Shown here: one piece after another, positions 1 to 64,000 of the stretch | Layout of the letters: the number at the start of each line of letters is the position of its first letter | Position numbering within the stretch: the stretch's first letter is position 1 | NCBI GenBank assembly: GCA_003216955.1 | Contig: QCHZ01000003.1 | Coordinates: 62,001-126,000, forward strand | Direction of reading: 5' to 3' | Length of the DNA stretch: 64,000 bases | Source of the DNA: Prochlorococcus sp. AG-402-I21 | GTDB taxonomy: Bacteria > Cyanobacteriota > Cyanobacteriia > PCC-6307 > Cyanobiaceae | Program-made: the position numbers and the translations under genes | Notes under the pieces: model-generated | What the model was told of the DNA's origin: nothing | The model's database searches: none | The model's input: only the letters and a program-made list of their open reading frames with translations

Positions 1-1164
1 GAGTTCTTTTATTTGGGAGGTGGTTAAATTATCTTTTATGGCTCCAATAGTATCGACTTCTTCATTCTCTCTAACTCTAATAAATGCCAGTCCACCAGCG
101 CCAGCCTTTTGGGCTTCGCTAAAAATATCTCCACCTGGTTTTATTCTTACATTACTAATTAAATGATTTCCATCCTCAATGGTGATGCATTTGACGCATC
201 CACCTGAAGAAATAGCATTTGAAAAAACTTTAAATCCACTTTTGGAGAATAAATCACTTGTATTAACAAGCTCCATTCCATACCGAGTATCTGGCCTGTC
301 AGTTCCAAACCGATCCATAGCTTCTTGCCAAGTTAATCTTGGAAATGGCGTTGGGAGATCAATTCCTTTAATTTTTTTCCAAATGTTTACAATTAATTTC
401 TCATTTAATTCAATTATCTCTTTTTCCTCCATAAAACTCATTTCAATATCTAATTGCGTAAATTCTGGTTGTCTGTCAGCTCGTAAATCTTCATCACGAA
501 AACAACGTGCGACTTGGTAATAACGTTCAACTCCACCAACCATCAATAATTGTTTGAATAATTGTGGGGATTGAGGTAAAGCAAAAAATTCGCCACCACA
601 TACGCGTGAGGGGACTAAATAATCTCTTGCTCCTTCAGGAGTTGAGCGAGTCAAAATAGGTGTTTCAACTTCTATAAATCCTTCGTTCTCAAGAAAACTT
701 CTAGCGGCTTTGACAGTGTTATGTCTCAATCGCAGATTGTTATTCATTCTTTCTCTTCTGAGATCTAAATACCTATGCTTTAGCCTGATTTCTTCTTTAA
801 CACTCTCCTCATCATGAATTGAAACTGAGAAGGGGAGTGTACTAGTAACGGCATTTAGAATTTTTATATGTTTAGCTAAGACTTCTACTTCACCTGTTGG
901 GATTTTTGTATTAATAGCTTCTTCAGGTCTTGCCCTTACCAATCCATTGATTTGAAGAACAGTCTCATTTCTTAGACTTTCAGCGATGCTAAAAAGATCC
1001 TTACCTTGATCTGGATCAACTGTGATTTGAATTGTTCCAGAGCGATCTCTTAGATCAATAAAAATTACTCCGCCATGATCCCTTCTGCGATCAACCCAAC
1101 CACATAGTTGAACATTTGCGCCAATTGCGGAAGCTAGAAGTTCTCCACAAGTTTTATTGCGCAT
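1..1164 (-). CDS. aspS: Aspartyl-tRNA synthetase, C-terminal part cut by window edge
   Basis: Class II aminoacyl-tRNA synthetase that charges tRNA-Asp in the cytoplasm. The reverse-strand reading frame is open from the start to base 1, so the C-terminal part lies outside the window. The N-terminus ([15 protein letters not shown], then [13 protein letters not shown]) is the OB-fold anticodon-binding domain. Further on, [12 protein letters not shown]-like and [20 protein letters not shown] segments are the class II motif 1-2 region. I chose the ATG at 1164 because the family usually starts at MRNKTCG and a GAG lies about nine bases upstream. In-frame ATGs at 1179 and 1182 would add five or six residues. 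Whether it is the discriminating or the Asx-tRNA-charging type cannot be told here. Confidence 0.93.
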
Positions 1165-1238
1165 GAAATTCTCAATCATCATGAATAATGAGTTTCCCAC
1201 AAAGACCGGCTTTTATGCACAACACAGTTTCTACTTGC

Positions 1239-2357
1239 TCAAAAACCTTTTCGATAGAAAGGTTTTTTTACGATTATTGCAGGATGTTTTTTCCCTCTAA
1301 TTTCTACTTCTAATTGAGTATTTACTTTTGCAATTTCGCTTGGTATATATGCAAGAGCTATAGGTTCTTTCAATGTTGGAGACCAGGTTCCGCTAGTTAC
1401 TATTCCAATGGTTTCGCTGTTGTATAAAACTGGATATCCTTTTCTTGCGATTCCTTTATCTAGCATTTTAATACCAACAAGTTTTTTTTGCGTTCCATCT
1501 TCGGCCTGTTTTTCTAACGCTTTTCTACCTATAAAATCATTGGGCATTTCTAAATGAACTAACCAACCCAGGCCAGCTTCAAAGGGTGTTGTATCTAAGT
1601 TGATATCGTTGCCATATAAATGCATGCAAGCCTCTAGTCGTAGTGTATCTCTTGCTCCAAGACCGCATGGAGTAACTCCTGATCCAATTAGACTCTTCCA
1701 GATAGATTTAGCTGTCTCTGGCGATGATAAAAATTCGAAACCTTCCTCTCCTGTATACCCAGTTCGTGCAACAAAAATTGATTCTTCTGAGTTGATTAGA
1801 TTGGGATTAGAAGTAATAGTTCTGTGACCAAAGCGTGGCAAATCGGATAAAGACTCTTGAAGAATTTTCTCAAATGTATGAATTGATTCTGGACCTTGGA
1901 TGGCAATTAATGCAGCGTCAGGCATGAATTCGGATATTGTGATTTCTTTTTTTGAAAGATTGAAATTTAACCATTCAATGTCTGATTGTTTTCTTGCGGC
2001 ATTAATAACTAGAAGTATGCTTTCTTCATTTGTGTCTAAAATTCCTTGATCATAAATGATTAGATCGTCTTGAATTCCTCCATTTTCTTTTAAAAAAACT
2101 GTATAACATGCTTCACTAGGTCCTATTCGAAACACGTCTGAAGGAACTAAATTTTGTAATGCGCTCTTGATATTTTTACCTTTTACTTGCACAACACCCA
2201 TGTGAGATATGTCGAACATTCCAACATTTTTTCTTACTGCATTGTGTTCTTCAATTAATCCAGAAAAACTAACAGGCATTTCCCAATTTGCAAAAGGGAC
2301 CATTTTACCCCCTAATTTTTGGCATTCTTCGTAAAGAGGAGTTTGCAGTAATTTCAT
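1239..2357 (-). CDS. gcvT: Glycine cleavage system T protein (aminomethyltransferase)
   Basis: Transfers the aminomethyl group from lipoylated H protein to tetrahydrofolate, releasing ammonia, as part of glycine decarboxylase. The 372 residues fit the family. The folate-binding GCV_T domain is at the N-terminus, with MFDISHMG near residue 47 and GGIQDDLI near 93-100, where the conserved Asp pair acts in catalysis. The C-terminal barrel domain holds GARDTLRLEACMHLYGNDI. It lies downstream of nothing obvious in an operon: aspS follows on the same strand after about 75 bases. Its partners gcvH and gcvP are about 20 kb away on the other strand, so the system is split. I saw no glycine-riboswitch-like leader upstream. 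Confidence 0.96.
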   Translation of the reverse strand: MKLLQTPLYEECQKLGGKMVPFANWEMPVSFSGLIEEHNAVRKNVGMFDISHMGVVQVKGKNIKSALQNLVPSDVFRIGPSEACYTVFLKENGGIQDDLIIYDQGILDTNEESILLVINAARKQSDIEWLNFNLSKKEITISEFMPDAALIAIQGPESIHTFEKILQESLSDLPRFGHRTITSNPNLINSEESIFVARTGYTGEEGFEFLSSPETAKSIWKSLIGSGVTPCGLGARDTLRLEACMHLYGNDINLDTTPFEAGLGWLVHLEMPNDFIGRKALEKQAEDGTQKKLVGIKMLDKGIARKGYPVLYNSETIGIVTSGTWSPTLKEPIALAYIPSEIAKVNTQLEVEIRGKKHPAIIVKKPFYRKGF

Positions 2358-2487
2358 TTTTTGCTGAACTTTAAAAGAAATTCACTAGTAAAAACGTGAA
2401 CCCACAAGAATTTCTAGAACTAAATTTAATGCTTTGTGGCTCGATCCGGAAAGTTTTACTACTCTATGAGTCTTGGGTTAAGACTTG

Positions 2488-2703
2488 ATGACTCTAAAAA
2501 GATCTTGTATGAGCTGCAATCAGTGTGTTTCAAGTCATTTTGATTCATTCTCATGGTGCAAACTTAGAAAGATAAAAATACATTCTGAGATATCTTCATT
2601 TGTTTCTTGTGGTCATTGGATAAAAAAAGAACCTTATTTCCCAAAGATTTCTGAAAGATCTGTTGATCAACAACTCGATTTTGGAAAGGTATTAGTTGAA
2701 TGA
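2488..2703 (+). CDS. Small Cys-rich hypothetical protein
   Basis: I do not recognise a named family. The 71-residue product has a CMSCNQC cluster near the N-terminus, then WCKLRKIKIH and SFVSCGHW, so six cysteines in its first 45 residues are spaced as in small metal-binding proteins. It is the only plus-strand gene between gcvT and speB and fills their gap. The ATG at 2488 follows a TTG at 2485, and the start sits at the end of a short palindrome (2469-2485). A zinc-ribbon-like or Fe-binding role is possible but inferred only from the cysteines. Composition looks protein-like rather than random. Confidence 0.6.
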   Translation: MTLKRSCMSCNQCVSSHFDSFSWCKLRKIKIHSEISSFVSCGHWIKKEPYFPKISERSVDQQLDFGKVLVE

Positions 2704-2722
2704 GAATTTAAATTCAAATTTT

Positions 2723-3622
2723 TTAGGATGATTTGTCCAACAACATAATTAACGAACGTATAACTTTTGCAGCAAGGATGCTACTAATACCAGAGTTATC
2801 TAATTTGGGAGATAATTCGACGACATCTGCGCCAATTAAGTTATGAGACTTGATAACATCTATTATTGCTGCAAAATCTTCCCAAAAATAACCTCCGGGT
2901 TCAGGAGTTCCTGTACCTGGCATGACCGATGGATCAAACCAATCTAAATCAAAAGTTAAATAGATTGGTTTCCCTTTGAAATTTTTTAGAGTTTCTTCTA
3001 AAAATTTAGCATTCTCTCCATAAGTATGTTTAATTAATCTTTTAGTATTATTCATTTCAAGAAATTCCGATTTTGTTCCACTTCTTATTCCTATTTGAAA
3101 GATATTTTTGCTAGGTAGTATTTCTAAACATCTTTTCATGGTACAAGCATGACTAAACTTACTACCTAGCCATTCATCTCTAAGGTCTGCGTGAGCATCT
3201 AATTGTATCATTATTAATTCAGGATAATTGGTAACTATTGATTTAATAATTCCAGTAGTTATTGAATGTTCTCCTCCAATAATTAGAGGCTTTAAATTAT
3301 TTTTAAGTAAAATATCTGTAGAATCTCTTATATAATCAAGTGTTATCTTTACATCTCCAAGGGGAACATCTAATGAACCTAGATCAGCAAAGTTTATATC
3401 CTCTAAATCTAAATTTAATTGCGGACAATATGTTTCAATTCCATAACTATATTCCCTAACAGCAGAAGGACCAAATCTTGCACCAGGTCTAAAGCAACAT
3501 GTTCCATCATAAGGAAATCCTAGAAGCGACACTTTGCATTGATCGATGCCTCTTTGTGCACCCATAAATATTGCACCATCATTATTAAATAGTGATAGAT
3601 CTTTGAGGTTTGATTTGCTCAT
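2723..3622 (-). CDS. speB: Agmatinase / arginase-family ureohydrolase
   Basis: Binuclear manganese hydrolase, most likely splitting agmatine into putrescine and urea. The 299 residues carry all metal-ligand motifs of the family: GGEHS (residues 116-120), DAHAD (142-146) and FDLDWFDP (224-231, Asp225 and Asp227). The start codon overlaps the stop of speE by four bases (ATGA type), so the two are probably co-translated. With spermidine synthase beside it, the polyamine route favours agmatinase over arginase. Substrate choice is not proved by motifs, because guanidinobutyrase and related enzymes share them. Confidence 0.88.
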   Translation of the reverse strand: MSKSNLKDLSLFNNDGAIFMGAQRGIDQCKVSLLGFPYDGTCCFRPGARFGPSAVREYSYGIETYCPQLNLDLEDINFADLGSLDVPLGDVKITLDYIRDSTDILLKNNLKPLIIGGEHSITTGIIKSIVTNYPELIMIQLDAHADLRDEWLGSKFSHACTMKRCLEILPSKNIFQIGIRSGTKSEFLEMNNTKRLIKHTYGENAKFLEETLKNFKGKPIYLTFDLDWFDPSVMPGTGTPEPGGYFWEDFAAIIDVIKSHNLIGADVVELSPKLDNSGISSILAAKVIRSLIMLLDKSS

Positions 3623-4485
3623 ATTTTTGCTAGCTCTCTTTCTATAAATGCAGGAATAATATTAAATGCACCTTGTTGCCATCGCTCACTCCAAATCTGA
3701 CAATTTTCAGAGATTTCATTCACGCGACTTTTTTTTGGATTCATATATTTGGGCTTCTCCATAGATGCAAATGTCCAGCTCCATAAACCGCTTGGGTAAA
3801 TGGATACAGATCCATACATTGGATCTGCGTAGTCAAAAATTTCACGCAGAACTTTGACAATATTTATATGAATTTGCAGGAAAGATTCTGGTGATTCACT
3901 TTGAGTTGCTAAAATTCCTCCTCGTTTCAATATTCGTTTGCAATCTGTAAGAAACGAATTGCTGAATAATTCTTTGGAGGGTCCAATAGGATCTGCGCCA
4001 TCAATAATAATCACATCATATGAATTTTCTTTTGAATATTTTACCCAATCAATACCATTCTTGATTTGTAAATGCAATCTTGTGTCAGACCATGCATTCC
4101 CTCCAATAGTCGGTAAATACTTTTTACTTAATTCAATAACTCTTAGATCGATTTCAACTAAATCGATAGACTTAACCTCTTTATATTTTAAACATTCTCT
4201 TGCACTACCCCCATCACCTCCTCCAATAATTAAAATATTATCTATTTGCGTAGAACAAGATAAAGCAGGATGAATAAGACATTCGTGATAACATTTTTCA
4301 GACTTTTCTGCCGTCATCCAACAATCATCCAGTAATAGAGCTTTGCCATATCTCTTGCTTTCAAAGATGGTAATTTTTTGAAAAGGACTAGACTCTTCTA
4401 GTATTAAGTTTCCAAGCAGTCCATATCTAACTCCTTGATGATACTCGTCAAGCCAATCTGATCTTGTCTTTAGTTTGTTATTCAT
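3619..4485 (-). CDS. speE: Spermidine synthase
   Basis: Aminopropyltransferase that uses decarboxylated S-adenosylmethionine and putrescine to make spermidine. The 288 residues show the SAM-type Rossmann fold with GGGDGGSARE at about 88-97, VEID near 117 for the ribose, and the IIIDGADPIGPSK segment near 159-171 with the catalytic Asp of the family. It starts a two-gene unit with speB (four-base overlap), with mazG upstream after about ten bases, so mazG-speE-speB may be one transcript. Confidence 0.93.
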   Translation of the reverse strand: MNNKLKTRSDWLDEYHQGVRYGLLGNLILEESSPFQKITIFESKRYGKALLLDDCWMTAEKSEKCYHECLIHPALSCSTQIDNILIIGGGDGGSARECLKYKEVKSIDLVEIDLRVIELSKKYLPTIGGNAWSDTRLHLQIKNGIDWVKYSKENSYDVIIIDGADPIGPSKELFSNSFLTDCKRILKRGGILATQSESPESFLQIHINIVKVLREIFDYADPMYGSVSIYPSGLWSWTFASMEKPKYMNPKKSRVNEISENCQIWSERWQQGAFNIIPAFIERELAKI

Positions 4486-4495
4486 AATTATAATA

Positions 4496-5344
4496 TTAAT
4501 GCTTGAGATTAATCTTCGCTAATTCCCAGAATTTCTCTAAATTCTTTTTTGATTGGGAATGTAATTCACCCTCTATATTTTCTTCTATGTAATTTAATCG
4601 TTCTAGGAATCTTTTATTAGTTTTCGCTAATCCTTCTTCTATAGATATTTTATGCCATCTTGCAATATTGATCAATGTAAATAATACGTCTCCTATTTCA
4701 GCCTCTGCCTTGACGGGTTGATCAGCTTTTAATGCATCTTTTAATTCTTCTAATTCTTCATACAATTTATCCCAAATCTGATCACTTTTTTCCCATTCGA
4801 ATCCGTTTTTTGAAGCTTTGTTAGAGATAATGAGTGCTGCTTTCGTTGAAGGTTGAGGTCGTATCTTTAATTTTAATCGGTCACTAATTGGAGTTTTAGA
4901 GTTATTTAATGGTCTCTCTTTATTCTTGATTTTTTCCCATGAGTATTCCACTTCTTTTATACTTACAGTTGCTTTTTTTTCAAATACATGTGGATGCCTG
5001 CGAATTAGCTTTTCAGTGATTATGTCAATGATATCTCCCATATCAAATAAGTTTTTTTCTTTTGCTATCTGAGCATGCAAAATTATTTGTAATAAGAGAT
5101 CTCCAAGCTCTTCTTTTAATTCGTTAGGATTTTCTTCTCGTATTGCGTGAGCAACTTCATAGGCTTCCTCTAAAACATATGGGATCAACGAAAGATGAGT
5201 TTGCTTGAGATCCCAAGGACAACCATGGATTGGATCTCGTAGGTCTGAAACTACTTCAAGGAGTTTATTGATTTTTTTGTCTAAATGTATTTGGTTTGTG
5301 TTTGTCATTTTTAGTTGTCCAGAGAGAGCTGTAACGGAGCTCAT
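4496..5344 (-). CDS. mazG: MazG nucleoside triphosphate pyrophosphohydrolase
   Basis: Hydrolyses NTPs to NMP and pyrophosphate, a house-cleaning and stress-related role. The 282 residues hold two MazG domains. The first has HGCPWDLKQTH followed by the metal-binding EEAYEV and EELGDLLLQI helices. The second has ELEELKDAL and EAEIGDVLFTL. An alternative ATG at 5308 (MTNTNQIHLDK) begins where most homologues begin, and the extra 12 residues from 5344 look less typical. No clear Shine-Dalgarno supports either start. A hairpin (5347-5367) lies directly before the 5344 start. Confidence 0.93.
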   Translation of the reverse strand: MSSVTALSGQLKMTNTNQIHLDKKINKLLEVVSDLRDPIHGCPWDLKQTHLSLIPYVLEEAYEVAHAIREENPNELKEELGDLLLQIILHAQIAKEKNLFDMGDIIDIITEKLIRRHPHVFEKKATVSIKEVEYSWEKIKNKERPLNNSKTPISDRLKLKIRPQPSTKAALIISNKASKNGFEWEKSDQIWDKLYEELEELKDALKADQPVKAEAEIGDVLFTLINIARWHKISIEEGLAKTNKRFLERLNYIEENIEGELHSQSKKNLEKFWELAKINLKH

Positions 5345-5346
5345 AA

Positions 5347-5367
5347 AACGATTTTTTTTGAATCGTT
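5347..5367 (-). promoter_or_regulatory. Hairpin immediately upstream of the mazG start
   Basis: AACGATT at 5347-5353 and AATCGTT at 5361-5367 form a perfect seven-base stem with a seven-base loop, three bases from the longer mazG start. In the mRNA it would cover the ribosome-binding area of that start, or sit in the leader if translation starts at 5308. Function is inferred only from its position. Confidence 0.35.
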
Positions 5368-5423
5368 GATTTAATTATGATTAATTCTCAACAACAGAGC
5401 AGCTTGAGGTATAAAGTACATGA

Positions 5424-5441
5424 ATTAGTCTGAGGACTAAT
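5424..5441. repeat. Inverted repeat just before tRNA-Val
   Basis: ATTAGTC, TGAG, GACTAAT is a perfect seven-base stem with a tetraloop, ending eight bases before the tRNA. It could be a processing feature of the tRNA leader or a protein site in the mazG/tRNA divergent promoter region. No T-run follows that would make it a clear terminator. Confidence 0.4.
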
Positions 5442-5449
5442 AGTTTTAT

Positions 5450-5521
<72 letters not shown>

Positions 5522-5541
5522 TCTAGATTATTCTTTAATTT

Positions 5542-5892
5542 ATGCAAAATGGTCCTGGATTAAAAATTTCAGCAACAGCAGTAGCAGAGTTAAATAGGCA
5601 AGCTGCTTTTACTGGAACACCAGGAGTTATGCATATTGATCTACTGGATGATAAGTGTGGAGAGGGATGGAAATTTATAAGAATTAGGCCAGGGAAAAAT
5701 GATGGTGTTCCGCTTGCTAGAGCTGATGGGATTACTTTGTATGCTCGCCAAGATCAAGTCCTATTTTTTCAAGGGCTAAAGCTGAATTATTTTGGTGACT
5801 TAAGTGGAGGTGGATTTCTAATTAGCACGCCAAAAGGGGCAGAAGCTTCTCCATGTGGATCAGGCTTTAGAAAACTTTCAAAAGCTCAATAA
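5542..5892 (+). CDS. IscA/HesB-like iron-sulfur carrier-type protein
   Basis: The 116 residues follow the A-type carrier (Fe-S biosynthesis, HesB/IscA) layout: an N-terminal ISATAVAEL helix, central beta strands, and a C-terminal GGGFLISTPKGAEASPCGSG tail. Canonical carriers bind cluster or iron with three cysteines, the last two as CGCG. Here Cys39 (DDKCGEG) and Cys105 are present, but the third position is Ser (CGSG), so chemistry may differ from IscA/SufA. It starts 20 bases after tRNA-Val and may be read through from the tRNA promoter. Start at the ATG at 5542 (MQNGPGLKISATAV). Confidence 0.8.
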   Translation: MQNGPGLKISATAVAELNRQAAFTGTPGVMHIDLLDDKCGEGWKFIRIRPGKNDGVPLARADGITLYARQDQVLFFQGLKLNYFGDLSGGGFLISTPKGAEASPCGSGFRKLSKAQ

Positions 5893-5918
5893 TTCTTAAA
5901 ACTATTAGAGAATTGATT

Positions 5919-6170
5919 CTATTCTTCTGGAAACAAGATTGAAGAGAGTTCCTCAGAATCAACTTCATAGACGCGAGCTAAACTTGTTTCAATGGCACTA
6001 GTTACTTCGCCCGGTAAGAATCTCATAGCATTTAAAGCATCATCCGATATTTCTTCTGTAAGCAACTTTTCCTTACTATTTAATTTTTCATCGTTGATTA
6101 CAGCAATTACCCAGCTTTGATATGCGTAGACAAGATCGGAGAACTCAAGTTCAGGGTCGTTCAGATCCAT
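5919..6170 (-). CDS. Small acidic hypothetical protein
   Basis: I do not recognise a named family. The product from the ATG at 6170 is 83 residues (MDLNDPELEFSDLVYAYQSW), acidic and mostly helical, ending in LSSILFPEE. An in-frame upstream start at 6194 would add MFIICLFV, which looks like spurious leader. It is convergent with the IscA-like gene (27-base gap) and divergent from the next gene. Its compact globular composition suggests a real cyanobacterial small protein. Confidence 0.65.
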   Translation of the reverse strand: MDLNDPELEFSDLVYAYQSWVIAVINDEKLNSKEKLLTEEISDDALNAMRFLPGEVTSAIETSLARVYEVDSEELSSILFPEE

Positions 6171-6224
6171 GACAAATAAACAGATAATGAACAATAAACA
6201 CTAGTTTGGCTGTAGTTGGAGAAA

Positions 6225-6689
6225 ATGTCTTCTATGGAACAAATATCTCGCACTTCTATTCAAGCAAAAGCATTTGAATTTGCATTGATGGAATTAATTT
6301 ATAGTAAGCGAGATAGCTTTCAGCCACTGTGGAGCGTGGATAGCTGGGTTAAATTTTTAATTTGGTTAAGTTTAAATTGTGGGCTTTCTGGAGACAAAGA
6401 AAGCTTGGAATTGTTTGCGCAAGCTATGGGTTCTCCCTTAACAAGTCGAATGAGAAAAATATTTTTTGAAAGAGCTTTAGAAGATTTGTCATTACATGTG
6501 ATGGCTGACCCTGCAGAAGCGCAAGTTTTGATAATGCCCATAACTATAGATAAGGAAATTGATGATAACGATATAGTTCAAGCCTTACAAACGATTGGTT
6601 TAAGTGAAAAGGTTTCTTTATCTTCGGATGTATGGGAAAGGCATGACTCAATAGTTTCGATTCCTTGGAACGTGAAAAGTGACATTTGA
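6225..6689 (+). CDS. Conserved-looking hypothetical protein (154 aa)
   Basis: No family recognised. It is a soluble, mixed helical protein with WSVDSWVKFLIWLSLNCGLSG and a central SRMRKIFFERALEDL helix, and no signal peptide. Start choice is uncertain: GGAG at 6218-6221 is three bases before the ATG at 6225 and twelve before the ATG at 6234, and a TTG at 6216 overlaps the same site. It lies 73 bases ahead of valS on the same strand and could be cotranscribed with it. Confidence 0.65.
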   Translation: MSSMEQISRTSIQAKAFEFALMELIYSKRDSFQPLWSVDSWVKFLIWLSLNCGLSGDKESLELFAQAMGSPLTSRMRKIFFERALEDLSLHVMADPAEAQVLIMPITIDKEIDDNDIVQALQTIGLSEKVSLSSDVWERHDSIVSIPWNVKSDI

Positions 6690-6762
6690 ATTTAGGAAAA
6701 GCAAGAATGATGTAAAACTTTTGTCGGGAATGAGTAAATTAAATTAAACACATTTTTTTTCT

Positions 6763-9564
6763 GTGATCGAGCGGGCAAAAACTACAAAATTATCTGAAGC
6801 CTCAGGGCTTCCTAAAACATATGATCCAGTTGGTACTGAAAATCGCTGGCAGAAAGCTTGGGAAGAAAAAGGAGCTTTTAAACCTGATCCATCAGCACCT
6901 GGAGACCCGTTCTCCGTAGTTATTCCTCCCCCAAATGTCACAGGTAGTCTGCATATGGGGCATGCTTTTAATACTGCCTTAATCGATACAGTTGTAAGGT
7001 ATAAGAGATTAAAAGGAAAGAATGTTCTTTGTCTTCCAGGAACAGACCATGCCTCAATTGCGGTTCAAACTATTCTCGAGAGACAACTAAAGGAAGAAGG
7101 CAAAAATCGTCGTGATCTTGGTAGAGCTTCCTTTTTGGAAAAAGCTTGGAAGTGGAAAGAAAAAAGTGGTGGACGAATTGTTGATCAATTAAAGCGTTTA
7201 GGATATTCCGTAGACTGGAGTAGAGAGAGATTTACATTGGATGAGGGCCTGAGTAAAGCTGTTTCCGAGGCATTTGTTCGTTTATATGAAAAAGGATTGA
7301 TATACAGAGGAGAATATTTAGTGAATTGGTGCCCTGCTTCTGGTTCGGCTGTGAGTGATTTAGAAGTTGAAATGAAAGAAGTAGATGGACATCTATGGCA
7401 TTTTCGATATCCGTTAGTCACATCATCCCTATCAAGTGCGAAACAAATTAGTTACTTAGAAGTAGCGACTACACGACCTGAGACGATGCTTGGTGATGTC
7501 GCAGTTGCTGTGAACCCATCAGATGAAAGGTATAAAGATCTCATAGGGGAGCAACTTACTTTGCCTCTAGTTGGCAGAACTATTCCCATTATTGGAGACC
7601 CTCATGTAGATAAAGATTTTGGAACTGGATGTGTCAAAGTTACTCCAGCTCATGATCCTAATGATTTTGAGATAGGTCAGAGACATGACTTACCTCAAAT
7701 AACAGTCATGACTAAAAAAGGAACAATGAATCACAATGCAGGTCAATTTGAAGGCTTGGATCGTTTTGAGGCTCGTGAAGCTGTTATTGATTCTTTAAAT
7801 GAGATTGGTCTTGTCACAAAAATAGAAGATTATAAGCATAGCGTGCCTTTCTCGGACAGAGGGAAAGTACCAGTAGAGCCATTGCTGTCAACTCAGTGGT
7901 TTGTCAAAATGGATCCTTTAGCAAATAGTTGTTCTCAATTTCTTGAGAAAGGACAACCTAAATTTATTCCTAATAGATGGTCAAAAGTTTATCGAGATTG
8001 GTTAACTGATATCAGAGATTGGTGTATTAGTAGACAATTATGGTGGGGACATCGAATTCCGGCTTGGTTTGTCATTAGTCAAACAGATAATAAAGTTGTG
8101 AATGAAACACCTTATATTGTTGCTCGAACAGAAGATGAAGCTAAGAAATTAGCGCGAGAACAATATGGAGATTCAGTCAAAATTGAGCAAGATGAAGATG
8201 TTTTAGATACTTGGTTCTCAAGCGGGTTATGGCCTTTTTCCACATTAGGTTGGCCTGATGAAACTCATCCTGATTTTCAACGTTGGTATCCCACCAATAC
8301 TCTAGTTACTGGCTTTGACATTATTTTCTTTTGGGTAGCAAGAATGACAATGATGGCTGGAGTCTTTACGGAGAAGATGCCATTTTCTGACGTTTATATT
8401 CATGGACTTGTTAGAGATGAGCAAAATCGAAAAATGAGTAAAAGTGCAGGAAATGGTATTGATCCTCTATTACTAATTGAAAGGTATGGAACTGATGCTT
8501 TGAGGTTTGCTCTTGTTCGTGAAGTTGCCGGCGCGGGTCAAGATATACGTCTTGACTTTGATCGTACCAATCAAACATCAGCAACGGTTGAGGCCTCTAG
8601 AAACTTTGCTAACAAGCTTTGGAATGCAACAAGATTTGCTCTTATCAATCTTGAGGATCAAGATTATGAAAATTTGGAGAAATATGATTTATCGAAGTTG
8701 CAATTATCAGATAAGTGGATTTTATCCAGACTTGCTCGAGTCAATAGTGAGACTGCCAATCGATATGAAAATTATGCTTTAGGAGAAGCCGCTAAGGGAT
8801 TGTATGAATTTGCATGGAATGATTTTTGTGATTGGTACTTAGAACTAATTAAACGTCGATTGAATAGTGCAGCAAATCTTTCTCCCGATGAATTATTAGA
8901 TCAGAAAATAGCGAAAAGCATCTTATACAAAGTTTTAAGTGATCTTTTGATTATGCTTCATCCTCTAATGCCTCATTTAACAGAGGAGCTTTGGCATGGA
9001 TTAACAGGTTTAACTGAAGATCAATTTCTAGCTTTGCAGCCTTGGCCAAAATTAAATGAACATGACTTGAATATTGATTTAGAGAGTTCTTTCTCTGATT
9101 TATTTGCATCTATCAGATTGATTCGCAATCTTCGAGCAGTTGCTGGGTTGAAACCTTCTCAACAAGTTCCTGTCATGTTGGTCTCTGGTAAGGAAGTCTT
9201 GCAAAACACTCTGAAAACATCAATTAATGATATTGCTGTTTTGACAAAGGCTAAGGAAGTCCAAATATTATCTCCAGAGCAAGCAAAATCATTACCTTCT
9301 ATGAAAGCTTTAGCTGGTGTAAGTGGAGAGCTAGAGGTGGTTCTTCCTATTGAAGGATTGATAGATATAGCTTCTTTACGATCAAGGCTTGAAAAAGATT
9401 TAAATAAAGCACAAAAGGAAATAGACAGTCTCTCTGGACGTTTAGCAAATAAGAATTTTGTTGATAAAGCTCCCAAAGATGTTGTTGAGGAATGCCGAGC
9501 AAACTTAACTGAGTCAGAAGCGCAATTCCGCCTAGTAAAAGAGCGTCTGATGGGATTGGATTGA
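6763..9564 (+). CDS. valS: Valyl-tRNA synthetase
   Basis: Class Ia synthetase charging tRNA-Val. At 933 residues it has full family length. The HIGH signature is HMGH at residues 64-67 after PPPNVTGSL, the editing domain contains [17 protein letters not shown], and the KMSKS loop is at residues 557-561. A C-terminal coiled coil ([19 protein letters not shown]) is the tRNA-binding arm usual for ValRS. The start is GTG at 6763. Its cognate tRNA-Val lies 1.2 kb upstream on the same strand. The next gene begins 12 bases after the stop. Confidence 0.98.
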
Positions 9565-9576
9565 ACTCTCTAAACT

Positions 9577-10200
9577 ATGACTTACAACTTAGAAACTCTG
9601 GTTAATAATTTTATTCCTTTTTTAAGTAGCTCTTTTGGAATCGTAGTTTTTGCTTTAATTTATGTTTTTTGGGTGTCTTGTTTGTTGCCAGGTTCATGGC
9701 TTTCCATGTTGTCTGGCTTTCTTTACGGCACTTGGCTAGGAAGCTTGGTTGTATTTGTAGGCGCTTTTATTGGAGCTCATTTAACTTTTTATTTAGGGAG
9801 AAATTTGTTAAAAGAATGGGCTCAAAAAAAGGTCTCAAATTTTCCAAAAGTTCTAATAATGGAGAAAGCTGTTAAACGCGAGGGTCTAAAAGTCATTCTT
9901 CTCACAAGACTTTCTCCTCTATTTCCATTTGGCTTACTTAATTTTACATATGGCTTGAGTGAGGTAAAAGTTCGTGATTTTACTCTTGGTATGATTGGTA
10001 TATTACCTGGTACAATTTTATATTGCAGCTTGGGTTCTTTAGCACTCAAAGTTTCAAATTTTGGTGAAGTACTCTCAGGAAGATCTGATACTACTTCATT
10101 TATTTGGAGTTTAATTAGTATTTTGTCCACTATATTAATTGTTATTTTGATATTACGTTCAATAAGAAAAATAAATCAGGATTCTAAATCCTTAGATTAA
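9577..10200 (+). CDS. TVP38/TMEM64 (DedA-like, SNARE-associated) membrane protein
   Basis: Polytopic membrane protein of 207 residues with about five to six hydrophobic segments. The family core is visible as the re-entrant GSWLSMLSGFLYGTWLGSL region, FYLGRNLLKEW, and the RLSPLFPFGLLNFTYGLS motif near residues 108-125. Related DedA/TVP38 proteins are thought to act in lipid scrambling or transport. Any specific role here is unknown. It follows valS by 12 bases. Its TAA stop overlaps the stop of the small reverse-strand ORF. Confidence 0.85.
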   Translation: MTYNLETLVNNFIPFLSSSFGIVVFALIYVFWVSCLLPGSWLSMLSGFLYGTWLGSLVVFVGAFIGAHLTFYLGRNLLKEWAQKKVSNFPKVLIMEKAVKREGLKVILLTRLSPLFPFGLLNFTYGLSEVKVRDFTLGMIGILPGTILYCSLGSLALKVSNFGEVLSGRSDTTSFIWSLISILSTILIVILILRSIRKINQDSKSLD

Positions 10201-10355
10201 TCATCATTTTTTAAATTCCAATCTTCAATCGCTGCAAATACTATAAACCAATAAAGTCTTATGCGATTAAATATACCTTTTTTAGAAGCTAGCATCTCAT
10301 ATTTTGTACGTCCACACTCTGTTTTAATTAATGAAAAGATCGGATTCTTATTCAT
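10197..10355 (-). CDS. Putative 52-residue protein filling the gap after ligA
   Basis: A reverse-strand ORF with ATG at 10355 and TAA at 10197-10199. It begins MNKNPIFSLIKTECG and ends FAAIEDWNLKNDD. It has one moderately hydrophobic stretch (LYWFIVFAAI, about residues 35-42) and a basic middle. It lies 20 bases downstream of ligA on the same strand and occupies nearly the whole intergenic space; its stop codon overlaps that of the convergent membrane-protein gene. Composition (Trp, Tyr, Cys present, no low-complexity) favours a real gene, but no homologue is known to me. Confidence 0.5.
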   Translation of the reverse strand: MNKNPIFSLIKTECGRTKYEMLASKKGIFNRIRLYWFIVFAAIEDWNLKNDD

Positions 10356-10374
10356 TTTTTAATTCTAGTTATTT

Positions 10375-12447
<2,073 letters not shown>

Positions 12448-12465
12448 TTATCACATTTGGCTTCA

Positions 12466-12888
12466 TTATGTATTGGCTTTCGCAATACGATCTATTTGCC
12501 AATTTTCATTGATTTTAATAAAAGTAAAGTCCAACGGCATTTCATTTTTCTTATCTTCTGATTTCAAGCTTAGTGTGAGCATTATTTGATTGTCTTCTAT
12601 CCTTGGACGCCCTGACTTCAAATTTCTATATCGATTTAATTGCAGGCTACCCAAAAATTTAATGAAGTCTTGTCTATTGACGTGTGATTTATAAGCTTTT
12701 GTCGTAAGTCTATAAGCTCCATCTATTCGGCCAGCTGCAATCTGATCAAAAAACTTTTTCACAAGAGGATTAATGCCTCTAGCACTTATTACGAGTTTAA
12801 TTGCGTTAAAAGTCCAAAAAAGGAGAAGTGCGCCAACTCCAACCAAGAGAGCTTTTAATCCAATTGCTTTGATAAGAGCACTATCCAT
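12466..12888 (-). CDS. Membrane-anchored NTF2-like hypothetical protein
   Basis: A 140-residue protein with one N-terminal transmembrane segment (ALLVGVGALLLFWTFNAI, about 13-30), then a soluble domain. GRIDGAYRLTTKAYKSHV followed by FIKINENWQIDRI fits the NTF2-like/DUF4864-type fold of small lipid- or ligand-binding domains. Its partner is unknown. It lies 18 bases upstream of ligA on the same strand. Confidence 0.7.
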   Translation of the reverse strand: MDSALIKAIGLKALLVGVGALLLFWTFNAIKLVISARGINPLVKKFFDQIAAGRIDGAYRLTTKAYKSHVNRQDFIKFLGSLQLNRYRNLKSGRPRIEDNQIMLTLSLKSEDKKNEMPLDFTFIKINENWQIDRIAKANT

Positions 12889-13004
12889 TTTTAATTCCGT
12901 TTAGTTAAGGATTCTGACTTATTAGGCATGAGATTAGCTTGTTTGTTATTGATAGTCAGACAGAATGTTATCGGAATAATAATGCTAATGAGTTCTCTGC
13001 ATCA

Positions 13005-13556
13005 ATGTCTTTAATACCTGTTTTACCATTATTTCTTAAATTAAACAGACAATATTTTCAGAACTCTTTGTTCGAGAAAGGAGTTCCTAAAGTTTCTGTT
13101 CGTTGGAGTGATGGTCGTATGCGCACTACGGCTGGGATATATAGGACTAAATCGAATTTCTTCGGAGTTAAAGTTAGTGAAATAATCTTGTCTAGACCCG
13201 TATTAGAGAATCTTCCCCAAAAAGCATTAACGAGTACTTTGTGCCACGAAATGATTCATGCCTGGATTGATCTTGTCCTGAAAGTTGAAGAGGCACATGG
13301 GCCTAATTTTAAGAAACGTATGGCAGAGATCAATTCCGCTCAAACTGATTTTCAAGTAACAGTTCGTCATTCGTTCCCACTATCAACAAGAATCCCTAAA
13401 TGGGTGGCAACTTGCCCTTCATGTAAAAAAAGTTTTAGTTACCGACGTATTGTTAAAGGCGCTGCCTGTCGTAGCTGTTGTAATCATTATTTTGGAGGTC
13501 AATGGGATCAAAAATGCTTACTTGAATTTCAACCTTTTTCTAGAAGTGCAAAATAA
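13005..13556 (+). CDS. SprT-like zinc metalloprotease-domain protein
   Basis: Carries the HExxH zinc motif (CHEMIHAWID) and a C-terminal four-Cys zinc ribbon (CPSCKK then CRSCC), the arrangement of SprT/Spartan-like proteins. The eukaryotic relatives clear DNA-protein crosslinks; the bacterial role is not settled. From the ATG at 13005 (MSLIPVLPLFLKLNRQYF) the product is 183 residues. An upstream TTG at 12939 would add 22 residues with little family character. Confidence 0.85.
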   Translation: MSLIPVLPLFLKLNRQYFQNSLFEKGVPKVSVRWSDGRMRTTAGIYRTKSNFFGVKVSEIILSRPVLENLPQKALTSTLCHEMIHAWIDLVLKVEEAHGPNFKKRMAEINSAQTDFQVTVRHSFPLSTRIPKWVATCPSCKKSFSYRRIVKGAACRSCCNHYFGGQWDQKCLLEFQPFSRSAK

Positions 13557-13647
13557 TTTTTTCTTTAATTGGCTTTTATTTAAATTTTTGAATAATTTCA
13601 TCTTTACGGTGTTTCACTTGTTGGTTTGAAAGCGTTAAATTTAAAAG

Positions 13648-14181
13648 ATGAGCTCATATAACAATCGTAATCAAATTCGTCAGCGATCTCGAGCACCCCG
13701 CGATCGCAGAATGGATAAATGGATACAAACTGGAAAACAAGTGGTAGATGGTGTTGCAGGTAATCGCCCTGGTCAAAGAAGGGGAGGGTGGCAAGACAAA
13801 GAGACTTCAGCAAATTTCGAGAAAGTTGGCCGTTGGATGGAAGAGAAAATTGATTGGTTTTTTGAGGATGATGACGATTGGTTGGATGATGAAGAATTAG
13901 ATGATGACCCTCTTCAAGAAAGCACGAGCAACACCAAAAGACCCTTAAGTGCTATTTCTCTTAGAGCTCCTAAAGCCTTACCACCTCAGATTCAAGGAAG
14001 GAGAAACAATTCAGACGAACTGGATGAATGGCCAGATGATCAATCTTTTAAATTAAATAAGTGGGAAAGAAAAGATAATTTAATTCAGCAAAATGCTAAC
14101 GATTTCAACGATTCTTATCTAAATGAACGAACTTCGCAAAGAAGAAAAAACATACCAAGATCTAGTCGAAGAAAGTACTAA
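13648..14181 (+). CDS. Low-complexity acidic/basic hypothetical protein
   Basis: No family recognised. The 177 residues are strongly charged and probably partly disordered. The N-terminus is Arg-rich (RQRSRAPRDRRMDKW), residues 64-92 are acidic (WFFEDDDDWLDDEELDDDP), and the C-terminus is Arg/Lys-rich (TSQRRKNIPRSSRRKY). The alternating charge hints at nucleic-acid or protein scaffolding, which is inference. Convergent with the chorismate lyase gene, four bases apart. Confidence 0.65.
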   Translation: MSSYNNRNQIRQRSRAPRDRRMDKWIQTGKQVVDGVAGNRPGQRRGGWQDKETSANFEKVGRWMEEKIDWFFEDDDDWLDDEELDDDPLQESTSNTKRPLSAISLRAPKALPPQIQGRRNNSDELDEWPDDQSFKLNKWERKDNLIQQNANDFNDSYLNERTSQRRKNIPRSSRRKY

Positions 14182-14185
14182 TTTT

Positions 14186-14773
14186 TCAAAAAGCACTCCT
14201 AGGTATTGGTCCTAGCCATTTTTCTAACTTTGGGCTAAAAACTTCTCTGATTACAGTTAATTCTTTTTGTTGACGAAAAAATCGGTAATGCCTGCTCCAA
14301 AAAGGACCCACTTCATTGAATTCTAATTTCAGCCAATTGGCATTTACTAAACTCAATCCATCTACCTCTCTAAAAAGTTCTGAACGTCCTTGGGTGAGGC
14401 TTTTCCAGATAGGTTGATCCTTGTTGCGCAGATGTTTTTCTGCTTCTTGATAATTCCACCAACTTTCAGCCCATGCCAGGGTTAAGTCTCCGCATGTCAG
14501 CCAAACTTGCCTTCTTATCAAAGGTGGTTCTAGCTCATTGACTTCTTCTGGTACACCAAATGCATTATTATTTTCCGTTGCCATGGATATGACCTTTATG
14601 GCAACTTCATGACCTGTTAATAGCTTGAGATGTCTTGTAGGACTGCCGTCACCCAATAGCATCAACTGCCAAGCTCCAGATAGCTTATGATTTCCTCTCC
14701 CTGAAAGAACACTGTCTTTCGATGCTTTCCAAATGACTTCAGGAGAAGGTAATTGAGATTGATGTGAATTCAC
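14186..14773 (-). CDS. Chorismate lyase (cyanobacterial DUF98-type)
   Basis: Likely converts chorismate to 4-hydroxybenzoate and pyruvate, the first step to plastoquinone in cyanobacteria, as for Synechocystis Sll1797. Visible family features are WQLMLLGDGSPTRHLKLLTG, RRQVWLTCGDLTLAWAESWW with the conserved acidic Trp-rich strand, LFREVDGL, and LTVIREVFSPKLEKWLGP. I place the start at the GTG at 14773, five bases past the mnmG stop. A longer frame to an ATG at 14842 would add 23 very basic residues read out of phase from the mnmG end, which looks spurious. Confidence 0.8.
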   Translation of the reverse strand: MNSHQSQLPSPEVIWKASKDSVLSGRGNHKLSGAWQLMLLGDGSPTRHLKLLTGHEVAIKVISMATENNNAFGVPEEVNELEPPLIRRQVWLTCGDLTLAWAESWWNYQEAEKHLRNKDQPIWKSLTQGRSELFREVDGLSLVNANWLKLEFNEVGPFWSRHYRFFRQQKELTVIREVFSPKLEKWLGPIPRSAF

Positions 14774-14778
14774 TGTTA

Positions 14779-16749
14779 TTAACTTCTTATGTGAAGTGAA
14801 TCTTTTCTTTCGGCTTTTTTCAATTGTTCTATTTTTAACCATACTAAAAGTGCTGTGAGATCAGCTTTGCTCACACCTGGAAGTTGAGCAGCATGCCCAA
14901 GACTTTTTGGCTGAGAAATTGTTAATTTTTCCCTGGCTTCTTTAGATAGTGTTTCTATATTATTGTAATTTAAATTTTTTGGTAATAACTTTTTGCTTTG
15001 CTGTTTCAATTGATTTATTTGAGCTTTTTGTCTTTCTAAATAACCACTATATTTAATATCTATCTCCACTCCTTCTTCAACATCTAAAGGAACACTTTTA
15101 GTTGTTAAATTAAATTTAATTAAGTCTTTATAGTGAATATTTGTTCTTCTAAGGAAATTTGCTAGCGTTAATGAACCTTTGATAGGAGTTCCTGTCGTTG
15201 AATAGATTTCCTTTGCGCAATTATCACTTTCTTTAATTCGCTCTTTCTCTAGTCTTTCTTTTTCTTGATTGATTAATTGTTGCTTATTATTAAAAATTTT
15301 CCACCTTCTTTCATCAATCAATCCTAATTTGTAAGCAAGTGGTGTTAATCGTCTATCTGCATTGTCCCCCCTTAAAATTAATCGATATTCACTTCTGCTA
15401 GTTAATACTCTATATGGTTCTTTTAAATCTTTTGTAACTAAATCATCAATCATAGTTCCTATATAACTACTCTCTCTTTCAAAAATAATTCCTTCTTTGT
15501 TGTCTACTAATCTTGCAGCATTTAAACCTGCTACTAAACCTTGTGCAGAAGCTTCCTCATATCCTGTTGTTCCATTTAGTTGTCCTGCACTAAATAAACC
15601 ACTTATTCTTTTTGTTTCTAGCGTTGCTTCTAATTGTGTTGCTGGTATGTAGTCATACTCTACTGCATAAGCAGGTCGAAGCATTACACATTTTTGCAAG
15701 CCTGGAAGAGTCCTTAAAAGTTCTAATTGTAAGTTTTCTGGCAGTCCAGTTGAGAAACCTTGGACATACATTTCTGGAGTATCTCTACCTTCAGGTTCCA
15801 AGAAAATTTGGTGTGAATCTTTATCAGCAAAACGTACAATTTTATCTTCAATGGATGGACAATATCTTGGACCTTTACTATCAATAAAACCTCCATAAAT
15901 AGGAGTTAAATGAAGATTATTTTTAATAAGTTGGTGAGTTTCTTTTGTGGTTCGAGTGATATGACAACTCATTTGCTCTCCACTTTTCCAAGAGAGAGGA
16001 TCAAAAGAAAAGAATTTATCTGAAGCATCGCTCAGTTGCTCTTCAAGCGCATGAAGATCAATAGTTCGTCTATCCACGCGAGCAGGGGTGCCTGTTTTTA
16101 AACGATCAGTCGTAAAGCCTAACTTTTGTAATTCTTCAGTTAACCCTTCAGATGCTTGTTCTCCTGCTCTACCTGCACTCATGGATTGATTGCCAATCCA
16201 AATTCTGCCTCCTAAAAACGTTCCTGTTGTGAGCACAACTGCTTTTGCATGAAAAACGCTTCCAAAATAGGTTTTAACTCCCTTTATAAATCCAATTTTC
16301 TCTTGAATTTCTGGTGGTTTTTTGTCAATCTGATTGGGATAATGTTCAATTTCTAGCCCAGTAACCATTGCCTCTCTAATCTTTAAATTTGGCGTGTTTT
16401 GAAGGATTTTTAGCATTTCATGTGCATATAACCGTTTATCTGTTTGTGCTCTCAATGCTCTCACTGCAGGCCCTCTACTTGCGTTAAGGACCCTTTTTTG
16501 AAGAGCTGTTAAATCGGCTAATTTTCCGATGATTCCGCCTAGTGCATCAACTTCATGAACTAATTGACTCTTAGCTGGCCCACCTACTGCAGGATTACAT
16601 GGTTGCCATGCGATGCGATCTAAATTGAGTGTAAATAAAGCTGTATTCAATCCTAATCTTGCTGAGGTAAGGGCAGCTTCGCAGCCTGCATGACCACCTC
16701 CTACAACAATTACGTCAAAACTTTCATTTGAAGATTGGTTAGTAATCAT
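14779..16749 (-). CDS. mnmG: tRNA uridine-5-carboxymethylaminomethyl modification enzyme MnmG
   Basis: FAD-dependent partner of MnmE that modifies U34 of several tRNAs. The 656 residues hold the FAD-binding [10 protein letters not shown] motif near residues 16-25, the [21 protein letters not shown] region, [11 protein letters not shown], the second conserved block [14 protein letters not shown], and the C-terminal helical domain ending [20 protein letters not shown]. The ATG at 16749 is preferred over a TTG one codon upstream. The chorismate lyase gene follows immediately. Confidence 0.97.
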
Positions 16750-16783
16750 CAACTAAGCATTTAGGAATTCAATTTTTCAACAA

Positions 16784-18202
16784 TTAAGCAGCTAGATTTC
16801 TAAATCTAGTGAATTGGGGTTCAAAAAGTAATTTAACTGTTCCAACTGGTCCATTTCGGTGTTTTGTCACGATAACTTCTGTAATTCCTCTATCGGTAGT
16901 TTCTGGATTGTAATACTCATCCCTATAAATCATTAGCACCAAGTCTGCATCCTGCTCTATTGAGCCAGATTCACGAAGATCGCTAAGCATTGGTCTTTTA
17001 TTGGTTCTTGATTCAACTCCTCTACTTAATTGAGATAAAGCGATTACGGGGACTTTAAGTTCTCTTGCCATACCCTTGAGACCTCTAGTAATTCTTGAGA
17101 TTTCTTGGACTCGATTATCTGGTGAAGTACCTTCCATAAGTTGTAGATAATCAATCACAATTAGTCCAAGCTCTTTACCTTGTTCAGCAATTAACCTACG
17201 ACATAAGGACCGCATCTCAAGAACACTTGAATTTGGTTTGTCGTCAATGAAGATTGGTAATTGACCAAGTGTATTAATACCTTGACCAAGTAATGGCCAT
17301 TCATCTTGTTGCAATCGTCCCGTTCTTAATCGACTGCTTTCAATACCTACTTCGCTTGATAGCAGTCTGTAAGTTAGTTGCTCTTTACTCATCTCAAGAC
17401 TGAATACACACACAGGTAGGTCATGAAGTTGCGCTACGTTTTTTGCCAAATTCAGAACAATTGAAGTTTTTCCCATGGCTGGTCTTCCTGCAACAATTAT
17501 GAGATCACTCCTTTGAAGTCCTTGAGTCATTGCATCCAGATCGTAAAAATTAACTGGTATGCCTGCCACTGAATTACCAAGTGATCTACTTTCTATTTCA
17601 TTGAAAGTACTTGTCAGAATTTCTGCAGTAGGTGTTAAACCTTTTGATGGTTGCTCTTGGCTAATAGCAAATATCTTTTGTTCAGCTTGATCAATGGCTT
17701 CTTCCATAGGAAGGGTTTGATCAAAGCCTAATTTGATAACATCATTTCCAGATTTAATTAATTGTCTGCGCAGAAATTTATCGCTAATTAATTTAGCCAC
17801 TTGTTCGATTGAAGCTGTAGATGTAACCCTCTCAACCAGTTCAACTAATCGGTTGTTGCCTCCAACTTTTTCTAAAGAATTGGTATCGGCAAGCCAAGCG
17901 CTCATTGCTGTTAGATCTGTAGGCTTGCCTTGGCTATGAAGCATTAATGCTGTTCTATATATTTCTCGATGAGCAGATGTGTAAAAAGCTTCAACCTGTA
18001 GCAAATCAGCTATGCGTCCAATTGCATCAGGATCCAATAAAATTCCACCAAGAACAGATTCTTCTGCTTCTAAATTTTGTGGTGGTATTTGATCAGGTTG
18101 AGCTTCAAAATGAGGCTTATCAATCTTGGAATTATTAAAAGCTCCAAAATCTCTACCTTGGTTTGAAAATTCCCCGTTATTTGCTGAGGGGGTGCTTATC
18201 AT
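16784..18202 (-). CDS. dnaB: Replicative DNA helicase DnaB
   Basis: Hexameric 5'-3' helicase of the replication fork. The 472 residues have the N-terminal DnaB domain (AEESVLGGILLDPDA at 46-60) that contacts primase, a linker, and a RecA-like motor with Walker A GRPAMGKTS (239-247), Walker B LIVIDYLQLM, and the Arg finger-like GPVGTVKL end. No intein interrupts the usual insertion sites, unlike some cyanobacterial dnaB genes. Follows rplI on the same strand, the rplI-dnaB order common in bacteria. Confidence 0.98.
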   Translation of the reverse strand: MISTPSANNGEFSNQGRDFGAFNNSKIDKPHFEAQPDQIPPQNLEAEESVLGGILLDPDAIGRIADLLQVEAFYTSAHREIYRTALMLHSQGKPTDLTAMSAWLADTNSLEKVGGNNRLVELVERVTSTASIEQVAKLISDKFLRRQLIKSGNDVIKLGFDQTLPMEEAIDQAEQKIFAISQEQPSKGLTPTAEILTSTFNEIESRSLGNSVAGIPVNFYDLDAMTQGLQRSDLIIVAGRPAMGKTSIVLNLAKNVAQLHDLPVCVFSLEMSKEQLTYRLLSSEVGIESSRLRTGRLQQDEWPLLGQGINTLGQLPIFIDDKPNSSVLEMRSLCRRLIAEQGKELGLIVIDYLQLMEGTSPDNRVQEISRITRGLKGMARELKVPVIALSQLSRGVESRTNKRPMLSDLRESGSIEQDADLVLMIYRDEYYNPETTDRGITEVIVTKHRNGPVGTVKLLFEPQFTRFRNLAA

Positions 18203-18259
18203 TTATTGCCTATTGGACAAGGAACCCTACTTTGGCTTGTTCAGGCAAAGATGCAACTA

Positions 18260-18718
18260 TTAGTAACTTGTAACTTCAAGGTTTATCTCAGCATTCACTT
18301 CATTATGAAGCTTGATTTGTACTTTATATTTCCCAACACCATGTATCTCAGGGACAGATATATCTCTACGATCTATATCCTTTTTGGTAGTTTCTTTGAT
18401 CACTTCTGCTACATCTCCATTTGTCACTGTTCCAAATAAGACACCATCTTCTCCCACTTGTTTTTTGACAGTAAATCTTCCAATTGTTGTTAGAGCTGTT
18501 TGAAAATCAATAGCTTCTTGTTTCTTAGCAGCTTCTTTTTCGGCTTGTTTGGCTCTTCTGTGCTCAACTTGTTTTAAAACAGTTGGAGTAACTGGTAATG
18601 CTTTTTTGTTGGGTAATAAAAAGTTTCTTGCAAAACCAGGAGCAACCTCAACAAGGTCACCATCATTTCCAAGACTTTTTATGTCTTCATTTAGAACAAC
18701 TTGAACTCGCTTAGCCAT
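18260..18718 (-). CDS. rplI: 50S ribosomal protein L9
   Basis: The 152-residue protein binds 23S rRNA at the base of the L1 stalk. The N-terminal signature [32 protein letters not shown] is intact, a charged helix links the domains ([16 protein letters not shown]), and the C-terminal domain is complete. It is directly upstream of dnaB (57-base gap) and likely cotranscribed. Confidence 0.98.
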
Positions 18719-18761
18719 GGATCGAAAATGAATTAATGCTATTGACTTGTTGTTAATAATA

Positions 18762-19691
18762 TTACGATGCGACAGGTAGTCTAATTTTTTTTGCTAATCC
18801 AATTGCTTTCAGAAAACGTATATGTTGCCAAGTCAGATCTACTTGATTTCGCTGAAGGCCATGCTTGGCTGAATTAGGAAAAGCATGATGATTATTGTGC
18901 CACCCTTCTCCAAAAGTAAGAGCTGCCACCCATTTATTATTTTTGGAATTATCCCCACTCTCATAAGCAATAGAGCCCCAACAATGAGTTGCTGAATTCA
19001 CTAGCCAGGTTATGTGATAAACAAAGACCAGTCTTAAAGGAATTCCCCATAGGACCATTGCCCATCCTCCAACGCCAGCTGATTGGCCGATCAAATAAAG
19101 CGTCGCGCCTAAAGGTATTTGCAAAAGTAAAAAATTTTTATTTAAGAAGCGATAGTAGGGATCTCTGATTAAATCTCCAGAAAGTCTTGGAACGGCTTTC
19201 ATGGCAGGTACATCTTCAAACATCCATCCCATGTGACTCCACCAAAATCCTTTGTTGCTGTCATGATGATCAGCTTCAGTATCAGAAAAAGTATGATGAT
19301 GCCTATGCAGACCAACCCAATCAATTGGTCCATGTTGGCAACTTAATGCTCCACAAGTTGCAAAAAACCTTTCAAGCCATTTTGGAACTTGAAAAGAACG
19401 ATGTGAAAGAAGGCGATGATACCCCGTCGTTACTCCCAAGCACGCAGTTACCCAATACAAGAAAATAAATCCAGAAAATGCTAGCCAGCTCCAAAATTGA
19501 GCTTGCAATGTAAATATTGTTAGAGCATGTATTGTCAGCATGAATATCACTGTTCCCCATCTTCTTCTTGCCCTTTGGTTATGAATCCTTCTTGGTACAT
19601 ACCCTTGGAGCTTCTTTGATGCAGCCATCGCTTTGTCAGCAGCAACTGGTTTTTTTAATGGAGCCGAAGCCTCGATTAAACTTGAAACCAT
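18762..19691 (-). CDS. desC: Acyl-lipid delta-9-type fatty acid desaturase
   Basis: Membrane di-iron desaturase that introduces the first double bond in membrane lipid acyl chains. The three His boxes are intact: HRLLSH (92-97), HRHHH (129-133) and HNNHH (265-269). Four or so hydrophobic helices flank them (for example [15 protein letters not shown]). The [11 protein letters not shown] context matches DesC rather than the delta-12 DesA class, but regiospecificity is inference. Divergent from the HTH-like gene. Confidence 0.88.
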
Positions 19692-19714
19692 TAGTAATCC
19701 GTTTACTTGGTGTA

Positions 19715-19720
19715 TATAAT
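19715..19720 (+). promoter_or_regulatory. Candidate -10 box TATAAT
   Basis: A perfect TATAAT sits in the 79-base divergent gap, about 50 bases before the GTG start of the HTH-like gene. No convincing -35 is present, which is common in cyanobacteria. The surrounding ATATAT run is nearly palindromic, so it could also serve the desaturase on the other strand. Confidence 0.35.
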
Positions 19721-19770
19721 ATATGATAAGGATCCTAATCAGGTCTATTTATCAATCTTGAATGTGATTT

Positions 19771-20505
19771 GTGACGTCTAGTTTCCGGGACCAATTGACT
19801 GCAGGTAGAAGGGCGATGGCTCATTTGGTGCATGTATGGCATGAGCGTAACGGCTGGTCTCATAAAGTTCTTCCTGCTTTGGCTGAATGCTTGGATCTAG
19901 GGAGAGTTCATAGTTCTCAAATCTCAAATCTACGTAATGGAAAACTTGTATCTCCAAGCCCTGAAGTATTTTTTGCTTTGGGGAAGGTAAATTTGACACT
20001 TTCTCGTGGGTTCGAAAATATAGAAAGTCAAATCTTGAGCGTTCATCCTGAGTTGCATAGATCGCTTCAAGAATCAGCTATCGCTGTTGAGGGAAATAAT
20101 AATAATCCACTTTCTGCAGGCGACTTTTTTGAGATTTTTGTTGGTTTAGCGTCTTTACCTTCTTCTTTTGATTGGTTTATTGAGGAAGCTGAGGCCCCCC
20201 TGCTTAGTGCTGCTTTGGCTGATTATCTATGTAAAGGAAGGTCCTGGAGAATGTGTAGAGAACAAGTTATGTCAGCATATCCAGTAAGCAAAAAGCAAAG
20301 AAGAGAAAGGTTTGAAGCAGTTATGGCTGGTTTAAAAGATTACACAGCCGAAGAACTTGATGGTGAATTGCTAGATTTACATGCAACTAATAAATTGTTA
20401 AATACAAATAATTTGCAAGGTGCAGATGACTTTTTGGAGAATCTTCGCCAAAGAGGCTTATTACTTAAAGATCAAGAAAAATTAGAAATTATTTTTTCAG
20501 ATTAG
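19771..20505 (+). CDS. HTH-like cyanobacterial hypothetical protein
   Basis: No named family recognised. The 244 residues start at a GTG. Residues about 30-70 read like a Cro/XRE-type helix-turn-helix (LAECLDLGRVHSSQISNLRNGK, then PSPEVFFALGKVN), so DNA or protein binding is plausible. The remainder is helical, with an LSAALADYLCKGRSWRMCREQVM segment and a charged C-terminus. No signal peptide or membrane span. The PLP enzyme gene follows 35 bases on. Confidence 0.65.
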   Translation: MTSSFRDQLTAGRRAMAHLVHVWHERNGWSHKVLPALAECLDLGRVHSSQISNLRNGKLVSPSPEVFFALGKVNLTLSRGFENIESQILSVHPELHRSLQESAIAVEGNNNNPLSAGDFFEIFVGLASLPSSFDWFIEEAEAPLLSAALADYLCKGRSWRMCREQVMSAYPVSKKQRRERFEAVMAGLKDYTAEELDGELLDLHATNKLLNTNNLQGADDFLENLRQRGLLLKDQEKLEIIFSD

Positions 20506-20540
20506 TTTTATTACACTTTTTATGCTTAATTAAAAACCAT

Positions 20541-21806
20541 ATGTTAAAAAAACCTGCTAAAACTTTTGTTGATAATATAGAAAAAAAATTATACTTATTA
20601 ATTCAAGAAAAGACTGAAAGTATAACATTTAAATTAGAAAAAGTATTAACAGCTTTTTCTGAATCTCATCTAAACGTTCAACATTTTGCATCGTTAACGG
20701 GCTATGGACATGGAGATTTAGGGAGAGATGTTATCGATAAAATTTTTGCAGATGTTTTAGAAGCGGAAAAGGCAGCGGTAAGGCTTCAGCTTGTCAGTGG
20801 AACTCATGCAATTACATCATCTTTGTTTGGGGTATTAAGACCAGGTGATGATTTATTATCTGTTGCTGGAAGACCCTATGAATCACTTGAAGAAGTTATT
20901 GGATTAAGGGGAAATGGAAACGGATCCTTGATTGAATTTGGTATTAACTATGACGAGATATGTTTAAAAAGTGATGGAAATATAGATTTTTTAGCTTTAG
21001 AAAAAGCTTTATATAAACCTAGAAAATTAATTTTTATACAACGTAGCTGTGGTTATACATGGCGTCCATCTTTGAGCATTAAGGTTATTAAAGAGATTTG
21101 TGATTTATGTCATAAGATTCAACCTAACTGTATTTGCTTTGTTGATAACTGCTATGGAGAATTTGTCGAATCTAAGGAACCAACATCAGTAGGGGCAGAT
21201 TTGATCGCAGGTTCTTTAATAAAAAATTTAGGGGGAACGATCGTTCCTACTGGTGGATATATTGCGGGCAAAGCTGATTTAGTTGATAAAGCATGTTGTC
21301 GCTTGACTGCTCCGGGTATTGGATCTGAGGGCGGTATTACATTTGACTTGAATAGAACTATCCTACAAGGACTTTTTCTGGCGCCGCAAATGGTTGCAGA
21401 GGCCCTAATTGGTGCTGAGATAATTTCCATGACATTTAGTGAATTGGGCTTTCAAGTGTTGCCATCTCCAGGTTCTATGCGAACTGACTTGATACAAGTG
21501 GTAAGAATCGGTGATCCAAAAATTTTACAAATTATTTGTAGGTCTTTTCAGGAAAAATCACCTATAGGATCGTTTTTAGATCCTATACCTGCTCCAATGC
21601 CAGGGTATGAAAATAACTTAGTCATGGCTGGAGGTACTTTCGTAGATGGTAGTACGAGTGAATTTTCTGCTGATGCTCCAATGAAACCTCCATTTGACCT
21701 ATTTATTCAAGGTGGATCCCATCGCTCTCATGTCAAAATTGCGTTGATTCATGCACTATCCAATTTATTTCAGGCAGGATTGATCAAATTGCCCCAGAAT
21801 GATTAA
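20541..21806 (+). CDS. PLP-dependent enzyme of the aluminum-resistance / methionine gamma-lyase-like family
   Basis: A fold-type I PLP enzyme of 421 residues. Family marks are GYGHGDLGRDVIDKIFADVL (about 54-73), RLQLVSGTHAI, CFVDNCYGEFVE with the PLP Asp, and SLIKNLGGTIVPTGGYIAG, which carries the Schiff-base Lys. The family is named from an aluminum-resistance phenotype, but its true substrate is not established. gcvH follows after 20 bases on the same strand. Confidence 0.82.
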   Translation: MLKKPAKTFVDNIEKKLYLLIQEKTESITFKLEKVLTAFSESHLNVQHFASLTGYGHGDLGRDVIDKIFADVLEAEKAAVRLQLVSGTHAITSSLFGVLRPGDDLLSVAGRPYESLEEVIGLRGNGNGSLIEFGINYDEICLKSDGNIDFLALEKALYKPRKLIFIQRSCGYTWRPSLSIKVIKEICDLCHKIQPNCICFVDNCYGEFVESKEPTSVGADLIAGSLIKNLGGTIVPTGGYIAGKADLVDKACCRLTAPGIGSEGGITFDLNRTILQGLFLAPQMVAEALIGAEIISMTFSELGFQVLPSPGSMRTDLIQVVRIGDPKILQIICRSFQEKSPIGSFLDPIPAPMPGYENNLVMAGGTFVDGSTSEFSADAPMKPPFDLFIQGGSHRSHVKIALIHALSNLFQAGLIKLPQND

Positions 21807-21826
21807 GCGTTTTTCGTTTTGACGCA

Positions 21827-22213
21827 ATGGCTTTTTCCTTCCCAGATCAGTTTCGTTTTGCTGACAGTCATGAATATGCTTTTGCTGATGGTGCTTTAGT
21901 TCGAATTGGTATCAGTGAATTTGCGGTAGATCAGTTAGGAGATATCGTTTTTGTTGATTTACCAGAGGAAGGGACCGCCATAGCCAAAGGAGAAAGCTTT
22001 GGCTCAGTTGAATCAGTAAAGGCTGTAGAGGATATGTATGCCCCAGTTAGTGGAGAAATTGTCCATAGAAATAATTCTGTTTTGGCAAGCCCAGAGGAGC
22101 TTCAAAATGATCCACATGGTGAAGGATGGTTGTTAATAATTCGTCCTGATAACCCTGATCAATTGCAAGAACTTATGGATTCGGAAACTTATTCAAAAAA
22201 AATTGCTGCGTAA
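21827..22213 (+). CDS. gcvH: Glycine cleavage system H protein
   Basis: Lipoyl carrier that shuttles the aminomethyl group between P, T and L proteins. The 128 residues include the lipoyl-lysine site ESVKAVEDMYAP with Lys65, and the usual GDIVFVDLPEEG strand. It sits about 100 bases upstream of gcvP on the same strand and is likely cotranscribed with it. Confidence 0.97.
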   Translation: MAFSFPDQFRFADSHEYAFADGALVRIGISEFAVDQLGDIVFVDLPEEGTAIAKGESFGSVESVKAVEDMYAPVSGEIVHRNNSVLASPEELQNDPHGEGWLLIIRPDNPDQLQELMDSETYSKKIAA

Positions 22214-22314
22214 AATTTTACTGAATAATTTTTTCTTACAACAAATTAGGAAATTTTTCTCTACACTGACCTTCGTTCCAATAACTTAACTTGCTTGTGC
22301 TTGAGAACAAGCTC

Positions 22315-25221
22315 ATGTCAAAAGAAGAATTAAAGGATGAAACCTTTAAGTCTCGACATATTGGTCCTACTAACGAAGATGAAGCTTTAATGCTTCAATA
22401 TCTCGGTTTTGAAAATACGGAAGAATTCATCTCTTCTGTAATTCCCAAAGAAATCTTTGATTCGGAAAACGATGGTTTTTCTATTCCAGATGGGTGTGAT
22501 CAAAATGTAGCGTTAAAAGAAATCAATATAATTTCGAAGAAAAATATTGTAAATCGTTCGTTGATTGGTCTTGGTTATCATTCGACTGTGATACCTCCTG
22601 TTGTACAAAGAAATGTCTTAGAAAATCCCAATTGGTATACCGCTTATACACCTTATCAAGCAGAAATATCCCAAGGCAGATTAGAAGCCTTATTTAATTT
22701 TCAGACTTTAATAAGTGAATTAACAGGTTTGCCCATATCAAATGCTTCCTTACTTGATGAAGCAACTGCTGCAGCTGAGGCAATAAGTTTGAGTTTGGCA
22801 GTTAGAAAAAATAAAAATGCAAATAAATTCTTGGTAGATAAAGAAATTTTGCCTCAAACTTTCGATGTACTAAAAACTCGATGTGAACCACTAGGAATTG
22901 TACTTGACATCTTTGATAATAAGAATTTTGAAATTGACAATAATGTCTTTGGAATACTTATTCAGTTACCTGGGAAAAATGGTCGTATTTGGAACCCAAT
23001 TTCAATAATTAATGAGGCACATAAATTTGATGCAATTGTCACTATTGCAATCGATCCCTTGGCTCAAGTTTTGATTAAACCAATGGGAGAATTTGGTGCA
23101 GATATTGTCGTTGGAAGTGCCCAAAGATTGGGGGTGCCTATCGCTTGTGGTGGACCACACGCAGCTTTTTTTGCAACTAAAGAAATATATAAAAGGCAAA
23201 TACCAGGAAGAATAGTAGGTCAATCAGTCGACGTAGAGGGTAATCAAGCTTTGAGGCTTGCTCTTCAAACAAGAGAGCAACATATTCGAAGAGATAAAGC
23301 AACAAGTAATATTTGTACTGCTCAGGTTTTATTAGCTGTTCTCTCTTCTTTTTATGCAGTACATCATGGACCCCATGGTCTTAAACAAATTGCACAAAAG
23401 ATCGTTCAATATAGATCATACTTTGAGTCTATTATAAGGAATTTAGGATATCCATTAGATAGATATTCGAGGTTTGATAGTATTGATATCTATTGTTTGG
23501 AAGCATCAAAAGTTATTCAATTAGCTGCAGATGAAGGATATAATCTTAGAGTGCTTCCTATAGGATCAGATATTCAAACTGCTAAGGGTTTCGGTGTTAC
23601 TTTTGATGAGTTAACTTGTGATGAAGAAATTTATGAATTGCATCAAATACTTGCAAAAGTTAAAGGAAAAAATGTTAGTGATCTTTCTCAGTTATTGATT
23701 AACAATGAACCATTCATAGACATTCCACTTCGAGAAAAACCTTGGCTTGAACAATCAGTTTTCAATCAGTATCAAAGTGAGACTGATTTAATGAGGTATA
23801 TCCATTTTTTAGTTTCAAAGGATTTTTCTTTGGTTCAAGGAATGATTCCCCTAGGTAGTTGCACAATGAAATTGAATGCAGCTTCAGAACTTTTACCTAT
23901 TGAATGGAGCGAGTTTTCCTCCATTCATCCTTTTGCGCCTCATACGCAATTGGCTGGATTTCAGGAAATAATTAATAACCTAGAAAGTTGGCTTGCTGCT
24001 TTAACTGGCTTTCAGGGGGTTTCACTTCAGCCAAATGCAGGTTCTCAAGGAGAATTTGCTGGTTTGCTTGTAATACGTTCATGGCATGAGTCTCTTGGCG
24101 AGGGGCATAGAAATATTTGCTTGATTCCCACAAGTGCGCACGGTACTAATCCAGCTAGCGCTGTCATGTCTGGCTTTAAAGTTGTTTCTGTTAAATGTGA
24201 TGTATATGGCAATGTTGATTTAGATGATTTAAGAAATAAATCAAAGATTCATTCAAAGAATTTGGCTGCATTGATGGTTACCTATCCTTCAACTCATGGA
24301 GTATTTGAGCCAAATATTCGCGAAATTTGCCAAGTCATTCATCAAGAGGGAGGTCAGGTCTATTTGGATGGTGCAAATCTGAATGCTCAAGTAGGTATTT
24401 GCAGGCCTGGATCTTATGGCATAGATGTTTGCCATTTAAATCTTCATAAAACTTTCTCCATACCTCATGGAGGAGGAGGCCCAGGAGTAGGTCCTATAGC
24501 TGTTGCTAGTCATTTGGTTCCTTATCTTCCTGGACATTCAATTGTTAAATGTGGAGGCGAAAAGGCTATTTCGGCAGTCTCTGCAGCACCATTTGGCAGC
24601 GCAGGAATATTGCCCATCAGTTGGATGTATATTCGAATGATGGGTAGTAATGGGCTACGCAAAGCAAGTTCAATCGCAATTCTCTCAGCTAATTATCTAG
24701 CCAAACGACTTGAGCCCTATTACCCAGTTTTATTTAAAGATCCCAAGGGCTTGGTAGCTCATGAATGCATATTAGATTTGCGACCTTTAAAAGCTCAGTT
24801 AGGTATAGAGGTTGAGGATGTTGCAAAGAGATTGATGGATTATGGTTTTCATGCTCCAACAATAAGTTGGCCTGTAGCTGGAACTTTGATGGTTGAACCA
24901 ACAGAGAGTGAAAGTTTGTCTCAATTAGATCGTTTTTGTGATGCGATGATAGGAATACGAGAAGAAATTGAACAAATAAAATTAGGAAAGATTGATCCCA
25001 TTAATAATCCTTTAAAAAAATCTCCACATACTTTAAAAACAATTACATCAGATGATTGGGATAGAGCTTATTCTCGTAAACAAGCAGCTTATCCATTGCC
25101 TGATCAGGAAAAATTTAAATTTTGGCCATCAGTTTCACGTATTAACAATGCTTATGGTGACAGGAATTTGATATGTAGTTGCCCTTCAGTTCAAGATTTA
25201 GAAGATATTAATTCGATTTGA
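22315..25221 (+). CDS. gcvP: Glycine dehydrogenase (decarboxylating), P protein
   Basis: PLP enzyme that decarboxylates glycine and loads the aminomethyl group on GcvH; in cyanobacteria it serves photorespiratory 2-phosphoglycolate metabolism. From the ATG at 22315 it is 968 residues, a fused alpha-beta P protein. The N-terminal half begins [10 protein letters not shown], and the C-terminal half has [18 protein letters not shown] with the PLP Lys near residue 712. An in-frame TTG at 22291 and GTG at 22297 could add six to eight residues. Confidence 0.97.
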
Positions 25222-25261
25222 AGACTGGTTAAAACTTGTTTTATTAGTTAAATTTCAAACG

Positions 25262-25284
25262 AAAACCAAATTTTGGTTATTTTT
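25262..25284 (+). terminator. Weak intrinsic terminator after gcvP
   Basis: AACCA, AATTT, TGGTT forms a five-base stem (extendable by A-T pairs) followed by ATTTTT, about 40 bases past the gcvP stop. The stem is AT-rich, so strength is doubtful. Confidence 0.4.
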
Positions 25285-25345
25285 GAGCTGTTTTGCAAGT
25301 TTTTCTCTTAATCTTCGCCGCAGCTTTTAATTACATGGGGACCAA

Positions 25346-25606
25346 ATGAGTAAAAATACATCTTTTGATCTGAAAGATCAAAAGACAAAAAAGGATGATT
25401 TGTCCTTGCCTTCTTTCTCTAATTGTTTTGAATCTGTTTTAAATCAAGGAGAACTTTTACAAGTTGCAGGAACAAATGTAGTTAGAGTCCCATTTGGGGT
25501 TAGGCAACCTAAGAAACAAAGGCCCGCAAAACTTTCTACTTGGGCAACATTGGTATTACCTTTGCAATCATTTGATTCCCCTACTCCACCTCCTCATGCT
25601 GCATAA
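25346..25606 (+). CDS. Small hypothetical protein (86 aa)
   Basis: No family recognised. It has a charged Lys/Asp-rich N-terminus (SFDLKDQKTKKDDLS), a central ELLQVAGTNVVRVPFGVR strand-like segment, and a Pro-rich end (SFDSPTPPPHAA). No signal peptide or membrane span. Convergent with sqdX three bases away; a short hairpin (25597-25619) holds both stop codons. Confidence 0.6.
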   Translation: MSKNTSFDLKDQKTKKDDLSLPSFSNCFESVLNQGELLQVAGTNVVRVPFGVRQPKKQRPAKLSTWATLVLPLQSFDSPTPPPHAA

Positions 25607-25619
25607 AAATCAAGCAGCA
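25597..25619. terminator. Hairpin spanning both stops of convergent genes
   Basis: TGCTGC at 25597-25602 pairs with GCAGCA at 25614-25619 across an 11-base AT-rich loop that contains the stop codons of both neighbours. It may act as a bidirectional stop, but no clean T-run follows on either side. Confidence 0.35.
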
Positions 25620-26758
25620 ACATTTGATTGGTTTTTGTTTAGTACGTCTTTGTAATAACTTCTCAATTGTTTTGTAGCACCTGCCCATCCCCATCTCTCA
25701 GCTTCTGAACGAGCTGCTTTCCTCATTGCGGTTCGTTCTACTTCGTTACCCAATAATTTTTGTGTAGCCTCAATTAAGCTTAAAGCCCCATCATTTTCTC
25801 CATCAGGATTATATAAACACCCATTTTCTCCATCTGAAATAATATCAGGAATTCCACCTTTATTTGCTCCTACGACTGGACATCCAGCAGCCATTGCTTC
25901 TAAAAGTACTAATCCCAGGGTTTCTGTACTTGAGGGAAATAAGAAAGCATCACCAGATGCATAAGCACTTGCAAGTTCATTTCCACTTAAATATCCCACA
26001 AAAGTAGTAGAGGTTCCTTGGAAAATTTTTTCTAATTGTTGTCTATACGGACCATCTCCCACAAGCGCTAGGCGAGTACTCGGTAATGCTTCTAGTACAG
26101 GTCTAATTCTTTCAATTTGTTTTTCTGCTGAGAGTCTTCCTACATATATCAATAGAGATCCTTCATCACTAAAGTTTCCTAAGAGACGCTTTCTCATTTG
26201 TTCGTCTCTTAGTTCCGGTTTGAAAATATCTGTATCAACTCCTCTTTGCCATAAAGCGGTATTTTGAATTCCTTTTTCGGAAAGTTCTTCCACCATTGCA
26301 GTTGATGTACAAAGATTTAGAGTTGCTTGGTTATGAGCAGCTTTTAACAACTCCCATAGAAGTGGTTCTAACATGCCCATTCCATAGTGTTCTAAATACT
26401 TAGGTAAATGAGTGTGGTAACTGGCTACAAGGGGAATATTGTTTGTTTTAGCTAGCCAAATACCACCTAAACCAAGTACAGCAGGGTTAACTACATGTAT
26501 TAGGTCAGGTTTCAAGTTGTCTAATTCCTCTGAAACACCTGGACCAGGAAGTCCTAATTTGAGTTCTGGATATAAGGGTAATGGCATCGCAGGGACTCCT
26601 ACAACTTTTGCACCCATATAGCTTGATGGACAGCCTTCTGGACAAAAAACGGTAACCTCATCACCTGATTCAACTAAATTTTGAATTGTTTTAGTTAGAC
26701 GTGTGACAATCCCATCAACTTTGGGTAGGAAAGTTTCTGTAAAGAAAGCTATTTTCAC
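25610..26758 (-). CDS. sqdX: Sulfoquinovosyltransferase (SQDG synthase)
   Basis: GT4 glycosyltransferase that moves sulfoquinovose from UDP-sulfoquinovose to diacylglycerol at the membrane, making sulfolipid. The 382 residues show the GT-B N-terminal start KIAFFTETFLPKVDGIVTRL, the nucleotide-binding LIYVGRLSAEKQIERI, and the E-x7-E region SSTETLGLVLLEAMAAGCPV. The start is GTG at 26758. It lies 36 bases downstream of sqdB on the same strand, which settles its assignment among GT4 enzymes. Sulfolipid spares phosphorus in Prochlorococcus membranes. Confidence 0.95.
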   Translation of the reverse strand: MKIAFFTETFLPKVDGIVTRLTKTIQNLVESGDEVTVFCPEGCPSSYMGAKVVGVPAMPLPLYPELKLGLPGPGVSEELDNLKPDLIHVVNPAVLGLGGIWLAKTNNIPLVASYHTHLPKYLEHYGMGMLEPLLWELLKAAHNQATLNLCTSTAMVEELSEKGIQNTALWQRGVDTDIFKPELRDEQMRKRLLGNFSDEGSLLIYVGRLSAEKQIERIRPVLEALPSTRLALVGDGPYRQQLEKIFQGTSTTFVGYLSGNELASAYASGDAFLFPSSTETLGLVLLEAMAAGCPVVGANKGGIPDIISDGENGCLYNPDGENDGALSLIEATQKLLGNEVERTAMRKAARSEAERWGWAGATKQLRSYYKDVLNKNQSNVAA

Positions 26759-26794
26759 TGAGCGTGTCTTTTCAAGATTTTGTACTAGTTAGGT

Positions 26795-27988
26795 TTAGGA
26801 TTTATTGATGGCTTTTGCTTGCGTAGAGGTCCATGCAGATACACAAGGTATTCGTTTTAAATCGCATCGAGTAGAGAATTTTTTCGCGACATTAACAACT
26901 TCTTCTAATAGTCCATTATCGAGAGTTGTAGGATCTAATCCAAGCTCAATAAAACATCGATTATCAACTATTAAATCATTTTCGACGGCTTCGTTTCTTG
27001 GGTTTGGAAGGTAATTAATTTTTGCTCCAGTTAGAGAGGCTACTTTTTTCGCTAATTCTCCTACTTGGTGACTTTCAGTCATTTGGTTGAAAATTTTCAC
27101 CCTTTCTCCTTTTTCGGGAGGGTTCTCTAGTGCAAGTTGAACACATTTTACTGAATCTTGAATATGAATAAAAGCTCTTGTTTGTCCACCAGTGCCATGG
27201 ACTGTTAATGGATATCCAATGGCAGCTTGCATTAAAAATCGATTTAACACGGTTCCGTAATCACCGTCATAGTCAAATCTATTAGTGAGTCTTGGGTCAC
27301 GACTTGTTACATCAGTATTTGTTCCCCATACAATTCCTTGATGAAGATCAGTGATTCTGATCAGGTCGTTTTTGTTGTAGTAAAGAAAGAGCAATTGATC
27401 AAGCGTTTTAGTCATGTGATAAACGCTTCCTGGACTGGCTGGATGAAGGATTTCTTCTTCAAAACGACTGCCATCTGGTTGTGGTACTTCCACCTTTAAA
27501 TAACCTTCAGGAATGGTCGCCCCTCTATGGGATCCATAGCCATACACCCCCATTGTCCCAAGATGAACTATGTGAATATCTAATTGAGATTCAACAATGG
27601 CCGCCAGGAGGTTATGAGTACCATTGACATTGTTATCAACTGTATACCTCTTGGTTGCGCTGCTTTTCATGGAATAGGGAGCGGCTCGCTGTTCAGCAAA
27701 ATGAATTATCGAATCAGGCTTTTCCTCTATCAAAAGATCTAAAAGCTTTTGATATTCAGAGGCAAGGTCTAAATGAATAAATTTAATAGGTTTTCCACCT
27801 ATTTCAGACCAAGTTTTAATCCTTTCACCAATACTTGTAATTGGAGTTAAGGATTCAACTTCAAGGTCTATATCGATTTTTCGACGACTGAGATTATCCA
27901 CGATGAATACATCGTGACCCTTGTCAGCAAGATTGACTGCACAAGGCCATCCGCAGAAGCCGTCACCACCAAGAACGAAAACTTTCAC
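26795..27988 (-). CDS. sqdB: UDP-sulfoquinovose synthase
   Basis: Short-chain dehydrogenase that makes UDP-sulfoquinovose from UDP-glucose and sulfite. The N-terminal FVLGGDGFCGWPCAVNLA is the NAD-binding signature of SqdB, and VYHMTK and TMGVYGYGSHRG hold active-site residues. I choose the GTG at 27988 (397 residues): GGAG lies six bases upstream and homologues start at this point. A frame back to 28012 would add eight atypical residues. Operon with sqdX. Confidence 0.96.
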   Translation of the reverse strand: MKVFVLGGDGFCGWPCAVNLADKGHDVFIVDNLSRRKIDIDLEVESLTPITSIGERIKTWSEIGGKPIKFIHLDLASEYQKLLDLLIEEKPDSIIHFAEQRAAPYSMKSSATKRYTVDNNVNGTHNLLAAIVESQLDIHIVHLGTMGVYGYGSHRGATIPEGYLKVEVPQPDGSRFEEEILHPASPGSVYHMTKTLDQLLFLYYNKNDLIRITDLHQGIVWGTNTDVTSRDPRLTNRFDYDGDYGTVLNRFLMQAAIGYPLTVHGTGGQTRAFIHIQDSVKCVQLALENPPEKGERVKIFNQMTESHQVGELAKKVASLTGAKINYLPNPRNEAVENDLIVDNRCFIELGLDPTTLDNGLLEEVVNVAKKFSTRCDLKRIPCVSAWTSTQAKAINKS

Positions 27989-28044
27989 TCTAAACTCCGA
28001 AAGACAGAGCAAATGCTCATATTATTCAAGCTACTACAAGGGTT

Positions 28045-28212
28045 TCACTTGATTGTTAATGAATATGCGATAAGCCCAATTACAAGGATAACTCCAGCAA
28101 GGGTAAAAAGCCAAGAACCTTTGTTGCCACTGCTTTTTTTTGTAAGTATTTCAATTCTTGGTTCATCTGCAAAAACGTTAAGCCTGCCTTGACTTTCTCT
28201 AGTGACTGTCAT
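28045..28212 (-). CDS. 55-residue single-helix protein, Psb34-like
   Basis: A short reverse-strand gene, ATG at 28212 and TGA at 28045-28047. The N-terminus has GRLNVFADEPRIEIL, the LN-x-FA-x-EP pattern found at the start of high-light-inducible proteins and of Psb34 (Ssl1498-type), a photosystem II assembly factor. One transmembrane helix follows (WLFTLAGVILVIGLIAYSL, about 34-52), without the Hlip chlorophyll-binding ExxxxRxA motif. That fits Psb34 better than an Hlip, but the naming is inference. It lies 57 bases upstream of the sqdB start. Confidence 0.7.
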   Translation of the reverse strand: MTVTRESQGRLNVFADEPRIEILTKKSSGNKGSWLFTLAGVILVIGLIAYSLTIK

Positions 28213-28261
28213 GTTTTTTTGTTTATTAGCTTATTACGTTACTAATTTTTAACGAATTACT

Positions 28262-29068
28262 CTAATTATTTGAAATAACTCCATTCAAGGGAGAGCTCGG
28301 ATTGGCAAGTAGGCTTTCTTGGAGTCTTCCAGATAGATAAGCTTCTCTTCCAGCTTCAGTTGCCTTAGAGAAGGCTTGACCCATTAAAATTGGGTTTTTA
28401 GCTAAAGCAATAGCACTGTTTATTAGAACCCCATCAGCACCCATTTCCAATGCTTTAGCTGCTTCACTAGGAACTCCAATACCTGCATCAATAATTATTG
28501 GGATTTGAGATTCTTCGATAATGATGGCAATGTTGGCTTCATTTCTTATTCCTTGAGCAGAGCCAATAGGGGAACCGAGAGGCATGACAGTTGCACATCC
28601 AATTTCTTCAAGTCGTTTTGCAAGTAATGGATCAGAATTTATGTATGGAAGAACAGTAAATCCTTCTTTAACTAATTGTTCTGCTGCTTTTAAAGTTCCA
28701 ATTGGGTCGGGTAATAAATATTTTTTGTCAGGAATAACCTCTAATTTAACAAAGTTATTATCTTCTTGACCTGCTAACTTTGCTAATTCTCTGCCCATTC
28801 TTGCTATTCGAATAGCTTCTTCAGAATTTGAGCATCCTGCCGTGTTAGGGAGCATCCAAATATTTTTCCAGTTTATTGATTCCATCAATCCTTTGTGTCC
28901 ATCATCAAGTCCTTTAATTCTTCTTACTGCGACAGTAACTATTTCACATTTTGTATTTACTAGACTTTTTTGCATAACTTCTAAGGATGAGTATTTACCA
29001 GTTCCAACCAGTAGTCGGCTTTTGAATTCTTTATTGCCTATTTTGAGAAATTGATTTGTTTTTTGCAT
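28262..29068 (-). CDS. thiG: Thiazole synthase
   Basis: Makes the thiazole phosphate of thiamine from deoxyxylulose phosphate, ThiS thiocarboxylate and an iminoglycine source. The 268 residues start [20 protein letters not shown], contain [18 protein letters not shown] and the phosphate-binding [27 protein letters not shown] barrel of normal length. The TPR-protein gene lies 29 bases upstream on the same strand. Confidence 0.96.
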
Positions 29069-29097
29069 GGGTAATAATATAAGGAATTAAAATTTAT

Positions 29098-29655
29098 TTA
29101 GAAACCTTTTTTATTTAATAATTGATCGTTATCTTTTCCAATTATACGTTCAAGTCTTTTAATTTGTGAGATAGCAGTTTTGTTGTTGGGATCAAGCTTT
29201 AAAACTTCTTTATAGTTTTTATAAGCTTCCTCTTCTTTTAATAAACGTTGATAAGCAAAGCCTAGATTATTAAGCGCAACTGGATATTCAGATTTTGCTG
29301 TTAGTGCTTTTTTGTAATGAATGACTGCTGATTTAAAGTCATTTTGAGCAGCAAGTGCAAAGCCTAATGCATTTTCTATAAGTGCCTTAGCTTCTTGTGG
29401 TTCGTCATCTAGTTTCTTTAAAGCTTGTTTTAAAGTTGATGTGGCTTGAGGATATAACCTTTTCTTTAATTGAACAGATGCTAATTCATACATTTTAGCT
29501 GAATCTTCTTTTGTGTTTGATTCTTCTTTTTCTAATTTTATTAGTTTCATTTCATCTTTTCTTACTTGATATAGTTGTCTTCCTACTAAAATTGCAATAA
29601 TTACTAATAGCAAACAAAGTCCTATTAAATAAGTTTGAGGAAGATTAACTACCAT
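29098..29655 (-). CDS. Membrane-anchored TPR protein
   Basis: A 185-residue protein with an N-terminal transmembrane helix (TYLIGLCLLLVIIAILVG, about 8-25), a charged linker, and tetratricopeptide repeats over about residues 53-165 (for example AVIHYKKALTAKSEYPVALNN and EEAYKNYKEVLKLDPNN). TPRs bind proteins, so an assembly-factor role at a membrane is plausible. It resembles the cyanobacterial TPR family near photosynthesis genes, but no symbol can be assigned. Confidence 0.8.
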   Translation of the reverse strand: MVVNLPQTYLIGLCLLLVIIAILVGRQLYQVRKDEMKLIKLEKEESNTKEDSAKMYELASVQLKKRLYPQATSTLKQALKKLDDEPQEAKALIENALGFALAAQNDFKSAVIHYKKALTAKSEYPVALNNLGFAYQRLLKEEEAYKNYKEVLKLDPNNKTAISQIKRLERIIGKDNDQLLNKKGF

Positions 29656-29799
29656 CGTCTAAAACTCAAGTACTAATTTGATGAGAGTATAGTAAGTATT
29701 TATTATTAGCATATTCTTAATTTTTGGATTTTCTTCTGTATTCTTTTATCTTAATTAATCATTCATAAATTTATAGAAGAAAAAACTACTCGAGCATAT

Positions 29800-30147
29800 T
29801 TAAATTTTTGAATTAACTGCGATATTTGTAAATGTTTGTGGATCTGTAACTGCTAATTGAGCCAACATTTTTCTGTTTATTCTTACATCTGCTTTCTTTA
29901 AGCTACCCATAAACTTGCTATAGCTTAATCCATTTAATCTTGCTGCTGCATTAATTCTTGCAATCCAAAGTCTTCTGAAATCACGCTTTCTTCTTCTTCT
30001 GTCTCTATATGCGTTACAAAGAGCTTTCATTACTCTTTGATTTGCAGTACGGAAAAGAGTTCCATTTCCTCCCCTAAATCCTCTGGCTAGACGAAGGATT
30101 TTGTTTCTACGTTTTCTTGCAACATTACCTCTTTTAACACGTGCCAT
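29800..30147 (-). CDS. rplT: 50S ribosomal protein L20
   Basis: The 115-residue early assembly protein of the large subunit starts [18 protein letters not shown] and has the RGFRGG and [23 protein letters not shown] segments of L20. It follows rpmI after about 50 bases, the usual bacterial order without infC here. Confidence 0.98.
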
Positions 30148-30199
30148 AATTAATAATCAGAAATCAAGAAATTTAACTACTAAACGAACTTAAGTAGTC

Positions 30200-30397
30200 T
30201 TAAGCGTAGGGAAGCATAAGGCTTACGTTTTCAGCATCACGTTCGTCTACGACTGCTTTTGTTTTAAGGTGCCTTTTTAATTTGGGGCTCTTATGGTCGA
30301 GTAAGTGATTGTGAAATGCGCGCCGTCTCATGAACTTGCCAGTGCCTGTTGCTTTGAACCGCTTTGCAGCAGCTTTGCGGGTCTTGAGCTTTGGCAT
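30200..30397 (-). CDS. rpmI: 50S ribosomal protein L35
   Basis: A 65-residue basic protein starting [20 protein letters not shown], with [14 protein letters not shown], as in L35. It heads the rpmI-rplT pair. A likely promoter lies at 30421-30450. Divergent from the SpoIID-like gene. Confidence 0.98.
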
Positions 30398-30420
30398 TGA
30401 TAAAGCGTAGTTAGTCTATA

Positions 30421-30450
30421 AGAATACGTCCTTGAGCTCACTTAAGCCAA
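30421..30450 (-). promoter_or_regulatory. Candidate promoter of rpmI-rplT
   Basis: Read on the reverse strand, TTGGCT (30450-30445), an 18-base spacer and TATTCT (30426-30421) resemble -35 and -10 elements, placed so that the leader before rpmI would be about 15-20 bases. It is found by eye and not proved. Confidence 0.35.
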
Positions 30451-30489
30451 CCCAAAATTATTAAATCCTTGCTAGAAGACATTTTTGTT

Positions 30490-32043
30490 GTGATTAAAAG
30501 TTATTTACAGACTAAAAAGCGTTTTTTTGTTTTTGGTTTGTTTCTCTTAATTGGTGTGAATTATTCAAATCAAGTTTGTTTTGCAAATCCTCGCAAAATT
30601 GGGATTTTTGCAACTCATCAGGCACCACCTGAGACGCCACTAATAAGCTTAGAAAAAAATGTGCTGCTTGTCGGGATTAAGCCATACTTAGGAAAGGAAA
30701 TCATTAATAATAATTATTCGATACCTTTGAGTCTTGTAAGTAATGGCAGAAATTTGATTCTGACAGATGCTAATGGAGTTATTCGAAAGGCTCAAGAAAT
30801 CAATATTGGTTGGCAAGCACAAACATTATTAAATCCAAAAGTATTTGTTCGAAAGACAATTGGTCCTTTCGCAAGTTTCGAGTCTGCAGAAAAAGTGGTA
30901 AATGATCTAAAAAAGAAAGGTATTGAATCAGTTATTGCTCACCCGTTTGATTGGGAAGTTTGGGTGTCAGGTGAAACCGAGATTCCACCATCAATAAAAT
31001 CGACTTATCAGAAAATTAGAGTTTCAAAGACTGTTGTTCCTTATTTAAAGGGCAATAGTGGCAATATTAACCTTAAAGGTCCTATCTCTTTGCAAGCCCC
31101 TGATGGGTTGCGCTGGGGGAAAGGAATATACTTGGGACCTTTTTCAATCCAGTCAGATGCATATGGAAGTTGGACTTTAGTTGAGCATGTTCCTATTGAG
31201 AGATATTTAAGTGGAGTAGTTCCTTACGAAATTGGTGCCGGTTCGCCAGAAGCAGCATTAGCAGCACAGGCGGTACTAGCAAGAACATGGGCTTGGGCTA
31301 ATAGGCATAGATTCAAAGTTGATGGATACAATCTTTGCAGCGATACACAATGTCAAGTTTATAAGGATCCATCTAAAGCTAATCTAAAAATTAAAACGGC
31401 AATACAAAAAACTGCTGGTAAAGTTTTGACTTGGAATAAAAAGCCAATAAATACTGTTTATCATGCGACAAATGGTGGGGTAATGGCCTCGGTTGATGAA
31501 GCATGGTCAATTAACCAAGTTCCTTATTTGCAAATGCGCTTGGATGGACCAAAAGAGTGGACACGTACGGTTGATTTACCTCTATCAAATGAGAATTATT
31601 TGAAATCTTTTTTATTTTCTGAGTCGAAGGCTTTTGGTTCTGATCATCCACTTTTCAGATGGGAAAGAACACTAGAGTCCTCTCAGATATCTAAACAGCT
31701 CAATAAAGCTCAAAAAGTTACCAGTTCTTTTTCTCCAAATAAAATTAAGGTTGTGACTAGAGGAAAAAGTGGAAGAGTTACTTCTTTGAAAATTGACGGA
31801 AAGACTGGATCAGGAATTTTGCTTAAACTTGATGACATTAGACGTGTGCTTAGACAATTACCAAGCACGTTATTTGTTGTTAAAGAAATTAAAGAAGGTA
31901 AATGGCTTTTTTCCGGGGGAGGTTTTGGACATGGAGCCGGAATGTCTCAGTCTGGGGCTATAGAGTTGGCAAAAAATGGATGGACTACCAAACAAATTCT
32001 TTCTCATTATTATCCAAAAACTAAATATGGATTTTTGCCTTAG
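30490..32043 (+). CDS. SpoIID/LytB-domain secreted protein
   Basis: Related to SpoIID, a lytic transglycosylase acting on peptidoglycan glycan strands. From the GTG at 30490 it has 517 residues with a signal peptide (FFVFGLFLLIGVNYSNQVCFA) and likely cleavage after CFA. A SPOR-like segment follows (GPFASFESAEKVVNDLKKKG). The SpoIID domain holds SGVVPYEIGAGSPEAALAAQ, ARTWAW, NGGVMASVDEAW and GFGHGAGMSQSGA near the end. A TTG at 30469 would add seven residues. It should act in the periplasm. The GT2 gene follows 45 bases on, after a weak inverted repeat (32041-32068). Confidence 0.85.
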   Translation: MIKSYLQTKKRFFVFGLFLLIGVNYSNQVCFANPRKIGIFATHQAPPETPLISLEKNVLLVGIKPYLGKEIINNNYSIPLSLVSNGRNLILTDANGVIRKAQEINIGWQAQTLLNPKVFVRKTIGPFASFESAEKVVNDLKKKGIESVIAHPFDWEVWVSGETEIPPSIKSTYQKIRVSKTVVPYLKGNSGNINLKGPISLQAPDGLRWGKGIYLGPFSIQSDAYGSWTLVEHVPIERYLSGVVPYEIGAGSPEAALAAQAVLARTWAWANRHRFKVDGYNLCSDTQCQVYKDPSKANLKIKTAIQKTAGKVLTWNKKPINTVYHATNGGVMASVDEAWSINQVPYLQMRLDGPKEWTRTVDLPLSNENYLKSFLFSESKAFGSDHPLFRWERTLESSQISKQLNKAQKVTSSFSPNKIKVVTRGKSGRVTSLKIDGKTGSGILLKLDDIRRVLRQLPSTLFVVKEIKEGKWLFSGGGFGHGAGMSQSGAIELAKNGWTTKQILSHYYPKTKYGFLP

Positions 32044-32088
32044 TGATGAAAGCCTCTTAGAGTCACTAGTTGATAAAAGTAATACTCC

Positions 32089-33405
32089 ATGGCTTTAGCC
32101 AAAATCAGTGGAGAAAACCGCCGCATTAAATCAATAGTGTTTTTGATTTGCTGTGCTTTAGCAGCAATTGTTCCTCATTTGTTAGAGCCTACTAAGAATT
32201 TATTTCCTTCAATTTCTTTGGCTGTGTTACTGGGCGGATATGGGTTAAGAGTTGTTTTAAGAGATCGCAGGGGGAATTATCAATTACAAAACGAGCATTT
32301 AATTAAGGATGAAAAATTTTTTGAAACTCTTCCCAAAGTTGATGTATTGGTTGCAGCCCGTGATGAAGAAAATGTAATAGAGAGATTAGTTTCAAGACTT
32401 TTATCTATTGAATACCCAGAAGAGAAACTTTCTTTATGGATAATTGATGATGGAAGTCAGGATAAAACATCTGCATTATTACAAAATTTACGTACAAAAT
32501 TCGCTCAAATTAATGTTTTAAGTCGACCCTTGAATAGTGGTGGTGGTAAATCAGGAGCTTTAAATTCTGTATTGAAGAAAACGGATGGAGAATGGTTATT
32601 TATTCTTGATGCTGATGCACAATTACAGAGCAATATATTACTTAGAGCCATAGCTCTTGCTTTGCATGGTGGATGGTCTGGTGTGCAGTTAAGAAAATCA
32701 GTTGTGAATTGTGAGCTAAATCCACTTGCAGCGTATCAAGCAATGGAGATGGCAATGGATGCTGTTATACAAAGAGGCAGACTTGCTAGTGGCGGTGTCT
32801 CGGAGTTAAGAGGAAATGGTCAATTAATTAATAGAAAAGTTCTTGAATCTTGTGGAGGATTTAATGAACAAACTATTACTGATGATTTAGATTTAAGTTT
32901 CCGTTTTTTATTAACTAGATCGCCAATAGTAATAATGTGGGATCCCCCAATTCAAGAGGAGGCAGTTGAATCATTGTCGGCTTTATTTCGACAACGAAAA
33001 AGATGGGCTGAAGGAGGTTTGCAAAGGTTTTTAGATTATTGGCCGTTATTAATATCAAGACGTCTATCAAATTTAAAGAAATTAGATTTATCTTGTTTTT
33101 TCTTGTTGCAATATGCTTTACCAGTTGTATCATTTATAGATTTTATTATATCAATTATTTTGTTTGAAATGCCTTTATATTGGCCTTTATCTATAGTTGC
33201 GTTTGGTATTTCTAGTTTAGCTTATTGGAAAGGATGTTCTCAAAAAAGTGAAGGACCTAGATTACCAGCACCTGATTTTATCAATATATTTGGAGCAACA
33301 ATTTACCTATCACATTGGTTTATTGTTATACCTTTTATAGTTTTTAAAATGTCATTATTCCCAAAGACTTTAATTTGGGAAAAAACAGATCATGTTGGTT
33401 CTTGA
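32089..33405 (+). CDS. Membrane family 2 glycosyltransferase
   Basis: GT-A fold transferase of 438 residues with N-terminal and C-terminal membrane helices. Catalytic marks are VDVLVAARDEENV, LWIIDDGSQDKT, the metal-binding LDADAQ, and the QRKRWAEGG (Q/R-x-x-R-W) motif of processive or membrane GT2 enzymes. The last third is hydrophobic (for example FFLLQYALPVVSFIDFIISI). Substrate is unknown; hexosyl transfer to a lipid or glucan is plausible. Confidence 0.85.
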   Translation: MALAKISGENRRIKSIVFLICCALAAIVPHLLEPTKNLFPSISLAVLLGGYGLRVVLRDRRGNYQLQNEHLIKDEKFFETLPKVDVLVAARDEENVIERLVSRLLSIEYPEEKLSLWIIDDGSQDKTSALLQNLRTKFAQINVLSRPLNSGGGKSGALNSVLKKTDGEWLFILDADAQLQSNILLRAIALALHGGWSGVQLRKSVVNCELNPLAAYQAMEMAMDAVIQRGRLASGGVSELRGNGQLINRKVLESCGGFNEQTITDDLDLSFRFLLTRSPIVIMWDPPIQEEAVESLSALFRQRKRWAEGGLQRFLDYWPLLISRRLSNLKKLDLSCFFLLQYALPVVSFIDFIISIILFEMPLYWPLSIVAFGISSLAYWKGCSQKSEGPRLPAPDFINIFGATIYLSHWFIVIPFIVFKMSLFPKTLIWEKTDHVGS

Positions 33406-33420
33406 GTAAGTACTCTTTTT
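33404..33420 (+). terminator. Intrinsic-type terminator after the GT2 gene
   Basis: GAGTA, AG, TACTC is a five-base stem followed by TTTTT, overlapping the GT2 stop. An outer CTTGA/TCAAG pair (33401-33427) could extend it. dnaX ends at 33419 on the other strand, so it is shared between convergent genes. Confidence 0.45.
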
Positions 33421-35140
33421 ATTCAAGATTTACAATTTCACCATTAAAGAAGTCAGCAAATTGCTTCGCTTTTTGATCAATAGAGTTTGTTTCTAGATTA
33501 TTTTTAGATTCTATTCGATTCTCTTCTAGATTGTTTTTCTTTAGCTCTCTATCAATTGTAAATTCATTTTTTTGTTCTAATTTCTGAGAACTTTGCTCAT
33601 CTTTTTTTTGATTCGATAAGTTATCTTTTTTTTGATTCGATAAGTTATCTTTTTGTTGAATTAAAAGTACCTTAGTTGATGATCCTCTTGCTTTATAAAA
33701 GGCATCTTCAATAAGATTTTTTCGACTTTGAATCATATTGATCCATTTTTCTGAAATTGCGATTTCAGCAGAATCTGCCTTCAAACTTATTAATTTAGCT
33801 TGTTGTGAAAGTAGCATTTTTGTCGAAGGTAGCTCTAACATAGCTATGACTGTTTTCCAAATTTTATCAAGATTTATATCTTGATTGGGTTCGTGATCTT
33901 CTTGAAGAGTAGGTGTTGCATTCATTTCTTTATCGTCAATAAGATCTATCTTTTCTGGTCTTTCATTTGCAGCTTGAGCATCAGAATCATTTGAAACTCT
34001 AGTTAGCAAAGGTGATTTTTTTACAGTAATCTTGTCATTTGAATTTTCTTCGGAAAGCATTCCAAGTAAATGAACTTCTAACCATAATTTTGGTTGATTA
34101 CTATTCCTTAGATAGGTTTCAGATCCTTTTAACTTAGCCTGTAAGTTTAGTATCTGATCAAGACTCACAGAAATTGCTAAGTCAATTAAATTTTTACTAT
34201 TCTCCTGAGAAATATTACATAAGCTACTTGTTTTTTTTGTAATTTTTGTGATAATTAAATCCCTTAATATAGATGCTATTCCTTGTAAAATAGCAATAGG
34301 CTCTTTCCCTTGATTAACTAGGATATTACAAGTATTTAGAATAGAATTTGGATCTTTATTTATTAAAGACTGAGCTAATAAAATTAATTCCTCTTCTGGT
34401 ATAGCCCCTATTAAATTAATGATGTTTGATTGTGTTATTGGAGGCGGAAGTAAGCTGACTTGATCAAGTAAACTTTCTGCGTCTCTTAACCCTCCCTGGG
34501 AATGCTTTGCAATTAATGATATTGCCTCTTCGTTAATATCGATTTCTTCTTTTGTAGCAATACAGGTTAAATGATCTTTTAAATCATGCAGAGCTATGCG
34601 TTTAAAGTCAAAGCGCATACATCTGCTAAGAATTGTAGGCAATACGCGTTGAGGATCTGTTGTCGCAAGAATAAAAACGACTTGACGTGGGGGCTCTTCT
34701 AATGTTTTTAGCAGTGCATTAAAAGCAGCAGTTGAAAGCATATGACATTCATCTATGACATATACTTTCCAGCGAGCTTTTGCAGGAGCAAACCTGGACC
34801 TTTCTATTAATTCACGAATATTTTCAACACCTGTATTTGAAGCTGCATCAATTTCAATTACATCCAATGCATTTCCTGAGTTAATCCCTTTGCAGAGTTC
34901 ACATTCACCGCAAGGCAAAGTTGTAGCTTTTTCACTTTTTAAGCAATTTAAAGATTTTGCGAAAATTCTTGCACTGGATGTTTTACCTGTTCCTCTAGGC
35001 CCAGAAAATATATATGCAGGGGCAATACGATTGCTAATTAATGCTTGTTTTAATGTGGAGGTAATTGGAACTTGCCCAACTAGCTCATCAAAGCTTTTTG
35101 GGCGATATTTATGGTGTAATGGCTCATAAGTCTTTATCAT
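33419..35140 (-). CDS. dnaX: DNA polymerase III subunit gamma/tau
   Basis: Clamp-loader motor and polymerase organiser. The 573 residues have the AAA+ domain with Walker A GPRGTGKTSSAR (about 45-56), a four-Cys zinc module (C with CGECELC, about 66-83), Walker B VYVIDECHML and sensor LATTD, then domain III and a variable tail. The tail near residues 496-515 has a doubled DNLSNQKK, encoded by a perfect 24-base tandem repeat with A8 runs. No intein is present, unlike split dnaE- or dnaX-type genes of some cyanobacteria. Frameshift production of a shorter form is possible (see findings). Confidence 0.97.
   Translation of the reverse strand: MIKTYEPLHHKYRPKSFDELVGQVPITSTLKQALISNRIAPAYIFSGPRGTGKTSSARIFAKSLNCLKSEKATTLPCGECELCKGINSGNALDVIEIDAASNTGVENIRELIERSRFAPAKARWKVYVIDECHMLSTAAFNALLKTLEEPPRQVVFILATTDPQRVLPTILSRCMRFDFKRIALHDLKDHLTCIATKEEIDINEEAISLIAKHSQGGLRDAESLLDQVSLLPPPITQSNIINLIGAIPEEELILLAQSLINKDPNSILNTCNILVNQGKEPIAILQGIASILRDLIITKITKKTSSLCNISQENSKNLIDLAISVSLDQILNLQAKLKGSETYLRNSNQPKLWLEVHLLGMLSEENSNDKITVKKSPLLTRVSNDSDAQAANERPEKIDLIDDKEMNATPTLQEDHEPNQDINLDKIWKTVIAMLELPSTKMLLSQQAKLISLKADSAEIAISEKWINMIQSRKNLIEDAFYKARGSSTKVLLIQQKDNLSNQKKDNLSNQKKDEQSSQKLEQKNEFTIDRELKKNNLEENRIESKNNLETNSIDQKAKQFADFFNGEIVNLE
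33602..33649 (-). repeat. Perfect 24-base tandem duplication inside dnaX
   Basis: Two identical 24-base units (33602-33625 and 33626-33649) each contain an eight-base homopolymer that is A8 in the coding strand. They encode two copies of DNLSNQKK. Slippage during replication is the likely origin. Confidence 0.9.
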
Positions 35141-35263
35141 TTTCGATTACATATATTTATTAATTGGATCTTGATTGATTTGATCATATTCTAAGTTGAA
35201 AATTCTTGACCAAATCTTTGACTAATTAAATTTCATTAAAGATATCCAAAAATTTTGTGCTTT

Positions 35264-36622
35264 TTAAGCAGATTCCTTAACAATTCTTTTCTCATTTGAT
35301 AAGAGAGGAACGACTTGTCCGCCTGTAATTTCATCGACCATTTTTTTTGTTACATTAAAATTTTTAATCTTAGTTTGAGATGGCAGGCTATACATTAGGT
35401 CTAGCATGATTTCTTCAACAATTCCTCTCAAAGCTCTAGCGCCGGTTTTTCTTCTATAAGCTTCTTGCGCAATTGCTTGAACAGCATCTTCGGCAAATGA
35501 AAGTTCTACATTATCCATGCTTAATAAAGTTCTAAATTGTTTGACTAAGGCATCTCTAGGTTCTGTGAGAATAGACTCAAGAGCTTTAGCATTTAATGGT
35601 TCTAATATTGCACTAACAGGCATTCTGCCAATAAATTCGGGAATTAGCCCATATTTCACTAGATCGTCAGGTTGAAGTTCATTTATCAAGTCTGCACCAA
35701 TCCGATCTCGATTGGATTTGGTTCTGGTCCTATTTTCATTTGGTATGAAACCAATCGAATTTTTTCCAAGTCTTTTTTGTACAACATCGTCTAAACCAAC
35801 AAATGCCCCACCACAGATAAAGAGTATTTGGCTTGTATCGATTTGAATAGAATCACCGTAAGGATGCTTTCTGCCTCCTTGGGGTGGGACGTTGGCAACA
35901 GTACCCTCAAGCATTTTCAGAAGAGCTTGCTGTACGCCTTCTCCTGAAACATCTCTGGTAATGGATGGGTTTTCACTTTTTCTAGCTATTTTGTCAATTT
36001 CATCTATGTAAATAATCCCTCTTTGTGCTAAGTCCACATCCATATCTGATTTTTGCAGAAGACGTAAGAGAATGTTTTCTACATCCTCCCCCACATATCC
36101 TGCTTCAGTAAGAGTTGTTGCATCAGCGACAGCGAATGGAACATCAAGCATTTCAGCCAATGTTTGAGCAAGTAATGTTTTGCCGCATCCAGTTGGGCCA
36201 ATTAACAAAATATTAGATTTTTGTAATTTTGTTGCCGTTAAATCAATCTCCCCTGAGCCGTCTCCTTTCCACGCAAGTCTCTTGTAGTGATTGTAGACAG
36301 CTACTGATAAGATTTTTTTTGCAGCTTCTTGCCCAACGACTTGATTATCTAAAAACTTTTTAATTTCAATAGGCTTTGGTATGGAAGCTAAGGTTGGTGC
36401 AGGTTTAGCTGTTGCTGCTGTGGCAGTTTTCGCTTTGCGGCTGTGCTCCTGTCCGCTTCTTTGATGAGTTGGATTATCAATTAGTTCCTCGTCTAAAATT
36501 TCATTGCATAAGTCGATACATTCATCGCATATGTAGACTCCTGGACCAGCAATGAGTTTCCTCACTTGATCTTGGGCTTTGCCACAAAAGGAGCATTTAA
36601 GATGGGCCTCAAATTTTGCCAT
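35264..36622 (-). CDS. clpX: ATP-dependent Clp protease ATPase subunit ClpX
   Basis: AAA+ unfoldase feeding ClpP. The 452 residues have the N-terminal zinc-binding domain ([25 protein letters not shown]), Walker [13 protein letters not shown], Walker [16 protein letters not shown], the pore-region and sensor segments, and the IGF-like loop ([11 protein letters not shown]) that docks on ClpP. A Thr/Ala-rich linker separates the zinc domain. clpP lies directly upstream on the same strand. Confidence 0.98.
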
Positions 36623-36726
36623 CGAGCTCTAAAAAAAATAGTTTAAATAGACCGATCATGAATTTTATTCAGTCTCACTTAATAGGATCATTGAGGATTG
36701 ATGCCTTGTCAGCTTTCCTTAATGAT

Positions 36727-37383
36727 TCATATGGAGTTGAGATTGGAAACCACTTTGTCGATCAGGCCATATTCAACCGCTTCTTGGGGAGAAAGAAAGT
36801 GGTCTCGATCAGTGTCTTCGGAAATTTTTTTAATATCTTGACCAGTATGTTCAGCTAAAAGTGAATTAAGAGTCTCTTTTAAATAAAGTATTTCTTTGGC
36901 CTGAATTTCAATTTCTACAGCTTGACCTTGTGCTCCACCAAGAGGTTGATGAATCATTATTCTGGAATTGGGCAATGCAAGTCTTTTACCTTTTGTCCCT
37001 CCAGATAGAAGAAAAGCGCCCATACTTGCTGCAAGGCCATAGCAAATTGTTATGACATCCGGACTAACTTGTTGCATAGTGTCATAGATGGCTAGTCCTG
37101 CAGTTACAGATCCACCAGGAGAGTTGATATATAATTGAATATCTTTTTCTGGATCATCAGCTTCTAAAAAAAGCATTTGAGCCACCAATGCATCAGCAAC
37201 TTGATCATTTACATCTGTTCCTAGAAAGATGATTCTTTCACGAAGTAATCGAGAATAAATATCAAATGCACGATCACCTTGACCAGATTGTTCGATTACT
37301 GTTGGCAGAACTCCTGGTCCTGAAAATAGAGAGGAGTTATTCCAAGAACTTTTAATGGGGTGATCTTGTCTGGCTACAATCAA
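36727..37383 (-). CDS. clpP: ATP-dependent Clp protease proteolytic subunit
   Basis: Serine protease of 218 residues that forms the barrel with ClpX. The catalytic Ser lies in [14 protein letters not shown] and the His in [11 protein letters not shown], both intact, so this is a ClpP and not a ClpR. The start appears to be TTG at 37383, since no ATG occurs before the conserved [18 protein letters not shown] block. In cyanobacteria the copy next to clpX is usually the P2 type. Operon with clpX and downstream of tig. Confidence 0.96.
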
Positions 37384-37426
37384 CTTGAACTTTAGATAGC
37401 TAATACTTGTAATCTATTCCTAGAAA

Positions 37427-38845
37427 CTAGGATTTGGGTGTTTTAGAACTTTTCTTTTCTTTATTTGTTTTTGTTGTTGTCTTTTTAGAACTTTTCTTTT
37501 TGCTTTGATCCTTATTTTTGGGGGGTGCTTTTTCTACAACAGTATTATTTTCCTCAAGCCAAACAAATAATTTTTCTTGCAACAAATCATCAGTAATAGC
37601 TTCTTTGATACGATCTTCATCAATATTTTTTTCTTTTGAAAGTTTTATATCAGCTTCTACCTCTTTCAGTTTTGAAGTGATTTCTTTTTGTGAAACCTCA
37701 ATTTTTTCCGATTTTGCTAAAGCATTTAAAGCGAGTTTTTGACGAAGCTTTTTCTCTGCTTCTTCTTTGGAAGAGTCCATAAGGGATTTCACAAGCTCTG
37801 GAGTAAACATTGATTTGACATCAATGCCTTGCTGAGCAAAGTTTTGAGCTGTTTGTTCAACAATTACTCGAACTTCTTGGTCAATTAGACTTTTTGGGAG
37901 CTCGACTTCAAGTTCTTTGACCAAAGCATCAAGAAGTGAGTCCTGACGTTTTTTCGCTTGTTTTCTATCAGTATCCTCTTTGAGCCTCTTTTCAAGATCT
38001 GCGCGTAAGTCAGTCATATTTTCTTTGTCACTTGCTTGCTTGGCAAACTCGTCATTTAGTTCTGGTAATTCTTTGATTTTTAAATCTTCTAGACTCACTT
38101 TGAATTCTGCTTTTCTGCCTTTGGCATCTTCTTGATGATAATCCTTAGGGAATTCACACTTTAGTGTTTTTTCATCATTGATATTCATTCCAATCACACC
38201 CTCAATGAACCCAGGAATCATTCGGCCTTCTTCAAGTTCTATTTCTATTGAATTCGCGCTTCCACCCTCAATTTCGCTTCCATCATCTGAGAAATTACCT
38301 TTAAAGCTTACTAGAGCAATATCTCCTTTTTTTGCGGCACGATCACTAACTGGTACCTTAGTTGCAAGTTGAGCTCGGGATTGTTCTATTAGTTCATCTA
38401 TTTTTTTTGGATCAAAGATTAAATTCTCTACTTCAGCAGTGAGGCCTGAAGTTTGTTTTAAAGTTGGAACAGGGGCAATATCAGTCTCAAGTTTTAATGT
38501 AAGAATTTTCTCAGGGTTAAAATTTTCTAAAATAGTTTCAAAGCCATCTGCCAGTTCAGGCTCGCATAAAGGTTCAATTCCTTCCTGATCTAATGTCTCT
38601 GTCCATACTTTTTGCAATAGTGATTCTAGTGCAGAGGCTTGTATTCGTTTGATCCCAAGTTGCTGAACGACTACTGCTTTTGGAACTTTACCTTTGCGAA
38701 AACCTGGTATAGCGATAGATCTGCTGAGTTTGCTTAAAGCTTCGTCATAACTATTTTTGCATCGATCTGCAGGTACCTCAACCTCTACAGCAATCCTGCT
38801 ATTAGGTTTCGAAATGGTTGTTACTTTTAATTTGGCAGCACTCAT
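37427..38845 (-). CDS. tig: Trigger factor
   Basis: Ribosome-bound chaperone and prolyl isomerase. The 472 residues have the ribosome-binding tip GFRKGKVPKAVV (about 49-60), a PPIase domain (RAAKKGDIALVSFKG, IPGFIEGVIGMN), and a helical C-terminal chaperone domain. The last about 35 residues form a Lys/Ser/Thr-rich tail (KKKSSKKTTTKTNKEKKSSK) beyond usual domains, encoded in part by an 18-base direct repeat (37441-37458 and 37483-37500). First gene of tig-clpP-clpX, the common bacterial order. Confidence 0.97.
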   Translation of the reverse strand: MSAAKLKVTTISKPNSRIAVEVEVPADRCKNSYDEALSKLSRSIAIPGFRKGKVPKAVVVQQLGIKRIQASALESLLQKVWTETLDQEGIEPLCEPELADGFETILENFNPEKILTLKLETDIAPVPTLKQTSGLTAEVENLIFDPKKIDELIEQSRAQLATKVPVSDRAAKKGDIALVSFKGNFSDDGSEIEGGSANSIEIELEEGRMIPGFIEGVIGMNINDEKTLKCEFPKDYHQEDAKGRKAEFKVSLEDLKIKELPELNDEFAKQASDKENMTDLRADLEKRLKEDTDRKQAKKRQDSLLDALVKELEVELPKSLIDQEVRVIVEQTAQNFAQQGIDVKSMFTPELVKSLMDSSKEEAEKKLRQKLALNALAKSEKIEVSQKEITSKLKEVEADIKLSKEKNIDEDRIKEAITDDLLQEKLFVWLEENNTVVEKAPPKNKDQSKKKSSKKTTTKTNKEKKSSKTPKS

Positions 38846-38998
38846 TGAAACGGAATTCTCAAATTTGGTTAGCGTAGGAAAGCGTTAATTCACTTCCAAA
38901 GCTATTGTGGCCTAAAAAGTATCGAAAAATTTGTTATTTGTTGATTTTTCCAATAAGAAAAAATTTTTTGTTAAACCTTTTTATTCTCTTTCACAAGT

Positions 38999-40033
38999 TT
39001 GAACTCACAGTTTCTTCTTCCCAATAGACCTCTTACAGTTGCAATACTTGGATCGAGTGGTGCTGTAGGTAAGGAATTATTGGCTTTGCTTGAAGAGAGA
39101 TCTTTTCCAATTGAAAAATTAATCCTATTAGCTTCACATCGTTCAGCTGGGGAGATTCAAAACTTTTGTGGAACCAAGTTGATAGTGCAAGAAACAACTC
39201 AAGAGAGTTTTAAAAATGTCGATTTAGTTTTAGCTTCTGCGGGCGGTTCCATATCTCTTAAGTGGAAAGATGCTATTAAAAATTCAGGAGCTTTGATGAT
39301 TGATAACTCAAGTGCATTTAGAATGGATAAAAATGTCCCTTTGGTTGTTCCTGAAGTTAATCCTCACGATGCAAGCAAGCACAATGGTCTGATTTCTAAT
39401 CCCAATTGCACAACTATTTTATTAGCGTTGGTTCTATCCCCATTAACTAGACATATTCCGATTAAGCGAGTTGTTGTTTCAACCTATCAATCCGCCAGTG
39501 GTGCAGGTGCAATGGCAATGGAAGAATTACAAAAATTAAGTCAAGAAGTTTTAGATGGAGTAACTCCAAAAAGTACAGTTCTTCCTTACTCCTTGGCGTT
39601 TAACCTTTTTTTGCATAATTCACCTTTGCAATCAAATAATTATTGCGAGGAAGAAATGAAAATGGTTAATGAAACTCGAAAGATTCTTGGAGATCAACAG
39701 CTTTCTTTGACTGCAACATGTGTAAGAGTTCCAGTTTTAAGAGCGCATTCTGAAGCAGTGAATATTGAATTTACAAAGCCTTTCCCAGTTAAAAAAGCAT
39801 ATGAGATTTTGGAATCCTCACCAGGAGTGGAGATACTTGAAGATTTGGAAAATAATCGTTTTCCGATGCCACAGGATGTAAATGGTAAAGACCCTATATC
39901 AGTTGGTCGTATAAGGCAGGATATTAGTAATCCTAATGCTTTGGAATTATGGTTATGTGGTGATCAAATTCGCAAAGGAGCTGCACTTAATGCGGTTCAA
40001 ATTGCTGAACTTCTACTTCCAAAACAATCATGA
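38999..40033 (+). CDS. asd: Aspartate-semialdehyde dehydrogenase
   Basis: NADPH enzyme making aspartate semialdehyde for Lys, Thr, Met and diaminopimelate. The 344 residues begin with [19 protein letters not shown] (nucleotide fold). The catalytic Cys is in SNPNCTTI near residue 138, and [10 protein letters not shown] is the neighbouring block. The start is a TTG at 38999; no ATG is near. An A6T6 tract lies about 30 bases upstream. Its stop overlaps the dapA start by four bases. Confidence 0.96.
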
Positions 40034-40938
40034 GTAAGTCAGCTTTGTTATCACCAGCACCTTTTGGAAGGATGCTAACTGCAATGGTGACTCCCTTTGA
40101 TGAAAATGGGCGAGTAGATTATGAACTTGCAGCTGATTTAGCTAATTATTTAGTGGATCAAGGCTCAGATGGCATTGTCGTATGCGGAACAACAGGAGAG
40201 TCACCGACTTTAACTTGGCAAGAACAAAAAAAGATGCTGGAAACAGTTAGAAATTCCTTAGGTTCTAAAGCAAAAGTTTTGGCTGGGACAGGAAGTAATT
40301 CGACCTCTGAGGCAATTGAAGCGACAAAAGAAGCAGCTAATTCAGGTGCTGATGGTGTCTTAGTTGTGGTGCCTTACTACAACAAACCACCACAGGAAGG
40401 ATTAGAAGTTCATTTTCGTGCTATTGCCAATGCTGCTCCACAGTTGCCTTTGATGCTATATAACATTCCCGGGAGGACAGGATGTTCGATATCGCCTAGT
40501 ATTGTAAGTAAGCTTATGGATTGCAGTAATGTAGTCAGTTTTAAAGCTGCAAGTGGAACAACAGAGGAAGTGACTCAATTAAGAAACTATTGTGGATCAG
40601 ATTTAGCTATTTATAGCGGTGATGATGCTTTGCTTTTACCTATGCTTTCCGTAGGAGCAGTGGGTGTTGTTAGTGTCGCAAGTCATTTAGTCGGTCCTGA
40701 TTTGAAGAAAATCATAGAGAGTTTTTTAGAAGGTAAATACGCTGACGCAATTTATTTGCACGAGAAATTACAACCTCTTTTTAAATCCCTTTTTGCAACA
40801 ACAAATCCGATACCTGTTAAAGCTGCACTTGAACTTGTTGGTTGGTCTGTTGGGCCTCCTCGAAGTCCTTTAGTCTCTTTAAACAGCGAAATGAAAGAAG
40901 AACTACTGAAGATTCTCTCTTCTTTGAGATTGCTTTGA
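40030..40938 (+). CDS. dapA: 4-hydroxy-tetrahydrodipicolinate synthase
   Basis: Condenses pyruvate with aspartate semialdehyde in diaminopimelate and lysine synthesis. A TIM barrel of 302 residues with [11 protein letters not shown] (about 51-61), the [10 protein letters not shown] loop with the catalytic Tyr, and the Schiff-base Lys in [10 protein letters not shown] near residue 174. It overlaps asd by four bases (ATGA), so the two are translationally coupled and use each other's product. Confidence 0.97.
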
Positions 40939-41015
40939 TCGATTTATTCCTTCTTTTTATAGTGGGTTTGACTTTCATTTAGGTAACAACCAAGTTTTTT
41001 TACATAAATTTTTCC

Positions 41016-42956
41016 ATGACATCAAGTTCAATGAATTCTCAAGCTTCAAAAAATAATCAATCAAAATCTCCTTGTCTGAGGATTATTCCCCTGGGTGGCC
41101 TCGGAGAAATTGGAAAAAACACTTGCGTCTTTGAATATGGTGACGACATCATGATTCTTGATGCTGGTTTGGCATTTCCAACTGATGGGATGCATGGAGT
41201 AAATGTTGTTATGCCAGACACTACTTATTTACGGGAAAATCAAAGTCGAATAAGAGGTTTGGTGGTAACCCATGGACATGAGGATCATATTGGTGGAATT
41301 TCTCATCATCTAAAGAATTTTAATATTCCAATTGTTTATGGTCCTCCCTTGGCCATGTCTATGCTTAGAGGGAAAATGGAGGAAGCAGGAGTTGCTGATC
41401 GGACAACAATACAAGTATGTGGACCAAGAGAAGTTATAAAAGTTGGACAACATTTCTCAGTTGAATTTGTAAGAAATACACATTCAATTTCCGATAGTTA
41501 TTCCTTCGCAGTGACTACTCCAGTGGGAGTCGTTTTCTTCACTGGTGATTTTAAGTTCGACCATACCCCACCTGATGGACAGCCTGCAGATTTAGCAAGA
41601 ATGGCTCACTACGGTGATAAAGGGGTTCTTTGTCTCTTATCTGATTCAACCAACTCGGAAGTTTCAGGATTCACCCCCTCTGAATATTCTGTTTTTCCCA
41701 ATTTAGATAGATACATTGCTACTGCTGAAGGCAGAGTTATGGTTACTACTTTTGCTAGTTCAACCCATCGTGTGGCGATGCTTTTAGAGCTAGCCATGAA
41801 AAACGGTAGAAAAGTAGGCTTGCTAGGTCGTTCAATGCTGAATGTGGTTGGAAAAGCAAGAGAACTTGGATATATGCGTTTCCCTGATGATTTATTTTTT
41901 CCAATTAAACAGATCAGAGATTTGCCTGATAGAGAGACTTTTTTATTGATGACAGGAAGCCAAGGAGAATCAATGGCTGCTTTGAGTCGTATTTCTAGGG
42001 GCGAGCATCAACATGTCCAGTTGAAAACTAGTGATACTGTGATTTTTTCTGCTAGTCCTATTCCTGGAAATACGATTTCCGTAATGCATACGATTGATAA
42101 ATTAATAAAATTGGGTGCAAAAGTTATTTATGGCAAAGATAAGGGCATACATGTTTCAGGCCATGGATGCCAAGAAGATCAAAAATGGATGCTTGGATTA
42201 ACTAGACCTAAATACTTTATACCTGTGCATGGAGAGTACAGAATGCAAGTTCTTCATGGAAAAACTGCTGTATCAATGGGCGTTCATCCAGAAAATGTAT
42301 TGGTCATGGAAAATGGAGACGTTGCTGAATTAAGACCTGATTCCCTCGTTCAAGGGTCTCCAGTAAAATCAGGAGTTGAATTGCTTGATTCTTCAAGAAC
42401 AGGGGTTGTTGATACGCGAGTGTTAAAAGAACGTCAGCAACTTGCTGATGATGGAGTTATCACCGTTCTTACACCAATTAGCACTGATGGGGTGATGGTT
42501 GCACCTCCTAGGGTGAATCTTCGTGGTGTCATTACTAATGTTGATGCCAAAACAATGGTTAATTGGACTGAAAGAGAAATTAATTGGGTCTTAGAAAATC
42601 GATGGAAACAACTTGTTCTAAAGACAGGAGGTAAGTCAGTTGAAGTCGATTGGATTGGTTTACAAAGAGAGGTTGAATCTGGTTTATCTCGTCGATTGAG
42701 AAGGGAGGTTCAAGCTGAGCCATTAATTCTTTGTCTTGTTCAACCTGCTCCTGGCGGGACTCGTGCATATAAACCTCAACTTGATCAACAGCCAGACTCA
42801 CGACAAGTAGTTAAGAAAACTGCTGATAAAGGGCAAAAAACAACTAATGCATCCTCAATAAATAAAGATACAAGTGTACAAACAAAAAATAGCGAAACTA
42901 AGTCAGAGGAAATGCCATCTGGAAGAACAAGACGTCGTAGATCCGCAATTAACTAA
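41016..42956 (+). CDS. rnj: Ribonuclease J
   Basis: Metallo-beta-lactamase-fold ribonuclease with 5'-exo and endo activity, main RNA turnover enzyme alongside RNase E in cyanobacteria. The 646 residues include LGGLGEIGKN, the zinc motif VTHGHEDHIGG (about 88-98), HSISDS, a beta-CASP insert (TGSQGE), and a charged Gln/Thr/Lys tail ending in GRTRRRRSAIN. The tail is variable in the family. Follows dapA after 77 bases. Confidence 0.95.
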   Translation: MTSSSMNSQASKNNQSKSPCLRIIPLGGLGEIGKNTCVFEYGDDIMILDAGLAFPTDGMHGVNVVMPDTTYLRENQSRIRGLVVTHGHEDHIGGISHHLKNFNIPIVYGPPLAMSMLRGKMEEAGVADRTTIQVCGPREVIKVGQHFSVEFVRNTHSISDSYSFAVTTPVGVVFFTGDFKFDHTPPDGQPADLARMAHYGDKGVLCLLSDSTNSEVSGFTPSEYSVFPNLDRYIATAEGRVMVTTFASSTHRVAMLLELAMKNGRKVGLLGRSMLNVVGKARELGYMRFPDDLFFPIKQIRDLPDRETFLLMTGSQGESMAALSRISRGEHQHVQLKTSDTVIFSASPIPGNTISVMHTIDKLIKLGAKVIYGKDKGIHVSGHGCQEDQKWMLGLTRPKYFIPVHGEYRMQVLHGKTAVSMGVHPENVLVMENGDVAELRPDSLVQGSPVKSGVELLDSSRTGVVDTRVLKERQQLADDGVITVLTPISTDGVMVAPPRVNLRGVITNVDAKTMVNWTEREINWVLENRWKQLVLKTGGKSVEVDWIGLQREVESGLSRRLRREVQAEPLILCLVQPAPGGTRAYKPQLDQQPDSRQVVKKTADKGQKTTNASSINKDTSVQTKNSETKSEEMPSGRTRRRRSAIN

Positions 42957-42981
42957 ATTATTTAGTTAATTTGTCTTTTTT
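42947..42981 (+). terminator. Palindromic terminator between rnj and tilS
   Basis: AATTAACTAAA, TTA, TTTAGTTAATT is a perfect 11-base stem with a three-base loop at 42947-42971, followed on the plus strand by TGTCTTTTTT. Both stop codons (rnj TAA at 42954-42956 and tilS at 42966-42968) lie inside it. It suits termination for rnj and could act for tilS too, though the reverse side has no T-run. Confidence 0.7.
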
Positions 42982-44051
42982 GAGATATATATAGTTTTTT
43001 TATCCCACCTTATGAGAAATTCTCCATGAAGATGGATTGTTCCAGGTGGATTTCTGTGACATATTTTGCTATTGATTTCTTTGATTTGCAAAGCTGTCAC
43101 TCTTCTTACGCCTAAGATTCTTAACCAATTAGAAAGTATTATTTTTCTAATAGAGTCTGTGAAATCGTTTAGTTTGTTTCTGGATAGAGAATTAATTGTT
43201 TCTCTCTTGCAAAATTCTATTGCTATTTCTGCTAATAATTGTTGGTCTTTGCTATAACTTTCAAGTCTATTAGCTACATCTGCTATTCTGGAGTCTGCGC
43301 CTTTATAGATTGAATTTAAAATTGGTAAGATTTCTTTTCTAATTTTATTTCTTGTCAAATTAATATTGTCATTGGAAGGATCAATCCAAATTGGTAAATT
43401 AAACTCTTTGCAAATTTCGAGTGTTTCGTTCCTAGTAAACACCAATAGAGGCCTAACTAATTCAATATTTTTTTCTAAATTTCTTTGTTCTTTAAGAGTA
43501 CTCAGTCCAATCAGATCGGCACCTCTGGCTAAGTTCATAATTATCGTCTCTGCTCGATCACTAGCTGTATGACCAGTTAATATTCTTGTACAAGGGAAAT
43601 TTATATTATTTGATGATAATAACTTTGCTTTTCTTAATAGGTTTTTATATCTCCAATCTCTTGCCTTTTCTTCATTAGCGACTTCTTCTTTATTGGCTTT
43701 ATCAGAGTGAAATGGGATTTGCTGATTCAGGCACCAAAGTTTTAGGTCTTCGGCTATTTTCTCGGATTTCGTATGCCATTGGTGATCTCCATGCCAGATC
43801 TCGACTCGCCATGTATAGAGCCTTTTTAAGTCAATAATTAATTTAAGAAGGGCCATTGAATCTTGACCACCAGATATAGCTAAAAGAAGTGTGGAATTAA
43901 TGGGCAGTAAAGATTCATTTTGTTTCAGTCTTTTATGTAAACGCAAATGCCATTTACTCCAAGATCTGCCAATTTTAGTTGATTGTGACATTTGCGTTGG
44001 TTTCAGAGCTCTATTCGCATTTTTTAAGTTCTTTTGCTGAGTCAGTGTCAC
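42966..44051 (-). CDS. tilS: tRNA(Ile)-lysidine synthase
   Basis: Converts C34 of tRNA-Ile(CAU) to lysidine, letting it read AUA. The 361 residues carry the ATP PP-loop motif [12 protein letters not shown] (about 58-69), [12 protein letters not shown] and [11 protein letters not shown]. Basic N-terminus. The start is GTG at 44051; a downstream in-frame ATG (residue 20, [11 protein letters not shown]) is possible. Divergent from ycf23 with 25 bases between. Confidence 0.94.
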
Positions 44052-44076
44052 AATCAGATTAATAGTTGATGTTTTT

Positions 44077-44865
44077 ATGACACGCCTGCAGACTTTGCCA
44101 GTTTCACTTCAAAAGAGTATTCAAAATAGATCTTTATTGAAAGTAATTTCTGGTTTAAATAATTTTAATCCAGAATCAGTATTTCGAATTTCTAAAGCTG
44201 CAGGTCTAGGTGGTGCCAATTTATTAGACATTGCTTGTGAACCAAAATTAGTAGAGCTAGCTGTAAAGGCTTCAAATATTCCTGTGTGTGTAAGTTCCGT
44301 AGAACCAAACCTTTTCCCTGAAGCTGTTCAAGCAGGAGCATCAATTATTGAAATTGGGAATTTTGATTCTTTTTATCCAGATGGGCGTTTTTTCTCAGCT
44401 GATGAGGTGGTCGCATTGGCGGTTGAATCTCGTCGACTTTTACCTGAAGTTGTTTTGTCAGTAACTGTTCCCCATATATTGCCTTTAGATAGTCAGGCTA
44501 AATTAGCGTTGGATCTTGTTGATAATGGGGTCGACTTAATTCAAACTGAAGGAGGAACCAGTTCTAATCCTATTAGTCCTGGCACTTTAGGATTGATAGA
44601 AAAAGCTTCACCTACTTTGGCTGGAACTTTCGCTATCTGCGCTGCTCTCAAGGAGACTAATCATGATGTGCCTGTGATTTGCGCTTCTGGACTTTCTGAA
44701 GTTACTGTCCCAATGGCGATTTCAGTTGGAGCAAGTGGGGTTGGGATTGGTTCTGCTGTCAATAAATTGAATACTGAATTAGCTATGATTGCTACCGTCA
44801 AAGGTCTTCGTCAGGCTTTAAATTCTTTTCATATGGTTTCCACAATCAATCAATCAATTTTATAG
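44077..44865 (+). CDS. ycf23: Ycf23 / DUF561 family protein
   Basis: A TIM-barrel-like conserved protein of cyanobacteria and plastids, function unknown. The 262 residues include [44 protein letters not shown] and [12 protein letters not shown], all features of the family. It is usually treated as DUF561. The uvrB gene follows 80 bases on. Confidence 0.88.
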
Positions 44866-44946
44866 GGTAATGTAAAATCTTTTTTGATCAAAATATCAAG
44901 AATATGGAATTAATAAATTTGTTTTTTTTAGTACTTATTTCATAAT

Positions 44947-46983
44947 ATGCCTGAATATAAACTTCAAGCTCCTTATGTCCCTAAAGGTGACCAACCTGCA
45001 GCTATTGAAGGACTCGTTGGAGGGGTAAATGATGGTCAAAAGTTTCAAACTTTATTAGGTGCAACTGGAACAGGCAAAACTTTTACGATTGCTAATTTAA
45101 TAGCTCAAACTGGTAGACCATCTTTGGTGTTGGCTCATAATAAAACACTTGCAGCTCAATTATGCAATGAACTAAGGGAATTTTTTCCTGAGAATGCTGT
45201 TGAATATTTTATATCTTATTATGATTATTATCAGCCAGAAGCTTATGTCCCAGTTAGCGACACTTATATAGCCAAGACATCGTCAATTAATGAAGAAATT
45301 GATATGTTACGCCACTCTGCAACTAGATCTTTATTCGAACGTGATGATGTAATAGTTGTTGCCTCAATAAGTTGTATATATGGTCTGGGAATTCCTAGTG
45401 AATATTTAAAGGCTTCTGTTCAATTTGAAGTTGGTCAGTCTATTGATTTAAGGTCTTGCTTAAGATCATTAGTCTCAAATCAATATACACGTAATGATGT
45501 AGAAATTAGTAGAGGTAGATTTAGAGTTAGAGGAGATGTATTAGAAATAGGACCGGCATATGATGACAGGCTTGTTAGACTTGAATTGTTTGGAGATGAA
45601 ATTGAAAGTATTAGTTATGTCGATCCTACTACTGGTGAAATTTTAAATAAACTTGACTCAATTAATATATATCCAGCCAAACATTTTGTAACACCAAAAG
45701 ATCGCTTAGAATCTGCAATTAAAGCAATCAGAAACGAATTAAGAGAGAGATTAGAATTTCTGAATCAAGAGGGAAAATTACTCGAAGCTCAAAGATTGGA
45801 GCAACGAACAATCTATGATTTAGAAATGTTAAAAGAAGTTGGATATTGTAATGGCGTTGAAAATTATGCTCGTCATCTATCTGGAAGGGACCCTGGCTCT
45901 GCTCCTGAATGCTTAATTGATTATTTTCCTAAAGATTGGTTATTACTTATTGATGAAAGTCATGTGACTTGTCCTCAATTAAGAGCTATGTATAACGGTG
46001 ATCAAGCTAGAAAAAAAGTTTTAATTGATCATGGCTTTAGATTGCCAAGTGCAGCTGATAATCGTCCTTTAAAAGATATAGAGTTTTGGAATAAAGCAAA
46101 ACAAACGGTTTTTATTAGTGCTACTCCTGGTGATTGGGAATTGTCTCAAAGTAGCGGGAATATAGTTGAGCAAGTCATTAGACCTACTGGTGTTCTTGAT
46201 CCTTTAGTTGAAGTACGTCCAACACATGGTCAAGTTGAAGATTTACTATTCGAAATTAAAAAAAGAGCTAATAAAAATCAAAGAATACTTATTACAACTC
46301 TTACGAAAAGGATGGCTGAAGATCTTACAGACTATTTATCTGAAAATAAAATCAGAGTTCGTTATTTACATTCAGAGATTCATTCAATTGAGAGAATTGA
46401 AATTATTCAAGATTTACGATTAGGAGAATATGATGTATTAGTAGGAGTAAATCTTCTTAGAGAAGGTTTAGACTTACCCGAAGTCTCTCTTGTAGTGATT
46501 CTCGATGCAGATAAAGAAGGGTTTTTACGAGCTCAAAGATCTTTAATTCAAACAATTGGTCGAGCAGCAAGACATATTGAAGGTTTAGCTTTGCTCTATG
46601 CAGATAAAATGACAGACTCTATGGCGAAAGCAATTAGCGAAACAGAAAGACGTCGTGAAATACAAGAGGCTTACAATCTTAAGAATGATATAACTCCTAA
46701 ACCAGCTGGTAAAAAAGCCAATAATTCAATTCTCTCATTTTTAGAACTCTCTAGAAGATTAAATCAAGACGTAAGTTCAGATGATTTTCTTGATATTGCA
46801 GATAAGTTAATTGACCATAGCTCGGGTGATTCTGATGCTGGACTATCTTTAGATGCTTTACCTGAATTAATTGAAAAACTAGAATATCAAATGAAAAAAA
46901 CGGCTAAAGATCTAGATTTTGAAAAAGCGGCAATTCTACGAGACCGTATAAAGAAATTACGACATAGATTAGTCGGTAAATAA
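44947..46983 (+). CDS. uvrB: Excinuclease ABC subunit B
   Basis: Damage-verifying helicase-like subunit of nucleotide excision repair. The 678 residues have Walker [11 protein letters not shown] (38-47), the beta-hairpin region [21 protein letters not shown], helicase motif [27 protein letters not shown] and a C-terminal UVR motif ([18 protein letters not shown]). Ordinary length. Confidence 0.98.
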
Positions 46984-46996
46984 TCTATTTGTAGCT

Positions 46997-48757
46997 TTAA
47001 AGCTTTCCTAATTGAAAGCATGAATGAATTTCATTTAATGCTTTTTCCCCATCTTTTTCAGAGATAATACAAGTTGTTCTTATTTCACTTGTAGCAATCA
47101 TCTCTATATTTATTTTCTCATTTGCAAGGGCTCTAAATATTTTACCGGCTGTTCCTATGGTGAAAGGCATTCCAGAGCCAACAGCGCTAATTCTAACTAT
47201 TGCATTTCCCTCTTCTATTTTTGAACCCTTCCAGTTTGATATCAATTCTTCTAAAGCATATTTAGCGTCTTTTCTATCATTTTTCTTTAAAGTAAAACTA
47301 ATATCTTTAGTTGTATCCTTATGCTTTCTTTCTGATTGTACTATTGTGTCTAAGCTGATATTTTTCTCAGCTAACTTTGAACATATAGTGGAAGCAGTCC
47401 CTGGCTTATCTGGTACATTCTTGACGCAGATTTGTATTTGGTCTTTGTCTAGGGCTATGCCTCTTACTTCTGGCTCATTATTATTTGCAAGTATAGGATT
47501 TATAGTAATTTGTTTATCAGTGAGCTTGAATACTTCCGCTACACTACGTAATCCTTTTTTTCCTAATTCTGCATCAATAACACAACTTACTTTTACTTCA
47601 CTAGTTGCTATTAGATGAATATTAATCCCAGAATCAGAGAGTGTTTGGAATAGCGAGGATGCTATGCCTGGCCTCCCCATTATCCCAGCTCCATAAATGC
47701 TGAGTTTAGTGAGACTTTTTTGTGAGGATATTTCACCTCCAATGGTTTTAATAAGTTTTTTACATTGAATTAGTGCATTATTTAATTCATTTTCAACAAC
47801 AGTAAAAGTAATATCGTTAGAATTAATTTGGTGCGTTGCTTGAATAATAAGATCTACATTTACCCCTCCCTCTGATAAAGATTCAAATAGCTCAGCAGCA
47901 ATTCCTGGACGATCTGGAATATTAGATAGCGCTATTACTGCTTGATTCTCAACAAGTTCTAACCCATCGACAGGACTGCGATGTTCTATGCCACCTTTCG
48001 CATAAACATGATTTTTTTTACTTGTTAGAGTCGTTCCATCAAGCTTGTCCCAACTTGACTTCACGACAAGAGTTACTCCAAAATTCCTTGCTATTTCAAC
48101 TGCTCTAGGATGTAAAACTGCAGCTCCCAGGCTTGCCAGCTCTAACATTTCATCACAACTAATATTTTTCATCAATTGTGCACTTTTAACAATTCGTGGA
48201 TCAGTAGTTAATACACCAGGAACATCAGTATAGATTTCACATTTTTCAGCTTCAAGAGATGCTGCTAAAGCTACTGCAGACGTATCTGATCCTCCTCTGC
48301 CTAAAGTTGTAATTTCAGGAATTCCTCCTATGCCAAGACTGGTTCCTTGGAATCCAGCAATCACTAATGTTTTGCCTTCACTTAAAAGATTTTTTATTCG
48401 TTCTGTTCTGATCTCAAGTATTCGGGCTCGTCCATGAGCTGATTCCGTGATGATGCCCGCTTGGGTTCCAGTTAAGGAGATTGCTGGTGTGCCCAATTCA
48501 TTCAGGGCCATTGTTAATAACGAGATTGAAACCTGCTCTCCTGTCGAGAGGAGCATATCCATCTCTCGATGTGGCGGATCAAGAGATATTTCTGATGCTA
48601 GCTGTGTTAACTCATCAGTTGAATGCCCCATTGCCGACACAACTACTACAAGATCATTTCCCTTCTCTTTGCTTGATTTTATTCTTTGCGCGACAGCTTT
48701 TATTCGCTCAATGCTTCCTAGTGAGGTACCGCCAAATTTTTGAACCAGCAAGGTCAT
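46997..48757 (-). CDS. lysC: Aspartokinase (four ACT domains)
   Basis: Phosphorylates aspartate, the first step of the Lys/Thr/Met/Ile family. The 586 residues have the kinase domain with LVQKFGGTSLGS (about 4-15), TLGRGGSDTSAVALA and DVPGVLTTDPR, then four ACT regulatory units: ALSNIPDRPGIAAELFE, LSIYGAGIMGRPGIA, CVKNVPDKPGTAST, and VRISAVGSGMPF. The double ACT pair gives the long cyanobacterial form, expected to be feedback-controlled by Lys and/or Thr. Confidence 0.96.
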   Translation of the reverse strand: MTLLVQKFGGTSLGSIERIKAVAQRIKSSKEKGNDLVVVVSAMGHSTDELTQLASEISLDPPHREMDMLLSTGEQVSISLLTMALNELGTPAISLTGTQAGIITESAHGRARILEIRTERIKNLLSEGKTLVIAGFQGTSLGIGGIPEITTLGRGGSDTSAVALAASLEAEKCEIYTDVPGVLTTDPRIVKSAQLMKNISCDEMLELASLGAAVLHPRAVEIARNFGVTLVVKSSWDKLDGTTLTSKKNHVYAKGGIEHRSPVDGLELVENQAVIALSNIPDRPGIAAELFESLSEGGVNVDLIIQATHQINSNDITFTVVENELNNALIQCKKLIKTIGGEISSQKSLTKLSIYGAGIMGRPGIASSLFQTLSDSGINIHLIATSEVKVSCVIDAELGKKGLRSVAEVFKLTDKQITINPILANNNEPEVRGIALDKDQIQICVKNVPDKPGTASTICSKLAEKNISLDTIVQSERKHKDTTKDISFTLKKNDRKDAKYALEELISNWKGSKIEEGNAIVRISAVGSGMPFTIGTAGKIFRALANEKINIEMIATSEIRTTCIISEKDGEKALNEIHSCFQLGKL

Positions 48758-48784
48758 TGAACTCTCGTTAACTTGTTGATTATT

Positions 48785-49813
48785 TCAGCTTTTAGTCAAA
48801 ATTTTACTTTCTGTTAGCAGATTATCTTTAAAAGAATCGATTGGATTGGTTCCTGATTTTATTGAGGCTTCGATTTTTAAAAGTTTTTTCATCAATGCAA
48901 GTAATGCTTGCATTGATTTACCTTGAATTTGTTTACGGATTATAAAAATACGTTTTGGATTAGCAATCCCAGCAAGTTTGGCTATTTCTTTGACGTCCTG
49001 AGTTCCCTCTTTATCTAATAGATGTACCCAAAGCCATCCTCTTGATTGACCAGTCAAAGTCGTAATTAACCTTAAAGCTGGTTCTCCATTCTTAAGTAAG
49101 GATTGAATTTTATTTAAAGCTATAATTCTTTCTCCTTTAAGTAGGAAATTGGCAATTTCAAGTGCATTAGTAGAATTATTTTCAATTAATTTTTTCACTA
49201 GTTCTTTCGTAATTTCTTGTGGTTCATTTTTATTTGCTTGTCCATTAATTGCCTCTGAAAATAATGAGAGTTTTTGAAACTCTGTAATTAATAGAGAGCT
49301 ATCATTACCTATACTTTCTACTATTAAATCAATTGTTTCTTCATCCATTTTTAGATGTAATCTCTGTAAAATATTTTTGACCAAATTTCTTTGCCCATTA
49401 ATATCCCATGGGAGTGGAAGAATACAACTTTTTTCCTGAGAGAAGTTATTTAATTGTATTTGTTTTTGTATTAATTTAGTAGTTCTTAGTCTTTTATCAG
49501 GCTTGTTTGCGTTATTTAAAATTAGATGTGTATTGTCTGGAATTAATTGAATTGCTTGTTCAAGTTTGCTAGCAAGCTCAATAGAGCATCCGTTACAAAA
49601 TGGGCTTCTTCTGACTAGTACGATTCTTCCTCCGCTTCCTAACGGAGCACTCTGAATCTCTTCCAGAGCTCTTAGATTTTGCTTTGGATCATTTCCATCT
49701 AATTGACTATGATTAAAACTTTTCCACGCTGGGTCAATAACTGTTTGAATTATTTTTTCTATTTCTCTGTTACTGGCTTCATAATCATCTCCCCATATTA
49801 AATGAATTGGCAT
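48785..49813 (-). CDS. holA: DNA polymerase III subunit delta
   Basis: Clamp-loader wrench that opens the beta clamp. The 342 residues have the low-conservation HolA layout: starting MPIHLIWGDDYEASNREIEKI, the GGRIVLVRRSPF strand, a RecQ-like-position NTHLILNNANKPDKRL, and the C-terminal helical collar (LAGIANPKRIFIIRKQIQGKSM). Divergent from cobH. lysC lies downstream on the same strand. Confidence 0.88.
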   Translation of the reverse strand: MPIHLIWGDDYEASNREIEKIIQTVIDPAWKSFNHSQLDGNDPKQNLRALEEIQSAPLGSGGRIVLVRRSPFCNGCSIELASKLEQAIQLIPDNTHLILNNANKPDKRLRTTKLIQKQIQLNNFSQEKSCILPLPWDINGQRNLVKNILQRLHLKMDEETIDLIVESIGNDSSLLITEFQKLSLFSEAINGQANKNEPQEITKELVKKLIENNSTNALEIANFLLKGERIIALNKIQSLLKNGEPALRLITTLTGQSRGWLWVHLLDKEGTQDVKEIAKLAGIANPKRIFIIRKQIQGKSMQALLALMKKLLKIEASIKSGTNPIDSFKDNLLTESKILTKS

Positions 49814-49870
49814 TACTTAGAGATATGTTGTTAAGAGATCTGATCTTAAATTAGCCAAAGAAATTTAACA

Positions 49871-50503
49871 GTGAAAACACCAGAACATCCAATTTTTATT
49901 GAAAGTGTTAAATATATTAGATCTAAAGTAGACTTCACAGGATTAGATCAGGTTCAGCAGTCAATTTTAGAACGCATTATTCATTCAAGTGGTGACTTTG
50001 ATTTGCAGTCATGTGTCAGATTTAGTCCAAGAGCTTGCGATGAAGCTATTAATGCACTGCAAAATGGAGCATCAATTTTGACTGATACTTATATGGCAGA
50101 GGCGGCAATATCGCCTATGGCTAAAAGAACAATAAATTCAGATATTCAATGCATTTTAGATATGGCTCCTATATCTATTGATTCAACTATTACTACTAGG
50201 AGTGCAATTGGTATGAAAAATAGTTGGTTAGATTTTGAGGAGAAAAATAACTTATCAAATGCTCCATTAGTTGTAATTGGAAGTTCGCCAACAGCTTTAA
50301 TTGCTCTCTTAGATCTTGTTGAATCTGGGTATAAAATACCAAGTTTAATTATTGGAATGCCAGTAGGCTTTATAGGTGTTTCCCAGAGTAAAATTCGATT
50401 ATTAAATAGTAAATGTCCATATATTGTTTTGGAGGGTTCTAAAGGAGGCGCCTCTTTGGCGGCAGCAACTACAAATGCTTTATTGAGAGCTTCTGAAACT
50501 TAA
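49871..50503 (+). CDS. cobH: Precorrin-8X methylmutase
   Basis: Moves a methyl group to make hydrogenobyrinate (or cobyrinate precursor) in cobalamin synthesis. The 210 residues have the family catalytic His in RIIHSSGDFD (about 38-47), followed by the VIGSSPTALIALLDLVESG and VGFIGVSQSK blocks and a Gly-rich end (LEGSKGGASLAAATTNALL). GTG start at 49871. Both cobH and cbiC names are used; the anaerobic route is likely in cyanobacteria, so cbiC is an alternative. Confidence 0.93.
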   Translation: MKTPEHPIFIESVKYIRSKVDFTGLDQVQQSILERIIHSSGDFDLQSCVRFSPRACDEAINALQNGASILTDTYMAEAAISPMAKRTINSDIQCILDMAPISIDSTITTRSAIGMKNSWLDFEEKNNLSNAPLVVIGSSPTALIALLDLVESGYKIPSLIIGMPVGFIGVSQSKIRLLNSKCPYIVLEGSKGGASLAAATTNALLRASET

Positions 50504-50543
50504 CTTTTTCTAATAAGCTTTGATTTGATTTGTACCCTGTAAT

Positions 50544-53306
50544 TTATTTAGTGACTGTGATAGTGTTTGAGTTATTTTTTTCAAGATTGTTTAATATAAT
50601 CTTTGCATTGCTGATCACCTCCCTTGGAACTCCAGCAAGCCTCGCAGCTTCAATTCCATAACTTTTATTGGCTCCTCCTTTGTCAACTTTATGAAGGAAT
50701 GAAAGTGAATTATTTTTATATTGCACTAGAACTTGATAATTTTCTACATTATCAATATATTCAGAAATTTTATTCAACTCATGATAATGAGTTGCGAAGA
50801 TTGAACGACATTTTATTTTCTTAGCTAAAAATTCGCTAACTGACCAAGCAATAGACAAACCATCGAAAGTAGATGTTCCTCGTCCAATTTCGTCTAACAA
50901 AACTAATGATTTTTCCGTGGCTTGATTAAGAATGAAGGCTGTTTCGATCATTTCAACCATGAAAGTTGATTGACCTGCCGCTAAATCATCCACAGCTCCA
51001 ACGCGAGTAAAAATTTGATCAGCAATTCCTAGAGTACAAGATTTGGCTGGTATCCAACTTCCGATTTGAGCCATGATTTGAAGGACACCTACTTGTCTTA
51101 AGTAACAACTTTTACCACTTGCATTTGGTCCTGAAAGGATTATTAGATCAGTCTTAGATCCAAGATCAATATCATTAGGAACAAAAAGTTTATCAACTAG
51201 AATCTGCTCAACAACAGGATGCCGGCCTTTTATAATAGATAACTTTCTTGATTTATTTTCATCTTTATTATCAACTATCTTTGGTTGAATATAGTTATTT
51301 GTAGCTGCTAATTCAGCTAGACCAGATAAAACATCTAAGAAAGCTATTGCTTTTGCAGCTTTTCTTATAATATTTGATTTCTTTCCAACAAGAATTCGAA
51401 TCTGACAAAAAATTTCATATTCAAGTTGTGATATTCGCGCTTTCAATTGGAAAATTTTGCCTTCTCTCTCTTTTAGTCCAGGTGTTACAAATCTTTCTTC
51501 ATTAGTTAAGGTTTGTCTTCTGATCCAGTGAGCTGGAACATTTATAGACTTTGCTTTGCTTACAGCTAAAAAGTATCCAAATGATCGATGATATTGAAGC
51601 TTTAAATTACTAATGTTGCTGTTTTTTCTTTCTTCTAGCTCTTGAGATTTAAGCCACAAATTATGATCATCAAGTTGATTTCTAAGTCCATCAAGTATGG
51701 GATTAATCCCATCATAAATAAGCCCACCTTCTGTAAGGCTAAGAGGAGGATTATCTATGATTTCATTGTTTATTTTCGTCGCAAGGATGATTAAGTCTTT
51801 ATCTAAATTAAGAATAGAGTCGAAATAGTTAGTTTCTTTAAATATAGGGTCATGAAGCTGCTTTTGAATTATTGGTAAACGTTTAATACCTTCAGCGATA
51901 GCAATTAAATCTCTTGCCCCCGCTTGTTGTGCCCCTGCTCTTCCTGATAGACGTTCTAAATCTCCCATAGCTCGCATTATTTTTCTCATATTTCTTCTTA
52001 ATTCTGTTGATCTGACTAATAATCCAATTACTTTCTGTCTATTCTGAATTGGATTAATATCAGTTAAAGGTTCTTCTAACCACCTTCTGATACATCTACC
52101 CCCCATTGCAGTTAATGTTTTATCAATTGCCCACAGTAATGAACCATGAAATTTTCCATTCTTTTGAGTTGAGGTAATTTCTAAATTTCGTCTTGTTTGA
52201 TTATCTATAACTAAACCAACTTGATTAATTTTTAGATGTGGAAAATCAATACAAATATTTGTCTTGATACCATTTTTAAAGCTTTCATGAATATTTGGAT
52301 GAGTTTTGTTTAAATATGAGATCAAACCTCCAACTGTTCTGATTGATAGTGAATCTGAGTGAATACCTAATCCATCAATATTATTCAAAGAATAATGATT
52401 TTTAATAGTTGTTTGTGCTTCTAATTTAGAAAATGATGTTTGATTAAACTCCGTTATATCTATTAATCCTTCATGCCAGGTCTTATTTGAAATTGATTTT
52501 TGTTCTGATATAACTTCAGCTGCTTTTAGTTTAATTAATTCTTGACGTAAATTATTAATTTCTTGGCCTTCTTGCACAAGAAACTCACCGGTGCTGACAT
52601 CTATTTTTGCTAAAGACCAGTTAATGATGCCTGGTGTAGAGTTTGTTTCTAGTAACACACAAGCTAGCCAATTATTTTGTTTAGCTCTTAACATCCCTTC
52701 TTCCAGAATCGTTCCAGGAGTTATTAATCGAGTTATTGCTCTTTTGATTAATTTTTTGCCTTTTGAGGGAGCAGCTTCCAGTTGGTCACAGATAGCAATT
52801 GATAAGCCTTTTTTTATGAGCTCTGTGCAATAACGATCACATGCATGGTGAGGTATTCCAGCCATTGGCACTTTGCCAATTTTTTTACCGCCTTCTTTGC
52901 TTGTGAGTGTGATTTCTAGAAGATTTGATAGTGATATTGCATCCTCAAAAAAACATTCGAAGAAATCTCCAAGCCTATAAAGCAGAACACGTTCGGGATT
53001 TTCTATTTTTAATTCGACGTAATGTTTGAGTGCAGGAGTGAGATCATCAATTTGTGGCAAACTGTGATGTGACCATTTGGGTTCTTCAATTTCCGCATGA
53101 CAAAACTTGTCTAGATCAATGATTTGATTTTGATCTTTAGACATCTTTTTGATACGAGGTCTCAATAAAGCATCATCTTTTAGTTGTTGATTTGAAAGAT
53201 TTTCTTTAGATGGTTTGGGATTATCAAGTTGTTTAGCTTCGTTGATATTGCTCTTCTCATTTCCTGCAAATAGACTGCCTTGTATAGGTTTTTGGCTGGC
53301 AGCCAT
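50544..53306 (-). CDS. mutS: DNA mismatch repair protein MutS with N-terminal extension
   Basis: Mismatch-recognition ATPase. The 920 residues have the mismatch-binding Phe-x-Glu motif at 115-117 (GDFFECFF), connector and clamp domains, Walker A GPNASGKSCYLRQ near 725, DEIGRGTSTFDGL and ATHYHEL. The motif sits about 79 residues later than in E. coli MutS, because of an N-terminal extension that contains QGSLF (9-13), a match to the beta-clamp-binding pattern QxxLF. I saw no such motif at its C-terminus (end NNSNTITVTK). No mutL is in the window. Confidence 0.97.
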   Translation of the reverse strand: MAASQKPIQGSLFAGNEKSNINEAKQLDNPKPSKENLSNQQLKDDALLRPRIKKMSKDQNQIIDLDKFCHAEIEEPKWSHHSLPQIDDLTPALKHYVELKIENPERVLLYRLGDFFECFFEDAISLSNLLEITLTSKEGGKKIGKVPMAGIPHHACDRYCTELIKKGLSIAICDQLEAAPSKGKKLIKRAITRLITPGTILEEGMLRAKQNNWLACVLLETNSTPGIINWSLAKIDVSTGEFLVQEGQEINNLRQELIKLKAAEVISEQKSISNKTWHEGLIDITEFNQTSFSKLEAQTTIKNHYSLNNIDGLGIHSDSLSIRTVGGLISYLNKTHPNIHESFKNGIKTNICIDFPHLKINQVGLVIDNQTRRNLEITSTQKNGKFHGSLLWAIDKTLTAMGGRCIRRWLEEPLTDINPIQNRQKVIGLLVRSTELRRNMRKIMRAMGDLERLSGRAGAQQAGARDLIAIAEGIKRLPIIQKQLHDPIFKETNYFDSILNLDKDLIILATKINNEIIDNPPLSLTEGGLIYDGINPILDGLRNQLDDHNLWLKSQELEERKNSNISNLKLQYHRSFGYFLAVSKAKSINVPAHWIRRQTLTNEERFVTPGLKEREGKIFQLKARISQLEYEIFCQIRILVGKKSNIIRKAAKAIAFLDVLSGLAELAATNNYIQPKIVDNKDENKSRKLSIIKGRHPVVEQILVDKLFVPNDIDLGSKTDLIILSGPNASGKSCYLRQVGVLQIMAQIGSWIPAKSCTLGIADQIFTRVGAVDDLAAGQSTFMVEMIETAFILNQATEKSLVLLDEIGRGTSTFDGLSIAWSVSEFLAKKIKCRSIFATHYHELNKISEYIDNVENYQVLVQYKNNSLSFLHKVDKGGANKSYGIEAARLAGVPREVISNAKIILNNLEKNNSNTITVTK

Positions 53307-53456
53307 TTAATTTCTCATTAATCAATTAATGCATATTAGAAGAATTAATTTTTTTTGCATGTGAAGCCTCGCTACAAATATGTACAGGAACACGTTAAAA
53401 AAACACTTACATGGGAGAATTATTGAATATTGAGAAATTTTTCTGCAGCTTCAACT

Positions 53457-53672
53457 ATGCTTGCTATTAATTCAATCGTAGCGAACGCACTTTTGTTCTC
53501 CTCATTGCTTTTGGTGATTGGTGTTCCTGTGTTCTACATGACCCAAACCAATCCTGAGGATAATCGCAATCCCAACATTAAAAAGATTGAGATTCTTGCT
53601 GGTGTATGGTTCCATTTGGTATTGCTTCAAGCTTTAGTTGGCGAATACATTACTCATCAGATGAGTGTGTAA
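53457..53672 (+). CDS. psbZ: Photosystem II protein PsbZ-like
   Basis: A small two-helix thylakoid protein. From the ATG at 53457 it has 71 residues: helix one ANALLFSSLLLVIGVPVFYM, a polar lumenal or stromal loop (NPEDNRNPNIKKIE), and helix two GVWFHLVLLQALVGEYI. The VGVP-x-x-Y pattern and the GVWFxLVLL end match PsbZ (Ycf9), which stabilises PSII-LHC contacts. A TTG at 53430 would add nine residues. ribH follows after 107 bases. Divergent from mutS. Confidence 0.82.
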   Translation: MLAINSIVANALLFSSLLLVIGVPVFYMTQTNPEDNRNPNIKKIEILAGVWFHLVLLQALVGEYITHQMSV

Positions 53673-53779
53673 GAAAATAAGTATTTGGCGAGAATTATCT
53701 ATATAGATGAATTTTTGATTTAATGTTTTAAATTTACTCGAAAGAGGTTACTGTTAGTTTGTACTAATAGCCTTAAGAA

Positions 53780-54256
53780 ATGGCGACTATAGAAGGTACC
53801 TTTGAAAATTCATCATCATTAAAAGTAGCTATTGTTGTAGCTAGATTTAATGATTTAATCACAAATAAGCTCTTAAGCGGATGTTTGGATTGTTTATCAA
53901 GGCATGGTATTGATGTGTCCGAGTCAAGTAACCAATTAGATATTGCTTGGGTTCCAGGTTCATTTGAGTTGCCAATAATTTCACAGCAACTTGCCAGGCA
54001 GGGTAAATATGAAGTTGTAATAACTTTGGGAGCAGTGATTCGGGGAGATACTCCGCATTTTGACGTTGTTGTGTCTGAGGCGAGTAAAGGTATAGCAACT
54101 GTCTCTAGAGACACAGGAGTACCAATTATCTTTGGGGTTTTAACTACCGATACTATGCAACAAGCACTAGAAAGAGCTGGAATTAAAAACAATTTGGGGT
54201 GGAGCTATGCTTTGCAAGCATTAGAGATGGGTTCTTTGATGAAGGCATTGAGTTAA
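53780..54256 (+). CDS. ribH: 6,7-dimethyl-8-ribityllumazine synthase
   Basis: Penultimate step of riboflavin synthesis, forming an icosahedral shell. The 158 residues have [17 protein letters not shown], the substrate loop [16 protein letters not shown] and [14 protein letters not shown] with the conserved His, and [12 protein letters not shown] at the end. Complete family length. Confidence 0.97.
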
Positions 54257-54332
54257 ATTATCTTCTCAATTGACTAAATGATTTGACCACAACACCTCTT
54301 TTAAGGCATGCTGATTTGGTAGACCGACCTAT

Positions 54333-54404
54333 GCGGATGTAGCTCAGTGGTAGAGCATCTCCTTGCCAAGGAGAATGTCGAGAGTTCGAATCTCTTCATC
54401 CGCT
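54333..54404 (+). tRNA. tRNA-Gly (anticodon GCC)
   Basis: A 72-base cloverleaf. Acceptor GCGGATG pairs with CATCCGC with discriminator T, D-arm GCTCAGTGGTAGAGC, anticodon stem TCTCC/GGAGA with loop TTGCCAA (anticodon GCC at 54365-54367), T-loop AGTTCGAATCT. CCA not encoded. Last core gene before ycf52 and the surface-polysaccharide locus. Confidence 0.97.
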
Positions 54405-54468
54405 TATTTATAAATTTTATTCTGAACTACTAAATATATTTAGAATGTTTAATAGCTTGTCTAACTAA

Positions 54469-54963
54469 TTAAATGTTTTTTACATGGTTAATATTGAGAA
54501 TATCAATAGTTTTATCGTAAATCATTAACATTTGATCAGATGCATTTCTAAAACCAATTTTTTCATAAAAGCTTTCACAATGTGTAGTCATAATATATAT
54601 TCTCTGGACATTTGATATCAAAGGATTTGTTAGGAGCTTATGCACTATTTTTTTACCTAAACCTAAATTTTGAAAATCTTTTTCTATAATAATGTCCCAC
54701 AAAACAGCTCTAAAAATTTCATCAGTATTTGCACGTCCAAAACCAATTAATTTGTCTTGAGACCAGAGACTAATTACCACTGAACTTCTAGCTAACATTG
54801 TTTTTAAATCTCTTACATCCCTTTCTTGTGCCCAACTTGAGTTTTTTGTTAACAGGTTTTGTAGTTGTTCAAGTCCCCGAGATGGCTTGTAATTTGGTCC
54901 AAGACCAAAAATTCTTAATCCCGGCGCGCCTTTGAAATGTTCAAGAATATTGATATCGTCCAT
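54469..54963 (-). CDS. Ycf52-like GNAT acetyltransferase
   Basis: A 164-residue N-acetyltransferase. The family blocks are LARSSVVISLWSQDKLIGFGRA and FRAVLWDIIIEKDFQNLGLGKKIV (acetyl-CoA pyrophosphate loop near residues 97-105), then IYIMTTHCESFYEKIGF. The FRAVLWD pattern matches cyanobacterial/plastid Ycf52. Substrate is unknown. It is convergent to tRNA-Gly and lies 154 bases from the methyltransferase. Confidence 0.82.
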   Translation of the reverse strand: MDDINILEHFKGAPGLRIFGLGPNYKPSRGLEQLQNLLTKNSSWAQERDVRDLKTMLARSSVVISLWSQDKLIGFGRANTDEIFRAVLWDIIIEKDFQNLGLGKKIVHKLLTNPLISNVQRIYIMTTHCESFYEKIGFRNASDQMLMIYDKTIDILNINHVKNI

Positions 54964-54994
54964 TTTTTAATAATGTTAATGGTGAGTGGGTTTG

Positions 54995-55000
54995 TATAAT
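54995..55000 (+). promoter_or_regulatory. Candidate -10 box for the methyltransferase-glycosyltransferase unit
   Basis: TATAAT lies about 118 bases before the methyltransferase ATG in the divergent gap. No clear -35. It would drive the two-gene polysaccharide unit, by position only. Confidence 0.3.
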
Positions 55001-55117
55001 AATTTTGAACCAAACATATACATTATAAATTTAATGGAATTTTAAAATCAAGCATGGTGAAAGTTTTTTTATTTTTTTGATTTGATTTCATCTAGAGATC
55101 TGAATTACTTGTTTATT

Positions 55118-56329
55118 ATGAAATCTGACTTTTATTATAAATTTGAAAATAGATTTCGTGGAGATGAAGACTCAATTCTTAAAGGCTTGTCCATATACGA
55201 TTCCTTGATTAATCAAGTTATTAGAGAAATATCTAATCCTAAAATTTTGGATGTAGGTTGTGGGAGAGGAGAATTTCTTCAAAAATGGCAAAAATATATT
55301 CCAAATGTTATTGGTATAGAAAATGATGCTAAAATGGCGAAAATTAGTAGATCAAAAGGCCTTGAAGTTATAGAAGATAATGCAATTAATTCTTTACAAC
55401 GATTGTCAGATAAATCTATATCTATAATTACTATCTTCCATATGGTTGAGCATATTGAATACGATCAACTATTTCAACTTTTGTCTGAATGCTCACGAGC
55501 TCTACAAGATGAAGGAATAATGATAATTGAGACACCTAGTATTGATAATTTGATTGTTTCAACAAAGAATTTCTATATTGATTATTCCCATAAAACACAT
55601 ATTAACCCTGATTCTTTTGCATTCATGATTGAGAATCTTGGCTTCGATAAAGTAAAGCATTATTTTCTTCGAGGTGGACCCTTAGAAGATACTGAACATA
55701 ATAAATTAACTAGACTCTTAAATGGTGTTGCTCAAGATTTATCATTTGTAGCAACTAAAAGTCAATTAATGAGTAATAATTTATTTGGTAAACATAGGGA
55801 ATGGGAGTCTGAACTAAGCGTTGGAATTACAACCATGAAAGCGGCTATAGAATTTGATCTTGCTAATGTTAAAGAATATAAATTATTGGAAGATAGAATT
55901 TCTTTACAACAGAATTCTATAAAACAGCAAGGCAAATTACTAGATGATATTAATCAAGAACTTAGATATTTTCTTAAAGTTCTAAAATATTTTAATAGAT
56001 CTATTAAACTCTCTTTAAAGTTGATAAAATTTTTTCTTCGTCTCTCTATAAATATATTAACAAAAGTCTTTAACTTTTTATTGAAGTTTCCTTTCTGTAA
56101 AAATATTTTGCTATCAAAGCCAATAAAAATATATATATTATTTATTCTAGATCTATTTCCAAAAAAATTAAAATCGATAATTATTGATAATATAAACAAA
56201 AAAATCGATAAAGTTTTAAAAATCGATTTAACTTCATCTTATAATAATAACAATTTAATTTCTCATTATGAAAGTTCTGATACAGCCAAAGATATTTATC
56301 AAAAGTTAATTAAGAATATTAAAAATTAA
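55118..56329 (+). CDS. SAM methyltransferase with coiled-coil and amphipathic tail
   Basis: From the ATG at 55118 it is 403 residues. Residues 40-230 are a class I SAM methyltransferase: ILDVGCGRGEF (43-53) is motif I, VIGIEND the acidic ribose contact, and HMVEHIE (108-114) the post-core. Residues about 240-285 are Lys/Glu/Gln-rich and predicted by eye to be a coiled coil, then 285-355 is basic and hydrophobic (RSIKLSLKLIKFFLRLSINIL), fit for membrane binding. This order (MTase, coil, amphipathic helices) resembles WbdD chain terminators minus their kinase. A TTG at 55082 would add 12 residues. The GT fusion starts four bases later. Confidence 0.82.
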   Translation: MKSDFYYKFENRFRGDEDSILKGLSIYDSLINQVIREISNPKILDVGCGRGEFLQKWQKYIPNVIGIENDAKMAKISRSKGLEVIEDNAINSLQRLSDKSISIITIFHMVEHIEYDQLFQLLSECSRALQDEGIMIIETPSIDNLIVSTKNFYIDYSHKTHINPDSFAFMIENLGFDKVKHYFLRGGPLEDTEHNKLTRLLNGVAQDLSFVATKSQLMSNNLFGKHREWESELSVGITTMKAAIEFDLANVKEYKLLEDRISLQQNSIKQQGKLLDDINQELRYFLKVLKYFNRSIKLSLKLIKFFLRLSINILTKVFNFLLKFPFCKNILLSKPIKIYILFILDLFPKKLKSIIIDNINKKIDKVLKIDLTSSYNNNNLISHYESSDTAKDIYQKLIKNIKN

Positions 56330-56333
56330 TATA

Positions 56334-59300
56334 ATGAGAATAGCTATTGATTTACAAGGATTGCAAAGTGATGGTAGTAGAAAGAGAGGTATTGGCAGAT
56401 ACTCTTTTGAAATAGTTAGGAACTTATTGAATGATCATGATACTAATGAATATGTTCTAGTTGCAAATTCTGCATTAAACGATGTTCGTGAGGAATTTCG
56501 TTCACATTTGAATAAATCTCAAAATATATCTTATATAAGTTGGTATTCTCCAACTCCTTTAAGTTTTATTAGTCATAAAGAAATTAATATAGAGTTAGGA
56601 AAATCTTTAAGATCATACACCTTTAATTGCCTGCATGCAGATATAATTATTGTCACAAGTTTTCTTGAAGGATTTTCAGATAATTCTCTAACTGAATTTG
56701 ACCATCAATTGTTAGAAACCCCTGTAATATCAATATTCTATGATTTAATTCCTTTATTAAATCCAGATTTATATTTAAACCTAAATCCAGAATTTTCAAA
56801 TTATTACTTTGCAAAATTAGAACTTTTAAAAAATTTTGATGCTTTATTGGCTATATCTAAATCATCTTCAGAAGAAGCTTTAAAATATTTAAATATAGAC
56901 GACTCTAAGATTTATAATATATCTTCTGCTTGTGATACGACACTATTTAATTCTAATACAAATATTAACCATAATCTTCATGATTTTTTTGATAGTACTT
57001 CCCCATTTTTGTTGTATTCTGGCGCAGGCGATCCTAGAAAAAATATCAAGAATTTGTTAAAAGCTTTTTCTGTATTGCCTACTGAAGTTAAAACAAAATA
57101 TCATTTAGTTTTAGTAGGTAAACTTTTACCTGAGGAGCTAATAATTATTAATGATTTGATCCAATCCTTAGATATTGTAGAAGATTATGTTCATATCCTT
57201 GGATACGTTTCAGATATTGATCTAGTCGCTTTGTATAGACAATGTTTCTTATTTATTTTTCCTTCTTTGCATGAAGGATTTGGACTTCCTGTCCTTGAGG
57301 CTATGAGCTGTGGTGCACCAGTTATAGGATCCTTTTCAACAAGTATTCCTGAGATAATTTGTAGAAAAGATGCCATGTTCGACCCAAATGATCCTGAGAA
57401 GATTAGAGACTTAATTCTTAAAGCAATTCAAGATGAGAAGTATCTTTATGATTTGAAGTCCAATTCCACGAAGCAAAGTGCAAAATTTTCATGGTCAAAT
57501 ACTGTCAACAATTTATTAAATGCTTGTACTATCATAATGAATGACAATTTAAAAGTTTCTGTCAATCAAGAATGGAAAATTATTCAAAAAACAAATAGCA
57601 ACTTTTTAGATAAACTCATTAATAAAATACAAATTATAATTAAAGATAAAGAAGATTACCAATTAATAAAAATTATATCCTCTTCAATAGACAAGATTAA
57701 TTTTGGCTTGAGTTCTTATTTAAGAAGAATATCACTTAGAAAAAATATCGATTCTTGGAAAGTTGAAGGTCCTTTTGACTCAAATTATAGTCTTGCAATC
57801 TTAAATAGATCATTTGTTTCTTCTATGGAAGATAAAGTTAATGATGTATCTATTCATATAACTGAAGGAGGAGGAGATTACAATGTAGATACATATTTTT
57901 TAAGTAAATTTTCGAATCTTTATTCTAAGTATCTAAAAAAAAATAATACAGAAATATCAGATGTCATTAGTCGCAATTTATATCCCCCACGTGTTTCTGA
58001 TCTTAATGCAAGGATTAATTTATTACACGCTTATGGTTGGGAAGAATCAGAGTTTCCAAAAAAATGGATTAATGATTTTAATATGTATCTTCAAGGAATA
58101 ACTGTCATGTCTACACAAGTAAAAAAAATATTAATAGATAATGGTGTTCATATACCAATTCAAGTTTGTGGTTTAGGTGTCAATCATTTAGAAACAAATC
58201 CTAGTTTTTCTAACTTAAGGATTAAGACAAAAAAATATAAATTCCTTCATATCTCTTCCTGTTTTCCTCGTAAAGGCATTGATATTTTATTGCAAGCATA
58301 CTTTGAAAAATTTACTAAATATGATGATGTTACATTGATTATAAAGACTTTTCAGAATCAACATAACAATGTCGAAGATTTAGTTAATACATTAAATAAA
58401 AATAATGCTCTGGCTCCAGATGTTCTCATTTTGAAAGATGATTTTAATGATATGGAAATGAGTTATTTATACTCTATTAGTGACGTTTTAGTAGCCCCAA
58501 GTCGAGGTGAAGGATTTGGATTGCCCATCGCTGAGGCAATGTATTTTAGAGTTCCTGTTATAACTACTGGCTGGGGCGGTCAATTAGATTTTTGTAATCA
58601 ATCTAATAGCTTTTTGATAGATTTTGTGTTTGTAAAATCACAATCTCATTTTGATTTAGATCTCTCTTATTGGGCAGAACCCTCCAGAAAACATTTAGCA
58701 GAGCTAATGTTTTCAATATATAAATCGGATCCTACTTATACCAGAAATAAAATAGATTTAGCACAACAATCAATCTCTAATTTCTCATGGAGCAAAGTTG
58801 CTAAAAAAAATATTTCATTTGCAAAAGAGTTGAACGAGATTTCCTCCGACTTTACTCAAAAATACGGTTGGGTAAGTTCATGGAATAGTAAATGTGGAAT
58901 AGCGTCATATTCCAAGCATCTGATAGATCATATTGAGCATGAAGTTATTGTTTTCTCTCCAGAATCAGAGCAAAAACTTCTACAGAAAAGCACCAATGTT
59001 ATTCCTTGCTGGAAATTAGATTCTTCAGAGGAAGACAACTTTGATCCTATTCTCACTAATATAAGAAAATTATCTATTTCTACACTTGTAGTCCAATTCA
59101 ACTATGGTTTTTTTGATTTTCCTAATTTTCAAAAGTTTTTAATTAATGCTTTAGCATTAGATATCAACATTGTTATTTTCTTTCATTCAACTCAAGATCC
59201 TATTAATAGTGAGTTAAAGAAATTAATTTCTATAGTTGATGTATTAAAAAAAGTAGATCGTATATTTGTTCATACTATATCTGATCTCAACCGTTTAAAG

Positions 59301-59987
59301 AAAATAGGTTTATTAGAGAATGTAATGTTATTTCCACATGGAATTCTTGAATATAAATCTATCAATTCTAATCTTAAAAAATTAAATTTTTTTGGTATTA
59401 CTAATCATAGAAGAATTGCCTCATTTGGCTTCTTGTTACCACATAAGGGTATCTTGGAACTGATAGAAGCAATTAATATTTTGAGGAACCAGAATTTCTT
59501 AGTTAAGTTGAACTTGATAAATGCAATGTATAGTGATAATTATAAATTTTTTTATGATGAGGTTGTGGAATTAATTTCATCACTCAATCTTAATAAATTA
59601 GTTAGCCTAAATATTAATTATTTAAGTGATGAAGATTCTTTAAATGCATTAGCTAAGAATGATTTAATTGTTTTTCCATATCAAACAACTCAAGAATCAT
59701 CGAGTGCATCTGTAAGGCATGGTTTGGCTACAGGGAGACCTGTTTTAGTAACACCATTAGATATATTTGAAGATGTTTCAGACCTTGTAAATATGACATC
59801 AGGTCTATCATCTCAAGATATAGCTAATAGTATAAGAAACTGGTATCAATTGACTTCTAATCAAAGCGATGAAAAAGATCACAATAAGAGGATGCAAATT
59901 ATTAATGAGCGTGGTTTCTCAAAATTAGCTCAACGCTTTAATTCCATAATTAAAGCTCTGTATGTCAATAAATTTCATTCAATCTAG
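56334..59987 (+). CDS. Triple GT-B glycosyltransferase fusion (1217 aa)
   Basis: Three family-4-type GT-B units in one chain. Unit 1 (about 1-400) starts MRIAIDLQGLQSDGSRKRGIGR and has E-x7-E at Glu314/Glu322 (HEGFGLPVLEAMSCGAPV). Unit 2 (about 510-835) has it at Glu726/Glu734 (SRGEGFGLPIAEAMYFRVPV). Unit 3 (about 842-1217) begins KYGWVSSWNSKCGIASYSKHL; its equivalent is ESSSASVRHGLATGRP, with Glu1121 but His1129 in place of the second Glu, so it may be altered or inactive. It is very AT-rich. No membrane span. It pairs with the upstream methyltransferase and likely builds a surface glycan from nucleotide sugars. Its end overlaps the next gene by 23 bases tail to tail. Confidence 0.87.
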   Translation: MRIAIDLQGLQSDGSRKRGIGRYSFEIVRNLLNDHDTNEYVLVANSALNDVREEFRSHLNKSQNISYISWYSPTPLSFISHKEINIELGKSLRSYTFNCLHADIIIVTSFLEGFSDNSLTEFDHQLLETPVISIFYDLIPLLNPDLYLNLNPEFSNYYFAKLELLKNFDALLAISKSSSEEALKYLNIDDSKIYNISSACDTTLFNSNTNINHNLHDFFDSTSPFLLYSGAGDPRKNIKNLLKAFSVLPTEVKTKYHLVLVGKLLPEELIIINDLIQSLDIVEDYVHILGYVSDIDLVALYRQCFLFIFPSLHEGFGLPVLEAMSCGAPVIGSFSTSIPEIICRKDAMFDPNDPEKIRDLILKAIQDEKYLYDLKSNSTKQSAKFSWSNTVNNLLNACTIIMNDNLKVSVNQEWKIIQKTNSNFLDKLINKIQIIIKDKEDYQLIKIISSSIDKINFGLSSYLRRISLRKNIDSWKVEGPFDSNYSLAILNRSFVSSMEDKVNDVSIHITEGGGDYNVDTYFLSKFSNLYSKYLKKNNTEISDVISRNLYPPRVSDLNARINLLHAYGWEESEFPKKWINDFNMYLQGITVMSTQVKKILIDNGVHIPIQVCGLGVNHLETNPSFSNLRIKTKKYKFLHISSCFPRKGIDILLQAYFEKFTKYDDVTLIIKTFQNQHNNVEDLVNTLNKNNALAPDVLILKDDFNDMEMSYLYSISDVLVAPSRGEGFGLPIAEAMYFRVPVITTGWGGQLDFCNQSNSFLIDFVFVKSQSHFDLDLSYWAEPSRKHLAELMFSIYKSDPTYTRNKIDLAQQSISNFSWSKVAKKNISFAKELNEISSDFTQKYGWVSSWNSKCGIASYSKHLIDHIEHEVIVFSPESEQKLLQKSTNVIPCWKLDSSEEDNFDPILTNIRKLSISTLVVQFNYGFFDFPNFQKFLINALALDINIVIFFHSTQDPINSELKKLISIVDVLKKVDRIFVHTISDLNRLKKIGLLENVMLFPHGILEYKSINSNLKKLNFFGITNHRRIASFGFLLPHKGILELIEAINILRNQNFLVKLNLINAMYSDNYKFFYDEVVELISSLNLNKLVSLNINYLSDEDSLNALAKNDLIVFPYQTTQESSSASVRHGLATGRPVLVTPLDIFEDVSDLVNMTSGLSSQDIANSIRNWYQLTSNQSDEKDHNKRMQIINERGFSKLAQRFNSIIKALYVNKFHSI

Positions 59988-60930
59988 GATGTAAATTGAT
60001 AAGTTTTTCTATAATTTCTTTGATATCGGTTTTTGCTTTCCATCCTAAATCTTTTTCCATCTTTGCTGGATCTCCATAACTTTTCTTGATTTCTGACTGT
60101 CGAAAAAATCTTTTATCAGAGATTACATGATCTCGCCAATCGAGTCCAAATTTATCGAATGTAATTTTTATAAACTCTTTGAGCGTGGTCAGTTTTCCTG
60201 TGCAGATGATTTGGTCTTCAATATTGTTCGAGTTCATCATGATTTGGACTCCTTCCATATAATCCTCCGCCCATCCCCAATCTCGTGAAATTTCAAGATT
60301 CCCTAAGATAAGCTTGTGATTCTTATTTTTTGTGCATTCAATTGCACCATTTATGATCTTCTGAGTCACAAATTTTGTATCTCTTAAATGTGATTCATGG
60401 TTAAAAAAAATTCCTGTGATTGCATTAATTCCATAACTTTCTTTGTATAGTTGACTAAGTATTAGACTTTGATATTTCGAGGCAGAATAAGGGCTTTTGA
60501 TGTTGATATTTGAGCCAAGATTCGCGGCTTGCTGAGTTTCACCAAAAATCTCGCCACTGCCAGAGAAAAAGACTTTCCCTTCATAACCTACTAATCTGCA
60601 AGCTTCTAAAATATTTGTCGTTGTGTTCACAATAGCTGTCTGGGTTTCGTGTGGAAGTTGAAAAGAAAGTCCTACAGATGATTGAGCAGCAAAATTGTAG
60701 ATATGTTCAGGCTGGATTCTTTTTAGCAAGTTCACAACCTCGGCTAAGTTTTCCATCGATACACATTGAATATCTACAGCGCCAGCTATTCCGATTGTTT
60801 GATGGTTTTTGTGCTCACTGACATTTTTTCTAGATGTTCCTATGACTTCTTGCCCACTTTCAAGGAGTGACTTGCAGAGAATTGATCCGTCTTGACCTGA
60901 ACAACCAATAATTAAGCTGGTTTTACCCAT
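59965..60930 (-). CDS. gmd: GDP-mannose 4,6-dehydratase-like enzyme
   Basis: Extended short-chain dehydrogenase of 321 residues. LIIGCSGQDGSIL (6-18) is the NAD(P)-binding motif, FSGSGEIFGETQQ (122-134) holds the catalytic Ser/Glu region, YSASK (148-152) the Tyr and Lys, and FFNHESHLRDTKFV and LEISRDWGWAEDYMEG are Gmd marks. It should make GDP-4-keto-6-deoxymannose, the start of GDP-fucose, GDP-rhamnose or GDP-perosamine routes. It is somewhat shorter than many Gmd proteins, so an epimerase/dehydratase relative is an alternative. No GDP-fucose synthase partner is in the window. Confidence 0.82.
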   Translation of the reverse strand: MGKTSLIIGCSGQDGSILCKSLLESGQEVIGTSRKNVSEHKNHQTIGIAGAVDIQCVSMENLAEVVNLLKRIQPEHIYNFAAQSSVGLSFQLPHETQTAIVNTTTNILEACRLVGYEGKVFFSGSGEIFGETQQAANLGSNINIKSPYSASKYQSLILSQLYKESYGINAITGIFFNHESHLRDTKFVTQKIINGAIECTKNKNHKLILGNLEISRDWGWAEDYMEGVQIMMNSNNIEDQIICTGKLTTLKEFIKITFDKFGLDWRDHVISDKRFFRQSEIKKSYGDPAKMEKDLGWKAKTDIKEIIEKLINLHPRLNEIY

Positions 60931-61181
60931 GTAAAATATTCATCGTTCAATTTTGATTTTAGGGCACAACCACAATGTTTTGAATTTGATTTGATTCTCT
61001 TTTTTGATTGATTTTGAACGGTAAAAGTTGCAAAAACCGTGAAATTAGAAAAATTTTTCAGTTTGGTGTGCACTTTAAATACTGCACAGTAGTAATTGGT
61101 TAAGTCGCTGAATTTATTTTTTTGACAAGCAAAGAAATTATTTTTTTTGATCTCTATGCGTTTAAATGCTTAGACTTTAAA

Positions 61182-61205
61182 AGTATTGCAAATACTGACT
61201 TTTTT
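61182..61205 (+). terminator. Orphan hairpin with T-run
   Basis: AGTATT, GCA, AATACT forms a perfect six-base stem with a three-base loop, then GACT and a run of Ts into 61206. No plus-strand gene ends near it, so it may close an unseen short RNA or an early-terminated leader. Stem is weak in GC. Confidence 0.35.
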
Positions 61206-61402
61206 GCAGATTTTTTAGACATAAATATATATTTTTAACGAATTTTTTTACCAAGATCGGCTCATTCTTTTTCCCAAAAGTTAACCTTAATCAAGGCACT
61301 GCTGATGTTTTCATTTCCTTGTTTAGTGCTAATTGACTCTTGCTTGTAATGAGCAGTCTGTTTATATTTGCTGAGATTCTCGTTGGAGAACCCGTGCTCG
61401 TA

Positions 61403-61408
61403 TATAGT
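61403..61408 (+). promoter_or_regulatory. Candidate -10 box TATAGT for the RTX-like gene
   Basis: TATAGT lies 70 bases before the start codon. No good -35 is placed at the right distance. It would give a leader of about 60 bases that begins just ahead of the 61421-61449 stem. Confidence 0.3.
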
Positions 61409-61420
61409 GTGCGGCCAACC

Positions 61421-61449
61421 GGAAATCCGCTTTGATTTAGGCGGTTTCC
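61421..61449 (+). promoter_or_regulatory. GC-rich leader hairpin before the RTX-like gene
   Basis: GGAAA, bulged T, CCGC pairs with GCGG TTTCC across a ten-base AT loop: nine pairs with one bulge. It is the most GC-rich patch in the leader and ends 28 bases before the ATG at 61478. A T6 run at about 61465-61470 comes too late for a classic terminator. A translational or stability role is possible. Confidence 0.45.
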
Positions 61450-61477
61450 ACCAAGACCCCTCTGTTTTTTAATACTA

Positions 61478-64000
61478 ATGGCTAAAGCGAACGCCACTGA
61501 ACTACAACAACTCTACATAGCGTATTTCGGTCGAGCCGCTGATCCGACAGGGCTTGAGTACTGGACTGGTCAAGAAACCACAACTAAGGCTTTCGCTGCA
61601 AGCATGTATGCCCAGCCTGAATTTAAGTCTGTATATGGTTCATTATCTACGGAAGCTCAAGTCAATCAGATATATCAAAATCTATTTGATAGAGATGCAG
61701 ATACTGCAGGATTGCTTTACTGGACTAATCAAATAAAGAGTGGAGCTTTAGAACTTGCTTCTATTGCTAACGATTTAATATATGCAGCTAATAACAATAG
61801 TGGAAGTGCAGATGACAAGAAAGCTTTAGATAATAAAACTGCTGCAGCTACGGCTTACACCGCTGAAGTCAAGAAAACAACAGCTGGAATACTTGCTTAT
61901 GCTGCTGCTTCTACAGATCCTTTCGTTGCAGGATCCAACATAGAGGCTGCAAAGTCATTCTTTGACGGAATTGACAAAGATACAACTCATACAGAAGCAC
62001 AAGTAATTGCAAGTGTTTCAACCATTAAGACAAATGGTGTTCAAACCACAGGTACTTATACCCTTACTTCAAATGCACCATCACTGACTGAGGGAGATAC
62101 AGGCACTAAGACGTTAGCTTTCACTCTAAGTCTTGATAAAGCGGCTACTGCAGATACAGCTGTTAACTACGAGACTCTTTCAACAGGAAGTGCAACACCT
62201 GGTGATGATTTCGTAGCCACATCTGGTCAAGTAACATTCGCTAAAGGACAAAAAACAGCAACAGTAAATGTAACTATCAATAACGACACTGATTATGAAA
62301 GTGAAGGAGTAGCAGAAACAGTAGATATTAAATTTTCTAGTACTTCATTAACAGCTGATGTAACTGCTACTGGTTCTATTACAGAGAACGATTCAGCTCC
62401 TGTTGCTTCTACTCCAACCACTTATACACTTACTTCAGATTCACCATCAATTACTGAAGGTGATACAGAAACTAAAACTCTTGCTTTCACTCTAAGTCTT
62501 GATAAAGCTGCTACATCAGCAACAACTATCAATTACGAGACTTTGACTACTGGTTCAGCTACTCCTGGTGATGATTTCGTAGCTGCATCTGGAACAGTTA
62601 GTTTTGCTGAAGGTCAAAAAACTGCCACTGTCAACATAACTGTCAATAACGACACTGATTATGAAAGTGAAGGAGTAGCAGAAACAGTAGAGATTAAGTT
62701 CTCCGGTTCATCTTTGACTGCTGATGTGACAGCTTCAGGATCCATTAAAGAGAATGAAACTGATCCAGATTTAGTAGCTAAATCACTAACATTGACAACA
62801 GGTGTAGATACATTAACTGGAAAGAAAGGAAACGATACATTTGATGGTTCTACAGCTGGTTCGATGGATACCAGTGACACCATTGAAGGTGGAGATGGTA
62901 CAGATACTCTCTCTTTCACTATTGCAGGTGAGTCAATCCGTCCAACAATTAAAAACGTTGAGAAGATTAATTTTACTGCAACTGCTGACACCCTCAATAT
63001 TGATACAAGAAGCATTACTGGCGTAACTGAATTTACAAACGAATCCAGTGTTGGTGCATCTGCAATAAACAACCTTGCAACAATCCCGACAGTCACTATC
63101 AACAGTGCTTCCTCTGCTGCTGATCAGACTATTAACTTCCTTGACGCAACACTTTCTGGAACATCAGATGAACTAACAATTAATCTGAACAATTTTGGTG
63201 GCTCATCAGACATTATTGTTACTGATGCAGGTGGTACGACAAATAAACTAGAGACAATAATTTTTAACGCTACTTCTTTGCCAAGTACAGTTACTGATTT
63301 GAGAACTGATGATGGTACTGATGCTGATGTTGGAACAACAACTATTAAAGCTACTGGTGATGAATTACTAACCATTTCTACTGCTCTTGATACATCAATT
63401 ACAACCGTTGATTCGACAGGTTCAACTGGTGGTCTTGTTGCAACTGGTGCCAATACCACTGGAATGACAATGAAAGGTGGTTCTGGCCCTGACAGTTTCA
63501 CTTCTACATCAGGTGCAGATACTCTTGAAGGTGGAGCTGGTAAAGATACTCTTGTTCCATCGACAGGCATTGATACTGTCAAAGGTGGAGCAGGTAACGA
63601 CACAATCAAGCTTGCTGCAAACGACTTAACAGAAAAGGACACAATCGATGGTGGCGCTGGAACAGACACAATTGAGTACACAACTGATGAAGTTCATGCT
63701 GACGCTGATTTCACTCTTGTTAGTAATTTAGAAGTCATCACTGCAACTGCAAACAAGAATATCACTGCCGTTCTTGGGCCTTTGAGTGCTGCTGCTGGTC
63801 TTAATAGTATTGTTCTTGCAGATACTGAAGCTATTGACTCAATCACAATCAATAAGGATTTTACAAATGATTTGAGTGTCACACTGGTCGCTGATGGTAC
63901 CGCTAACAGTGGAAATTACAACAAAGTCGTAGCTAATGCTGATTACGCAAAAACTCTTTCAGTGACTGGAAAAGTTTCTGATATGGATGATGGTGATGGA
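61478..64000 (+). CDS. Large RTX-like surface protein, DUF4214 and Calx-beta repeats (partial)
   Basis: Open from the ATG at 61478 to the right edge (841 codons seen). Residues about 5-75 form a DUF4214-type region (LYIAYFGRAADPTGLEYW, then NLFDRDADTAGLLYW). Residues 193-436 hold two Calx-beta-like repeats of 122 residues, each with SITEGDT/SLTEGDT and NNDTDYESEG. Residues about 470-725 carry scattered RTX-type Gly/Asp repeats (GGDGTDTL; GGAGKDTL, GGAGNDTI, GGAGTDTI), which bind calcium in type I secreted proteins. No N-terminal signal peptide, consistent with type I export. GC is visibly higher than in the GT genes. The C-terminus is not seen. No Shine-Dalgarno precedes the start. Confidence 0.88.
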   Translation, partial: MAKANATELQQLYIAYFGRAADPTGLEYWTGQETTTKAFAASMYAQPEFKSVYGSLSTEAQVNQIYQNLFDRDADTAGLLYWTNQIKSGALELASIANDLIYAANNNSGSADDKKALDNKTAAATAYTAEVKKTTAGILAYAAASTDPFVAGSNIEAAKSFFDGIDKDTTHTEAQVIASVSTIKTNGVQTTGTYTLTSNAPSLTEGDTGTKTLAFTLSLDKAATADTAVNYETLSTGSATPGDDFVATSGQVTFAKGQKTATVNVTINNDTDYESEGVAETVDIKFSSTSLTADVTATGSITENDSAPVASTPTTYTLTSDSPSITEGDTETKTLAFTLSLDKAATSATTINYETLTTGSATPGDDFVAASGTVSFAEGQKTATVNITVNNDTDYESEGVAETVEIKFSGSSLTADVTASGSIKENETDPDLVAKSLTLTTGVDTLTGKKGNDTFDGSTAGSMDTSDTIEGGDGTDTLSFTIAGESIRPTIKNVEKINFTATADTLNIDTRSITGVTEFTNESSVGASAINNLATIPTVTINSASSAADQTINFLDATLSGTSDELTINLNNFGGSSDIIVTDAGGTTNKLETIIFNATSLPSTVTDLRTDDGTDADVGTTTIKATGDELLTISTALDTSITTVDSTGSTGGLVATGANTTGMTMKGGSGPDSFTSTSGADTLEGGAGKDTLVPSTGIDTVKGGAGNDTIKLAANDLTEKDTIDGGAGTDTIEYTTDEVHADADFTLVSNLEVITATANKNITAVLGPLSAAAGLNSIVLADTEAIDSITINKDFTNDLSVTLVADGTANSGNYNKVVANADYAKTLSVTGKVSDMDDGDG
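62054..62785 (+). repeat. Two 366-base Calx-beta repeats
   Basis: Unit 1 starts at 62054 and unit 2 at 62420, each encoding 122 residues. Both begin TYTLTS and contain TLAFTLSLDKAAT, PGDDFVA and NNDTDYESEGVAETV. A 49-base stretch is identical in the two units (62277-62325 and 62643-62691). Confidence 0.85.

Follow-up and report, generated by a model that had tools for sequence, protein, structure and literature searches.

The window, a 64,000-nt stretch of DNA (C3:62001-126000), belongs to a 1.73-Mb Prochlorococcus genome whose close relatives named in public genomes are Prochlorococcus single-cell assemblies. It encodes on the plus strand a 403-aa SAM methyltransferase (MT; 55118..56329), a proposed non-reducing-end cap enzyme or chain terminator, and, after a gap of 4 bp, a 1217-aa triple GT-B (GT4-like) glycosyltransferase (GT3; 56334..59987), a proposed O-polysaccharide polymerase. 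The following gene, on the minus strand, codes for a GMD-like SDR, a GDP-sugar enzyme (59965..60930; PF16363 GDP_Man_Dehyd, 3e-76) that is kept in relatives; it is convergent with GT3, and their 3' ends overlap by 23 bp. An earlier, sequence-only reading had placed a SAM methyltransferase, a triple GT-B protein of 1217 residues four bases behind it, and a GDP-mannose dehydratase-like gene at exactly these positions, and Pfam agrees on all three. The last gene of the window (61478..64000, plus strand, continuing to C3:130653) is the 5' part of a 2391-aa DUF4214/Calx-beta/RTX protein, proposed to be a type I-secreted surface protein.

A tRNA-Gly(GCC) gene (54333..54404, plus strand; ARAGORN and Rfam) lies 0.7 kb upstream of a low-GC island and is its likely boundary, and the GC content falls from approximately 0.34 to 0.26-0.30 across MT-GT3. 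Together, the flanking tRNA and the GC drop suggest that this region is an acquired island. Downstream of the window, the same contig carries, in order, the rest of the RTX protein, a 2OG-Fe(II) oxygenase-like gene, HlyD with a type I ABC exporter, a PPIC isomerase, a full gmd, an M10 protease with DUF4214, secA, a Wzt-like ATPase, and a Wzm-like permease. The whole island order, from MT/GT3 to Wzt/Wzm, is also present in two other genomes (G033 and G034); a third (G147) shows it as far as its contig extends, which breaks off within GT3. Since the MT-GT3-SDR order recurs across the genus, the arrangement is not due to chance. Among the remaining island genes, the oxygenase-like gene (L003:15732-16415), a possible modifying enzyme, is directly 3' of the giant RTX gene; the M10-type metalloprotease (L004:2933-4126, i.e., C3:137932-139125) has a C-terminal DUF4214 and adjoins gmd; and two TPR-rich proteins are located at the far side of the island (L005:1793-5203).

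MT matches Methyltransf_11/23/25 in Pfam, and its start (ATG at 55118) is the same in 25 orthologues of the genus alignment. Residues 1-215 (55118..55762) form the class I catalytic domain with the motifs DVGCGRGE and ETPSIDNL. An AlphaFold2 model of the protein (pLDDT 87.7, from an alignment of 33 sequences) shows a Rossmann class I MT, one helix, and basic helices extending to residue 402. The helix is a coil-like spacer, predicted to be continuous over the 84 residues 239-322 (55832..56083), and is followed by basic, hydrophobic C-terminal helices (56090..56326), for which contact with the membrane and/or the polymerase is proposed; the last 124 residues have a net charge of +16 and are 48% hydrophobic. 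The coiled-coil-like segment and basic tail of the sequence-only reading are thus found in the model as a long helix and basic helices, but the heptads are weak here: by an ad hoc heptad score made for this analysis, this protein reaches p=0.13, and roughly half of 32 family proteins reach p<=0.05. Overall, this is a short and variable segment with weak heptads. Structure prediction of the tail had been proposed as a check, with a structure lacking any coil held to count against the idea; one long helix was predicted. "Coil plus amphipathic tail" would therefore be a fair description of the modelled C-terminal part, and a coiled-coil ruler role is no more than plausible.

The best PDB profile match of MT is 3dli (2e-58), and both the profile search and Foldseek returned this structure together with sugar or small-molecule MTs. 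WbdD, the E. coli terminator to which MT had been compared, was absent from the PDB profile matches shown and from the top 50 Foldseek matches, and we therefore rejected MT as a WbdD by homology. The WbdD kinase domain, noted as missing from the beginning, was indeed found in neither Pfam nor NCBIfam searches, and the MT core runs straight into the helix.

GT3 matches Glycos_transf_1 / Glyco_trans_1_4 in up to three stretches (Pfam), corresponding to unit 1 (56334..57548; EX7E at E314/E322), unit 2 (57741..58823; E726/E734), and unit 3 (58866..59984), all on the plus strand. Across 23 aligned sequences from the genus, the EX7E of units 1 and 2 never varies; unit 3 has a single conserved Glu (the invariant E1121), the second one being absent. 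The EX7E motif of retaining GT4-type GT-B enzymes is hence present in the first two units and not in the third.

Distribution of the gene pair and its neighbors

The MT-GT3 pair was found in about 28 of 37 Prochlorococcus genomes, where GT3 is full length and in many relatives the two frames overlap by 4 bp. No GT3 was detected in other genera of the order among 248 near-complete genomes sampled. Within the order sampled, a fusion of Wzt with DUF4214 (described below) is likewise confined to Prochlorococcus, and both features occur together in 26 of the 37 genomes (fusion alone in 1, GT3 alone in 2, neither in 8; Fisher 1e-5), a count that covers one genus with incomplete genomes. G147 was discarded as a genome having the fusion without GT3, because its contig ends inside GT3.

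A scan of bacterial genomes yielded a total of 80 GT3 loci, 64 of which are outside Prochlorococcus: in several classes of Proteobacteria, Campylobacterota, a Desulfosporosinus, and a few cyanobacteria. For the 39 of these that span at least 20 kb, the genes encoded within 10 kb include Wzt in 34 loci, Wzm in 32, a GMD-like SDR in 21, and a member of this MT family in 20. The usual order, including that of Proteobacterial operons, is Wzm-Wzt-MT-GT3, often with 4-bp overlaps. In one member of Comamonadaceae (L121), MT and GT3 are fused into a single protein of 1626 aa, and in other lineages (L084 and L092), the slot before GT3 is filled by an FkbM methyltransferase (PF05050). Most Wzt proteins scanned from these non-Prochlorococcus clusters carry Wzt_C (PF14524), a sugar-binding domain of the capped-chain type.

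Some loci departed from this pattern. In two marine gammaproteobacteria (L116:8304-10001 and L117:6474-8219), the slot before GT3 encodes a protein of about 570 aa with a sulfotransferase-like N-terminus (FIHSxFRxGSTY) and no Pfam match, raising the possibility of a sulfate cap. In a second locus class (L087 and L133-L153), the GT3 match is shorter, covering about residues 170-1210, and the MT domain is C-terminal in a protein of approximately 360-570 aa, an inverted terminator domain order. Three contigs labelled as Pelagibacter, Flavobacteriales, and Proteobacteria MAGs (L075, L078, and L080) have the Prochlorococcus MT-GT3-SDR-DUF4214 order with 44-50% GT3 identity and are probably mis-binned Prochlorococcus contigs.

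The Wzm/Wzt exporter and the proposed role of the methyltransferase

Wzm and Wzt had been reported as not seen, which is true of the window and not of the genome: a Wzt-like ATPase (C3:142152-143522; PF00005) overlapped by a Wzm-like permease (PF01061; together C3:142152-144294) lies just outside it on the same contig. A genome with no ABC-2 polysaccharide exporter at all would have counted against the idea; this genome has one. The pair is located about 20 kb downstream of MT/GT3, past secA, so that in Prochlorococcus it does not form one operon with them. The best NCBIfam matches are galactan export Wzt/RfbE (2e-54) and Wzm/RfbD (3e-27), both below their cut-offs. The carbohydrate-binding Wzt domain that was also to be sought in the genome gave a different result, since Pfam detected no Wzt_C on this Wzt; the protein has instead about 200 extra N-terminal residues matching DUF4214. 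A second ABC2 match (C2:258719) was rejected as an exporter, being a different permease with no Wzt-like neighbor in the stretch read. In addition, a PF02397 protein at C4:148970 is a candidate initiating phosphoglycosyltransferase, and one Wzy_C protein, which received no NCBIfam assignment, is at most a tentative candidate for a WaaL ligase. Two marks of ABC-dependent O-polysaccharide synthesis, Wzm plus Wzt in the genome and a cytosolic multi-domain polymerase, are therefore present.

Comparison supports placing the MT-GT3 pair in an ABC-exporter-dependent polysaccharide system. Considering the Wzm-Wzt-MT-GT3 operons, the MT-GT3 fusion, the FkbM proteins in the cap slot, and the genome's own Wzm/Wzt, the best reading is that GT3 would polymerize and MT would cap a chain for ABC export. 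The sequence-only idea of a pair that polymerizes and caps a surface glycan hence stands in outline; of its WbdD/WbdA-like label, the role is supported by comparison, but membership in the WbdD family is not, with no kinase and no WbdD among the profile matches shown or the top 50 fold matches.

Methylation of internal residues is common in polysaccharides, and the short, weakly heptadic coil would also suit a tailoring enzyme that places internal O-methyl groups in a capsule or exopolysaccharide rather than ending the chain. We regard this as unlikely, as the slot after a Wzt bearing Wzt_C, which such MTs occupy in other phyla, matches that of terminated O-antigen systems (PMC11231755). In those systems, the cap is added by the terminator and read by a sugar-binding module of Wzt; one terminator has a CBM itself (PMC11231755).

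DUF4214 on the exporter, the proposed surface protein, and the methyltransferase

The feature that goes beyond the sequence-only reading is the DUF4214 domain (PF13946) common to the exporter and the surface protein. The RTX protein begins with a DUF4214 domain of about 190 aa (61478..62053, plus strand) that is homologous to the N-terminus of Wzt (32% identity over 186 alignment columns, E 6e-28 by BLASTP). The two domains score 41 (Wzt) and 60 (RTX) bits against a gathering threshold of 23.2. Comparison of 25 Wzt proteins with the RTX N-termini of the genus revealed 33 positions that are conserved and identical in both and five that are conserved but different; the residues conserved in both may be structural. 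W28, W85, Y12, and R18 (Wzt numbering) are among the conserved ones. Elsewhere in the family, the listed frames of the nearest Wzt relatives (about 255-300 aa) contain no Wzt_C and no DUF4214, so it appears from the sequences that DUF4214 was added to Wzt in Prochlorococcus, the genus that also has GT3, and not swapped for Wzt_C.

DUF4214 has also been joined to these proteins independently elsewhere. An Epsilonproteobacterial Wzt (L124) carries it at the C-terminus, the usual position of Wzt_C (E 8e-26), and in six other lineages (L087, L133, L140, L143, L144, and L153) the cap-slot MT bears at its N-terminus a DUF4214 that passes the Pfam cut-off, with a coil-like segment between the DUF4214 and MT domains in L144. 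A search by near-full-length similarity in 386 cyanobacterial genomes found DUF4214-Wzt fusions in Prochlorococcus only, and among 298 genomes from the class of L124, the one with L124 itself was the only one to have such a fusion. By our own HMM, approximately 27 of the 64 non-Prochlorococcus loci have a DUF4214 ORF, and 25 of these have one within 10 kb that is separate from the recognized MT, Wzt, and GT3 genes; such separate ORFs encode RTX proteins, trypsin-like, M10, and reprolysin-like proteases, and FG-GAP proteins. In 35 genomes, 29 DUF4214 ORFs were seen versus 1.65 expected, a ratio inflated by the loci having been chosen with the matches in view. A separate nearby DUF4214 ORF was commoner in loci that also have the domain on MT, Wzt, or GT3, at only p=0.05.

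What the domain recognizes may be considered from its company. Only the glycan would be encountered by all of these proteins, the cytosolic MT and Wzt as well as the secreted ones, and glycan recognition is therefore the simplest common role. DUF4214 may accordingly be an all-helical O-polysaccharide-recognition module placed, for one and the same glycan, on the terminator MT (in other lineages), on Wzt, and on secreted RTX proteins and proteases, a proposal to which we give a little less than an even chance. Phycobilisome linker domains, which bind proteins, point in another direction. They are the nearest solved folds to the AlphaFold2 model of DUF4214 (pLDDT 96), although weakly so (Foldseek prob 0.97, E 0.39), and a profile search also gave a weak sequence likeness to them (6e-5); single-sequence phmmer against the PDB gave nothing convincing. 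DUF4214 could then be a protein-protein or oligomerization module that couples exporter, terminator, and surface proteins without touching sugar. We consider this somewhat unlikely: in L124, the domain occupies the position of the sugar-binding module of other systems, and it is found on proteases and RTX proteins that are expected to be secreted and would have no contact with MT or Wzt in the cytosol, in contrast to the glycan, with which each of these proteins would come into contact.

An RsaA-like O-antigen anchor was also tried as a relative of DUF4214 and rejected, as neither a profile search nor Foldseek of the pLDDT-96 model returned RsaA. PF13946 had no match in the Caulobacter control genome.

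A proposed route of polymerization, capping, export, and docking

The explanation that we favor, and hold to be moderately probable, is that the island builds, methyl-caps, and exports a surface polysaccharide, with DUF4214 reading the finished chain on Wzt and docking the RTX protein on it outside. Following the ABC-transporter-dependent route, the locus would produce a surface polysaccharide linked to polyprenol. Nucleotide sugars would serve GT3 as donors for chain extension and are probably 6-deoxy sugars derived from GDP-mannose; the GMD-type enzymes point to a GDP-6-deoxy-sugar, and mannose itself is no more than plausible as the sugar of the polymer. The helix and basic tail may hold MT beside GT3 at the membrane, where methylation of the non-reducing end would stop growth, and Wzm/Wzt would export the finished chain. 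In Prochlorococcus, recognition of that chain might fall to the N-terminal DUF4214 of Wzt in place of a C-terminal Wzt_C, and the giant RTX protein would dock on the same glycan outside via its own N-terminal DUF4214. The presence of the domain on both proteins suggests that the same sugar-recognizing part may serve both to ship the chain and to dock proteins on it.

Known systems offer several parallels. E. coli O9a/O8 WbdD-WbdA likewise has a separate terminator (MT, helical spacer, C-terminal region), a multi-GT polymerase, an ABC exporter, and GDP-sugar enzymes; the Prochlorococcus MT differs in having no kinase, GT3 in having three GT units, and Wzt in having an N-terminal DUF4214 and no Wzt_C. 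The WbdD homologue of E. coli O8 is a methyltransferase only (PMC3482155). WsaE of Geobacillus stearothermophilus shares MT and GT modules, a methyl cap, and Wzm/Wzt export of a surface glycan (PMC2943079), but it is a single polypeptide with two GT units serving an S-layer glycoprotein, in contrast to the two genes and three GT units of Prochlorococcus (fused only in the relative L121). The Klebsiella O7 terminator-polymerase ORF6 is similar in its N-terminal MT, its GT modules, and a coiled coil, to which the predicted helix of the Prochlorococcus MT may correspond, and has a predicted carbohydrate-binding module (PMC11231755); it includes a kinase and this CBM is Ig-fold, whereas Prochlorococcus has no kinase and the extra module in its relatives is the helical DUF4214. 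With Caulobacter RsaA, an RTX surface protein with an O-antigen-docking N-terminus (PMC6978808), the likeness is in idea only, with no sequence or fold match. By analogy, the locus would work like the WbdD(O8)/WbdA or WsaE systems, as a variant whose exporter has another candidate domain for recognizing the chain.

The comparison with WsaE also raises the possibility of an S-layer-type glycan that is transferred onto the RTX protein, as in WsaE/SgsE. Polymerase, cap, and exporter would be unchanged, and DUF4214 would be a mere protein-family marker. The layout of an MT, a multi-GT protein, and Wzm/Wzt beside a giant surface-type protein is indeed that of the G. stearothermophilus slg cluster (PMC2943079). 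However, the RTX gene adjoins type I secretion system genes, and its product should therefore bypass the periplasm, where transfer would occur; moreover, no oligosaccharyltransferase was identified, and DUF4214 on Wzt and MT would be left unexplained. We thus consider glycosylation of the RTX protein quite improbable.

Under the favored explanation of a capped chain read by DUF4214, the island is an apparently near-complete polymerize-cap-export-dock system in Prochlorococcus, a genus from which, as from marine Synechococcus, most genes for polysaccharide assembly are described as lost (PMC4594306). It is plausible that phage and grazers interact with cells through surface glycans. If the helical DUF4214 did gate export where other systems use Wzt_C, this would be a novel mechanism for ABC-dependent glycan export and DUF4214 a new kind of export-gating domain, which would give a function to a large uncharacterized domain family. 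If DUF4214 reads the glycan, this domain of unknown function, carried by many secreted bacterial proteins, would have a testable role, and its sharing between two proteins makes a clear binding experiment possible.

Several further DUF4214 sequences were encountered. Proteases with this domain recur near other GT3 clusters (L102, L140, and L153). Additional segments, matched by our own HMM only, lie in or beside cap-slot or GT3 genes (L113:7839-10004, with an FkbM-like gene; L110:4855-5523; and L134:524-5035, where DUF4214 is fused to GT3). The genome analyzed here encodes three more DUF4214 proteins (L010 at C18:573, and L008 and L009 at C5:71497 and 66176), whose Pfam scores are much stronger than those of the island copies.
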